Of a DNA stretch of 43,543 nucleotides, positions 1-43,543 are shown piece by piece. Within the stretch, counting starts at the first letter, position 1, and each line of letters starts with the position of its first letter. Under the pieces are notes generated by a model. The model was not told the DNA's origin. It made no database searches and was given only the letters and a program-made list of their open reading frames with translations. Source of the stretch: an uncultured Candidatus Saccharibacteria bacterium (lineage in GTDB: Bacteria > Patescibacteriota > Saccharimonadia > Saccharimonadales > Saccharimonadaceae); assembly GCA_947302355.1 (NCBI GenBank), contig CAMYUU010000001.1, forward strand, positions 64,465 through 108,007. Direction: 5' to 3'. Both the position numbers and the translations under genes were made by a program.

Positions 1-687
1 TTTTTCTACGGAACCGCCAAGCTCATCTGCTTGAAGTACATAAGTCACAATTCCGTGATATTCTTCACAGCCAGGAATTACACCGTTTAGTGCATTTAAG
101 CCGAGAGATACGCCTTCCTGGGTGAATAGGCTGGACGGCAAAATGCCGCCGTTGGTTTTCCAGTCGTTATAAATTTTCGCAGACCCCTCGACGTAATGCA
201 TGAGGACTTTGTCTGTTTTCGTAGTCATGTAAGCTTCGTCCCAAACCGCTGCTGGGTCGGAGTTGCTGGCGGTAATTTTGCCAGTTATTTCCCCCCTTGC
301 ATCAGGAGTTAGGACAGTAGAAAAGCTGGTAGCCATTTTTGTTTGCAAAGCCACGCCGGCGTTATTATGCGCTGAATCGTTCAATGTGGCCGAAGCGTTA
401 TTGTGGAAATAAATATAAACTAGATATTGTTTGCCCGGCACTACTTCGATTTCGTTTTTCAGATTAGTTACATCGGCGTTTATTTCTCCTACCCGTACAA
501 AATCTCGTTCGTCACCAATTGTGGGATTATTAGTGATTGAGTTGAAAGTTGGGTAAGTCGCAGGTTTTTCCATGGTGAAAGTGGCGCGTTCTGGCCCCCA
601 TGCGGAGGCGGAGGCGGCCACTAGCAAACTTAGGCCAAACGTAGTAGCTAGTGAGCTAATGGTTTTTAGTTTGATATTGTTTTTCAT
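1..687 (-). CDS. Secreted protein of unknown function, C-terminus beyond the window edge
   Basis: Reading from the ATG at 687, the frame stays open to base 1, so the C-terminus lies outside the window and at least 229 residues are visible. The N-terminus is a clear Sec signal peptide: KNNIKLK, a hydrophobic stretch, then an ASASA cleavage-like site near residue 28. The mature part starts with a WGPERATF motif and has a PTFNSITNNPTIGDERDF segment that I associate with secreted proteins common in Patescibacteria, though I know no function for it. A good Shine-Dalgarno site (AAAGGA, 5 bases before the ATG) supports the start. The gene lies 20 bp downstream of the protein ending at 708 and probably shares its transcript from the promoter at 2215-2243. 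Confidence 0.8.
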   Translation of the reverse strand, partial: MKNNIKLKTISSLATTFGLSLLVAASASAWGPERATFTMEKPATYPTFNSITNNPTIGDERDFVRVGEINADVTNLKNEIEVVPGKQYLVYIYFHNNASATLNDSAHNNAGVALQTKMATSFSTVLTPDARGEITGKITASNSDPAAVWDEAYMTTKTDKVLMHYVEGSAKIYNDWKTNGGILPSSLFTQEGVSLGLNALNGVIPGCEEYHGIVTYVLQADELGGSVEK

Positions 688-707
688 GTAATTCCTTTCT
701 TTGCTCC

Positions 708-2159
708 TTAATTAATTCCCAAATCACTTAAAGCGTCGGCCGCTTCTGAAGTAGTAGTGGGGTTTGGAGCTTCCTCAAGCACTGGAGTTGTCGTATCCGG
801 TTGCACTGCAGAATCTGGCAACGGGTTAGCTCTTCCCAAGTCCTGACTGTAATCATTCTCGGGGGATGAGTAGCTCACTGGTTCAGCACTCTGAGAAGGC
901 TCGCTCGGCTCAAATGAGGGGCCTGTCCCTTCGTACGAATCGCTGCTTGGTTCATAAGTGACCGGCTGATCCTCTACTGTTGTCTGTTCGATATTGATTT
1001 CTTCAGTATTAATATCATTAGCGATATCATCATGTGCTTCGCTATCTATACGTTCAAGATTATCGTAGTTTTTGGGTTCAAGCTCTTCGGGTACATCTGG
1101 ATCTTCTGGAGTCTTTGGATTGTCTGGGTTTTTGGGTTCGTCTGGAGTCTTGGGGTTTTCTGGATTGTCAGATTTTCCATATTCAGGAACAATCGGTTGT
1201 TCCTTGCCGTTAACTACGATAAGATTCAATATGTTATTGCATACGGGGTTTATATATCTCACGACTTGAGTGCCATCATCTAATTTGGTAGAAGCCTTTA
1301 CCAATTGACCCTTTTCGTCGCGCAATATTTCTTCGGTGCTGCACTCAGTAAACATACCGTGCTCTGCATTTCTGTCTTCGATTCCCAAGTTCGTAAAATT
1401 GCCGTTGGGTATTTTTACAAAATCATATGTCGTCTTCCCTTCGGCGTATTGTGACTGCAGCCATTCTTTGTAAGAAACGGCATCGTCTGGATTATAGTTT
1501 GAGGCCTCTGCCAATTTATTTTCCGCTGCCTCTAGGGATAAGCCTGCAAAATCTGGATGCTTTAGCGCAATAAGCTCTGCAGCGGCTACTGGGCGGGTTG
1601 AATACGCAATATGCTCATAAAAAGCGCCATAATCGTCTGCCGTTTCGAGACCTGTGTAGCTTTCGTCTGCATATAAATTGCGAAAATCTGGATTATCTAG
1701 GAGATCATTTTTATATGCTACCCAGTGCTGAGTCCTTTCATTTCCCTCAGCTACACCCGCATCATAAGCTTTAGCGTGACCACCAACCGTTTCTGGATCA
1801 TTGAGAATACGACCAGAATCTTCGCCGAATCTTTCTCCTTCGATATGTCTAAAAGTTTCCCTTAGGGTAGCAAATCTTTCCTGCTCATGGCTTATCTCAG
1901 TATCCAACTCCTCAGGGTTAGCTCTCGTACGGCCAGATGTCCCTTCACCACTTTGTCCCCCTAGCGCCTTATTGCCCACTAAGGCCGCTGCAGCAGCTAC
2001 TGCACCAATTCTGAGAAAGCTTCTTCTAGTGAGATTGCCACCTTTTTCTGCATTATTGTTGGCAGTGTTACTATCGTCTGCACCAGTGAGAAAAAACTTA
2101 GGGTTTTGTTCTACTGAGTTATTGTTAGGATTCCCACCTCCATTTCCGATTATTGCCAT
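708..2159 (-). CDS. Secreted protein with twin-arginine-like signal and Pro/Asp/Glu-rich tail
   Basis: A protein of 483 residues that I do not recognise. A polar Asn/Gly-rich lead of about 43 residues precedes TRRSFLRIGAVAAAAALVG, a twin-arginine-like signal (RRSFLR then an Ala-rich hydrophobic core). The middle (about 80-330) is mixed alpha/beta-like sequence with several Trp and Tyr. From about 335 there is a low-complexity PKTPDEPKNPDNPKTPEDP tract, then a Ser/Glu/Pro-rich acidic tail with no membrane anchor. The start is supported by GGAGG 7 bases before the ATG. A TAATGG/CCATTA hairpin sits just upstream of that site and could affect translation. The long lead before the RR motif is unusual for a Tat substrate, so the export route is uncertain. 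Confidence 0.75.
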   Translation of the reverse strand: MAIIGNGGGNPNNNSVEQNPKFFLTGADDSNTANNNAEKGGNLTRRSFLRIGAVAAAAALVGNKALGGQSGEGTSGRTRANPEELDTEISHEQERFATLRETFRHIEGERFGEDSGRILNDPETVGGHAKAYDAGVAEGNERTQHWVAYKNDLLDNPDFRNLYADESYTGLETADDYGAFYEHIAYSTRPVAAAELIALKHPDFAGLSLEAAENKLAEASNYNPDDAVSYKEWLQSQYAEGKTTYDFVKIPNGNFTNLGIEDRNAEHGMFTECSTEEILRDEKGQLVKASTKLDDGTQVVRYINPVCNNILNLIVVNGKEQPIVPEYGKSDNPENPKTPDEPKNPDNPKTPEDPDVPEELEPKNYDNLERIDSEAHDDIANDINTEEINIEQTTVEDQPVTYEPSSDSYEGTGPSFEPSEPSQSAEPVSYSSPENDYSQDLGRANPLPDSAVQPDTTTPVLEEAPNPTTTSEAADALSDLGIN

Positions 2160-2214
2160 TTATAGACCTCCGTTTAGTAATGGTAAACCATTATCAATTA
2201 TGTGTATTATTTTT

Positions 2215-2243
2215 AGTTTAGCATGAGCTAAATCGTGGGTCAA
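2215..2243 (-). promoter_or_regulatory. Sigma70-type promoter for the secreted-protein pair
   Basis: On the minus strand TTGACC (2238-2243) and TAAACT (2215-2220) are separated by exactly 17 bases, upstream of the gene starting at 2159. The predicted leader is about 50 bases and includes the TAATGG/CCATTA hairpin. Confidence 0.6.
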
Positions 2244-2277
2244 GGATAATATTAGAGAGCACATGGTTGAGCCATCA

Positions 2278-2306
2278 AAAAAACCGAACGGTTAGTTCGG
2301 TTTTTT
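2278..2306. terminator. Bidirectional intrinsic terminator
   Basis: A run of A, CCGAAC, a GGTTA loop, GTTCGG and a run of T form a 12-bp stem with U-tracts on both strands. It closes the minus-strand small-ORF unit at 2315-2608. Confidence 0.8.
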
Positions 2307-2314
2307 GATAAGAT

Positions 2315-2428
2315 TTATAATAGACTTATAAACATTATGGCTAGTTCATAGAAAGTTTGAAAGCTGCTTAGACTAATTGGACTTACATTGGCGATCCTTT
2401 CCGTTAGGGTTAATATTTGTTTACTCAT
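2315..2428 (-). CDS. Small ORF, 37 residues
   Basis: Starts MSKQILTLTERIANVSPI and ends in a short hydrophobic run (ELAIMFISLL). A GAGGAG site lies 10-11 bases before the ATG. It follows the 46-residue ORF by 39 bases and is closely followed by the terminator at 2278-2306, so promoter, two small ORFs and terminator form a compact unit. I do not recognise the peptide. Its hydrophobic C-terminus could associate with membrane. It is supported by RBS and context, not by homology. Confidence 0.45.
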   Translation of the reverse strand: MSKQILTLTERIANVSPISLSSFQTFYELAIMFISLL

Positions 2429-2467
2429 TTGTAATGTGCTCCTCGTATAACAAATAGACCAGATTAT

Positions 2468-2608
2468 TTATAATCTCTCGTTTGCGGTAAAGACGAGTGT
2501 CTTGTGGCCGCGATTCATAGCTTCTATTCTTTTTTTGCTTTCTTTCGATGCTTCTTTTGGGGCGACATAATCACGCTCATTATATAGCTCGTAAGATAGT
2601 CCAGTCAT
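2468..2608 (-). CDS. Small ORF, 46 residues, charged
   Basis: Starts MTGLSYELYNERDYVAPKEA and continues with a Lys/Glu/Arg-rich helix-like stretch to a C-terminal NERL. An AAAGGA site precedes the ATG, and a near-consensus promoter (2673-2701) lies about 65 bases upstream. I do not recognise a family. The promoter, RBS and following terminator make this a better supported small gene than a random short frame. Confidence 0.5.
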   Translation of the reverse strand: MTGLSYELYNERDYVAPKEASKESKKRIEAMNRGHKTLVFTANERL

Positions 2609-2672
2609 TTGTTTTCCTTTGTTTATTTTTGTTATTTGTTAGAATTTTTATTTTGTTTTCTAACTTGATTTT

Positions 2673-2701
2673 AGTGTAGCACACTTCGTCGATTTTGTCA
2701 A
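2673..2701 (-). promoter_or_regulatory. Near-consensus sigma70 promoter of the small-ORF unit
   Basis: On the minus strand TTGACA (2696-2701), a 17-base spacer and TACACT (2673-2678). Transcription would start near 2666 and run through both small ORFs to the terminator at 2278-2306. Confidence 0.75.
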
Positions 2702-2791
2702 TACTATTTATGCTTATTTTTGTTTATTTTGTCAAATTAAAAGATGATATATAGCGAAACAAAGTCGGAAGAATTGTCATAATTCTACAAT

Positions 2792-2847
2792 AAAAATTAC
2801 AACAGCTGCGGAATCATATAAGTGATTCTGAGTTGGCTATTGTAATT
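2792..2847 (-). terminator. Likely terminator of ileS
   Basis: On the minus strand AATTACAATAGC pairs imperfectly with GCTGTTGTAATT across an inner hairpin (GAATCA/TGATTC), followed by TTTTTATT. It lies 15 bases after the ileS stop. Confidence 0.6.
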
Positions 2848-2861
2848 AAGATTAATCTAAC

Positions 2862-5800
2862 CTAGACTTTTTTCAGACTAATTACGACTTCTTCGCCGCT
2901 GATTTTGGCTTTTTCGCTATGCGAGTATTCACCGCTGCTAATCTTGGTGGCGCCAACCTCGGATTTAATAAGATTGGTATGCTGTTTAGGCGGCTCTACT
3001 GATAATGATAGCTTAATTTTGTCTCCAGGAGCGAGACCAGCGTGTTTGCGGGCGGCCTGGATGGCACGGATAAACTCGCGAGCGATTCCCTCTTCCCTGA
3101 GCTCCGGAGTGATAGTTTTATCAAGTGTAAATTTGGTGCTGTTCTCAACCTTTTTGACGTTTACTTCGTCAGCAATTATTTGTTCATAGAAGCTATCTAG
3201 TTTGTCGCCGTCGTATGAAAGCTTCGAAAGAGGCTGACGAATCTTAATTTGCTCTTCTTCCTCTGACTTTTGCATGCGAAGGGCAAGCGCATCGGTAATA
3301 ATCTGGCGAGTACGAGCCATCTGTTCTAAGATTTCGGAATTAATTTCACCAGACTCTGGCCAGTCCAATAGATGTACGGACTCCTGCTTACCGGTCATTT
3401 TTTGGTAAAGTTCCTCGGAAAGGAACGGCGTAAATGGAGCTAGAATCTTAGCAAGATAGATTAATACGTAGTGAAGCGTAGTGAAGGCCTGTTTCTTATC
3501 GTCTGCATCGTCATTTTTAGAAAAACGACGGCGAGAGCGACGAACATACCAGTTGCTCATATCATCTATAAATGGCAAGACGTTTTCCAAAGCTTTTGGA
3601 AGGTTGTATTCTTCCATGCCTTCAGTAATACTATTTCTGAGTTGATAGATGCGTGAAAGAATCCATAGATCGAGAGGATTTGAAATATTTGTTTTTCGGG
3701 GCGCGTCGCCGACGCCTGTCGTTACAGGGTCGGCGCGCTCATCCTCGTCGTGACTCCGGATCCCCTCAAAACAAATATTTTCAAATCCGTCACTATCTAT
3801 GCCTTCTGATTCGGCATAGGTGGTGAAGAAATCGTAAACATTCCAAATCATAGCTAGCTTACGATTGACGTCGGAAACGTCTTTATCGAGGAGCGCAAAA
3901 TCCTCACCAGAAAGAACTGGGGAGCTGAGTAATAAGAAACGGAGAGAATCGGCGGAATATTGATCCATGAGTTCATTTGGGTCAGTGAAGTTGCCGAGAG
4001 ATTTACTCATCTTGCGTCCGTCGTTTCCTGCTAGGGTGCCGGTAGTAATGACGTTTTTGTAGGCGTTCTTATGACCATTCTTAGCTTTTTCGCCAAAGGC
4101 ACCAATCTCTGCTAAGGCGGTATTTACGGCATGCAAATAATAGAACCATGCGCGGACCTGGCCAACGTACTCCACGATGAAATCGGCCGGATAATTGGCT
4201 TCAAACTTTTCTTTGTTTTCGAAAGGATAATGTAATTGCGCAAAAGGCATGGAGCCGGACTCAAACCAGCAGTCTAATACCTTTTCGATACGCGTAAAAT
4301 GCTCGCCATTAATATCAAAGGTGATATCATCAACCCATGGACGGTGATAATCGTCTAGTTTCTTACCAGAGAGTTTATAAAGCTCGTCGTATGAGCCAAC
4401 AACTTTGACGGTGCCTTGATCACTCTTCCAAACTGGCATAGCGGTGGCCCAGAAGCGATCGCGCGAAAGGTTCCAATCTGGCGCGGCTTCGATATTTTTA
4501 GCAAAACGACCGTGTTTGAGATAATTCGGGAACCAATTGATATTCTCGTTTTCTTCTAACATGAGTTTCTTCTGGCCATCTACGTCGAAGAACCAGGATG
4601 GGAAAGCACGGTAAATAATACGTTCTTTGCTGCGGGGATTAAACGGATACTCGTGCTGGATATATTCAATCTTGTATATGATTCCCTTTTCTTCTAGGCA
4701 TTTAGCGATAAACTTATTGCCAGCCCAGACCTGGATACCATTTTCATCGGTATCACGTACGCCGAGGGCATGAAGTTCTTTAGCCATCTCTGGGAGATAG
4801 TAACCGTTTTCATCTAAACAATCCACGAAATCTACTTCGTAATGCTGACATAATTCGTAATCATCTTCACCATAGGCGGGTGCAATATGAACGATACCGG
4901 TACCATCTTCAGCTGAAACGAAGTCGCCTGGCAAAACAGTGTAAGTATCCTTGCGTACGACAGTTCCTTTGTCACCTCGGAGGCCGAGATCGTAGAGGCC
5001 ATCGGCCACTTTGATAATTGGCTCGTATTTTTTACCGATTAATGTCTTGCCTTTAAAAGTCTTGATAGGCTTTATTCCTTCGAAAAGAACTTTAGCGCGG
5101 TCTACGGCCAAGATGTAATTCTCGCCGTCCACATCGTATAGTCCATAGGTAAGTGATGGGCTGACAGCAAGACACATATTGGCGGGCAAGGTCCAAGGGG
5201 TGGTGGTCCAAGCTAAGAAGTAAGTAGGTGAGGCGTCAGTTGTTGCGTGTCCTTCGGACACGCTCCGGGCCGCTCTGGCCGAGTCTTTATGTTCCGCAGG
5301 GCGCGTAGCAACTGGCGCCTCACCTAGCTTGAACTTGACATAGGCGCTGGGGTCGGTGACGACCTGGTAGGCGTCGTTATCCATAGTGACTTCGGCTTTT
5401 GAGACTGGGGTAGCGAATTTTGTATCGTACATTAAGACCTTGCGACCTTCGTAGATTTTGCCAGCTTCATATAACTGCTTAAATGCCCACCAGACAGATT
5501 CCATGAAATCTTTGTTCATAGTACGATAGGCATTATCAAAATCAACCCAACGGCCAACACGATCAATTGTACTACGCCATGTTTCGGAGTTGGCTACCAT
5601 GGATTCGCGAGCTTTAGTAATGTATTCTTCGAGACTCCATTTGGTGCCGATTTCGCGGCGGTCGGTGATGCCGAGTTGCTTCTCGACGAAGTTCTCAGCA
5701 GGAAGACCGTGACAATCCCAGCCCCAACGACGTTCAACTCTATATCCTTGCATGGTCCAGTAGCGCGGGACGGCATCTTTTACAATAGAGCTAAGCAAAG

Positions 5801-5972
5801 TGCCATGATGAGGGTTGCCTGTAATGAATGGCGGGCCATCATAAAATACATATGACTTATCAATAGGTCGCAATTCTACAGACTTTTCAAAAGTTTTGTT
5901 CTTCTTCCACCACTTGCTGATGGCTTTTTCGTATTCTGCGGCCCTTCGCCGCTCTCCAGCTCTATATTTCAT
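2862..5972 (-). CDS. ileS: Isoleucine-tRNA ligase with two in-frame palindromic insertions
   Basis: Class I aminoacyl-tRNA synthetase that charges tRNA-Ile in the cytoplasm. The HIGH-type motif is GNPHHG near residue 53 and the KMSKS motif is GRKMSKSLGN. The CP1 editing domain (TTTPWTLPAN) and a C-terminal anticodon-binding region are present. I place the start at 5972 (MKYRAGERRR, about 1036 residues), because on the minus strand a TATAAT box (5980-5985) ends 7 bases before this ATG, which fits a leaderless mRNA. A frame from 6008 would add 12 residues across the promoter. Two extra segments have no counterpart in the family as I know it: about residues 216-249 in the editing domain (element at 5225-5326) and about 729-766 before the anticodon-binding region (element at 3676-3788). 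Both keep the frame. Confidence 0.95.
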   Translation of the reverse strand: MKYRAGERRRAAEYEKAISKWWKKNKTFEKSVELRPIDKSYVFYDGPPFITGNPHHGTLLSSIVKDAVPRYWTMQGYRVERRWGWDCHGLPAENFVEKQLGITDRREIGTKWSLEEYITKARESMVANSETWRSTIDRVGRWVDFDNAYRTMNKDFMESVWWAFKQLYEAGKIYEGRKVLMYDTKFATPVSKAEVTMDNDAYQVVTDPSAYVKFKLGEAPVATRPAEHKDSARAARSVSEGHATTDASPTYFLAWTTTPWTLPANMCLAVSPSLTYGLYDVDGENYILAVDRAKVLFEGIKPIKTFKGKTLIGKKYEPIIKVADGLYDLGLRGDKGTVVRKDTYTVLPGDFVSAEDGTGIVHIAPAYGEDDYELCQHYEVDFVDCLDENGYYLPEMAKELHALGVRDTDENGIQVWAGNKFIAKCLEEKGIIYKIEYIQHEYPFNPRSKERIIYRAFPSWFFDVDGQKKLMLEENENINWFPNYLKHGRFAKNIEAAPDWNLSRDRFWATAMPVWKSDQGTVKVVGSYDELYKLSGKKLDDYHRPWVDDITFDINGEHFTRIEKVLDCWFESGSMPFAQLHYPFENKEKFEANYPADFIVEYVGQVRAWFYYLHAVNTALAEIGAFGEKAKNGHKNAYKNVITTGTLAGNDGRKMSKSLGNFTDPNELMDQYSADSLRFLLLSSPVLSGEDFALLDKDVSDVNRKLAMIWNVYDFFTTYAESEGIDSDGFENICFEGIRSHDEDERADPVTTGVGDAPRKTNISNPLDLWILSRIYQLRNSITEGMEEYNLPKALENVLPFIDDMSNWYVRRSRRRFSKNDDADDKKQAFTTLHYVLIYLAKILAPFTPFLSEELYQKMTGKQESVHLLDWPESGEINSEILEQMARTRQIITDALALRMQKSEEEEQIKIRQPLSKLSYDGDKLDSFYEQIIADEVNVKKVENSTKFTLDKTITPELREEGIAREFIRAIQAARKHAGLAPGDKIKLSLSVEPPKQHTNLIKSEVGATKISSGEYSHSEKAKISGEEVVISLKKV
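3676..3788. repeat. Palindromic element A1 inside ileS, with site-specific inverted arms
   Basis: The left arm 3676-3695 and right arm 3768-3788 are inverted copies that differ by one inserted A. The 72-base core 3696-3767 starts CGGGGCGCGTC and ends near CCCCTC. It holds the hairpin CCTGT-cgtt-ACAGG, extended by GCCGAC/GTCGGC, and (read on the minus strand) a smaller hairpin GTC-AC-GAC between CGGA and GAGGATGAG. It belongs to the same family as the elements at 8966, 34210 and 36837. It is read through in frame in ileS as RSHDEDERADPVTTGVGD. Confidence 0.85.
5225..5326. repeat. Palindromic element B1 inside ileS, with site-specific inverted arms
   Basis: Arms 5225-5250 and 5301-5326 are inverted copies, identical at 21 of 26 positions, and all five differences are transitions. 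The core has the hairpins GTGTCC-ttc-GGACAC and GGCC-gctct-GGCC, then GAGTCTTTATGTTCCGCAG. The same order occurs in the two tsaD elements (32297 and 32571). The ileS frame reads it as about 34 extra residues in the editing domain. Confidence 0.85.
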
Positions 5973-6092
5973 GTATGATATTATAACAGATTTAAAGAGA
6001 AAATCCATCGATAAATCATGGTTCGCATGGTTTTGATGCTATCGAAATGCAAGTTTGTAGACTAAATTAACTATGTATTATATAATATGATT

Positions 6093-6944
6093 ATGCATAA
6101 GGTTAAACACGCATTTTTTATCTTGTTGTTTGTGGCTGTGACGATAGGCATGGGCGTGAGTGTGTTTTTCTCTATTCAGGGTGACAAGGAAGCTGATTAT
6201 ATTGTAGAAACGAACGTACCTTTTGCGCCGTTTGAATTCTACGAAGACAGGCAGATAGCTGGCGTTGATGTTGAAATCGTAAATCGCGTAGCAGAAAAAT
6301 TAAATAAAACCATTCAGCTGAAAAATGTAGAATTTGACGTAATTATTGATAATGTAGAGGCTGGTAAAATTGCCGATGCAGGGGCAGCCGGGCTAACGAT
6401 TACGCCTGCACGAGCCGAAAAGGTTAATTTTACGATTCCCTATTATAGTTCAGTGCAATATATAATATTTAACCAAGAGATGCCGCCTTCGCTTAGAGAC
6501 GACCATGTTGTGTGGGAAGCACTGGCAGGGAGTACACTAGGGTCGCAGATTGGAAGTACCGGCTATCTATTCGTGGATGATGAAATCGAAAATGGAGTCC
6601 TAATGGATACTGGTACTACTATCAAGGGTATCGATTCGCATCAGCTAGCGGCAGATGCAATAAAGGCGCATATTGTGGACTTTGCAATTGCAGATGAACT
6701 AGCAGCTAAGTTTATTATTGAGAAAAACCCAGATCTTGATGCGTTGCCTCTTTATTATTCTGGCGCCACGAGAGAAGAAGACTACCCGGTGGAAGAATCT
6801 TACGCGATTGCCGTAAACAAAGAGCGCACGGAACTACTAGAAGCCTTTAACGAAGTGCTCGGTGAAATGCTGACTGAGGATGACGATGGCCGGAGTGAAA
6901 TTGACAAACTAGTATTAAAATATATGGGGCTGAGCGATGAATGA
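6093..6944 (+). CDS. Amino acid ABC transporter, substrate-binding protein
   Basis: A family 3 periplasmic-binding-type protein (SBP_bac_3) that presents a polar amino acid to the permease encoded next. It has an N-terminal membrane anchor (HAFFILLFVAVTIGMGVSVFF) without a lipobox Cys. The binding domain shows the usual start (VETNVPFAPFEFYEDRQIAGVDVEIV), the LTITPARAEKVNFTIPYY segment and the C-terminal ESYAIAVNKE motif. I favour ATG 6093, because a TATAAT box (6081-6086) ends 6 bases upstream. ATG 6087 is also in frame but would sit against the -10 box. It overlaps the permease gene by 8 bases, so the three genes at 6093-8372 form an operon. The exact ligand cannot be read from the sequence. 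Confidence 0.88.
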   Translation: MHKVKHAFFILLFVAVTIGMGVSVFFSIQGDKEADYIVETNVPFAPFEFYEDRQIAGVDVEIVNRVAEKLNKTIQLKNVEFDVIIDNVEAGKIADAGAAGLTITPARAEKVNFTIPYYSSVQYIIFNQEMPPSLRDDHVVWEALAGSTLGSQIGSTGYLFVDDEIENGVLMDTGTTIKGIDSHQLAADAIKAHIVDFAIADELAAKFIIEKNPDLDALPLYYSGATREEDYPVEESYAIAVNKERTELLEAFNEVLGEMLTEDDDGRSEIDKLVLKYMGLSDE

Positions 6945-7641
6945 TTTCTTTGGTAAAATAGTTGAGCTGTTTAGTACTCCAACATATATCGATTCCCTGC
7001 TACATGGATTTTTACTAACGATTCAGGTATCGTACTTTGCGATTTTGATTGGAATAACGCTTGGAACCGTAATAGCTTTAATTGACACAGCGAAACCCTC
7101 GAAATGGCTAGTGGTGCCAAAATTTATTTGCCGATTATATACTACTATTATTAGGGGTACGCCAATGGCCCTACAGTTATTTATCATGTTCTTTGTGATT
7201 TTTGCGATTAAAGGTTTTCCTAGTATTATTACGGCCATTATCGCCTTTGGCTTAAACTCTGCAGCATATGCAGCGGAAGTAATACGAGGTGGAATATTAT
7301 CGGTAGACAAGGGTCAGACTGAGGCTGGATTGGCGCTTGGTTTGTCGCAACGAACAATTTTCTTCAAAATTGTGGCGCCACAAGCTATCAAAAATATTAT
7401 TCCAGCACTTGGGAACGAGATTATTACTGTAATTAAGGAAACAGCTATCGTCAGTATGGTTGGCATGTATGACCTTAACATGGCGGCAAAAGATATTGGC
7501 TCTGGGCAAAATATGGCAAGTTACATCGTGCCGATGTTTACTGCGGCGATGTTCTATTTGGCTACGATTTATCTGATAAGTTTCGTAGTGAAGAAGATTG
7601 AAAAGAGTTTGCGCAAAAGTGATTTGAGAGTGGAGGGCTAA
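6937..7641 (+). CDS. Amino acid ABC transporter, permease
   Basis: A HisM/GlnP-type inner membrane permease of 234 residues with about five hydrophobic segments. The family EAA loop is visible as QTEAGLALGLSQRTIFFKIV followed by APQAIKNIIPALGNE, the site that docks on the ATPase. The RGTPMALQLF motif before the third segment is also typical of polar amino acid permeases. It overlaps the binding protein gene by 8 bases and the ATPase gene by one base (TAATG), which points to translational coupling. Confidence 0.92.
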   Translation: MNDFFGKIVELFSTPTYIDSLLHGFLLTIQVSYFAILIGITLGTVIALIDTAKPSKWLVVPKFICRLYTTIIRGTPMALQLFIMFFVIFAIKGFPSIITAIIAFGLNSAAYAAEVIRGGILSVDKGQTEAGLALGLSQRTIFFKIVAPQAIKNIIPALGNEIITVIKETAIVSMVGMYDLNMAAKDIGSGQNMASYIVPMFTAAMFYLATIYLISFVVKKIEKSLRKSDLRVEG

Positions 7642-8372
7642 TGGAAGACAGTACAGAGCTAATAGTTAAGAATTTACATAAATCATTTGGCAAAAACAAG
7701 GTAATAAATGGTATTAATTTTAAGCTAACGGAAGGAGAGCGCGTAGTAATATTGGGGCCTTCTGGTTCTGGCAAGTCTACGTTTCTTCGTTGTATCAACT
7801 GGATGGAAGAGCCGACATCTGGCCAAATCTACTTAGATGGTGAATTAGTGACCGAGAAAAACATTCGCAAAATTAGGCGAAATATCGGTATGGTATTTCA
7901 GCATTTTAATTTGATTTCTAATATGACGGTGATGGAGAATTTACTGCTAGCCCCAGTAAAACTAAAGGTGATGAGGCGAGATGCGGCAGAAAAACGTGCA
8001 CGAGAATTACTGAAGCATATTGGATTATTATCTAAGGCAGATGCTTACCCAGCGTCGCTTTCGGGCGGACAAAAGCAGCGCGTAGCGATAGTGCGAGCAA
8101 TGATGATGTCCCCAGAAGTTTTACTGTTTGACGAACCGACCTCAGCACTAGATCCGGAATCAATTGGTGATGTCTTATCATTAATTCGCGAGCTGGCAGA
8201 CCACGGAATGACAATTATGATTGTGACGCACGAGATGAGTTTTGCCAAAGAAATCGCAACGCGGGTTGTGTTTATTGATAAAGGTAAAATCATTGAGGAA
8301 GGTAGTCCGAAAGAGTTCTTTGATCATCCGAAGACTCCGCGCGTGAAAGAGTTTTTGAAAAAAGTTTTGTAG
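7641..8372 (+). CDS. Amino acid ABC transporter, ATP-binding protein
   Basis: A GlnQ/HisP-type ATPase of 243 residues that powers the adjacent permease. Walker A is GPSGSGKST (about residue 37), the Q-loop MVFQHFNL, the signature LSGGQKQRVAIVRAM, Walker B VLLFDEPTSALD and the H-loop VTHEM. Length and motif order are standard. It is the last gene of the operon and ends at the bidirectional terminator at 8386-8411. Amino acid uptake would be expected in an auxotrophic episymbiont, but the substrate is not determined here. Confidence 0.94.
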   Translation: MEDSTELIVKNLHKSFGKNKVINGINFKLTEGERVVILGPSGSGKSTFLRCINWMEEPTSGQIYLDGELVTEKNIRKIRRNIGMVFQHFNLISNMTVMENLLLAPVKLKVMRRDAAEKRARELLKHIGLLSKADAYPASLSGGQKQRVAIVRAMMMSPEVLLFDEPTSALDPESIGDVLSLIRELADHGMTIMIVTHEMSFAKEIATRVVFIDKGKIIEEGSPKEFFDHPKTPRVKEFLKKVL

Positions 8373-8385
8373 GGGCGTGACATCA

Positions 8386-8411
8386 AAAAACTCCCCCAAG
8401 GGGGAGTTTTT
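8386..8411. terminator. Bidirectional terminator between the ABC operon and ndk
   Basis: AAAAA, CTCCCCC, an AA loop, GGGGGAG and TTTTT form a perfect stem with U-tracts on both strands between two convergent genes. Confidence 0.9.
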
Positions 8412-8412
8412 A

Positions 8413-8928
8413 TCAGCGAGTGTATTTTTCGTTCAGGTCGGAGTAGTCGTAGAGCTCGTTCTCATTAAACCAGAGGTCAATTTCTTTTTTGGCTTCCTCA
8501 ATGCTGCCAGATGCATGGACTAAGTTTGGTACGCCTACGCCTTTGGCATCAGAATAACCAAAGCTCATATGTGAATAGTCGCCACGGATGGTGCCCATTT
8601 CAGCGGATTTTGGTTCGGTAGGTCCAACAATCTTACGAACTAAGGGTTGGGCTTCTACGCCTTCTAACACCATTGCAATTACTGGGCCACTCATCATGTA
8701 TTCTACATTATAGCGGAAAGCCGTCTCGCCGCGGCGAGTAATCATTTGGCCAATATCTTCATAGTGAGCACGATAAAGTTTCTCTTCTGGCATGACCATT
8801 TTCATACCAACGATTTTGAGGCCTACGCGTTCGAAACGCTGAATAATCTCGCCAATGATACCACGCTGAACCGTGTCTGGTTTAAGTACCACTAAGGTAC
8901 GCTGAATAAAATCTTTTTCTTTCACCAT
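8413..8928 (-). CDS. ndk: Nucleoside-diphosphate kinase, long form
   Basis: Transfers phosphate from ATP to nucleoside diphosphates through a phospho-histidine. The N-terminal QRTLVVLKPDTVQRGIIGEI and the MSGPVIAMVLEG strand are typical. The active-site His is in NLVHASGS (most family members have HGSDS). At 171 residues it is about 30 longer than most bacterial Ndk, with extra sequence in the central region (RRGETAFRYN) and a C-terminal DLNEKYTR tail. Start 8928 is chosen over 8961 because AAGGAG lies 6 bases upstream and a TATAAT box sits in the stretch between the two ATGs. Confidence 0.93.
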   Translation of the reverse strand: MVKEKDFIQRTLVVLKPDTVQRGIIGEIIQRFERVGLKIVGMKMVMPEEKLYRAHYEDIGQMITRRGETAFRYNVEYMMSGPVIAMVLEGVEAQPLVRKIVGPTEPKSAEMGTIRGDYSHMSFGYSDAKGVGVPNLVHASGSIEEAKKEIDLWFNENELYDYSDLNEKYTR

Positions 8929-8965
8929 AATTAACTCCTTTTCCTTATTATACTCTATCATATAC

Positions 8966-9079
8966 GATAATTAAATAGTTTTTTCGAGGGACGGGTCGCT
9001 CGCGTCCGTCGTTACGGGACTCACACCCTTCATCCTCGGCCGTAGCCTCCGGACACCCCCGAAAAACCATTTAATTATC
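8966..9079. repeat. Palindromic element A2 between ndk and the recombinase gene
   Basis: Arms 8966-8986 and 9060-9079 are inverted copies that differ by one A/G and one T insertion. The core carries CGAGGGACGGGTCGC, the hairpin CCGT-cgtt-ACGG, TCATCCTCGGCCGTAGCC and CACCCCCG, closely matching the core inside the FemAB gene at 36837. It is the only copy found outside a coding region. Its right arm ends 7 bases before the -10 box of the recombinase gene. Confidence 0.85.
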
Positions 9080-9082
9080 TTC

Positions 9083-9091
9083 TGCTATAAT
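9083..9091 (+). promoter_or_regulatory. Extended -10 promoter of the recombinase gene
   Basis: TGCTATAAT ends 6 bases before the ATG at 9098, with no Shine-Dalgarno site between, so the mRNA is probably leaderless. The -35 zone falls within or beside the inverted arm of element A2. Confidence 0.6.
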
Positions 9092-9097
9092 ATTAGA

Positions 9098-10036
9098 ATG
9101 GACATATATGATTTAATCAATGATTTTCTGGAGCATCTGGAAGTTGAATCTGGTAGAAGCAAAAAGACGATTGATAATTATAGGTTGTATTTAGAGCGGT
9201 TTGTTGAGATATCTTTAGACATATTAAAAAAGGAATCCTTAAAACCTAGTGATATCACGCGTGAATTAATTAGGAAATATCGATTAAAGTTAAATCGTTA
9301 CGGATCTGAGAATGGTGACGATGACTTAAAAACAATTACTCAGGCGTATCATTTAATTGCTCTTAGGGGATTCTTAAAATACTTGGCGCGAAGAGAGATA
9401 AAATCACTAGATCCTTCGCTGGTGGATTTGCCCCATGTACATCGTAAACAAGTGACATTTCTGCATTTTGATGAGGTAGAAGATATGCTGGAGCAGATTG
9501 ATTTGTCTACAGAATCTGGGCTGAGGGATCGCGCAATAATTGAACTGCTTTATTCTGGAGGATTACGTGTGTCTGAGCTAGTGGGGTTAAATCGCGACTC
9601 AATTAATCTAAAGAAGCGCGAGTTTGTAGTGCGGGGTAAAGGCAGTAAAGATCGGCCGATTTTTATCAGTAAGACCTGTGCAGACAGAGTGCAAGATTAT
9701 TTGGATGCACGTACGGATTCTTTACCTGCGCTATTTTTGAATAATTCACGAAATCTGCAGGCGGTAGATACTTCTGGAAACTATCGCAGAATTACAGCGC
9801 GCTCAGTCGAGAGAATTGTTGAAAAATACGCAAGACTAGCTGGCATCACCAAACATGTTTCCCCACATACACTTAGACATTCTTTTGCGACTGATTTACT
9901 GATGAATGGTGCGGATATTAGATCCGTACAATCAATGCTTGGGCATGCTGATATTTCGACAACTCAAATTTATACCCATGTAACGGACAAACATTTGAGA
10001 GAGATTCACGAAAAATTCCACTCGGATACTAATTAA
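9098..10036 (+). CDS. Tyrosine recombinase, XerC/XerD type
   Basis: A site-specific recombinase of 312 residues that probably resolves chromosome dimers. The N-terminal SAM-like core-binding domain (about 1-105) is followed by the catalytic domain. Visible catalytic positions are Arg in SGGLRVSELVGL, Lys in VRGKGSKDRPIFI, HTLRHSFATDLL (HxxR), His in MLGHADISTTQIYTHV and the nucleophile Tyr in that same segment. Size and motif spacing are those of Xer proteins, not phage integrases, and no phage genes are nearby. Its stop overlaps the stop of the convergent gene at 10033. XerC, XerD and XerA-like assignments cannot be separated from this alone. Confidence 0.88.
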   Translation: MDIYDLINDFLEHLEVESGRSKKTIDNYRLYLERFVEISLDILKKESLKPSDITRELIRKYRLKLNRYGSENGDDDLKTITQAYHLIALRGFLKYLARREIKSLDPSLVDLPHVHRKQVTFLHFDEVEDMLEQIDLSTESGLRDRAIIELLYSGGLRVSELVGLNRDSINLKKREFVVRGKGSKDRPIFISKTCADRVQDYLDARTDSLPALFLNNSRNLQAVDTSGNYRRITARSVERIVEKYARLAGITKHVSPHTLRHSFATDLLMNGADIRSVQSMLGHADISTTQIYTHVTDKHLREIHEKFHSDTN

Positions 10037-10770
10037 GGATTCGAAGAGGAGTTTGTAACGAAAGCCGGGTCATATAGTCGGATGACCGTAGAAATAGTAG
10101 ATGCATCGCTAGAACGATTACCATACCAGCAGGTACGGATATAGAAGTCATAGAAGGCCATATGCGTTTCGGTGCCAGCCGTAACGGTGCTTTCTTCGTC
10201 TTCTACCGCAAGAATAAAGATGCCTTCCGCTCTAAAGAGTGAGTCTCTATTATCTCGTATATTTTGCTCTTCCGAACCATTACCGCCATATACTAAGCGT
10301 GGATAGGTTACAGCCGGCTGAAACATGTCTGTCGGATTATTTTTATTAGTTATAACTACTTCGTTCGTATTTGTGAAGTCGCCTAATTTTCGTGGGTTAA
10401 TAATAAAATAGTGTTTAGAATTTGCGGCGTCGGCGCCATAGAGCTCCTCGCTACAATCATTTGGCATGTATTGCAATACCGCTTGAGAGTCTGTATTAGA
10501 CAACTTGATGGCGTTATCCGTGATAGTGTTCCAAAGGTCGGCGTATCTTCTGTTTTCAGAGGATTCGTTGACGCTCGAAATATGTGAGGCATGAATAAAC
10601 CTCAAAGCTTCAGCTTGAGTGTCTATTTCTTCCCTAGCTAATGTTGATTCAAGGGCGGTCTGTGCGTTGGCGACACCATTGCTCATTACGGCGACAATAG
10701 CAATAGCAATCATAGAAAAAATACCTACCGCCAAAGTAACTTCGATAAGAGTATCACCCTTTTTTATCAT
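10033..10770 (-). CDS. Type IV pilin-like protein
   Basis: A protein of 245 residues with a class III prepilin start, MIKKGDTLIEVTLAVGIFSM: short basic leader, Gly before the cleavage point, Glu at mature position 5, then a single hydrophobic helix. The rest is a globular domain with Asn/Ser-rich loops (NPRKLGDFTNTNE, YIRTCWYGNRSSD). It would be processed by a prepilin peptidase and assembled at the cell surface or act as a minor pilin. The start is supported by a TATAAT box ending 6 bases before the ATG. No assembly ATPase or peptidase gene is in the window. Its stop codon overlaps the recombinase stop on the other strand. Confidence 0.7.
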   Translation of the reverse strand: MIKKGDTLIEVTLAVGIFSMIAIAIVAVMSNGVANAQTALESTLAREEIDTQAEALRFIHASHISSVNESSENRRYADLWNTITDNAIKLSNTDSQAVLQYMPNDCSEELYGADAANSKHYFIINPRKLGDFTNTNEVVITNKNNPTDMFQPAVTYPRLVYGGNGSEEQNIRDNRDSLFRAEGIFILAVEDEESTVTAGTETHMAFYDFYIRTCWYGNRSSDASTISTVIRLYDPAFVTNSSSNP

Positions 10771-10811
10771 AAGCTTATTATATCATACATATTATTTATA
10801 AGCACAAAAAA

Positions 10812-10888
10812 TGGCGGATCCGACGAGACTCGAACTCGCGACCTCTGCCGTGACAGGGCAGCGCTCTAACCAACTGAGCTACGAATCC
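10812..10888 (-). tRNA. tRNA-Asp (anticodon GTC)
   Basis: On the minus strand the acceptor GGATTCG pairs with CGGATCC and is followed by G and an encoded CCA. The anticodon arm is CTGCC-CTGTCAC-GGCAG, giving anticodon GTC. The T-loop (TTCGAGT) and D-arm are intact. Confidence 0.96.
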
Positions 10889-10931
10889 ACCTGTATGCAT
10901 TATACTTTATTCTTTAGAGAAAATCAAGACT

Positions 10932-12731
10932 TTAAAGCCCTGGGATTTTGAAGGCGCTGGGGTCAGAAGCCTGTGGATTATAAACTTGGTCCTGCATGGC
11001 TGGCTGACCACCGAGAGATGGCGCCGCAGAATCTTCTGGCTTAGTACCATCGGATGGTTGCGACTCGACCCCAGGAACAGGCGCCGGAGTATCCATAATG
11101 CTATCTGTTGGCGTGAATAAATTCTCATTAATGGGTGGGGCTGGAGGTGGTGGCAAGATTGCCGAATCTGCGGACGGTGCATAATTAATCTCTGGTACTT
11201 TATTTATTTCGGGGACTGAAGGGACCTGTGGTGCGCTCATCGTGGCTGGGTTAGTGGGCTCCGGAGTAGTTGGCTCTGGTATAGTTGGTTCTGACACGGG
11301 TAGTTGAGACGAAGTTGTGACGGGCGTTTCTCCAGCACCAGATAGTGCGTCTTCTAGCATCTTACTGTAATCTTGACTATCCATTTCATTCGCCGTGAAG
11401 GAATCCTTTCCTAGTGCGACAGCTGGCGTGTCGGTGGGCGAGGCTACAGGCGAGGTGGAATTATCATTGGAAGTCATTAAATCATTGGACGAATCGTTGC
11501 TATTAATCTCGATGGGGGCCTCACCTGGAGTAGGAACAGTTTCGTCGCCGGCTTGTGCTAAATTGGCGGCTGCCCGTTGGAGATCAGCTAGCAAGCTACT
11601 TTCTTGGCTCATGCCACCCGAGTCTTCTCCTGAATTATCCTTTGAATCTTTCGGCGACTCGTTTTCGTGGCCTTCGTCTTCTTTTTTCTTGTCGGATGGA
11701 GTGCCCTTTTCATGCTCGGATAATTCTTCGTCTTCGGGATGATCAATTTCAATCTTGGCGAGGTCGTCTTTGTCTTCATTCACTTTGACAGATGAAATGC
11801 TAAACATTTCGTTTTCAATATCGTCTGTAATATTCTGCGAAATTAATTGTTGATTAGCCCCTGCCTCCATTAATTTAGAAGCTATTTTCATCGTTTGTGG
11901 TGTGGTGGCGGCGGTAGAAAAGCGATCTGTGGCCGCAACAATGCCGGTCAAGAATGCTGTAGCTTCTTCAGGAGAAAGTTTAGCCTTAGTATTTGTACTA
12001 AAGATTAAATCTGAGAACATTTCGGATATAGAGCTTGCCGATTTATCACTCCATTCAATTTCACCAAATCGGCCAGGATTGCCGGTGGTGACATTGATTA
12101 CCGAAGCGTTATGCATAATGCGACCGTGCTCGCGCAGGGCGGAATCTAGATCGATGCCATTAGCTACGTCGAGAGCTAATACCAAGTCTACATTGTAATC
12201 GCCATAAGAAAACTCTAAGTCTTCTTCTGCTACCCTAGTCTTATAGGGGGTAATATACATTTTTACAAAATCACCATCTACTTTACATCGTACGTGGTCA
12301 GCTTTTTCCTTATTTAAAGCTACAACGAAATCTTGCAACGTGTCAGTGGACGGTTCAAACGTATCTTCTGGCTTGAGAAATTCTAGTGCATTCGGGGTAG
12401 AACCAGAATAGATAGCGGTAGCACGCTTGCCTAAGCGATCGAGAAATAATGACAAACCGATTGCGGCAGCCATTTCGTCTACCGATGGATCGCTAGATAA
12501 AGCCACTAAGACGTTTTGTGATTCTGCTATTTCGTGAGCAACTTTAGATTTGATATCGAACTCTTCTGGCGAGTCTGTGGCTGGTGCTTCTAAGGCAGCC
12601 GCAACTGGACTCTGTGCCGGATTTTGTGCCGATGAATCTCGTACTGGATTGTCAGGGATCACAGGAGACACCGTAGAGGTTTGATCTACTGGTGGTTTTA
12701 CAGGTGTAGGATTATTATTTTCATCTGGCAT
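10932..12731 (-). CDS. DHH-like phosphoesterase fold protein, catalytically degenerate, with long disordered tail
   Basis: A protein of 599 residues. Residues about 65-310 align in outline with DHH/NrnA proteins: VLVALSSDPSVDEMAAAIGL matches the first Asp-rich motif and VDLVLALDVANG the second. The place of the DHH motif reads INVTTGNPGRFGE, so the His metal ligands are missing and hydrolase activity is doubtful. The C-terminal half (about 320-599) is Ser/Pro/Thr/Asp/Glu-rich and looks disordered, ending in a Pro-rich, Gln-rich stretch. An AAGGA site supports the start. It may be a scaffold or ligand-binding relative; this is inference. It lies between tRNA-Asp and the divergent rpsT. Confidence 0.65.
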   Translation of the reverse strand: MPDENNNPTPVKPPVDQTSTVSPVIPDNPVRDSSAQNPAQSPVAAALEAPATDSPEEFDIKSKVAHEIAESQNVLVALSSDPSVDEMAAAIGLSLFLDRLGKRATAIYSGSTPNALEFLKPEDTFEPSTDTLQDFVVALNKEKADHVRCKVDGDFVKMYITPYKTRVAEEDLEFSYGDYNVDLVLALDVANGIDLDSALREHGRIMHNASVINVTTGNPGRFGEIEWSDKSASSISEMFSDLIFSTNTKAKLSPEEATAFLTGIVAATDRFSTAATTPQTMKIASKLMEAGANQQLISQNITDDIENEMFSISSVKVNEDKDDLAKIEIDHPEDEELSEHEKGTPSDKKKEDEGHENESPKDSKDNSGEDSGGMSQESSLLADLQRAAANLAQAGDETVPTPGEAPIEINSNDSSNDLMTSNDNSTSPVASPTDTPAVALGKDSFTANEMDSQDYSKMLEDALSGAGETPVTTSSQLPVSEPTIPEPTTPEPTNPATMSAPQVPSVPEINKVPEINYAPSADSAILPPPPAPPINENLFTPTDSIMDTPAPVPGVESQPSDGTKPEDSAAPSLGGQPAMQDQVYNPQASDPSAFKIPGL

Positions 12732-12857
12732 ATCGATATCCTTTTTATTTCACATTTTAATATTAACATAAGCCTTTCGTAAATTCAATGGGAAACTTAA
12801 ACTCTTATTATATAAAACCTAAGTAGACAAATAAGGGTTCGAAAAAACCTTTCCCTC

Positions 12858-12886
12858 TTTACATTTTTAGGTAAAAGAGTTATAAT
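12858..12886 (+). promoter_or_regulatory. Sigma70 promoter of rpsT
   Basis: TTTACA (12858-12863), a 17-base spacer and TATAAT (12881-12886). The predicted leader is about 33 bases with an AGGAAG site before ATG 12926. Confidence 0.8.
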
Positions 12887-12925
12887 AATCGAAAGTTATT
12901 AATTTTTAATGTAAATAGGAAGAAA

Positions 12926-13306
12926 ATGCCGATTATCAAATCTGCCAAGAAGGCTGCCAGACAAGCGGAGAAGCGCACTGCGCATAATGTAGAAATCAAA
13001 AAAGCTATTAAAGCTGCTTTGAAATCGTTTAAGAAGAATCCTACTGCGGGAAATCTTGCTAAGGCTCAATCTGAGTATGACAAAGCCGTAAAGAAGGATT
13101 TAATGAAGAAGAACACTGCTAGCCGCCGTAAAGCCAAGCTTTATGCTATTGCGAAGGCTGAAAACGTTAAATTGACTGCTGCTTCAAAAGAAGCGAAGGC
13201 TCCTACAAAGAAGACGACCACGGCGAAAAAGGCTACAGCTAAATCTACCGCAAAGAAGACAACCGTAGCAAAAAAGACTCAATCAAAAGCCAAGAGTCAA
13301 GCTTAG
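12926..13306 (+). CDS. rpsT: 30S ribosomal protein S20 with Lys/Ala-rich C-terminal extension
   Basis: A small-subunit protein that binds 16S rRNA. The N-terminus PIIKSAKKAARQAEKRTAHN and the NTASRRKAKLYAIAKAE segment are typical of S20. It has 126 residues where about 87 is usual; the extra C-terminal 40 are an AKAPTKKTTTAKKATAKS-type Lys/Ala/Thr tail, probably an unstructured RNA-binding extension. Its last 62 bases overlap the 3' end of the convergent holA gene, and its terminator (13332-13362) lies within the holA coding region. Confidence 0.95.
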   Translation: MPIIKSAKKAARQAEKRTAHNVEIKKAIKAALKSFKKNPTAGNLAKAQSEYDKAVKKDLMKKNTASRRKAKLYAIAKAENVKLTAASKEAKAPTKKTTTAKKATAKSTAKKTTVAKKTQSKAKSQA

Positions 13307-13853
13307 AATTCTTAAGATTAAGATCAAGATTAGAAAGCTCTTTCAGGGCTTTCTTTTCTTTTGTGCCCTGTGACGCAGCGTAATCTTTGATGGCTTGAGA
13401 GTTTAAGAGTCCAGCAAAATTAATCGGGTCTTCGATTAGCTTGATTTTTTCGAGCATGGCAACTGCTTTTTTGCCGTCCATTTTAGCGGTTTTATAAATA
13501 TCGAAAACTAGACGATAATCTTGATTTTTAGGTAGAGTAAATTCGTTAATTTCTATTTTGTCTTTTAAAGATTTATAAGTAGCAGACCTTTTGTCGAGTT
13601 TGGTTTCGAAGAGGGCGATTTGGTGTGGCGTATCGAGATAATCAACTATTTTATCAAAAACTGATTTATTTTCGCCGAGATCCCGAAGAATAATTTTACG
13701 TTCTGTACCAAAAAGCGAAGTCCCTAGGAAAATATTTGGTAAATCATTAACTTCAAGATTTATGCCGTCAAAGATTTCATAATTTTCACCTAGAAACTTT
13801 GAAATTGCCTTCTGAGCACGAACGCGGTCTTCACCAGTAAATATCTTAATCAT
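13245..13853 (-). CDS. holA: DNA polymerase III delta subunit, short form
   Basis: A clamp-loader subunit of 202 residues; common HolA proteins have about 330. The start MIKIFTGEDRVRAQKAI matches the N-terminal P-loop-like fold of delta without a full Walker A, and SLFGTERKIILRDL fits the second strand pair. The C-terminal KLDSWLLIESFLLRLSSL fits the last helix. Much of the domain between is missing, as I recall for CPR delta subunits. It overlaps mutM upstream by 4 bases (ATGA) and runs 62 bases into rpsT on the other strand. Confidence 0.72.
   Translation of the reverse strand: MIKIFTGEDRVRAQKAISKFLGENYEIFDGINLEVNDLPNIFLGTSLFGTERKIILRDLGENKSVFDKIVDYLDTPHQIALFETKLDKRSATYKSLKDKIEINEFTLPKNQDYRLVFDIYKTAKMDGKKAVAMLEKIKLIEDPINFAGLLNSQAIKDYAASQGTKEKKALKELSNLDLNLKNSKLDSWLLIESFLLRLSSLR
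13332..13362 (+). terminator. rpsT terminator located inside holA
   Basis: AGAAAGC, a 9-base loop, GCTTTCT and then TTTCTTTT. It lies 25 bases after the rpsT stop and entirely within the holA reading frame on the other strand. Confidence 0.7.
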
Positions 13854-14752
13854 TTAGTTCCCTTTCTGGAAGTTGGGGCGGAATTCTTCTGGGCATGGAT
13901 TACATTGTCTTTAGGTATGGTTTGACACCGGGGACAAAGGTGTGTACCCCTGCCCGCTACTTTAATCTTTGTAATTTTATGGCCACATCTTGGACAGGGT
14001 TGGCCTTCTCGCCGAAAGACTTGGGCAAATTTTTCGAGATAATCTCCTTTTGTACCGTCGGCCCTTACGTAGGTAGCCATGGTTGAACCGCCCGAATTAA
14101 TCGAAGCTTCCATAACCTCTCTGGCTGACAAAAGTATTTTTTCGGCTTCGGCTGGGGTGATTAATCCGCTTTTTGTAAGCGGGTGAATTTTAGCCATAAA
14201 AAGAGACTCATCGGCATATATGTTCCCTAGGCCACAAATTATCGATTGATCTAAGATTACGGCTTTGATGCATGAGTTTTTATGGCGTTGAAGTTTTTCA
14301 TATAATTCTTCGGCCTGCATCTGCCAAGGTTCTTTGGCAAGTTTTTTGATGAAGCTATCGTTTTCCACCTCGGGCGTTTCGATTACTTTAATAAAGCCAA
14401 ATTTGCGTTGATCATTGAAATAGAGCTTGCCATCGTCAAAATAAATAATTACACGTGTCTGACGATTTGGTAAATTAGCCGTAAAGTTCTCGCTAGGATG
14501 CCCAGCAGCATAACGCTCTTTACCATCATAAATCAATTGCCCTGTCATTCTAAGATGAATCATTAATGATTTTCCGTTATCGAGATCTAGGATTAAAGCT
14601 TTACCAAAACGACGAATTCTTATGACAATTCCTTTTGGCGGCGCACCTATAAAGGACTTATCGCATAAGACTTCAATTTTACAGATTTTCTTTCTTAAAA
14701 TAAAATTCTTTAGCCCACGCCTGATTGTTTCAACTTCTGGTAACTCTGGCAT
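13850..14752 (-). CDS. mutM: Formamidopyrimidine-DNA glycosylase
   Basis: A bifunctional glycosylase/AP lyase that removes oxidised purines such as 8-oxoguanine. The mature N-terminus PELPEVETIRRGL carries the catalytic Pro and Glu. RRFGKALIL holds the conserved Lys. LRMTGQL and the helix-two-turn-helix GNIYADESLF follow, and the C-terminal zinc finger is CPRCG...GRGTHLCPRCQ. It has 300 residues, slightly longer than average because of a polar C-terminal tail. On the minus strand a TAAAAT box ends 6 bases before the ATG, indicating a leaderless transcript. It shares an ATGA overlap with holA. The NrdR-like boxes at 14799-14849 lie 47 bases upstream and could also affect it. Confidence 0.95.
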   Translation of the reverse strand: MPELPEVETIRRGLKNFILRKKICKIEVLCDKSFIGAPPKGIVIRIRRFGKALILDLDNGKSLMIHLRMTGQLIYDGKERYAAGHPSENFTANLPNRQTRVIIYFDDGKLYFNDQRKFGFIKVIETPEVENDSFIKKLAKEPWQMQAEELYEKLQRHKNSCIKAVILDQSIICGLGNIYADESLFMAKIHPLTKSGLITPAEAEKILLSAREVMEASINSGGSTMATYVRADGTKGDYLEKFAQVFRREGQPCPRCGHKITKIKVAGRGTHLCPRCQTIPKDNVIHAQKNSAPTSRKGTK

Positions 14753-14798
14753 ATCTCTATTTTATCACATACAGAGAAAACAAAGTTTTCCACATCAA

Positions 14799-14849
14799 AA
14801 CGCTATATTTAGTGTTATTTCATGCTTGACAAACGCTATATATAGGGTT
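14799..14849. promoter_or_regulatory. Paired NrdR-box-like operators
   Basis: Two near-palindromes, AACGCTATATTTAGTGTT (14799-14816) and AACGCTATATATAGGGTT (14832-14849), separated by 15 bases (33 bases start to start). Each matches 14 of 16 positions of the NrdR box consensus as I recall it (acaCwAtATaTwGtgt), and tandem boxes on the same DNA face are typical of NrdR sites. The second box lies between the -35 and -10 of the promoter at 14826-14854, so repression is the expected effect. Confidence 0.7.
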
Positions 14850-14854
14850 AGAAT
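14826..14854 (+). promoter_or_regulatory. Promoter of the ATP-cone-like gene
   Basis: TTGACA (14826-14831), a 17-base spacer filled by the second NrdR-like box, and TAGAAT (14849-14854). A further TATAAT occurs at 14872-14877. The leader is about 50 bases and the RBS is AAAGGA. Confidence 0.75.
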
Positions 14855-14910
14855 GAATTTTAGGTAATGCTTATAATATAAAGTGAAAAGAAAATCACAG
14901 AAAGGAAACC

Positions 14911-15348
14911 ATGAAGAATATCATCTACCAAAGTCCGAATGAAATTGAGAACTTTGACATTAAGAGATTTGTAAGGTCGCTTTCTCGTTACGCTAAAGTA
15001 TCGGAAAAGGACGTAAAGGAAGCTTTGGCTGAATTTGATGAATATGAAAATCTTCATGTGTCGTGTCTCGTGGAGGCTGGTATTAAACTACTCGAAGAAA
15101 AGTCCGGTCAAGAGGCAGCTAAGAACTATTTCGAGGATCATTCCGTATGGTTTGATGAAGGAAAGTTTGAACGCTTACGCCGTATTACTGGCTATCTAGT
15201 GGGAACTTTGGATCGCTGGAATGATGCTAAGAAGGCCGAGGAATCAGCACGCGTAAAGCATTCAGTGCATTCCGCTATCGATGATGCTGCGAGATTAGTA
15301 GCGTTGGAAACTCAAGCGATGGAACACAATATCGCATACGCAATGTAA
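14911..15348 (+). CDS. Unknown 145-residue protein, ATP-cone-like, under NrdR-like control
   Basis: I do not know this protein by name. Residues about 8-80 have the outline of an ATP-cone: IENFDIKRFVRSLSRYAKVS, then a helix pair, and SCLVEAGIKLLEEKSGQEAA with KNYFEDH, resembling the family pattern 'F-D-x-K-I' and 'V-E-x-x-L-x-x-x-G-x-x-x-A-A-K-x-Y'. No zinc ribbon is present, so it is not a normal NrdR, and no reductase domain follows. The C-terminal half is helical and charged. Its promoter is overlapped by two NrdR-like boxes, which fits a role linked to deoxynucleotide supply. AAAGGA 4 bases before the ATG supports the start. It converges on polA with 2 bases between the stops. The domain call is inference. 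Confidence 0.6.
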   Translation: MKNIIYQSPNEIENFDIKRFVRSLSRYAKVSEKDVKEALAEFDEYENLHVSCLVEAGIKLLEEKSGQEAAKNYFEDHSVWFDEGKFERLRRITGYLVGTLDRWNDAKKAEESARVKHSVHSAIDDAARLVALETQAMEHNIAYAM

Positions 15349-15350
15349 TT

Positions 15351-17759
15351 TTACAATTCGCCCCAGTTCTTACCAGTTGTGACTTCGACTGCTAACTTGA
15401 TTTTGAGTTCTGGGGCGATGGTTTCCATTTTTTCTTTTAGGATTTTAGCAACTTCAGTTGCTATTTTTTCGTCGCATTCTACGATTAGAGAATCATGAAC
15501 TTGCATCACAAGTTCTGCATTTTTAGGTAAAGCTTGGTCGACGACAATCATAGCGCGTTTCATAAGATCGGCTTCGGTGCCTTGAATTGGCATATTCTGA
15601 GCGGCACGTTCGGCGGCTTGGCGGATTAAGTAATTTGAAGACTTAACATCGGGAGTGGGACGACGACGGCCATAATAAGTTTCGACATAGCCTTTTTCTT
15701 TGGCCTGTTTCAAAATATCTTCTAACTTTTGCTTAATTGGGGCTCGAAGTTCAAAGTAGTTATTAATAAACTGTTTAGCCTCACTAAAAGGCATCTTGGC
15801 GGCCTCAGAAAGGCCATTTATACTCATGCCATAAAGGATGCCGAAATTAATAACTTTAGCAGCGCGGCGCTGAGACTTAGTAACTTGATTCATGGGGACC
15901 TTGAAGGCCTCGGAGGCAGTCTTAGTGTGAATATCGATGTCGTGATTAAAATCATTTATCAGATTTTGATCTTTCGAGAGAATTGCGGCAAGACGTAGTT
16001 CGAACTGAGAATAATCCGCTGAAACCAGAACTTTGCCTTCAGGGGCAATAAAGCCAGTCCTGATTCTTTTTCCCTCTTCGGTACGAACTGGAATATTTTG
16101 AAGATTAGGGTCCTTGGAACTAAGGCGTCCAGTAGCAGTAACGTCTTGAGTAAAAGTCGTATGAATGCGGCCGGTTCGGTCGGCAAGTTCTGGCATGGGT
16201 ATGATATAAGTTGAAAGCAATTTGGCAGTTTCGCGGTATTTGGCAATCTTAGGAATAATCGGATGAGTATCTTGGAGCTTGTCTAACTCTTTAGCGCCAG
16301 TAGAAAATCCTCGAGTGGTTTTCTTAATTCCCTTTGTGGGAAGTTGTAGTTGCCCAAATAAAACTTCTGAGAGCTGGATGGGAGAATTAAGATTAAACTT
16401 AGTGCCAGCTAGCTGACAGATTTCCTCTTCTAATTCGCGAATTTCCGTCGTATATTCGTCGCGTAGATTAGCAAAATAGGCGCGGTCTATTAACATGCCC
16501 TTCTTTTCCATTTTGTATAAAACTGGAATTAAAGGCAAATCTAAGGTTTTATAAACATTGAAGAGTCTAGGTATTTTGGCTAGGGCTTTATACTGAGTTT
16601 TGTAAGCAGTCTTTAAGTCCATTGGATCGTAGAGGTCGGATTGACCACGGCTGAGCGGATTCAGTAAGAATTCTGCTTGGCCCAAATCCCAAAATGGATT
16701 ACCGCCTAGTACCTCCTTTGCAATTTTCTCGTTGTCGTGCATGTAAGCTTTAATATTCCAATCGATAATTAGATTATCTTGGTCGGGCAACGTTGTATCG
16801 GGCGTAGCTTCTGAATCTGTCGCCCCAGAATCGTCCTCGCGCGGTGGCTCCGTGGTTACAGGTACGCTAGTTGACGATGTGGCGGTATTGGATGTGGGAT
16901 TGATTGTTTCAACTTTACGGACAAGAGAATTAAATTCGAGCTTTTTAAGGCCGGCTATTACTTGGTCATGGTTAAAATGAAAATCAGGAATTTCAGAAAG
17001 ATTGACTGGCGCGTCAAACATGATTTTTGCAAGATCTCTTGAAAGGTATGCAGATTCTTTGCCGGCTTCAAGTTTGGCATGGACTGCGCCGGTGATTTTA
17101 TCGATATCACGATAAACGCCATCTAAATCGCCATGTGCATTGAGTAAAACTGCCGCAGTTTTTTCTCCGATACCTGGTACACCCGGAATATTATCTGAAG
17201 AATCACCTTTGAGAGCTTTAAAATCTAGGAACTGCGTCTTTTTGATACCATATTTAGCCTCTATTTCGGCTACGTTAATTTCTTCGATTTTAGAAAAACC
17301 TTTTAAAATTCTCCACATAAAAGTGTTCTCGTCCACGATTTGAAGCATATCCAAATCGGATGATATGATGTAGGTTTCGTAGTCACCGGACTTGTCAGCT
17401 TGCAAACTAAGGGTACCGATAATGTCATCTGCTTCGTAATTATCAATCTCAACGAAGCTCCAACCAAGATTATCCACTAACTCCTTAAGCAAAGGGATTT
17501 GAGTGTAAAAATCTTCACCTGGTTTAACGCGGCCGGCTTTATAATCTGGGTACAGTGCGCGACGTTTACTAGTTGAGGTTGGTGAGTCCCAGGCTACTAC
17601 GACTTTAGTGGGGTCGAGTTTATGGACGATTTCCATAGCGATAGCAGCAAATCCATAAACACCACCCGTAGGAGTGCCATCGGATAGACTGAGGGCACCC
17701 ATGGCGTAATATCCTCTATAGAAGACGGATTTTCCGTCAATCAAAACTAATCTTTTCAT
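15351..17759 (-). CDS. polA: DNA polymerase I, proofreading domain degenerate
   Basis: A repair and Okazaki-processing polymerase of 802 residues (E. coli PolA has 928). The N-terminal 5'-3' exonuclease domain is intact (LVLIDGKSVFYRGYYAM, then DNYEADDIIGTL and LKGDSSDNIPGVPGIGEKTA). A Ser/Thr/Pro/Asp-rich linker (about residues 290-330) leads to a shortened remnant of the 3'-5' exonuclease (IIDWNIKAYMHD, FWDLGQAEFLLNP) with no acidic catalytic triad visible. The polymerase domain has motif A DYSQFELRLAA, motif B RRAAKVINFGILYG and motif C MQVHDSLIVE. Loss of proofreading is known from several PolA lineages. The start is the only good ATG. Confidence 0.95.
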   Translation of the reverse strand: MKRLVLIDGKSVFYRGYYAMGALSLSDGTPTGGVYGFAAIAMEIVHKLDPTKVVVAWDSPTSTSKRRALYPDYKAGRVKPGEDFYTQIPLLKELVDNLGWSFVEIDNYEADDIIGTLSLQADKSGDYETYIISSDLDMLQIVDENTFMWRILKGFSKIEEINVAEIEAKYGIKKTQFLDFKALKGDSSDNIPGVPGIGEKTAAVLLNAHGDLDGVYRDIDKITGAVHAKLEAGKESAYLSRDLAKIMFDAPVNLSEIPDFHFNHDQVIAGLKKLEFNSLVRKVETINPTSNTATSSTSVPVTTEPPREDDSGATDSEATPDTTLPDQDNLIIDWNIKAYMHDNEKIAKEVLGGNPFWDLGQAEFLLNPLSRGQSDLYDPMDLKTAYKTQYKALAKIPRLFNVYKTLDLPLIPVLYKMEKKGMLIDRAYFANLRDEYTTEIRELEEEICQLAGTKFNLNSPIQLSEVLFGQLQLPTKGIKKTTRGFSTGAKELDKLQDTHPIIPKIAKYRETAKLLSTYIIPMPELADRTGRIHTTFTQDVTATGRLSSKDPNLQNIPVRTEEGKRIRTGFIAPEGKVLVSADYSQFELRLAAILSKDQNLINDFNHDIDIHTKTASEAFKVPMNQVTKSQRRAAKVINFGILYGMSINGLSEAAKMPFSEAKQFINNYFELRAPIKQKLEDILKQAKEKGYVETYYGRRRPTPDVKSSNYLIRQAAERAAQNMPIQGTEADLMKRAMIVVDQALPKNAELVMQVHDSLIVECDEKIATEVAKILKEKMETIAPELKIKLAVEVTTGKNWGEL

Positions 17760-17760
17760 T

Positions 17761-18195
17761 TTACAATCCTATATATTCACGCCCAATTCTGCGCGAAAGT
17801 AATTGTTTAATAACTACTAATACCTTTGGGACATTATCACACGTACCATATTCGCATACCTCAATGGTATCTTCAGTGTCTAATTTTAATGATTCCGTGT
17901 TTATTCCCTCATAGATCATCACTGAGCGGTTTACGGAGTCATCATTGAATCCTTCATCTTCAACTAGTATTTTATCATCGTATACATAGTAGGTGGTGCG
18001 CACCTTAGTGTGGTAATTGCTAGATACGGAAAACTTGTAACCTTCTGGGACCGTCGCAGAGACTTCACTATTCATCATATTAATGAAAGTGTAAATTAAA
18101 ATAGCAATGCAGATACCAGCTAATCCCCAGAGGGCATAACGCATGATGTTGCCTTTTTTGTAGGCTACATTTGATAATCTAGCAATATCAGTCAA
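17761..18195 (-). CDS. Single-pass membrane protein of unknown function
   Basis: One transmembrane helix (YALWGLAGICIAILIYTFINMM) follows a short basic N-terminus, then about 100 residues outside with beta-like pattern (YKFSVSSNYHTKVRTTYYVYDDKILVEDEG) and a CEYGTCDN pair of Cys that could form a disulfide. I recognise no family. A TTG start at 18195 has GGAGG 8 bases upstream and overlaps the kinase stop by 8 bases. The alternative ATG 18144 (MRYALWG) has AAAGG upstream and would give 127 residues. Its stop is one base from the polA start, so it is probably co-transcribed with polA from the kinase promoter. Confidence 0.6.
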   Translation of the reverse strand: MTDIARLSNVAYKKGNIMRYALWGLAGICIAILIYTFINMMNSEVSATVPEGYKFSVSSNYHTKVRTTYYVYDDKILVEDEGFNDDSVNRSVMIYEGINTESLKLDTEDTIEVCEYGTCDNVPKVLVVIKQLLSRRIGREYIGL

Positions 18196-18757
18196 AGCTA
18201 ATTTCCTCCAATATTTTGTCGATGTTTTGATATAGTTCTGATTCTGTACCGTTGTTTAAAATGTAATAGTCTGCAGATGCAATTGGGCCACCCTTTTCGA
18301 GATTTTCAATTTCACTACGATCACGCTCGCGAATTGCTTCAGCATCAAATGATCTCGCGGCGCGTTTGGCCACGCGTTCGTAGCGTTTTTTGCGATCAAC
18401 TACAATAGCAAGAAAGGTAATTTTGCCTGGAAACTCATGCCTTAATGTCTTGTATTCGGTCCAGGAGTAGACGCCATCCAAGATAATACGTTTTTGGCCG
18501 GCAGCAATTAAATCTTTTGCTTCATTAATTACTTGGCGCACGACCCAATCCTTACCCTCTTTTTCGCGAATCTCTTCTCGGAACTTTTTTTCAGATTCGC
18601 CATCCTCAGAGCGTTCTATACCCCGCTTTTCCATTTCTTTATAAATCATTCCACCAAAGTAAATTTTTGGATAACCCTTTTCCGTAAGATAATCCACCAC
18701 AACGGATTTGCCGCTTCCACTCATTCCTACTATGGCTAGCATTTTTACGTTGTCCAT
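18188..18757 (-). CDS. P-loop nucleotide kinase related to dephospho-CoA/adenylate kinases
   Basis: A protein of 189 residues with Walker A VGMSGSGKSVVVDYL at the N-terminus, a DGVYSWTEYKTLRHEFPG segment in the Walker B region, and an Arg-rich lid (KRYERVAKRAARSFDAEAIRERDRSE). The architecture is that of CoaE/AAA_18-type kinases. ADYYILNNGT near the end matches the CoaE 'A-D-x-V-I-x-N-x-G' motif. The substrate is not certain. Start 18757 is chosen because a TATAAT box (18764-18769, minus strand) ends 6 bases before this ATG. The -10 box overlaps the stop of the lipid kinase gene upstream. Confidence 0.75.
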   Translation of the reverse strand: MDNVKMLAIVGMSGSGKSVVVDYLTEKGYPKIYFGGMIYKEMEKRGIERSEDGESEKKFREEIREKEGKDWVVRQVINEAKDLIAAGQKRIILDGVYSWTEYKTLRHEFPGKITFLAIVVDRKKRYERVAKRAARSFDAEAIRERDRSEIENLEKGGPIASADYYILNNGTESELYQNIDKILEEISFD

Positions 18758-18764
18758 AGAGAAA

Positions 18765-19685
18765 TTATAACACAATAACCTCTAAATATTGCTCTGCTTT
18801 CTTGATTTCGATTTTGTTTACTTTTTCTAGATTAATACTTTCACCCTCGGCTTGCAGTGTAATGTCTGCCGGCTGAAAAAAATCAATGATATCACCTCTG
18901 GTTGATTCGCCGGGTACATGGTACAAAATACTAGTCGCCATCATCTTGAAAAGTCGCCAAAAACTGATTAGGCGATAGGTATTACTGGTGAATGTTTTAG
19001 GTTTAAGATAATCATCACCACCCCGCATAACTCTAGCTAGGAAGCGGCCGTTAACCGCAATGTAGTCCGATGTTTTGGTGGGTGCTTTTTCTCCATTAAA
19101 CCTAAATTCTGGAAGAAAAATCTTGCGGTGACGGTTTTTAAAATACCATTTTGCAATCACAATATAGGAACCGATTCTGCGACCAAAGGTTGTTTTTAGC
19201 TTCTTGCGCATTTCGGGCTCGTCATAGATTTTGACTGATTCAGCGGTCATACCAATAGTGACGTAGCAGGTGGCAAATCTTATCATTTTGTCGTCTACGT
19301 GTATTTCCAAAGGGTATAGTTTTTCGACATGGGCTTTAGTACTAAAAATATCTTCAAATTGATTGACTCCAAGCGTACGTGAGAGGTCATTGAAATTACC
19401 ATATGGTAATACTGCAATTTTAGCATTTACTCTTGATTTCAAGATTGCATTAATAGCAATTAGGCTAGTAGCGTCGCCGCCAGCCGTAATAATCAAATCA
19501 TCATCCTTTATGATTTTTGATAGCTTATGGATATTTTCATCTATATTTGTATTTTCGATTTCATATTTCCCTACTAAGTAGCCATTTAATTTGGCGGTCT
19601 TAGACAAGACTTCCTGTTTTACACTCTCATAACGTGAGGAACGTGGATTATAGATGACTAGGATGCGTTTCACTTTAGATTCCAT
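18765..19685 (-). CDS. Diacylglycerol/lipid kinase family protein
   Basis: A DAGK-catalytic-domain protein of about 306 residues. Family motifs are IYNPRSSRYE at the start, the nucleotide loop LIITAGGDATSLIAIN (usually GGDGT, here GGDAT) and LPYGNFNDLSRTLGV (usually PxGTxNDFAR). A C-terminal beta domain follows, ending near the DITLQAEGESINLEKVNKIEI stretch. It would phosphorylate a lipid at the inner membrane face. The replaced Gly in GGDGT and the missing Thr of GTxND leave activity uncertain. Start 19685 (MESKVKRILVIYNP) overlaps the stop of the upstream gene by 11 bases; a longer frame to 19745 would lie inside that gene. Translation is probably coupled. Confidence 0.78.
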   Translation of the reverse strand: MESKVKRILVIYNPRSSRYESVKQEVLSKTAKLNGYLVGKYEIENTNIDENIHKLSKIIKDDDLIITAGGDATSLIAINAILKSRVNAKIAVLPYGNFNDLSRTLGVNQFEDIFSTKAHVEKLYPLEIHVDDKMIRFATCYVTIGMTAESVKIYDEPEMRKKLKTTFGRRIGSYIVIAKWYFKNRHRKIFLPEFRFNGEKAPTKTSDYIAVNGRFLARVMRGGDDYLKPKTFTSNTYRLISFWRLFKMMATSILYHVPGESTRGDIIDFFQPADITLQAEGESINLEKVNKIEIKKAEQYLEVIVL

Positions 19686-20136
19686 CAAAGGATGGCAATA
19701 GCCATTGAAGTATTGCGTAGGCGGCGGCGTATGCCGCAAGTCCAATTACAATTTCAAGTATGCGACGCTTGGCGGTACGGGTTTTTTCTTCATTGCCACC
19801 AGCTGTGAGATATTGAATGCCGACAATAGTAATACCAACCACCCCTAAGACGCCTACCCCTATGCTCATGATGTTTACTACTAGTTTTAGAATATCAATA
19901 ATACTAGAGCCGTTGCCGTCGTCGCAAACTTGGTTGCCTTGGCCAAGGATGGCGGTAGAGACACATCTATCCCCATCTTTGTTCTGGCTCTCTTTTTTAT
20001 TCTGTCCTTGAGTTTGGGTTTGAGTTTGGGTTTGAGTTTTTCCTTGAGCTTTATCAGAATCAATTGCGGATGAATTTATAGGGGCTAGAAAAGAAAATCC
20101 AATTACCGCTAGTACTACGAATAGTGTTTTTTTCAT
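19675..20136 (-). CDS. TrbC/VirB2-like small membrane protein with (Thr-Gln) repeat
   Basis: A protein of 153 residues: signal peptide (KKTLFVVLAVIGFSFLAPINSSA), a KTQTQTQTQTQGQNKKES low-complexity stretch, a CVSTAILGQGNQVC pair of Cys, then two hydrophobic helices around LTAGGNEEKTRTAKRRILE. The two-helix hairpin with a short basic loop is the layout of VirB2/TrbC pilins, and such proteins are frequent in Saccharibacteria. The TQ stretch is encoded by a 12-base tandem repeat (about 20008-20040). AGGAGG 5 bases before the ATG supports the start. It leads into the lipid kinase gene with an 11-base overlap. No other type IV secretion gene is in the window. Confidence 0.7.
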   Translation of the reverse strand: MKKTLFVVLAVIGFSFLAPINSSAIDSDKAQGKTQTQTQTQTQGQNKKESQNKDGDRCVSTAILGQGNQVCDDGNGSSIIDILKLVVNIMSIGVGVLGVVGITIVGIQYLTAGGNEEKTRTAKRRILEIVIGLAAYAAAYAILQWLLPSFDGI

Positions 20137-20145
20137 TGATGCCTC

Positions 20146-21120
20146 CTACCTTAAATATTCGTGTAATTTTTTGGTTTCTTTATTTTTACGCAACTTAGAG
20201 AGCGCTTTAGCTTCAATCTGCCTGATGCGCTCACGAGTGACGTCAAATTCCGCACCTACTTCTTCGAGGGTATGGGAACGCCCGCCGCCAATACCAAACC
20301 TCAATCTAATGATTTTTTGTTCTCGCTCAGTAAGCGTAGAGATTATTTCAGATAGCTGCTCTTTAAGGATTTGATTAGCTGCTGAATCTTCGGGACTGTC
20401 GCGTTCTTCGTCTTCGACGAAATCACCGAGTACAGAATCTTCGTCATCACCTTCGCGTCCTACGGAAGCATCTAGTGATGCAATATCTTGCTTGATGCGC
20501 ATAACGTAGTCAATCTTTTCGGGCTCTAGGCCGAGTTCGGCGGCGATTTCTTCGTTGGTTGGCTCGCGGTTGAGTTCTGAGGTAAGCTTACGAGATGTTC
20601 TTAGGACCTTATTAATGGTCTCTACCATGTGAACAGGAATACGAATGGTACGAGCCTGGTCGGCAATGGCTCTAGTGATGGCTTGGCGAACCCACCAAGT
20701 GGCATAGGTCGAGAATTTGAAACCTTTATCTGGGTCGAATTTTTCGACAGCTCGGAGCAAGCCGGTGTTTCCCTCTTGGATTAAATCAAGAAAGTCTAAA
20801 CCACGGCCACCATAGCGTTTAGCGATGGAAACAACTAGACGCATGTTGCTTTCAACCATTTTGTCTTTGGCTTTTTTGTCGCCTTTAACAATTCTTTGGG
20901 CTAGGTCTGCTTCTTCTTCTGGGGTGAGCAACGGAATTTTGCCAATTTCTCTTAGATATAAGCGAACTGAATCGTCGGCAAATGCATCAACATTTTCTGG
21001 CGTGATGGCCAGCTCTTCATCAGAAAGCTCTTCTTCCTTTTCTAGGTCCCCAGACCCTGGTTCATCGATATCTAATGGCAAATCTTTTGCATTCAAAATA
21101 TCGTCTTTTTTAGCGCTCAT
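20146..21120 (-). CDS. rpoD: Primary RNA polymerase sigma factor, compact sigma70
   Basis: A housekeeping sigma factor of 324 residues. Region 1.1 is absent; region 1.2 ([21 protein letters not shown]) starts near residue 47. Region 2 has [27 protein letters not shown] and [17 protein letters not shown], which read the -10 box. Region 3 has [14 protein letters not shown], and region 4 the helix-turn-helix [28 protein letters not shown]. The acidic loop [17 protein letters not shown] lies between regions 3 and 4. A TATACT box ends 7 bases before the ATG, with TTGCTA 17 bases upstream of it, so its own mRNA is probably leaderless. This factor would recognise the many TGnTATAAT sites in the window. 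Confidence 0.95.
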
Positions 21121-21192
21121 TAAAGTAAGTATAATCTATTTTTGGGGATTTAGCAAGAGAAAAAGTATAATCTTTGCACCGTCAAATTCATG

Positions 21193-23553
21193 CTAAGGTT
21201 GGACTAGAGTGAATGATTTGCCACTAAGAGGAGCGATGTAGGTTGACGAGGTTTTGCCATATAGTCTAGAAGTAGTATTTGTGATTGGCCCCGTAGTAGT
21301 TCCGTCATTAGTCTTTGGAATAGTAACAGACCAGGTGGTGGCAGAGTAGCCGGCATCTCTGAACATATAGTTCATATTCGTTACACTGGAGGTGTTCCAA
21401 GAAGAGAGATTGAGAGTAAAGGCCGTGGCGGAGTAGCCAGCAGAGCGGAACATATAGGACATATTCGTCACGCTAGCAGTGTTCCAGGAAGAGAGATCTA
21501 GGGTGAAGGTGGTAGCGGAGTAGCCAGCATAGGAGAACATCCAGGCCATGTCCGTTACACTAGAAGTATCCCAGTCAGAAAGATCTAAAGTGAATGTGGT
21601 GGCGGAGTAGCCGGCATAATTGAACATGTCCCTCATATATGTGACACTAGAGGTGTTCCAAGAAGAGAGGTCTAAAGTGAATGTGGTGGCGGAGTAGCCG
21701 GCAGAGGAGAACATACTGCCCATGTCCGTTACACTAGAAGTATCCCAGTCGGAAAGGTCTAAAGTGAATGTGGTGGCGTCGTGTCCGGCAGAGGAGAACA
21801 TACTAACCACATTCGGCGCACTAGACAAATCCCAGTCGGACAAGTCTAAAACAAATGAAGACGCATCGTTGCCAGTGTCAAAAAACATTTGGTACATGCT
21901 CGTCACGCTAGAAGTATTCCAAGAAGAAAGATCTAGAGAGAAGGTGGTGGCGGAGTAGCCAGCGCCTTCGAACATAAAACTCATATCCGTCACGCTGGAA
22001 GTATCCCAAGAAGAAAGGTTGCCAATAGACCAAGTGGTGGCGGAATAGCCGGCATTGTAGAACATGGTTCTCATATCTGTAACACTAGCAGTGTTCCAGG
22101 AAGAGAGATCTAGTGTGAAGGTGGTGGCGGAGTAGCCAGCGGCTTCGAACATAAAACTCATATCCGTTACGCTGGAAGTATCCCAGGAAGAAAGGTTACC
22201 AATAGACCAGGTGATGGCGCTGTAGCCGGCAGAGGAGAACATATAACTCATATCGGTTACATTGGAAGTATCCCAGGAAGAAAGGTCTAGAGTGAAGGTG
22301 GCAGCGGAGGAGCCGGCAGAGGAGAACATATAACTCATATCGGTTACATTGGAAGTATCCCAGGAAGAAAGGTCTAGAGTGAAGGTGGCAGCGGAGGAGC
22401 CGGCAGAGCGGAACATTTGCGACATATTGGTCACGTTAGAAGTATCCCAGTCAGAAATGCCGGTAACCCCGGAAAAGCTGTTAATAAAGTAAAACATAAA
22501 CGATGAGTCAGGAGACAAGAAGACTTGTTCGCCTTCCGTATAGAAATGCATAATACCAGCATCATTGGTATTATCAAAAACGGCATAGATTGGCTTTTTT
22601 GAATCTGAGGTTGAGATAGTGTTTTTCTCACTTGGTATAAAACCAGTTGGAGCGGAAGTCTTAGTGTGGACGGTGATAGTTTTAATATATTCATCATATC
22701 CGTACTCCCAGTCGTAATCACTATCTGGATCAAACTCTGGTGTTATTGTGGTTTCTTCCCCGTTTACAACTGTAGCAGCTAAAGACTTTAGTTTGGCATT
22801 TACAGTTTTGCCAGTATCTAATATAGCAGGGTTAGCAATAGGCTTAGCATGATCGCTAGGATGAACCAAGGTGTAAATCACTTGTCCAGTATAAGTATCT
22901 GCTGGTTGAGTTTTTGAAATATAGGCTGCATAGGTGGTAGTTAGTTTTACTCCGCCAGTAGTGGTAGTCATATCGGTAACAGAGTTTTTATGAGCTACTT
23001 TAGTGTATTCGTTTGGGACTACGTGATACTGAGTAAAACTAGCATCTGCTCCACCAGTAGTATTTGGTGCAGAATCAATAGTTAAGGCATTAGTACCGGT
23101 AGTATCACCAGAATCTTGTGTAATAGCTAGTTTCATAGCCCAGTTAGAAATATCAGGATTACCCGGAGCGGTAGCAAGACCAGTGTCTATTACGGCATTA
23201 TTGGAACTAGTGGTTCCTACTAGTTTATTACTATTAGTTTCTCCTATCTCATTTCCTGTATATCCTGCAGCATAGATAGCAAAGCCATTATTGTCATTAC
23301 AGAAAGTATGAAGAGTGGTAGTACCAATATTAGCTTGATAGGTACCGTTAGTAATATTGGCATTGTGAGAATTCATGCCAGTGCCGCTCATAGTACAGGA
23401 AACTGGGACGGTTATATTAATTTCATCTACTACAGAGTCGTCTGCAGAGACGGTGGAAGAGGATAATACTAGACCCGAAAGAAAGGTAACAGCAATAAGA
23501 CCACCTAGCATGTATCCTAGATTTATATTTAGTTTTCTTTCTTTGCGACTCAT
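21193..23553 (-). CDS. DUF285 (BspA-like) surface protein, downstream paralog
   Basis: A secreted protein of 786 residues. A basic N-terminus and hydrophobic helix end at SSSTVSA, a probable cleavage site. Residues about 45-300 form a domain shared with the upstream paralog (CTMSGTGMNSHNANITNGTY, CNDNNGFAIYAAGYTGN). From about 365 there are 13 repeats of about 29 residues with the DUF285 pattern LSSWDTSNVTDMSYMFSSAG, known from lactobacilli, mycoplasmas and other host-associated bacteria. The last 45 residues have no repeat or anchor. Two neighbouring repeats (about 22240-22400) are almost identical at DNA level, with an 87-base period. AAAGG and a TATAAT box (23574-23579) lie upstream, so it can be expressed apart from the paralog. 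A role in adhesion to the host cell is inference. Confidence 0.85.
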   Translation of the reverse strand: MSRKERKLNINLGYMLGGLIAVTFLSGLVLSSSTVSADDSVVDEINITVPVSCTMSGTGMNSHNANITNGTYQANIGTTTLHTFCNDNNGFAIYAAGYTGNEIGETNSNKLVGTTSSNNAVIDTGLATAPGNPDISNWAMKLAITQDSGDTTGTNALTIDSAPNTTGGADASFTQYHVVPNEYTKVAHKNSVTDMTTTTGGVKLTTTYAAYISKTQPADTYTGQVIYTLVHPSDHAKPIANPAILDTGKTVNAKLKSLAATVVNGEETTITPEFDPDSDYDWEYGYDEYIKTITVHTKTSAPTGFIPSEKNTISTSDSKKPIYAVFDNTNDAGIMHFYTEGEQVFLSPDSSFMFYFINSFSGVTGISDWDTSNVTNMSQMFRSAGSSAATFTLDLSSWDTSNVTDMSYMFSSAGSSAATFTLDLSSWDTSNVTDMSYMFSSAGYSAITWSIGNLSSWDTSSVTDMSFMFEAAGYSATTFTLDLSSWNTASVTDMRTMFYNAGYSATTWSIGNLSSWDTSSVTDMSFMFEGAGYSATTFSLDLSSWNTSSVTSMYQMFFDTGNDASSFVLDLSDWDLSSAPNVVSMFSSAGHDATTFTLDLSDWDTSSVTDMGSMFSSAGYSATTFTLDLSSWNTSSVTYMRDMFNYAGYSATTFTLDLSDWDTSSVTDMAWMFSYAGYSATTFTLDLSSWNTASVTNMSYMFRSAGYSATAFTLNLSSWNTSSVTNMNYMFRDAGYSATTWSVTIPKTNDGTTTGPITNTTSRLYGKTSSTYIAPLSGKSFTLVQP
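22240..22405. repeat. Near-exact tandem 87-base repeats in the DUF285 array
   Basis: The unit around ATATAACTCATATCGGTTAC at 22241 recurs at 22328 with an 87-base period (29 codons) and no visible change over nearly the whole unit. This indicates recent duplication and scope for repeat-number change without loss of frame. Confidence 0.75.
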
Positions 23554-23593
23554 TTCGTGTATTACCTTTTGTTATTATAATTGTTAAACATTT

Positions 23594-26000
23594 TTATGGT
23601 TGGGCTAGAGTGAAGGATTTACCACTAGGTGGCGTGCCGTAGGTTGATGTGGTTTTTCCATAAAGACGGCTAGTAGTGTTACTAATATTATTTCCATTTG
23701 TTGGAGGAATGGTTACGGACCAGCTTGTGGCGGAGTAGCCGGCATTATAGAACATCGTCCAGCCCATATTCGTCACATTAGAAGTATTCCAAGAAGAGAG
23801 ATCCAAGGTGAATGTGGTGGCAGAGTAGCCGGCGTTGTAAAACATACCGTTCATGCTGGTAACACTAGAAGTATTCCAAGAAGAGAGATTGCCAATAGAC
23901 CAGGTGGTGGCGGAGTAGCCAGTATAGTAAAACATTTGTTGCATACTCGTCACACTAGCAGTATTCCAGGAAGAGAGATCCAGAGTGAAGGTAGTAGCGT
24001 TGCGGCCGGCATAGGAGAACATGTAGCTCATATCCGTCACATTAGAAGTATTCCAGGAAGAGAGATTGCCAATAGACCAGGTGGTGGCGGAGTAGCCGGC
24101 ATAGCCGAACATGCTATTCATGTTCGTCACATTAGAAGTGTTCCAATCAGAGATGCCTAGGATGAAGGTGGTGGCGGAGTAGCCGGCACCATAGAACATC
24201 CAGCTCATATCCGTCACATTAGAAGTATTCCAAGAAGAGAGGTTACCAATAGACCAGGTGGTGGCAGAGTAGCCGGCGTTTTTAAACATACCGTACATGC
24301 TGGTAACACTAGAAGTATCCCAAGAAGAGAGGTTACCAATAGACCAGGTGGTGGCGGAGTAGCCGGCATAGCCGAACATGCCACCCATATATGTCACGCT
24401 AGAAGTATCCCAATCAGAAACATAGCTTATATTGAATGTGGTGGCAGAGTAGCCGGCGTTTTTAAACATACCGTACATGCTGGTAACACTAGAAGTATCC
24501 CAAGAAGAGAGGTTACCAATAGACCAGGTGGCGGCGGAGTAGCCGGCATAGCCGAACATGCCGCCCATATCTGTCACGCTAGAAGTATTCCAAGAAGAGA
24601 GATTGCCAATGGACCAGGTGGTGGCATCGAAGCCGGCATAGCCGAACATGTTACTCATGTTCGTCACATTAGAAGTGTTCCAATCAGAGATGTCTAGGAT
24701 GAAGGTGGTGGCGTTCATGCCGGTGCTCCAAAATATCCAGCTCATATCCGTCACATTAGAAGTATCCCAGGAAGAAAGATCTAGGGAGAACGCGGTGGCG
24801 GAGTAGCCGGTTTGGTAGAACATATAACTCATATCTGTTACGTTAGAAGTATCCCAATCAGAAATACCAGAGATTTCGGAAAGATTATAGAATAGATAAA
24901 ACATAAATGATGAATCGGGAGACAAGAAAATTTGTTCTCCCTCGGTATAGAAGTGCATAGCACCCGCATCATTAGTATTATCAAAGACGGCATAAATTGG
25001 TTTGCTGGAAGCAGAAGAAGAGATAGTATTAGTTTCTGCCGGAGTAAAACCGCTAGGGACGGGGGTTTCTAAGTGGACGGTAATGGATTTAATATAGTTA
25101 TCGGCGGCGTCGTACCAATTGTAATCTTCGGGAGTAATAATGGTTTCTTCTCCATTTATAACCGTAGCCGCTAAGGATCTAAGTTTGGAGTTAACAGTTT
25201 TACCAGTATCTAATACTGCAGGATGGGCAACAGGTGCATCGTGGTTGCTTGGATGGATTAGGGTGTAGATTACTTTTCCTGAATAGGTATCAGCTACTTG
25301 AGTTTTAGAAATGTAGGCCGCATAGGTAGTGGTGAGTTTGACTCCACCAGTAGTTGCTGTCATGTCTGTATTTGAGTTCTTATGAGCTACTTTAGTGTAT
25401 TCATTTGGTACTACGTGGTATTGACTAAAACTAGCATTTGCTCCTCCCGATGTATTAGGTGCAGAATCAATAGTAAGGGCGTTAGTACCCATAGTATCTC
25501 CAGAATCTTGAGTAGTAGTTAGTTTCATGGCCCAGTTAGATACATCAGGATTACCGGCAGATGTAGCAATACCAGTATCCATAGTTGCGTTATTGCTAGC
25601 ACTTGTTCCTACTAGTTTATTACTATTAGTTTGTCCTATATCATTTCCAGTATATCCTGCAGCATAAATAGCAAAGCCTTCACTATCATTACAGAAAGCA
25701 TGAAGAGTAGTAGTACCAATATCTGGTGTATAAGTACCATTAACTAAAGTAGCAGTATGAGAGTTCATACCAGTGCCAGACATAGAACAAGAGACTGGGA
25801 CTTTAACGCTAACTTTGTCTACTACATTGTCGTTTGCAGAAACAGTGCTTGATGAGAGGATAAGGCCAGATATAATAGTGATGCTAAGTAAAGCTACTAA
25901 GAATGAATATTCTAGTTTCCATTTAGAGAGAGAGAGAGATTTCTTTGTGGGTTGCTAGGACTCTATTTTTACAACCGCTTGTGGTTTTATTTTTTAGCAT
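23594..26000 (-). CDS. DUF285 (BspA-like) surface protein, apparently phase-OFF at a (CT)7 tract
   Basis: The repeat-bearing frame is open from just after a TAG at 25961 down to 23594 and encodes a signal peptide (KWKLEYSFLVALLSITIISGLILSSSTVSA) joined to VPVSCSMSGTGMNSHT, parallel to the paralog at 21193. This frame has no ATG, GTG or TTG before 25783, which lies after the signal peptide. The only well-placed start is ATG 26000 (AAGGA upstream). It reads MLKNKTTSGCKNRVLATHKE, passes into the (CT)7 tract and stops at TAA right after it. Eight or five CT units would put start and body in one frame, giving about 802 residues. The body has 13 DUF285 repeats. A sequencing error in the tract is the main alternative. 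Confidence 0.75.
25925..25938. repeat. (AG)7/(CT)7 dinucleotide tract at the start of the DUF285 gene
   Basis: Seven AG units on the plus strand, CT on the coding strand, between the ATG at 26000 and the signal peptide codons. Unit number modulo 3 sets the frame: 7 is out, 5 or 8 is in. Slipped-strand change at such tracts is an established phase-variation mechanism. Confidence 0.85.
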
Positions 26001-26068
26001 GACCTTGTAATCCTTAAGCTTAATTAGCTTAATCATATCATAGTGTAAAATAAAATGCTAGTGGATTT

Positions 26069-28258
26069 TTATACTTGAGCTAATTCGTCAAATTCTTCCA
26101 TCGTAGTAATGAGAAGGTCACGTGGTTTATTGCCATTGGCGGGACCGATTACGCCGATTTCTTCTAACCAGACGCCAAGACCAGAGACGAAACCGTGAGA
26201 TTTGCTAAGGTAGGTCTGTAAGAGCGAAGTAGAAAACTTACCTTTATTTAGACAGATTTCAACGGCTTTGCGGACGAGTGGATCTTGGGGGTCAAATTTA
26301 CGGCCTAGGCCGTCAAGGCCATCTAAGCCGCTGCCGCCTCCACCCTTAATTGAAACCTGCTGAGCGATAACGTCGGCATTGTACTGTGGTGGACGTTGAG
26401 AACGTAAGAAGTCTGTAACCTTTTCTATATCCTTATCTGGGGTCCAGGCACCCTGGATACGCTCAGGGCCATTTTCGGTACCTTCGGTAGAGAGAAGCAT
26501 ATCACCTTTGCCTAGTAATTTTTCGGCGCCAGAGAAGTCGAGAATAATGCGAGACTCCATAGATGTTAAGACACGGAATGCAATACGAGATGGGATGTTG
26601 CCTTTAATGAGACCAGTGATAACTTTAACGATTGGCTTTTGGGTGGCGAGTACCAGGTGCATACCTGCTGCACGGCCGAGCTGAGCAATACGCACAATGA
26701 GGGGCTCTAGCTCCTTCCCTGCCTGCATCATGAGGTCGGACATTTCGTCAATTACAATAACGATATATGGCATTTTGCCGTTTTTATCTTCACCTTCTTC
26801 TTTTGAGGAATCGGGGGTCTTCTTTTCCATCTTTTTGTTATAGCTTAGAATGGTCTTAACTTTTTCTTCGGCCATAAGATCATAACGTCGGTCCATCTCG
26901 CTGGCTGCCCATTTCATTGCAGAAAGAGCCTTAGTAGTATCGGTAATAATTGGCGTAAGAAGATGCGGGATATCATTATAGGCGCGCATTTCAACTTTCT
27001 TGGGATCGACGATTATGAGACGCATATCAGCAGGAGAATTCCTATAAAGAAGTGACATAATTAAAGTATTCGTCATGACGGATTTACCAGAACCAGTGGT
27101 ACCCGCAATGAGAAGATGACGCATATCGGAGAGGTCAGCGATGATTGGCTTGCCGGAAATATTCTTACCTACGGCAAAAGTGAGAGGGCCGGTGTTTTTG
27201 CGCCACTGTTCGGATTCGATGAGGCTTCTAAGTGATACGCCTTCGGCGCGAATATTCGGAACTTCAACGCCAATTAATTGAGTACCTGGAATTGGCGCCT
27301 CGATACGAATGGTGGTGGCAGATAGCTTGTAAGCCAATTCCTTGTCGCGAGCAGCGATTTTGGCTAGGTTAACTCCGCCTGGAGCCTTAAGGGTATATTG
27401 AGTAACGCGGGGGCCAATATTGGCACCTTCCATTTCGACGTCGATGCCAAATTCGGCGAAGGTATTTTTAATAATATACGCGTTCTGTTGGACATTGCCG
27501 GCGTCTGCGGGCGATTGCTCTTTGGAAAGAAGGCTGGTAGCTGGCATTTTCCAATTAGGATCAGAAACAGACACTAGGGCTTTTTCTTCTACCTTTGCTG
27601 GCTCGGACTTAGCAGGCGTCTTGACGGCGAGTGGTTTCTTGGTGCCAGTATCCATAGTGTTAATTCCGGAATTAACTTTGATTTCAAGCTGACCTAGTTT
27701 CTTATTAGTTCTTTCTTCGGACTGAGTAGATTTTTTGCCAGTTTTGACTAAATTTTTAGTGCCCTTGAAAAACGTAACTGGAGAAAGTTGAAGTAGGAAT
27801 GCGGTAGTGATAAAAATGAGCACAATGTAGATAAATATAACAACACCTTGACTCAATATATTAAGAAAGAGAGAATTCAGCCAATTGCCGACGACGCCAC
27901 CGTTTTTCCAAATCGCAGCAATACCGGAAATCCATATAATCATAAAAAAGCTCGCAAAATAGACTGGCACGGCGAGACGATTATCGTCGGAACGAAGTTT
28001 TTTAATGGCGAGGTAGACCAGGAGAATCGGAATAAAATAAGTACCAAAACCAAGAATTTGATAAGTGAATGCATGGATATTATTAAGAATATCACCACCC
28101 TGGCCAAACCAAGTAACTACGCAGAATAACGCGACCGCAATCATGATAATAGCGGCAACTTGTCGCCAGAAACCGCCTGGAAGTTCATATTCTACTGGAG
28201 CTTCCTTTTTCGTCCTTTTAGTAGACTTTCGTTTTGTTTTTCGTTTTCTGGTAGCCAT
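26069..28258 (-). CDS. ftsK: DNA translocase FtsK/SpoIIIE
   Basis: A septum-located motor of 729 residues that pumps DNA during division. The N-terminus is highly basic (ATRKRKTKRKSTKRTKK), then about four transmembrane helices span residues 30-170. A short polar linker leads to the RecA-like motor with Walker A LIAGTTGSGKSVMTNTL, VDPKKVEMRAYNDIPHLL and Walker B IVIVIDEMSDLMM, and LATQKPIVKVITGLIKGNIPSRIAF. A C-terminal winged-helix gamma domain (AVEICLNKGKFSTSLLQTYL) would read orientation sequences. The linker is much shorter than in E. coli. A TATAAT box ends 8 bases before the ATG. The tyrosine recombinase at 9098 is its probable functional partner. Confidence 0.95.
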   Translation of the reverse strand: MATRKRKTKRKSTKRTKKEAPVEYELPGGFWRQVAAIIMIAVALFCVVTWFGQGGDILNNIHAFTYQILGFGTYFIPILLVYLAIKKLRSDDNRLAVPVYFASFFMIIWISGIAAIWKNGGVVGNWLNSLFLNILSQGVVIFIYIVLIFITTAFLLQLSPVTFFKGTKNLVKTGKKSTQSEERTNKKLGQLEIKVNSGINTMDTGTKKPLAVKTPAKSEPAKVEEKALVSVSDPNWKMPATSLLSKEQSPADAGNVQQNAYIIKNTFAEFGIDVEMEGANIGPRVTQYTLKAPGGVNLAKIAARDKELAYKLSATTIRIEAPIPGTQLIGVEVPNIRAEGVSLRSLIESEQWRKNTGPLTFAVGKNISGKPIIADLSDMRHLLIAGTTGSGKSVMTNTLIMSLLYRNSPADMRLIIVDPKKVEMRAYNDIPHLLTPIITDTTKALSAMKWAASEMDRRYDLMAEEKVKTILSYNKKMEKKTPDSSKEEGEDKNGKMPYIVIVIDEMSDLMMQAGKELEPLIVRIAQLGRAAGMHLVLATQKPIVKVITGLIKGNIPSRIAFRVLTSMESRIILDFSGAEKLLGKGDMLLSTEGTENGPERIQGAWTPDKDIEKVTDFLRSQRPPQYNADVIAQQVSIKGGGGSGLDGLDGLGRKFDPQDPLVRKAVEICLNKGKFSTSLLQTYLSKSHGFVSGLGVWLEEIGVIGPANGNKPRDLLITTMEEFDELAQV

Positions 28259-28312
28259 ATATGAAAATTATAGCACACTTTTGATAAAAACACAAGAGGA
28301 ATGCGCTGGACT

Positions 28313-28341
28313 TTGACCTGATGGACTGATTGTGGTAGAAT
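28313..28341 (+). promoter_or_regulatory. Promoter of tRNA-Gln
   Basis: TTGACC (28313-28318), a 17-base spacer and TAGAAT (28336-28341), 9 bases before the tRNA. Confidence 0.8.
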
Positions 28342-28350
28342 GTATTTTAT

Positions 28351-28425
28351 TGGACCGTCGCCAAGCGGTAAGGCACTGGGTTTTGGTCCCAGCATTCGCA
28401 GGTTCGAATCCTGCCGGTCCAGCCA
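28351..28425 (+). tRNA. tRNA-Gln (anticodon TTG)
   Basis: Acceptor TGGACCG pairs with CGGTCCA, followed by G and an encoded CCA. The anticodon arm CTGGG-TTTTGGT-CCCAG gives TTG. The T-arm is CAGG-TTCGAAT-CCTG. The 3' end is followed by two extra copies of its tail (28426-28577). Confidence 0.95.
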
Positions 28426-28577
28426 GCCAAGCTTATCACCTCCAGTAGGTGTTTTTTATTGGGGATTCGGACCTTCGGTGCGAATCCTGCCGGTCCAGCC
28501 AGCCAAGCTTATCACCTCCAGTAGGTGTTTTTTATTGGGGATTCGGACCTTCGGTGCGAATCCTGCCGGTCCAGCCA
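28406..28577 (+). repeat. 76-base tandem duplication carrying the tRNA-Gln 3' end and its terminator
   Basis: The unit starting at 28406 with the tRNA 3' part (GAATCCTGCCGGTCCAGCCA) repeats at 28482 with an exact 76-base period, and the first 20 bases appear a third time at 28558-28577. Each unit also has the small terminator-like hairpin CACCT-ccagt-AGGTG plus six T, and a GATTCG/CGAATC hairpin before the repeated tRNA tail. The copies show no visible differences, so the duplication is recent or maintained. Confidence 0.9.
28437..28457 (+). terminator. Terminator-like hairpin after tRNA-Gln
   Basis: CACCT-CCAGT-AGGTG followed by TTTTTT. The stem is only 5 bp but the U-tract is good. A second identical copy is at 28513-28533. 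Confidence 0.55.
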
Positions 28578-28588
28578 AGTCATCTGAG

Positions 28589-28611
28589 AAAGACCCGAAG
28601 GGTCTTTATTT
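28589..28611. terminator. Terminator between the tRNA-Gln repeats and the ABC-F gene
   Basis: AAAGACCC-GAA-GGGTCTTT followed by ATTTG on the plus strand. It probably ends any read-through from the tRNA. Confidence 0.65.
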
Positions 28612-28648
28612 GATGGATTAGTTCGAGACAGTATAGTAATATGTTACG

Positions 28649-30283
28649 CTAAATAAGATCGGAATTAAGATAATTGTAATAGTCCAGAAGTTCACGAGAA
28701 TAGTTTTTGATTAGCGCCAGTTTAGTTTTATCGGAAGGAATAATAAGCATACGAGTGATGCCAATTTGTTCAACAAAACTAGGGTTATGTGAGACCACGA
28801 TAAGAGTTCCTGGAAAGTCATGGAAATTATCACCTATAATGCGTTGTGTTTCCGGATCTAAGTGGTTGGTAGGCTCGTCTAAGATAATAAAATTTGGCTT
28901 CGTGCTTAAAATTTTTGCCATAGCAACGCGAGCTTTTTCGCCGGGAGAAAGAACAGAAATTGGCTTGAATACCTCATCCCCACTAAAAAGAAAATTTGAA
29001 AGGAGGGACCGAAGCTCAATGTCAGCATAATCATAGGATTTAAGATTTTCAAAAATGGTGCGATGTTCGTTTAAAATCTCAAATTCTTGAGCATAATAAG
29101 CAAAATCTACATGATGGCCAAAAATAATGGAGCCACTTGTGGGTTGAAGCTGACCGACAATAAGTTTCAGGAGAGTAGATTTGCCGACGCCATTTTCGCC
29201 CACAATGAGAAATTTTTCGCCACTCGTAAGAGAGAAGCTTAATCCATCGTAAAGGTTGTTAGAATTTGGATAGGCAAAAGTGAGGTTCTGGACCTCAAGA
29301 GGAGTTTTACTTGATGCGCGACGCGGGGTGAGATCGAGGGAAATTTTTTTATATTCGGCTTCGCGAGTTTCGAGAGTAGCAAGTTTTTTCTCTAATATTT
29401 TTTCACGAATATGCCCTTGACGAATAAGAGCGGTATTGGAGCGTTTGGCTGCGCGGGCTCGTTCAACAAACTCAGTAATGCGCCGAATTTCGCGTTCTTC
29501 ATTCGTGATACGTTGGTTGTCCGCGGCTTTTTCCTCGGCGTAAAGACGACGAAATGCCGAATAGTTACCGGCATATACCTTGATTTTATGGGTAACTTTA
29601 TTGATAAACAGAGTTTTTGTAGTAATACGATCAAGAAAAGATTGGTCATGCGAAATAATGAGTACCATACCTTGATAGTTTTTAAGATAGTTCTCGACGA
29701 AGGTTTTAGTGTCGGCATCGAGATGGTTGGTAGGCTCATCGAGAAGAAGAAGACTTGCATTTTCAAAAAGAACTTTGGCAAAAGCAACCTTAGACTTTTG
29801 CCCGCCAGAGAGCTCACCCATCTTATGATATAAAATACCGTCAAGATGCATTTTTTCGATAATTTTCAATAAATCATAGTCGTAGGTAGCAAGATTATAA
29901 GAGTCGATACGATCTTGAAGGGCAGTGATGCGAGCAATAATAGTGGCACTGGTTGGATATTTGGCCAGTTTTTCGTATTCATGATTTAATTGATTCTGGA
30001 GGACATCAACTGGGCGACCATCCTTAATGTAATCCCAGACGGTTTTTTCTTGTTCTTCACTTGTGGTCGCAATTTCTTGGGGAAGATAAGCGTAGCGAGC
30101 GTTAGGAATATTTATCTCGGCCGCTTCGGGAATGAGCTCCCCGCGGATAATTTGCATGAGGGTGGTTTTTCCGGCACCATTAACTCCGACGATACCGACC
30201 TTATCGTTATCTTCGAGAACGAAGCTAGCGTCATCATAAATAATTTTACTACCATAAGTGAGTGAGAGATGAGAAATTTTCAT
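28649..30283 (-). CDS. ABC-F family ribosome-associated ATPase
   Basis: A protein of 544 residues with two ABC domains in one chain and no membrane segment, so it is an ABC-F translation factor and not a transporter. Domain 1: GVNGAGKTTLMQ, LSGGQKSKVAFAK, LLLLDEPTNHLD. Domain 2: GENGVGKSTLLKL, LSPGEKARVAMAK, FIILDEPTNHLDPET. The Arg/Lys-rich linker (VERARAAKRSNTALIRQ) would reach the peptidyl-transferase region. Subgroup (EttA, Uup, YfmR or resistance type) cannot be fixed here. A TAAAAT box ends 5 bases before the ATG, and a second extended -10 lies about 105 bases upstream with a tiny ORF in the leader (30336-30365). Confidence 0.92.
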   Translation of the reverse strand: MKISHLSLTYGSKIIYDDASFVLEDNDKVGIVGVNGAGKTTLMQIIRGELIPEAAEINIPNARYAYLPQEIATTSEEQEKTVWDYIKDGRPVDVLQNQLNHEYEKLAKYPTSATIIARITALQDRIDSYNLATYDYDLLKIIEKMHLDGILYHKMGELSGGQKSKVAFAKVLFENASLLLLDEPTNHLDADTKTFVENYLKNYQGMVLIISHDQSFLDRITTKTLFINKVTHKIKVYAGNYSAFRRLYAEEKAADNQRITNEEREIRRITEFVERARAAKRSNTALIRQGHIREKILEKKLATLETREAEYKKISLDLTPRRASSKTPLEVQNLTFAYPNSNNLYDGLSFSLTSGEKFLIVGENGVGKSTLLKLIVGQLQPTSGSIIFGHHVDFAYYAQEFEILNEHRTIFENLKSYDYADIELRSLLSNFLFSGDEVFKPISVLSPGEKARVAMAKILSTKPNFIILDEPTNHLDPETQRIIGDNFHDFPGTLIVVSHNPSFVEQIGITRMLIIPSDKTKLALIKNYSRELLDYYNYLNSDLI

Positions 30284-30335
30284 AAGTTATTTTACTAGTT
30301 GTTTGCAATTTGCATTATTTTTAGCTTATTTGCCG

Positions 30336-30396
30336 TTAATCGTAATGGAAAGATACTCTTTTCATATTAATCTCTTAATGTAGTAACATTATAACA
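30336..30396 (-). promoter_or_regulatory. Possible upstream promoter and leader peptide of the ABC-F gene
   Basis: On the minus strand TGTTATAAT (30388-30396) is an extended -10 site. A 9-codon ORF (MKRVSFHYD, 30336-30365) follows and ends 52 bases before the ABC-F ATG. AGATACTC and GAGTATCT (30351-30358 and 30408-30415) form an 8-bp inverted repeat around the site. Leader-peptide control is known for some ABC-F genes; here it is only suggested by layout. Confidence 0.3.
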
Positions 30397-30456
30397 TGTT
30401 GTCAGATGAGTATCTTCTTCAATAAGTGAAAATGCACTTCGTGGTATAATTTTTTT

Positions 30457-30888
30457 ATGATTAAGATTATTGCGGGCGGAAAGAAAAGTGCTAGCTGGTG
30501 CTCTGAAGCATGCGCGGAGTATGAAAAGAGGTTAAGGAAGCCATATGAGATTTCGTGGCAATTTTTAGATGAGGATAAACTTTTGAAATACTTGGAAAAA
30601 TGGCCTTTTGATTCGAAAGATTATGTTATTTGCTGCGATGAACGTGGCGAAAATATATCATCAAATGAATTTTCACAGAGGCTAGAGAAAGTTTTTTTGA
30701 ATGGGCGTAGTGTAGTGATTTTGATTGGTGGGGCGTATGGGTTTACTTCTGAGATTCGAGACAAATCTAATTTCGTATGGAGCTTTTCGAAGTTAGTTTT
30801 CCCTCATATGATTGCAAGACTAATAGTGGCTGAGCAGATTTATAGAGCTTCGCAGATTGCAATAGATGGCCCCTATCATCACATGTAA
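30457..30888 (+). CDS. rlmH: 23S rRNA (pseudouridine-1915-N3)-methyltransferase
   Basis: A SPOUT methyltransferase of 143 residues that modifies helix 69 of 23S rRNA. The SAM-binding knot is visible in VILIGGAYGFTSEI and WSFSKLVFPHMIARLIVAEQIYRA, and the protein ends with the family YHHM tail. The N-terminus MIKIIAGGKK is typical. A TATAAT box ends 6 bases before the ATG with only T residues between, so the mRNA is probably leaderless. It ends at the terminator at 30919-30943. Confidence 0.94.
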   Translation: MIKIIAGGKKSASWCSEACAEYEKRLRKPYEISWQFLDEDKLLKYLEKWPFDSKDYVICCDERGENISSNEFSQRLEKVFLNGRSVVILIGGAYGFTSEIRDKSNFVWSFSKLVFPHMIARLIVAEQIYRASQIAIDGPYHHM

Positions 30889-30918
30889 TTATTCATTTGG
30901 TGATATTTTTCATCAAAA

Positions 30919-30943
30919 ACGCCGCCTGGGGGCGGCGTCTTTG
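30919..30943 (+). terminator. rlmH terminator
   Basis: ACGCCGCC-TGGG-GGCGGCGT followed by CTTT, with A residues on the other side, so it may also end the convergent gene at 30963. Confidence 0.8.
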
Positions 30944-30962
30944 GCGGTAAAACTCCTTTCTA

Positions 30963-31781
30963 CTATGAGAGCAGGGCGAAGGCACGCTCGAGTTCTGCAG
31001 ATGCGAAAACGAACTGCAGAGTTAGTTCTTTTGAAGCGTTCTCTTGAATCTTCTTGACCCTGGCAAGCGTATTGATGTCAATCACGCGAAGATACTGAAG
31101 GTCTCCCTGCTTAATGAGGTCGGATACGAGCTCGGTATAGCCGTCGTCGCAGAGTTCAAACTCAGAGTTCTCGATCACCTCGATTTCACCATCTTCGTAG
31201 ATGCAAATCGAGACGCTCGTGCGACGTTCGATTTCTTGCAAAACCCGATATTGCATGTCCTGTTTCTGAGCAAATTGGATTGCTGCCTCACTCTTAAGAT
31301 CCTCAGCTTGTTGCTGGTCAGCAAGGGCTTGATTATACTTGCTTTCTAGATTTTCGATCCTTTGCTTAAGCCCGTTGATTTCTTTACGTATTTGACTAGC
31401 CGTCCAGCCTTGCTGACGAGAATCATTCTTCAGGCGCGCAATGCGATCGGCTAAGCTAGCCAATTCGTCATCTATCTGTTGCCTATGTGCTTGAAGTTCT
31501 TCCAAGCTCAAGTTTCCAATGTTTGACTGAACCAGCTGAACAGTATCTTCGGCGGAGACTTCAGCAATCGAAGTCTCTTCGGGTCTTCTAGATTCTTTGC
31601 TAGCGTTTGTCTCTAGGCCACGCTCAACCTCTTTGGCTCCGTTACCGAAGAGTTGCCTAATTCTCCCTCTCACGTCCTCTTCGGAGCAACTGTAGTGCTC
31701 CTGAAGATACGCGAATGTGCGTCCGTTTTTGACGTAGATCCGAAAATCCTTCGCTGTAGCCGTCCTGATGCTATGTGACAT
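30963..31781 (-). CDS. Coiled-coil protein of unknown function
   Basis: A cytoplasmic-looking protein of 272 residues. The N-terminal 45 residues (FRIYVKNGRTFAYLQEHYSC followed by SEEDVRGRIRQLFG) resemble a small helix-turn-helix-like fold. Residues about 90-185 are a heptad-rich coiled coil (LEELQAHRQQIDDELASLAD, KQRIENLESKYNQALADQQQ). The C-terminal 85 residues form an alpha/beta region with EDGEIEVIENSEFELCDDGY. I recognise no family. Base composition is somewhat more GC-rich than its neighbours, which could reflect transfer. A GAGAGG site 6 bases before the ATG and a TTGACA-17-TATTAT promoter (31849-31877) support expression with a normal leader, unlike the leaderless genes around it. Confidence 0.65.
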   Translation of the reverse strand: MSHSIRTATAKDFRIYVKNGRTFAYLQEHYSCSEEDVRGRIRQLFGNGAKEVERGLETNASKESRRPEETSIAEVSAEDTVQLVQSNIGNLSLEELQAHRQQIDDELASLADRIARLKNDSRQQGWTASQIRKEINGLKQRIENLESKYNQALADQQQAEDLKSEAAIQFAQKQDMQYRVLQEIERRTSVSICIYEDGEIEVIENSEFELCDDGYTELVSDLIKQGDLQYLRVIDINTLARVKKIQENASKELTLQFVFASAELERAFALLS

Positions 31782-31848
31782 AGCTAACCTCTCTTTCTTA
31801 CCGTCTTTTCAAGGTGCATTCGTGATTTCCTATACGAATACTTTCTAT

Positions 31849-31877
31849 ATAATAGTATATTTTATTATATATGTCAA
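31849..31877 (-). promoter_or_regulatory. Promoter of the coiled-coil gene
   Basis: On the minus strand TTGACA (31872-31877), a 17-base spacer and TATTAT (31849-31854). It is divergent from the tsaD promoter (TGTTATAAT, 31911-31919). Confidence 0.7.
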
Positions 31878-31926
31878 TTCTTATGTTTCTAGGTATATTA
31901 TATGGGGTCGTGTTATAATTGGCTTT

Positions 31927-33099
31927 ATGAGAATTTTGGGAATTGAAACTAGTTGTGACGAGACTGCGGCGTCTGTAGTAGAGGATGGTGTAAAGATTTT
32001 GTCAAATGTTGTGGTATCGCAGATTGATATTTTTGCTGAATATGGAGGCGTGATACCAGAGGTAGCAGCAAGAAGCCATCTTGAGGCTATGATGCCCGTG
32101 ATAGATAAAGCCCTTGACGATGCCGGCTGTAATTGGGACGACATAGACGCGATCGCTGTAACTCATGCGCCAGGACTGCTTGGTTCACTCTTAATTGGAA
32201 CGTTAACTGCGCGTACTCTCGCAATTTTACATAATAAGCCGCTATATGCAGTGCATCATTTAAAATCGCATGTGTATGCAAATTGGCTACATCAATCCAG
32301 CAAAGGAAAGCAGGGCACACCGTGCCATTCGGGCACGCTCCAAGGCCGCTCTGGCCAGTCTTTATGTCCCGCAGAACACATTGCGCCCTGTTTTCCTTTG
32401 CTGGCGTTGGTGGTGTCGGGGGGGCATACTCAGATTCTATATATGCCTGGACATAATCAGTTCGAGATTATTGGAACGACGCATGACGATGCAGTAGGAG
32501 AATGTTTTGATAAGGTCGCAAAGATTTTGGGGTTGCCGTATCCGGGTGGACCAAGTATTGCAAAGGCAGCGGAAGGTATTATATGTTCTTCGGACACGCT
32601 CAAGGGCGCTCGCCCAAGCTTACAGTCCTCAGAACACATAATACCTTCCTCTAACCGATACAAATTACCACATCCGAAAGTGGAAGGGTTGGATTTTTCG
32701 TTTTCTGGGCTTAAAACTGCGGTTCTTCGTGCCGTGCAGAAAGAGGTGGGTGTACCGATTTCTTATCCTTCGCACAAGTTGAAGGATTTGTTGAGTCGGC
32801 AGCAGGTTTGCGATTTTGCGGCATCATTTCAAAAGACTGCGGTAGAGATTTTATGTGAAAAAATAGAGATGGCGCTCACAAAATATCCAGAAACGAAGTC
32901 CGTAGTAGTGGCTGGAGGGGTGAGCGCAAATGAAGAGTTGCGCGGAGCACTAAAAGACGCATACTTCCCTGCCCCGTCGCTTTCAGGTGACAACGGAGCG
33001 ATGGTAGCAGCGGCGGCGTATTACGAAATCCAATCTGGTGCGAATCCGACGAATCCGTATTCTCTGAATATTTATCCAAGAATTTCGATTGAGAAATAA
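31927..33099 (+). CDS. tsaD: tRNA threonylcarbamoyladenosine transferase TsaD with two in-frame palindromic insertions
   Basis: The catalytic subunit for t6A37 formation on ANN-decoding tRNAs. The start MRILGIETSCDETAASVVEDG is the family N-terminus. The metal site HHLKSHVYAN, VVSGGHTQI, LDFSFSGLKTAV and VVAGGVSANEELR follow. I use ATG 31927, 7 bases after TATAAT, and not the longer frame from 31768, which adds about 50 residues foreign to TsaD. The protein has 390 residues where about 340 is usual. The surplus is explained by two insertions, about residues 124-160 just after the metal motif (element 32297-32404) and about 215-241 before the KLPHPKVEGLDFSFSG segment (element 32571-32649). Both keep the frame in a gene considered essential. 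Confidence 0.94.
   Translation: MRILGIETSCDETAASVVEDGVKILSNVVVSQIDIFAEYGGVIPEVAARSHLEAMMPVIDKALDDAGCNWDDIDAIAVTHAPGLLGSLLIGTLTARTLAILHNKPLYAVHHLKSHVYANWLHQSSKGKQGTPCHSGTLQGRSGQSLCPAEHIAPCFPLLALVVSGGHTQILYMPGHNQFEIIGTTHDDAVGECFDKVAKILGLPYPGGPSIAKAAEGIICSSDTLKGARPSLQSSEHIIPSSNRYKLPHPKVEGLDFSFSGLKTAVLRAVQKEVGVPISYPSHKLKDLLSRQQVCDFAASFQKTAVEILCEKIEMALTKYPETKSVVVAGGVSANEELRGALKDAYFPAPSLSGDNGAMVAAAAYYEIQSGANPTNPYSLNIYPRISIEK
32297..32404. repeat. Palindromic element B2 inside tsaD, with site-specific inverted arms
   Basis: Arms 32297-32316 and 32385-32404 are inverted copies identical at 19 of 20 positions. The right arm encodes the family sequence FPLLA, so the left arm (SSKGKQG) looks like the added inverted copy. 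The core has the hairpins GTGCC-attc-GGGCAC and GGCC-gctct-GGCC, then AGTCTTTATGTCCCGCAGAA, matching element B1 in ileS. Confidence 0.88.
32571..32649. repeat. Palindromic element B3 inside tsaD, with site-specific inverted arms
   Basis: Arms 32571-32589 and 32631-32649 are inverted copies identical at 18 of 19 positions. Here the left arm contains the family-like Ala-Glu-Gly, so the right arm is probably the copy. The core has TTCGGACACGCTCAAG, the hairpin GGGC-gct-CGCC-type (GGGCGCTCGCCC) and AGTCCTCAGAACA. The second hairpin changed from GGCC/GGCC in B1 and B2 to GGGC/GCCC while keeping its pairing. Confidence 0.85.
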
Positions 33100-33135
33100 T
33101 CTTTCTCTTGTTTTGTGTTTGTCTTGGCCTAAAGA

Positions 33136-35550
33136 TTAGATTCGGAGGCGAGGGTGTTTTGCTAGGATTTTAGGCGTAAGATAGTGCATAGCAAGACGAG
33201 CGATGATAAAGATGAGGTAGGCCACAGCAATAAGTGAAACTACAGTAAGTATCCTATCTGGAGTAAGGAGAGTGAAATCAAGAAAATTGCGGGTGAATGG
33301 AATGGCGATAGCCAGAGAAATGATGCCGAGAATCATCCCTAGGAGAATCGTGCGAAGAAGGTTTAATGGCCTAGCAATACTGTAAATTAGGAGAAAATCT
33401 ATAGCAAAAGTAATAATAGCGGAAGAAGTGATGAGCTCCGAGCGATTAAATCCGGAGTTTTTCGCAATAATCGATAGGATTAGCATAGTGATAGCTACGG
33501 TAATACCGGTGGGTACAGAATAACCGAGGATGTTTTTAATGAATTTGTTTTTGATACGTTCGGTGTTCTTTTCTAGAGCCAGAATAACGCCAGGAAAACC
33601 AATACAGGCAAGATTCAAGAGCGACATCTCCAGAGGAGCGTAAGGGTATTCTAGAGGGATTAGAATGAAAAGAACCGCAAGGATAGCAGCATATGTGTTT
33701 TTAGAGAGAAAAAGAGTGGCGGATCGTTCAAGGTTATTAATGGATTGACGACCCTCGGCGATAACGCTAGGAACCGCAGCGAAGTCACTATTTAGTAGTA
33801 CAAATTTAGCGGATTTTCTAGCTGCATCTGAGCCATCCCCGATAGCAATTGAACAATCGGCCTCTTTCATGGCTAAAATATCATTTACCCCATCGCCGGT
33901 CATAGCGACAGTTTTTCCTTGCTTCTTAAGAGCGAGAATGAGTGATTTTTTCTGGGCAGGCTTAACGCGAGTGAAGATATTGTATTTTTTGACGAGCTTA
34001 TCGTAGTTAATTTCACCCTGGATGGTTGAAAGATCTACGCCGGAAATATCTTTTACGCCCGTAAGTGAAGCGATGTTTTGGACGGTACGGAGGTTGTCGC
34101 CAGAAATAATTTTGACGTCGACATTGTTGTCGTAAAAATAATCAATGATTTTCTTGGCGTCTTTACGAAGTTCGTCTTCGAGTAAGACGTAGCCTAATAA
34201 AACTGCGCCAGACGCTAAAATAGCTTCTTTCGGGGCGCGTCCGTCCGGCCCATCGTCATGGGCGGCCGACGCTAATCCTCGCGCTGCCGCGCTCCGACCC
34301 CCCTTCAATAAGCCATTTTCAGCGTCTCGCAGTTTTATTACTGCGATTACTCGGTATTCGCCGGGGAAGTCGGGTTTGTTGGTGGTGAGATATTCGGGGG
34401 CGCCCATATAATATGCGGATTTAGTAGTGACGACGCCAGAGTATTTGCGATCAGAAGAAAATGGGACGACTTCCTTAACTTGTTCTGTCGGCTCATATTT
34501 GGTACCTCTAAGTAATTTACGCTTTAGAGCCTTTGATGTAGCGTTATCGGATTCTTGATTGCTTAGAATAAGCTTTAATGCATCTTCCAGGGCAGTTTTG
34601 GTCTGGCCTGCTGCTGGGATTAAATCTTTTACGGTCATTTTACCCGTGGTAAGGGTACCGGTTTTATCTAGTGCGATGCAATCTACCCTAGCAAGTGTTT
34701 CGATAGAATATAGATCTTGGACTAATACTTTCTGTCGGGAAAGGCGAATTGTGGCGAGCGCCAGTACGGATGAGGTGAGGAGGACTAGGCCTTCTGGTAT
34801 CATACTGATAAGACCAGCTACGGTAGACGTAACTGCGATTTCCGTAGTCGTATTGGGAACATTAATCCTGGCAATGAGAAGTAAGATGCCAATTGGAATC
34901 AGCGCAAAAGAGATGTACTTGACAATGTTGTTGATTAAATGGAACAACTTAGAGTCTGCAGTCTTGATATCGTGGGCATTAGACTCTAGTTTATTAATGA
35001 AATTTTCGGCACCTACGGCGGTGGCGGTAGCCTTGCAAGAGCCCGAAACAATGAAGCTACCAGATATCAACTGGTCGCCTGGATTCTTTGTGATGTTATC
35101 TTGTTCACCAGTAATGAAAGATTCATTAACCTCTACAGTTCCCTGTTCTATCCTGCTATCTACAATTACTTGGTCACCAAGACTATACACTAAAAGATCA
35201 CCGTCCACAATTTCGGTCTGTGCGATTTGGTGGGGTTTCCCGTTTCTAATAACCGTGGGCTTCTGCTCGCTGCGCAAGCGCATTTTGTCAATTGTGAGTT
35301 TTGAACGGATGCCATTAATAATACTAATTAGAGTATTAGCAATAGCAACGACGATAAATAAGAGATTTTTATATGCGCCGACAGAGATAATCATGAGGGC
35401 GAGAATTAGGTTAACAAAATTAAAAATAGTTAAAGTGTTTTCTAGGATAATTTTGCCAATCGTATTAGTATTTTTACTGGGGGCAGTATTAACTCTTCCC
35501 TGACGAATTTTGGCTTGGACTTGCTTATCAGTCAGACCTTCTAGATTCAT
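33136..35550 (-). CDS. P-type cation ATPase, CtpE-like
   Basis: A membrane ATPase of 804 residues. It has the actuator loop (FITGEQDNI, usually TGES), the membrane motif MIPEGLVLLTSSVLALATIR, the phosphorylation site ALDKTGTLTTGKMTV, and the hinge MTGDGVNDILAMKEADCSIA. About ten transmembrane helices are expected. PEGL and overall order resemble mycobacterial CtpE, a calcium-type pump, but the ion is not proven. No N-terminal metal-binding domain is present. A TAAAAT box ends 6 bases before the ATG, within TGCTAAAAT. Residues about 408-447, in the nucleotide-binding domain, are an in-frame insertion encoded by element A3 (LKGGRSAAARGLASAAHD). Confidence 0.9.
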   Translation of the reverse strand: MNLEGLTDKQVQAKIRQGRVNTAPSKNTNTIGKIILENTLTIFNFVNLILALMIISVGAYKNLLFIVVAIANTLISIINGIRSKLTIDKMRLRSEQKPTVIRNGKPHQIAQTEIVDGDLLVYSLGDQVIVDSRIEQGTVEVNESFITGEQDNITKNPGDQLISGSFIVSGSCKATATAVGAENFINKLESNAHDIKTADSKLFHLINNIVKYISFALIPIGILLLIARINVPNTTTEIAVTSTVAGLISMIPEGLVLLTSSVLALATIRLSRQKVLVQDLYSIETLARVDCIALDKTGTLTTGKMTVKDLIPAAGQTKTALEDALKLILSNQESDNATSKALKRKLLRGTKYEPTEQVKEVVPFSSDRKYSGVVTTKSAYYMGAPEYLTTNKPDFPGEYRVIAVIKLRDAENGLLKGGRSAAARGLASAAHDDGPDGRAPKEAILASGAVLLGYVLLEDELRKDAKKIIDYFYDNNVDVKIISGDNLRTVQNIASLTGVKDISGVDLSTIQGEINYDKLVKKYNIFTRVKPAQKKSLILALKKQGKTVAMTGDGVNDILAMKEADCSIAIGDGSDAARKSAKFVLLNSDFAAVPSVIAEGRQSINNLERSATLFLSKNTYAAILAVLFILIPLEYPYAPLEMSLLNLACIGFPGVILALEKNTERIKNKFIKNILGYSVPTGITVAITMLILSIIAKNSGFNRSELITSSAIITFAIDFLLIYSIARPLNLLRTILLGMILGIISLAIAIPFTRNFLDFTLLTPDRILTVVSLIAVAYLIFIIARLAMHYLTPKILAKHPRLRI
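34210..34327. repeat. Palindromic element A3 inside the P-type ATPase gene, with site-specific inverted arms
   Basis: Arms 34210-34226 and 34310-34327 are inverted copies with one A/G change and one single-base gap. The core starts CGGGGCGCGTCC and ends CCGACCCCCC. Its main hairpin is CCCAT-cgtc-ATGGG where element A1 has CCTGT/ACAGG and A4 has CCCGT/ACGGG. Its minor hairpin (minus strand) is GCGC-ggca-GCGC where A2 and A4 have GGC-tacg-GCC. Confidence 0.85.
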
Positions 35551-35594
35551 AAGAATATTTTAGCATAAAGTCGACCGAATAATGGTCGGTATAT

Positions 35595-36479
35595 TCAGAT
35601 TTCAATAAGCTCATATTCTGTGGAGCCGAGTCCAAGAGATTCGGCATACGGAAGTATAGCACGGCCTTCGCGAGAATCGATGCGCTCTTTTAACTCTTCA
35701 GCGCCTGGATCTTTTGAAGCCCAAATAAGATCAATAAAAGCTTGGTCGTTGGCAACGGGATCTAGAGAGGCCACAATACCGAGATCTTGCATGACTGGGT
35801 CACCTTGGTTTTTGTCACAATCGCAATCTACAGAGAGAGCATTCATTACCGTAATATAGGCGATTGGTTTGTTGTTTTCTTTTAGGTAATCAGAAACAGC
35901 AGTGGCAGCTTCAGCCATGGATTCGATAAAATCAATTTGTTCATACTTTGAGACCCAGCAGAGGGTGGGATTTTTGGTTTTGCCGCAAGAGTGAATATAG
36001 GCTTTACCATCTCTAGATGCAATACCGATAGATTGATTCTTAAGATTAGCACCAAAGCCGCCCATGGCGTGGCCTTTGCCGTGGGCTAAATTTAAAATGG
36101 AATCGTAATTGGCGAAATTATTGCCGATTATATCATATTTGAGATGTTTGCCTTTATGGACTGGGATTTTGAAATCACCATCCGCATCCATAATATCCAC
36201 ATCAGCAAATTCAGTAAATCCATGTTCCTTGGCAACTTCTAAATGATCTTTAGCGGTATTTCGTTTACCTGGGTAAGCAGTGTTGCATTCTATTATTGTT
36301 CCATTTAACTTCTTTACTAGTGGACCGATAAGGTCGGCTTTGAGATATCCCTTAGCACCAGCTTCACCCGTGCTAACCTTAACACCTACTTTGCCGCTTA
36401 GATTTACACCGAGAGACTCGTAGATTTTGATTAGACTATCTGGAGTGATTTCTTTCGTGAAGTATACTTTGCTTGTCAT
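35595..36479 (-). CDS. DUF362 family protein
   Basis: A protein of 294 residues with the DUF362 layout: VGVKVSTGEAGAKGYLKADLIGPLV near the start, then a central IGNNFANYDSILNLAHGKGHAMGGFGANLKN and HSCGKTKNPTLCW. The protein has a DCDCDKNQGDPVMQDLGIVAS stretch that could bind metal or an Fe-S cluster, but no ferredoxin domain is attached. Function of the family is poorly known. AAGGAG 4 bases before the ATG supports the start. It lies 11 bases after the FemAB-like gene ending at 36491 and is probably co-transcribed with it. Confidence 0.8.
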   Translation of the reverse strand: MTSKVYFTKEITPDSLIKIYESLGVNLSGKVGVKVSTGEAGAKGYLKADLIGPLVKKLNGTIIECNTAYPGKRNTAKDHLEVAKEHGFTEFADVDIMDADGDFKIPVHKGKHLKYDIIGNNFANYDSILNLAHGKGHAMGGFGANLKNQSIGIASRDGKAYIHSCGKTKNPTLCWVSKYEQIDFIESMAEAATAVSDYLKENNKPIAYITVMNALSVDCDCDKNQGDPVMQDLGIVASLDPVANDQAFIDLIWASKDPGAEELKERIDSREGRAILPYAESLGLGSTEYELIEI

Positions 36480-36490
36480 AATGCTCCTTT

Positions 36491-37702
36491 CTAATGATGT
36501 TTTAGCTTGGCGAGTGTGGCGTGAAGCTTATAAAACGGATAGTTGATTGGCAGCTCGTAGGCCCCCAGAAGTTCAACTACTTTACCGTACTTGGCGCCAA
36601 ACCCTTTTTTGAATTTATAAATACCGTAGCCTGGCTTAGATGGATTGGGAAGCCCTTGGATGCCGTAGAAGTTATATCTTTTGAATTTGTTTTTCAGAGC
36701 GTACTGGATCATATGCCACTGGATGGCGTATTGAGCATTGTATTCTTTCATATAAGCTTCGTCGCTACCAGAGAAGAGATAGATGACTTCATCGCCGTAG
36801 GTCATAAACATGGCGGCAGCTATTGGAATGGTATTAGAACTTAAAATAATACTCTCTCGGGACGGGTCGCTTCGGCCCGTCGTTACGGGCGAAGCGCCCT
36901 CATGCTCGGCCGTAGCCTCCGCAAGCCCTCGAGTAGTATCATTTTTAAGTTCCACACTGTCCCCTATCGTTTTATTGTCGCCGAGTTTTATTTCTGCGAC
37001 GATGAATTTAACTTCGCTTTTTTTAGCGAAGAGATCATACATGGTTTCGTAGTAAGAGAGAGCTTTATCTGTAAAATGGCGACGTTCGGATGTTGATTCG
37101 GTGATTTGTTTAAATTTGGCTAATTCTTCCCTGTTTAACTCGCGTACTTTAACTCCTTTTCTGGCTGTACGACTAATCAGATTGCGAGTGTTTTGCTTGA
37201 AGCTAGCAAACAACTCTTCTTTTTTGAGTCCTTTAACGTCTAAAACGAATAGGATGGGTGGATTTTCAGGGGTGGTTGGCAAGAAGCCGAGATTCTCGAG
37301 ATTTTTGACTGCTTTTTGATGATTGAAACCATCTTTTACTAATTCGCCATCTTTGTTGCGTTCGACTTTTTCATAGTATGGTTCAATATGAAGAAGATAG
37401 CCGTTATGAGATTTGGCATAACTTTTAAGGTTTTTGAAGAAGAAGTTAACAAGAGCCGTATCTTCGTAGTCCATTAATGGACCCCCTGGGATAGAGTAGG
37501 TGGATTTACCAAGGAAAGTAGGTTTTGCTACAGCCATCGATGCAGCGAGTAATTTACCGTTTTCTTCGACGCCAAAATAGTAGGCGGTCCAGCCGTTTTT
37601 TTCACGCAGTGTAGCAATTTCGGTAGTTTGGAGGAATGATTTATAGGGGGATTTAGTAGCGAATCTAGTAAACTCTTCTGGCTTTAAAGTGACGAATTTC
37701 AT
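36491..37702 (-). CDS. FemAB-like peptidoglycan bridge ligase with an in-frame palindromic insertion
   Basis: A FemX/FemAB-type aminoacyl transferase of 403 residues (GNAT-like double fold) that adds amino acids from aminoacyl-tRNA to the stem peptide of lipid II. Visible family features are the N-terminal FLQTTEIATLREKNGWTAYYFG, PGGPLMDYED, KQNTRNLISRTARKGV and the C-terminal YNAQYAIQWHMIQYALKNKFKRYNFYGI. An extra segment at about residues 251-289 (TTRGLAEATAEHEGASPVTT) comes from element A4. A TGCTATAAT box ends 6 bases before the ATG. It is followed by the DUF362 gene and preceded by a second FemAB-like gene. Which residue it transfers cannot be told. Confidence 0.88.
   Translation of the reverse strand: MKFVTLKPEEFTRFATKSPYKSFLQTTEIATLREKNGWTAYYFGVEENGKLLAASMAVAKPTFLGKSTYSIPGGPLMDYEDTALVNFFFKNLKSYAKSHNGYLLHIEPYYEKVERNKDGELVKDGFNHQKAVKNLENLGFLPTTPENPPILFVLDVKGLKKEELFASFKQNTRNLISRTARKGVKVRELNREELAKFKQITESTSERRHFTDKALSYYETMYDLFAKKSEVKFIVAEIKLGDNKTIGDSVELKNDTTRGLAEATAEHEGASPVTTGRSDPSRESIILSSNTIPIAAAMFMTYGDEVIYLFSGSDEAYMKEYNAQYAIQWHMIQYALKNKFKRYNFYGIQGLPNPSKPGYGIYKFKKGFGAKYGKVVELLGAYELPINYPFYKLHATLAKLKHH
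36837..36952. repeat. Palindromic element A4 inside the FemAB-like gene, with site-specific inverted arms
   Basis: Arms 36837-36853 and 36935-36952 are inverted copies with one A/G change and one single-base gap. The core carries CGGGACGGGTCGC, the hairpin GCTTCGG-CCCGT-cgtt-ACGGG-CGAAGC, TCATGCTCGGCCGTAGCC and CAAGCCCTCGA. It is nearly the same core as the intergenic element A2 at 8966, with arms of unrelated sequence. Confidence 0.88.
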
Positions 37703-37811
37703 AATTTGATTATAGCATACAATCTTTTTTTTGATTTCATACCCTCAGGCCGTTATTATGGAAATTGCGTGGAGTAACTTCTTCACAAAAAATGCTCGTT
37801 TGATAGATTAA

Positions 37812-38744
37812 TTAGATTTTACGTACCCACTTATTAACTTTTCGTAATACCTGATATAGTTTGTATTTGGTAGAATCAAGGATTACGTCATAAGTACCAG
37901 CATATTGAACTTCGTATCCAGCGAAAGTCTTTTTGAAATTCGTAAACCCGGCCCAAGGGTGATCTTTGGGTGCGCCATCTGGTGCGATACCCCAGAAATC
38001 AAACGTTTCAAGTCCCTTATCTTTTGCATCTAAAATCAGTTGAATAGTTAGAATTCCGGTCGCATGAAGCTTGCGCCCGGTATCATTCTGCGCTCCCTGA
38101 AGATTATACCTGGTAGTTTTATCGTCAAACACTAGACCCGCCGCAACAATGTCTTCCTTCCCTGTCTCTTGATTTTTATGCTTCACATAATAGAGTGTAG
38201 AAAATGGCTGCGCGAGCTCGGTTTTAAGATATTCTTCGGAAAAGGTGTTGATTCCTTTTTCTTTTGCTAGGGTATTCTGGAGCTTTGTAAGATACTTGAT
38301 GTCTTCGGGGTTGTTAGAAGTTTTGATAGAAATGCCGTTTTTTTCCATATTACGATAGTATCTAAGAAGCCTGGAAGGTAATTTTCGTTTCAATTCTTCA
38401 TCTGTTCCCTTCAAATCTAATACCCATGTTTCTTTCGGATTAAGGTCTTGAGATTTCACTGTGCCACTTGGGAGACATTGAGCTATTTCTGGATCTTGGG
38501 GTTCGATACGAATAAAAATCGCATCGTTTCTTTGGGCCAAACCTTTAAGAGATTTAAGTGCGTTTTCAAATCCTTTACGATCTTTCGTGACTGGACCGTA
38601 GGGCAAATAGAGATATTTTACCATTTTAGCTTCTTTTAAAATTGCCAAATAAATATATCCATCACCTTCTTCCCTAAAGCTAACCTCGCCAAGTGAATTT
38701 TGAAGTTCTTGCCATGCTTTACTCTGTGTTATAGGCGTATTCAT
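37812..38744 (-). CDS. FemAB-like peptidoglycan bridge ligase, second copy
   Basis: A protein of 310 residues from the same family as the product at 36491-37702 but without the insertion and clearly diverged. The N-terminus ITQSKAWQELQNSLGEVSF and YLYLPYGPV are family-like, followed by LPSRLLRYYRNMEKNGISIK and the C-terminal RKLHATGILTIQLILDAKDK with TFDFWGIAPDGAPKDHPWAG. The WGI(A/Q)P segment matches YGIQGLP in the other copy. On the minus strand TGATATAAT ends 6 bases before the ATG. Two FemAB-type enzymes in a row suggest sequential additions to one cross-bridge. Confidence 0.88.
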   Translation of the reverse strand: MNTPITQSKAWQELQNSLGEVSFREEGDGYIYLAILKEAKMVKYLYLPYGPVTKDRKGFENALKSLKGLAQRNDAIFIRIEPQDPEIAQCLPSGTVKSQDLNPKETWVLDLKGTDEELKRKLPSRLLRYYRNMEKNGISIKTSNNPEDIKYLTKLQNTLAKEKGINTFSEEYLKTELAQPFSTLYYVKHKNQETGKEDIVAAGLVFDDKTTRYNLQGAQNDTGRKLHATGILTIQLILDAKDKGLETFDFWGIAPDGAPKDHPWAGFTNFKKTFAGYEVQYAGTYDVILDSTKYKLYQVLRKVNKWVRKI

Positions 38745-38805
38745 GAAGTAATTATATCACATCAACACGTGGATTTTTTTGACTGCTTATGGTTTTTATG
38801 ATTTT

Positions 38806-38940
38806 GCGACCAAAATTCTCGGCTTTGGTGTTCCCTCAGTCGTTAAAACAATTTCTTTAGCAATTAATTCAAGAAGCTAACTCTTAAGAGTGCTTGGTTG
38901 CTAAAGTTACCTCCAACTCCAGCTGGTCGCCGAGTTGTTG
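38806..38940 (-). ncRNA. Candidate structured RNA of unknown class
   Basis: The gap 38745-39092 has no convincing gene. A perfect minus-strand promoter (38946-38974) would start an RNA near 38939. Downstream are a 9-bp perfect pairing CTTTAGCAA/TTGCTAAAG (38898-38906 with 38855-38863), a palindrome ACTCTTAAGAGT (38880-38891), and two competing 6-bp pairings that share bases: 38929-38934 with 38818-38823, and 38925-38930 with 38806-38811. The competing pair could be a switch or pseudoknot-like arrangement. I found no tmRNA, RNase P, SRP or 6S hallmarks. It may also act as a long leader of the FemAB gene at 38744, or pair-forming sequence without RNA function. Confidence 0.45.
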
Positions 38941-38945
38941 TTTTG

Positions 38946-38974
38946 ATTTTAGCGCTCGTGGTTTGTTTTGTCAA
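38946..38974 (-). promoter_or_regulatory. Consensus-like promoter upstream of the candidate RNA
   Basis: On the minus strand TTGACA (38969-38974), a 17-base spacer and TAAAAT (38946-38951). Confidence 0.7.
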
Positions 38975-39092
38975 CCCAGGATGCTAAGCCTTGCGGTTGC
39001 TAACCATAAGGGAATTAGTAGTTTGCTGCTTATGGTTTTGTGGAAAAGCTAGGGGATTATTTGTGTAATAAATGGTATGCTAAAATATAGAT

Positions 39093-39302
39093 ATGGCTTA
39101 CATCAGACGGTTTAAAACTAAATCAGGTGCGACGGGAATTCAAGTATGTTACAAAGAGCAGGGAAAAGTAGTAAAAACCATACACGTAGGATCGGCATCT
39201 TCAGAGATGGCACTTCAAAAACTCCTGCGCAAAGCGCAGGGAATTATTGACGGCGAAAAAGGGAAGCCGTTGTTTAATTTAGATAAATTTATTCAGAAAT
39301 AG
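39093..39302 (+). CDS. Stand-alone N-terminal domain of IS1634-type transposases
   Basis: A protein of 69 residues, MAYIRRFKTKSGATGIQVCY through HVGSASSEMALQKLLRKAQG. It resembles the first 60-70 residues of IS1634/IS1549-family transposases ('YIRKVKTKSGATAVQV ... HIGSAHT'), but no catalytic domain follows and I saw no terminal inverted repeats. It may be a remnant or a domesticated small DNA-binding protein. A TAAAAT box ends 6 bases before the ATG, so it seems to be expressed. It overlaps the 3' end of the convergent gene at 39289 by 14 bases. Confidence 0.6.
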   Translation: MAYIRRFKTKSGATGIQVCYKEQGKVVKTIHVGSASSEMALQKLLRKAQGIIDGEKGKPLFNLDKFIQK

Positions 39303-39576
39303 GGGCAATTATATACCAATGGCCAGGATCGGAATCATTGGCTTGGTGGAAATATGTAGTAACACCCTCTACCCCCGACCAAGAATTTTTTATTTCTTCG
39401 TAGGCTTCTTCCTTTGTCCTGTAACCAATAGAGGAAACTTTGTATTTTCCGTTCATGACTTCGGTGCCGATTAATAGAATATTAGCGGCGGCTTCGGCTT
39501 TTTCGCCCCTTTCTTCGTTTATTTTATGAAGTTCGCTATCTTTTTCGTTTATTTCGTTGATTTCTGGGTTATTCAT
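39289..39576 (-). CDS. Small acidic protein of unknown function
   Basis: A protein of 95 residues: a charged helical N-terminus (EINEKDSELHKINEERGEKA), then an alpha/beta C-terminal half with KYKVSSIGYRTKEEAYEEIK and HWYIIAPISE. I recognise no family. AAGGAG lies 5 bases before the ATG. It follows valS by 15 bases and is probably co-transcribed with it. Confidence 0.6.
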   Translation of the reverse strand: MNNPEINEINEKDSELHKINEERGEKAEAAANILLIGTEVMNGKYKVSSIGYRTKEEAYEEIKNSWSGVEGVTTYFHQANDSDPGHWYIIAPISE

Positions 39577-39591
39577 TTTTACTCCTTACTT

Positions 39592-42216
39592 TTATATTAA
39601 TTCTAATTGGGTTTTAAGACGAGCGATGAGAGCCTCCTTTTCTTTAACTCCATCCCTGGTTTCTTTGACGAGATGGGCGGGAGCTTTATCTACGTAATTT
39701 GGATTCATTAGACGTGCGTTCAAGCCGTCCAACTCGCGGCCTACGGCTAAAATTTTCTCGGTAAGAGCATCTCTGTAATCTTTGACCACGTTGGCTGGGA
39801 CATCTAAATAGAGTTCGTGATTAGCCAGTGCGAGTCTGAGACCGCGCGGGGAACCATCAAGGCTATTAATAGATGTGACTTTGGATAAAGTTTTGATTAA
39901 TAGTTGATTGTCTTCGACTAAGCTGTCTTCGCCATAGAGCAGGCCATATTTATTCGCGTTATTAGTGCCTGGAAGGCCCGCTAAGGTGGTTCTGACTTCA
40001 GAAACGATAGTTCTTATGTTTTCGAATTCTTCAGCTGAAATTGGGTCAAATTTGAGCTTGGATGGCCATTTCGCCGTAGCAATGAAACCTTCCGTCCAGG
40101 AGAGATTCTGCCAAATCACCTCTGTTACGAAGGGTGCAAACGGATGAAGGGCGATAAGGATAGTCTGCAAAGTAATCTTAAGTAGATTAGTATTTCGATA
40201 GATTTTTTGACTTTCGAGGAACCAGTCGGCGTATTTATCCCAGATGGTCTGATATAAAGTCTCGGTAGCTTCGGCAAAGCGATAATTCTCTATATCGCTC
40301 TGAACTTTTTCTAGACAACTGGTGAGCTCGCGACAAATCCAATCTTCACCCATGTTCAATGTAGTATAAGAAGCTTCATTGTTAATTCCTTCAGATTCTT
40401 CGTCTACGATTGATTGAATGAGACGGGAGATGTTCCAGAGTTTGTTGCAGAGGTTACGACTAGCGATAACTGAGTTTTCGGAAAAGGCTTGATTCATGCC
40501 AGCAGAGCGACCTCTTAAAATACCAATACGAAAAGCATCAGAACCATATTTAGCGACGAGCTCCATTGGATTGATTACGTTGCCTTTAGACTTACTCATT
40601 TTCTTACCGTGACTATCTAAGACGAGGCCATGCAGATACACCTCTTTAAATGGCACCTCGCCGGTAACATAGAGTCCCATCATAATCATGCGCGCTACCC
40701 AGGCGAAGAGAATATCAGAGCCGGTCTCCATTACGTTGAGAGGATAATATGGGTTAAAGTTTTCTTCGGTCCAGTCAGTGCAGACGATTGGCCAGTGGGA
40801 ACTAGAGAACCAAGTGTCAAACGTATCTTCGTCGCGGACATACTTAACGCCTGCTTTTTCAATTTCTTTCAGATTAGTGCGGCGATCAAAAATCCAATCT
40901 GGCTCATCAGTGGCTGTTTCGTCTGCCTTTCTAAACATCGGGATAGCGATACCCCAAGGAATTTGGCGGGAAATATTCCAGTCTTTTAGATTTTTGAGAT
41001 AATTAATCAAAACTTTTTGCTTGTTAGCAGGGTAGAACTTGATCTCATTATTCTCTAGATGTTTAATAGCTACGTCGGCGAGTTTCTTGACGTCGATAAA
41101 CCATTGCTCTTTCAACATTGGTTCGATTACGGCACCACACTTATAGCAATGGGGAACTTTATTGATGTAATTGTGGTCCACTTTGACAATGAGCCCCATC
41201 TTTTCCATCTCTTTGACGACGGCCTTACGGCCTTCTTCTACAGTCATACCAGCAAAGCGCCCAGCAACTTCGGTTAGATGGCCAGTTTCATCGATTACTT
41301 GAACTACGCGTAAGTTATGTCTCTGGCCGGCTTCCCAGTCGTTAAAATCGTGGGCTGGGGTAATCTTTACGACACCAGTACCAAATTCCATATCCACCAT
41401 GTCATCCGCAATCACTTCAACTTGAAATGGGCCGTTAACTCCTTCTACGGTGATTGTCTTACCTACCCACTCCTGATAGCGCTCGTCTTTTGGATTAACC
41501 GCAACGGCGGTATCGCCAAATTTGGTTTCTGGACGGGTAGTAGCAAGCGTGAATGGGCCATATTTGATGTAATAGAGAGGAGTTTTTTCTTCTTTATAAT
41601 CCACCTCAATATCAGCAAAGGCAGTCTGGTGCTTAGGGCAGAAGTTGACTAGTTTTTCGCCACGATAAATCAAGCCATCGTTCCACATTTTTTCGAATGT
41701 GGTATATACGCGATCAATAACATTTTCATCTAATGTAAAGGTTAAGTCATCCCAGGCGCACGAGGTACCAAGGGCGCGAAGCTGGAGTTCCATATTGCCG
41801 CGTTGTTTAGCGACGAAATCCCAAACCCTAGAATAGAGTTCATCGCGATCATATTCGAAGCGGGTGTGGCCGTGTTTTTCGAGCTCACGCTCATAGACAA
41901 CCCATGTCTCGAATCCAGCGTGATCGGCTCCAGGAATATACCAGGTAGAATCACCCTTTAAACGGTGATAACGAATAAGAGAGTCTTCAATTGCAATCGT
42001 AAGGCCGTGACCTATATGAAGATTACCATTTGCGTTTGGTGGCGGCATAACAATTGAGTATGTCTGCGATGTCGAGTTCGTACGATCATCAACGCCATCA
42101 CTATTATCATCTGTAGGCTTAGCAGTAAGTTTGGGATTAAAAATACCGCTCGCCTCCCAAGCTGCATAAATATCAGCTTCGTATTCTCCCGGTTCGTAGC
42201 TAGTTGAAAATTTCAT
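39592..42216 (-). CDS. valS: Valine-tRNA ligase
   Basis: A class I synthetase of 874 residues that charges tRNA-Val. The HIGH motif is NANGNLHIGHGL near residue 68, the KMSKS motif GKKMSKSKGNVINP, the editing domain is marked by TTRPETKFGDTAVAVNP, and the C-terminal coiled coil is LDGLNARLMNPNYVDKAPAH to the end. A short polar insertion (PTDDNSDGVDDRTNSTS) precedes the HIGH motif; it is not one of the palindromic elements. On the minus strand TGATATAAT ends 6 bases before the ATG, so the message is probably leaderless. It leads into the 95-residue gene. Confidence 0.96.
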   Translation of the reverse strand: MKFSTSYEPGEYEADIYAAWEASGIFNPKLTAKPTDDNSDGVDDRTNSTSQTYSIVMPPPNANGNLHIGHGLTIAIEDSLIRYHRLKGDSTWYIPGADHAGFETWVVYERELEKHGHTRFEYDRDELYSRVWDFVAKQRGNMELQLRALGTSCAWDDLTFTLDENVIDRVYTTFEKMWNDGLIYRGEKLVNFCPKHQTAFADIEVDYKEEKTPLYYIKYGPFTLATTRPETKFGDTAVAVNPKDERYQEWVGKTITVEGVNGPFQVEVIADDMVDMEFGTGVVKITPAHDFNDWEAGQRHNLRVVQVIDETGHLTEVAGRFAGMTVEEGRKAVVKEMEKMGLIVKVDHNYINKVPHCYKCGAVIEPMLKEQWFIDVKKLADVAIKHLENNEIKFYPANKQKVLINYLKNLKDWNISRQIPWGIAIPMFRKADETATDEPDWIFDRRTNLKEIEKAGVKYVRDEDTFDTWFSSSHWPIVCTDWTEENFNPYYPLNVMETGSDILFAWVARMIMMGLYVTGEVPFKEVYLHGLVLDSHGKKMSKSKGNVINPMELVAKYGSDAFRIGILRGRSAGMNQAFSENSVIASRNLCNKLWNISRLIQSIVDEESEGINNEASYTTLNMGEDWICRELTSCLEKVQSDIENYRFAEATETLYQTIWDKYADWFLESQKIYRNTNLLKITLQTILIALHPFAPFVTEVIWQNLSWTEGFIATAKWPSKLKFDPISAEEFENIRTIVSEVRTTLAGLPGTNNANKYGLLYGEDSLVEDNQLLIKTLSKVTSINSLDGSPRGLRLALANHELYLDVPANVVKDYRDALTEKILAVGRELDGLNARLMNPNYVDKAPAHLVKETRDGVKEKEALIARLKTQLELI

Positions 42217-42228
42217 TCTTTAATTATA

Positions 42229-42612
42229 TCATATCTGAGCGTATTCAAGTTCAGAGCGAATCTTTTCGAACTCTTCAGGTGTAAATTCCAGTTCGCGACC
42301 ATGATACCAAGATTCATCTAGAGGTTCTAGATGAATATGGGCATGAGGGACATCGGTGCCGATGACTTTCCAAATAATTCTGTTACCAGTAGCTTTTTCG
42401 AGATGAGATGATAATTTCTTGGCGGTCGACATAAGGGCCTGATAATCGTCATCTGGTAATTCGTAAATTTTATCTACTTCAACTTTAGGAACTACTAGCG
42501 TGTGACCTCTAGTTTCTGGATGAATATCTAGAAATGCGAAAGTCTTATCGTCTTCGTAGATTTTATAGCATGGTATTTCGCCGCTAATAATTTTGGAAAA
42601 GATACTGCTCAT
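42229..42612 (-). CDS. HIT family hydrolase
   Basis: A histidine-triad protein of 127 residues that hydrolyses nucleoside phosphoramidates or dinucleotides. The N-terminus SSIFSKIISGEIPCYKIYED and GHTLVVPK are typical of the HINT branch, and the catalytic triad is VPHAHIHL. The segment before it is shortened (WKVIGTDVPHAHIH) compared with 'NNGxxAGQxVxHxHxH', so the GQ-type loop is missing. Its ATG overlaps the stop of the PAP2 gene by 4 bases, so the two are coupled. Confidence 0.88.
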   Translation of the reverse strand: MSSIFSKIISGEIPCYKIYEDDKTFAFLDIHPETRGHTLVVPKVEVDKIYELPDDDYQALMSTAKKLSSHLEKATGNRIIWKVIGTDVPHAHIHLEPLDESWYHGRELEFTPEEFEKIRSELEYAQI

Positions 42613-43091
42613 TTCTTCTTTCTCTTTAATTTAATAGCTATGAGATAGAGTTCACTAAAGATGATTGCAAAACCAATGGCGCCGAATACATCAAGTGGCC
42701 AGTGCATACCACACCACACTCGCCCAGAGCATGTTAGAGCAATAAGGATTAGCATAATAATGTCTAGAATTGCGCAGGCGATTTTTGATTTAACATACTT
42801 TGGTAAAGTAATAATGACAACGAAGAAAATAGTCGTAACAACCATGGCATGAGTAGAAGGGAAGGATGGTTCACCAGAACCATTTGGCCTAGTATTTAGA
42901 ATAATTAGTTTATCAAATATGAAATATGTAATCGCCATTAATACTAGCGGCAATGCCATCCAGCGAATGTTGCGATCGATTTTCATAAATGATTTACGAG
43001 TAATCCATTGATAGATACCAAGTATCCCGAATACTCCTAAAACAATAAAAGATAATATTAAGATGATATTTGTAATTAATTCCCACTGCAT
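42609..43091 (-). CDS. PAP2-family membrane phosphatase
   Basis: A membrane protein of 160 residues with about five hydrophobic segments. The PAP2 signature is complete: DKLIILNTRPNG (motif 1), PSFPSTHAM (motif 2) and SGRVWCGMHWPLDVFGA (motif 3). Such enzymes act on lipid pyrophosphates such as undecaprenyl pyrophosphate or on phosphatidate, outside the membrane. A cell wall role would fit with the FemAB genes nearby but is not proven. TGCTATAAT ends 6 bases before the ATG. Confidence 0.9.
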   Translation of the reverse strand: MQWELITNIILILSFIVLGVFGILGIYQWITRKSFMKIDRNIRWMALPLVLMAITYFIFDKLIILNTRPNGSGEPSFPSTHAMVVTTIFFVVIITLPKYVKSKIACAILDIIMLILIALTCSGRVWCGMHWPLDVFGAIGFAIIFSELYLIAIKLKRKKK

Positions 43092-43229
43092 ATTTTTATT
43101 ATAGCAGAATTAATAAAAATAATGAAATTTATGCTTTTTTTTTAAAACGCAGTTTCGTGATATGATTAAGGTGCATATTGTTCTTTAAGAACTGATGTCT
43201 GATCAGAAACCTGACAGATGGAGGTCATG

Positions 43230-43415
43230 ATGTACGGAAATGAAGAGCTCCTGAAAGAATTTATCCAAAAAGGAGGATGCATGTTTTGTAGCTCGCAGAG
43301 GTGTGATGCCTCGCCCTTGTGGGCAGATGGATGCAAGGAATACAGGGCATTTGTAGATGCCCACACGGTCGCAAAAACTAATAGGCAAAAAGGTAGGGAT
43401 GAAACATCAGTTTAA
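43230..43415 (+). CDS. Small Cys-rich protein, 61 residues
   Basis: Starts MYGNEELLKEFIQKGG; four Cys follow in CMFCSSQRCDASPLWADGC, a spacing that could bind zinc or a cluster. The C-terminus is basic. GGAGG 5 bases before ATG 43230 sets the start; in-frame ATGs at 43218 and 43227 are on or next to the RBS. An extended -10 TGATATGAT lies about 65 bases upstream. A hairpin at 43420-43445 follows. I do not recognise a family. Confidence 0.5.
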   Translation: MYGNEELLKEFIQKGGCMFCSSQRCDASPLWADGCKEYRAFVDAHTVAKTNRQKGRDETSV

Positions 43416-43419
43416 CTGT

Positions 43420-43445
43420 ATAGCCCGACACTGGTCGGGCTATTT
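43420..43445 (+). terminator. Hairpin after the Cys-rich gene
   Basis: ATAGCCCGAC-ACTG-GTCGGGCTAT, a perfect 10-bp stem, but followed by only a weak T stretch. Confidence 0.5.
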
Positions 43446-43461
43446 ACTATGAAAATAAAAT

Positions 43462-43487
43462 AAGACCGCTAAGGGTCTTCTTTTATT
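43462..43487. terminator. Terminator between the Cys-rich gene and tRNA-Arg
   Basis: AAGACC and GGTCTT form the stem. T-rich tails follow on both strands (CTTTTATT on plus, ATTTTATTTT on minus), so it can serve the tRNA on the minus strand. Confidence 0.65.
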
Positions 43488-43488
43488 A

Positions 43489-43543
43489 TGGTACGCCCGA
43501 CAGGATTTGAACCTACGACCTTTTGCTCCGCAAGCAAACGCTC
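43489..43543 (-). tRNA. tRNA-Arg (anticodon GCG), 5' part beyond the window edge
   Basis: Minus strand: anticodon arm TTTGC-TTGCGGA-GCAAA with anticodon GCG, T-arm with TTCAAAT loop, acceptor 3' strand CGGGCGT, discriminator A and encoded CCA. The 5' acceptor strand and most of the D-arm lie past 43543. GCG would read CGC/CGT Arg codons; most bacteria use ACG edited to ICG. Confidence 0.85.

Follow-up and report, generated by a model that had tools for sequence, protein, structure and literature searches.

A (CT)7 tract near the 5′ end of a DUF285 surface-protein gene, found in a 43,543-nt stretch of Saccharibacteria DNA (the window), very probably acts as a reversible translational ON/OFF switch that operates by slipped-strand phase variation. 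The tract is pure and longer than chance would produce, and changes in its number of units shift the frame between the start codon and the body of the gene, whose main frame downstream of the tract is intact and under purifying selection. Judging from the sequences compared below, the locus is probably one switch within a wider set in Saccharibacteria, whose surface coats would be turned ON and OFF at random.

Reading frames and encoded protein at the (CT)7 locus

The DUF285 gene has an FtsK gene 69 bp upstream of it and a tandem paralog 41 bp downstream (Table 1). The first-pass annotation of this DNA had described a full signal peptide in the main frame with no start codon preceding it, and the codons bear this out. 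The main frame is open on the minus strand from a stop at 25957-25955 to position 23594, with about 775 codons from AAA TGG to its stop. It opens with CAA CCC ACA AAG AAA TCT CTC TCT CTC TCT AAA TGG AAA CTA GAA TAT TCA TTC, and before the hydrophobic core of the signal peptide it contains no ATG, GTG or TTG and no other NTG or ATN codon. An alternative start in the main frame was ruled out, as no start codon of any class precedes this core.

The ATG at 26000 is in another frame, and its leader ORF stops, as had been noted, right after the tract, at the TAA at 25925-25923. This is the OFF allele as assembled, in which the last T of the tract is also the T of the stop codon. A second ATG, at 26036, shares its frame with the one at 26000, so the phase logic is independent of which of them serves. 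In an in-silico allele series, 2, 5, 8 and 11 CT units gave proteins of 798, 800, 802 and 804 aa, respectively, and every other number gave peptides of 23-32 aa. One unit more or two fewer than in the assembly joins ATG, leader, signal peptide and body into a protein of about 800 aa; the restoration of about 802 residues that had been predicted for n = 8 or n = 5 was reproduced, with 800 aa in the latter case.

Table 1. Features of the (CT)7 locus and its tandem paralog (positions refer to the window)
Feature	Position	Strand	Basis or remark
(CT)7 tract, proposed slippage site	25925..25938	minus	sequence and in-silico allele series
ATG (26000-25998) and 25-codon leader ORF MLKNKTTSGCKNRVLATHKEISLSL	25923..26000	minus	OFF allele
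Shine-Dalgarno-like TAAGGA, 10 nt 5′ of the ATG at 26000	26011..26016	minus	predicted from sequence reading
Extended -10-like element TGaTATGAT	26032..26040	minus	predicted from sequence reading
Weak -35-like TAGCAT, 17-nt spacer to the -10-like element	26055-26060	minus	predicted from sequence reading
Predicted signal peptide KWKLEYSFLVALLSITIISGLILSSSTVSA in the main frame	25835..25924	minus	translation; helix in structure model
Start-less main frame (signal peptide, conserved N-terminal domain, 13 DUF285 repeats)	23594..25954	minus	
13 DUF285/PARCEL repeats	23704..24856	minus	PF03382; pLDDT >90 over nearly all of the stretch
Tandem DUF285 paralog, 786 aa, ordinary ATG, without repeat tract	21193..23553	minus	

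Elsewhere in the window, positions 28351-28577 hold a tRNA-Gln followed by tandem 76-bp repeats, 99% identical, that consist of the 3′ half of the tRNA and a terminator-like sequence.

The main-frame protein matches PF03382 (DUF285; E 1.4e-82) and the PARCEL repeat TIGR02167 (E 1.2e-60), both above the curated cut-offs. The earlier counts of 13 repeats and of 786 residues proved right, the latter for the tandem paralog, which is 75% identical to the main-frame protein over the N-terminal 345 residues and is not switched by the (CT)7 tract. The dN/dS was 0.19 against this paralog and ranged from 0.19 to 0.41 across paralogs. The predicted signal peptide, a call that rests on composition and on a helix at residues 3-23 of the structure model, is hydrophobic, ends in SSSTVSA and resembles those of other family members; no lipobox was seen in the DUF285 protein of the locus. 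In the model (mean pLDDT 87), the N-domain is rich in beta structure and is joined by a long array of repeated strands and turns. No solved structure matched significantly, the best weak hits being pilin-like beta-sandwiches with E 0.1 or worse, and a PDB sequence search with the protein gave no match. The label of putative adhesin is plausible for this protein.

Repeat tracts in the genome, the gene family and other genes

Chance as the origin of the repeat was rejected, as none of 100 shuffles of the window yielded such a tract. Pattern searches across the 726,768-base genome found it to be the sole CT tract of at least seven units, and all AT tracts of at least eight units fell in two DUF285-gene paralogs, L035 with (AT)11 and L037 with (AT)8 (G000:C5). 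Both of these AT tracts lie between the ATG and the signal peptide and both are out of frame (OFF); one AT unit fewer or two more restores proteins of 647 to 685 aa. The same searches found no G run of at least 10 and no AC tract of at least six units in this genome. The gene has about 14 paralogs in its genome, and at least three carry such tracts. The probability that three out of three tracts would fall at random in about 0.23% of the genome is near 1e-8, an estimate that uses 14 family starts and a 120-nt target, both rounded.

Loss of mismatch repair destabilises dinucleotide repeats. No match to MutS and no above-cut-off match to a MutL-type ATPase domain was found in this genome (96.5% complete), and control genomes did match both.

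The N-terminal domain of the protein is present in 58 of the 100 genomes sampled from its genus, where 5 to 20 copies are common. Relatives that have names belong to Candidatus Saccharibacteria, and many come from the gut or rumen of sheep, goat or yak. What follows the common N-domain varies among members: DUF285 repeats in some, Fib_succ_major or Flg_new domains in others. A long mono- or dinucleotide tract occurs in 13 of the 119 distinct 5′ regions of the family (among them L001, first fetched by its CT tract, the same gene also being found by protein search as L002 and L032) versus none of 1100 control windows of equal length drawn from the same loci (Fisher p = 4e-14).

Some of these tracts are within the coding start and others are in promoters. 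Poly-G runs between TTG-type -35 and -10 boxes were found in L013 (G12), L061 (G8) and L118 (G8), with total spacers of 17, and in L081 (G19), with a total spacer of 26; L013 and L061 share the spacer of 17 despite G runs that are four apart. In three paralogs of one genome, TTG and TACAAT are separated by 8, 10 and 12 AT units, and the flanks are near-equal. Short 4-mer repeats, also flagged in the scan for tracts, were left out of the analysis. Where an intragenic tract has a clear upstream ATG, 7 of 19 were in frame and 12 out (a tally that includes L035 and leaves out L158 and L214, which the script could not resolve). This is close to the one third expected under free slippage with random phase, and unlike ordinary genes. 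Genes with an ATG 32 nt before an AT tract are ON at n = 10 (L067, L235 and L256) and OFF at n = 8 (L037) and n = 11 (L035). The in-frame leader of L150 (G111), ALASHKNSSLSLSLS, is ON at n = 11 and resembles the LATHKEISLSL part of the leader at the (CT)7 locus. Two further family genes, L160 (G160:C11) and L147 (G101:C8), are preceded by a short leader ORF that contains a CT tract; in L160 the stop of the leader shares bases with the main start (ATGA), and the number of units could switch translational coupling there.

The (CT)7 locus is represented by one genome per species; at equivalent sites in related species and paralogs, n differed. The most direct evidence of length change comes from a second genus of the taxonomic family: loci L274 and L275 are 99.4% identical over 3008 nt, and their only gap is (CT)14 versus (CT)12, shortly before a type IV prepilin gene. 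Altogether, the contingency-locus layout claimed in the first-pass annotation is supported by the out-of-frame AT tracts of the paralogs, the ON and OFF tracts at equivalent sites of other species, the confinement of tracts to 5′ ends, the undetected MutS and this near-identical pair of loci.

Tracts were also observed beside genes of other types. The prepilins of L274 (G322:C1:141102) and L275 (G315:C1:563435) carry GFTIVELLIV..., and a third prepilin, L276, has (CT)13; from these sequences, a phase-variable pilin is possible in Saccharibacteria. Seven paralogs of an unrelated surface protein (G098; L151 and L214-L219) have CT tracts of 16 to 22 nt in the signal-peptide region, in mixed phases, one of the four with a clear start being in frame. 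Genes for EcoRI-type adenine methyltransferases (L152, L156, L162 and L164) contain GA tracts of 15, 19, 27 and 17 nt in a similar place, PF13651 being confirmed for L152 and L162, and two HsdS-like genes (L153 and L161; PF01420) start at CT/GA tracts. The methyltransferase and HsdS-like genes are candidates for phase-variable DNA methylation in this genus. A FemAB-like gene, L148 (G052:C21), also starts at a CT/GA tract and is possibly a phase-variable cell-wall enzyme.

Alternative explanations for the out-of-frame allele

The assembled allele is OFF, as would be a young pseudogene that had lost its start through a frameshift, the CT tract being merely the site of an indel. Decay does happen in the family: the paralog at G000:C3:56749-57392 (L226) is frameshifted between residues 66 and 67 without any repeat, and is likely a true pseudogene. 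However, we consider decay unlikely at the (CT)7 locus because its frame of about 775 codons is still open and its dN/dS against the tandem paralog is low. Three paralogs of one genome are broken alike, each at a dinucleotide tract of a kind seen nowhere else there, and the corresponding tracts of relatives can be in frame; both observations speak against decay. Random phase would leave all three tracts of this genome OFF about 30% of the time, and decay or an assembly bias would do so as well. Seven dinucleotide units is also short for a contingency tract. A sequencing or assembly miscount, with a real gene constitutively in frame at n = 8 or n = 5, deserves mention here, since repeats are error-prone and the count is based on one assembly. 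Nevertheless, a dinucleotide run of 15 nt is short beside ordinary short reads, and the out-of-frame state appears again in two paralogs and in about two thirds of the intragenic tracts, from independent assemblies. Miscounting is on these grounds very unlikely, and even an in-frame majority allele would leave a slippage-prone tract in place.

Alternatively, ribosomal or transcriptional slippage on the n = 7 allele might yield the full protein, with the DNA unchanged. The stop is directly in the repeat, and low-level recoding is compatible with the sequence. The +1 move required here, from CUC to UCU, re-pairs poorly, unlike at known +1 slip sites of the prfB type. Relatives with in-frame tracts do without recoding, which moreover cannot explain the promoter-spacer repeats of the same family. 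Given the poor re-pairing and these promoter repeats, we lend this explanation the least credence of all. An alternative genetic code was rejected, as the blocking stop is TAA; we know of no code in Patescibacteria that reassigns it.

Proposed mechanism, implications and known systems

Slipped-strand mispairing during replication is the established cause of such length changes in other bacteria. For the proposed phase-variable switch, polymerase slippage on the CT tract at replication would cause a lineage to gain or lose units. At n = 2 mod 3 (2, 5, 8, 11), the DUF285 surface protein would be made and exported, and at any other n, including the assembled n = 7, only a short peptide would be made and the gene would be silent. 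Several tract-bearing paralogs would provide each cell with a differing combination of surface proteins. The bacterium probably lives attached to other bacteria, and the likely benefit would be varied attachment to these hosts or escape from phages or host defences.

On a broader scale, it appears rather likely that ruminant-gut Saccharibacteria possess genome-wide combinatorial SSR phase variation, in which many surface paralogs would be switched independently at coding or promoter-spacer tracts, along with phase-variable DNA methyltransferases, HsdS subunits and, in another genus, a type IV prepilin. An episymbiont of bacteria would thus vary its surface to counter bacterial hosts and phages, much as pathogens of animals do to counter immunity. 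This bears on the way in which Saccharibacteria recognise and retain the bacteria that host them. If true, cells of a single strain could differ in host range, in partner switching and in phage escape, and an individual MAG or isolate genome would give a wrong picture of surface-gene expression. Gene callers also assign wrong starts to OFF genes like the present one, or overlook them.

The mechanism is known, but we found no report of it for this phylum: a literature search that covered few subscription papers and no preprints, made for phase variation or slipped-strand repeats in Saccharibacteria, Patescibacteria or CPR, turned up nothing beyond the Gracilibacterium repeat gene discussed below. 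Among the closest parallels are intragenic SSR contingency genes in Haemophilus, Neisseria and Campylobacter (PMC11868660; Campylobacter phasome, PMC6321876). As in those, a pure short repeat lies between the start codon and the body of a surface-protein gene, a change in unit number shifts the frame, several independent loci occur per genome, and phase-variable restriction-modification genes, here candidates, are associated. The present case differs in its CT and AT dinucleotides, in its ultrasmall Patescibacterium and in the undetected MutS, and its switching is predicted from sequence.

Promoter-spacer repeats are found as poly-G in N. meningitidis porA and as (TA)n in H. influenzae hifA/hifB (PMC3899988). 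Similarly, in homologues of the DUF285 gene from other species, poly-G or (AT)n separates a -35-like from a -10-like box, the spacer being exactly 17 nt in several, whereas the (CT)7 locus uses a coding tract. With the DUF285/PARCEL surface proteins of ruminant mycoplasmas (PMC2996958, PMC10634449), the locus shares the PF03382/TIGR02167 repeat family, many copies per small genome and a surface location, which is predicted here. However, the Saccharibacterial genes are distinguished by a conserved N-terminal domain of their own, and in many relatives Fib_succ_major or Flg_new domains take the place of DUF285. Finally, a hypervariable repeat surface gene of a Gracilibacterium (PMC6851277) likewise combines Patescibacteria with repeat variation in a predicted surface protein. 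Its repeats encode an in-frame tripeptide and bring about no ON/OFF switching, whereas the (CT)n units at the DUF285 locus would switch the gene ON and OFF.
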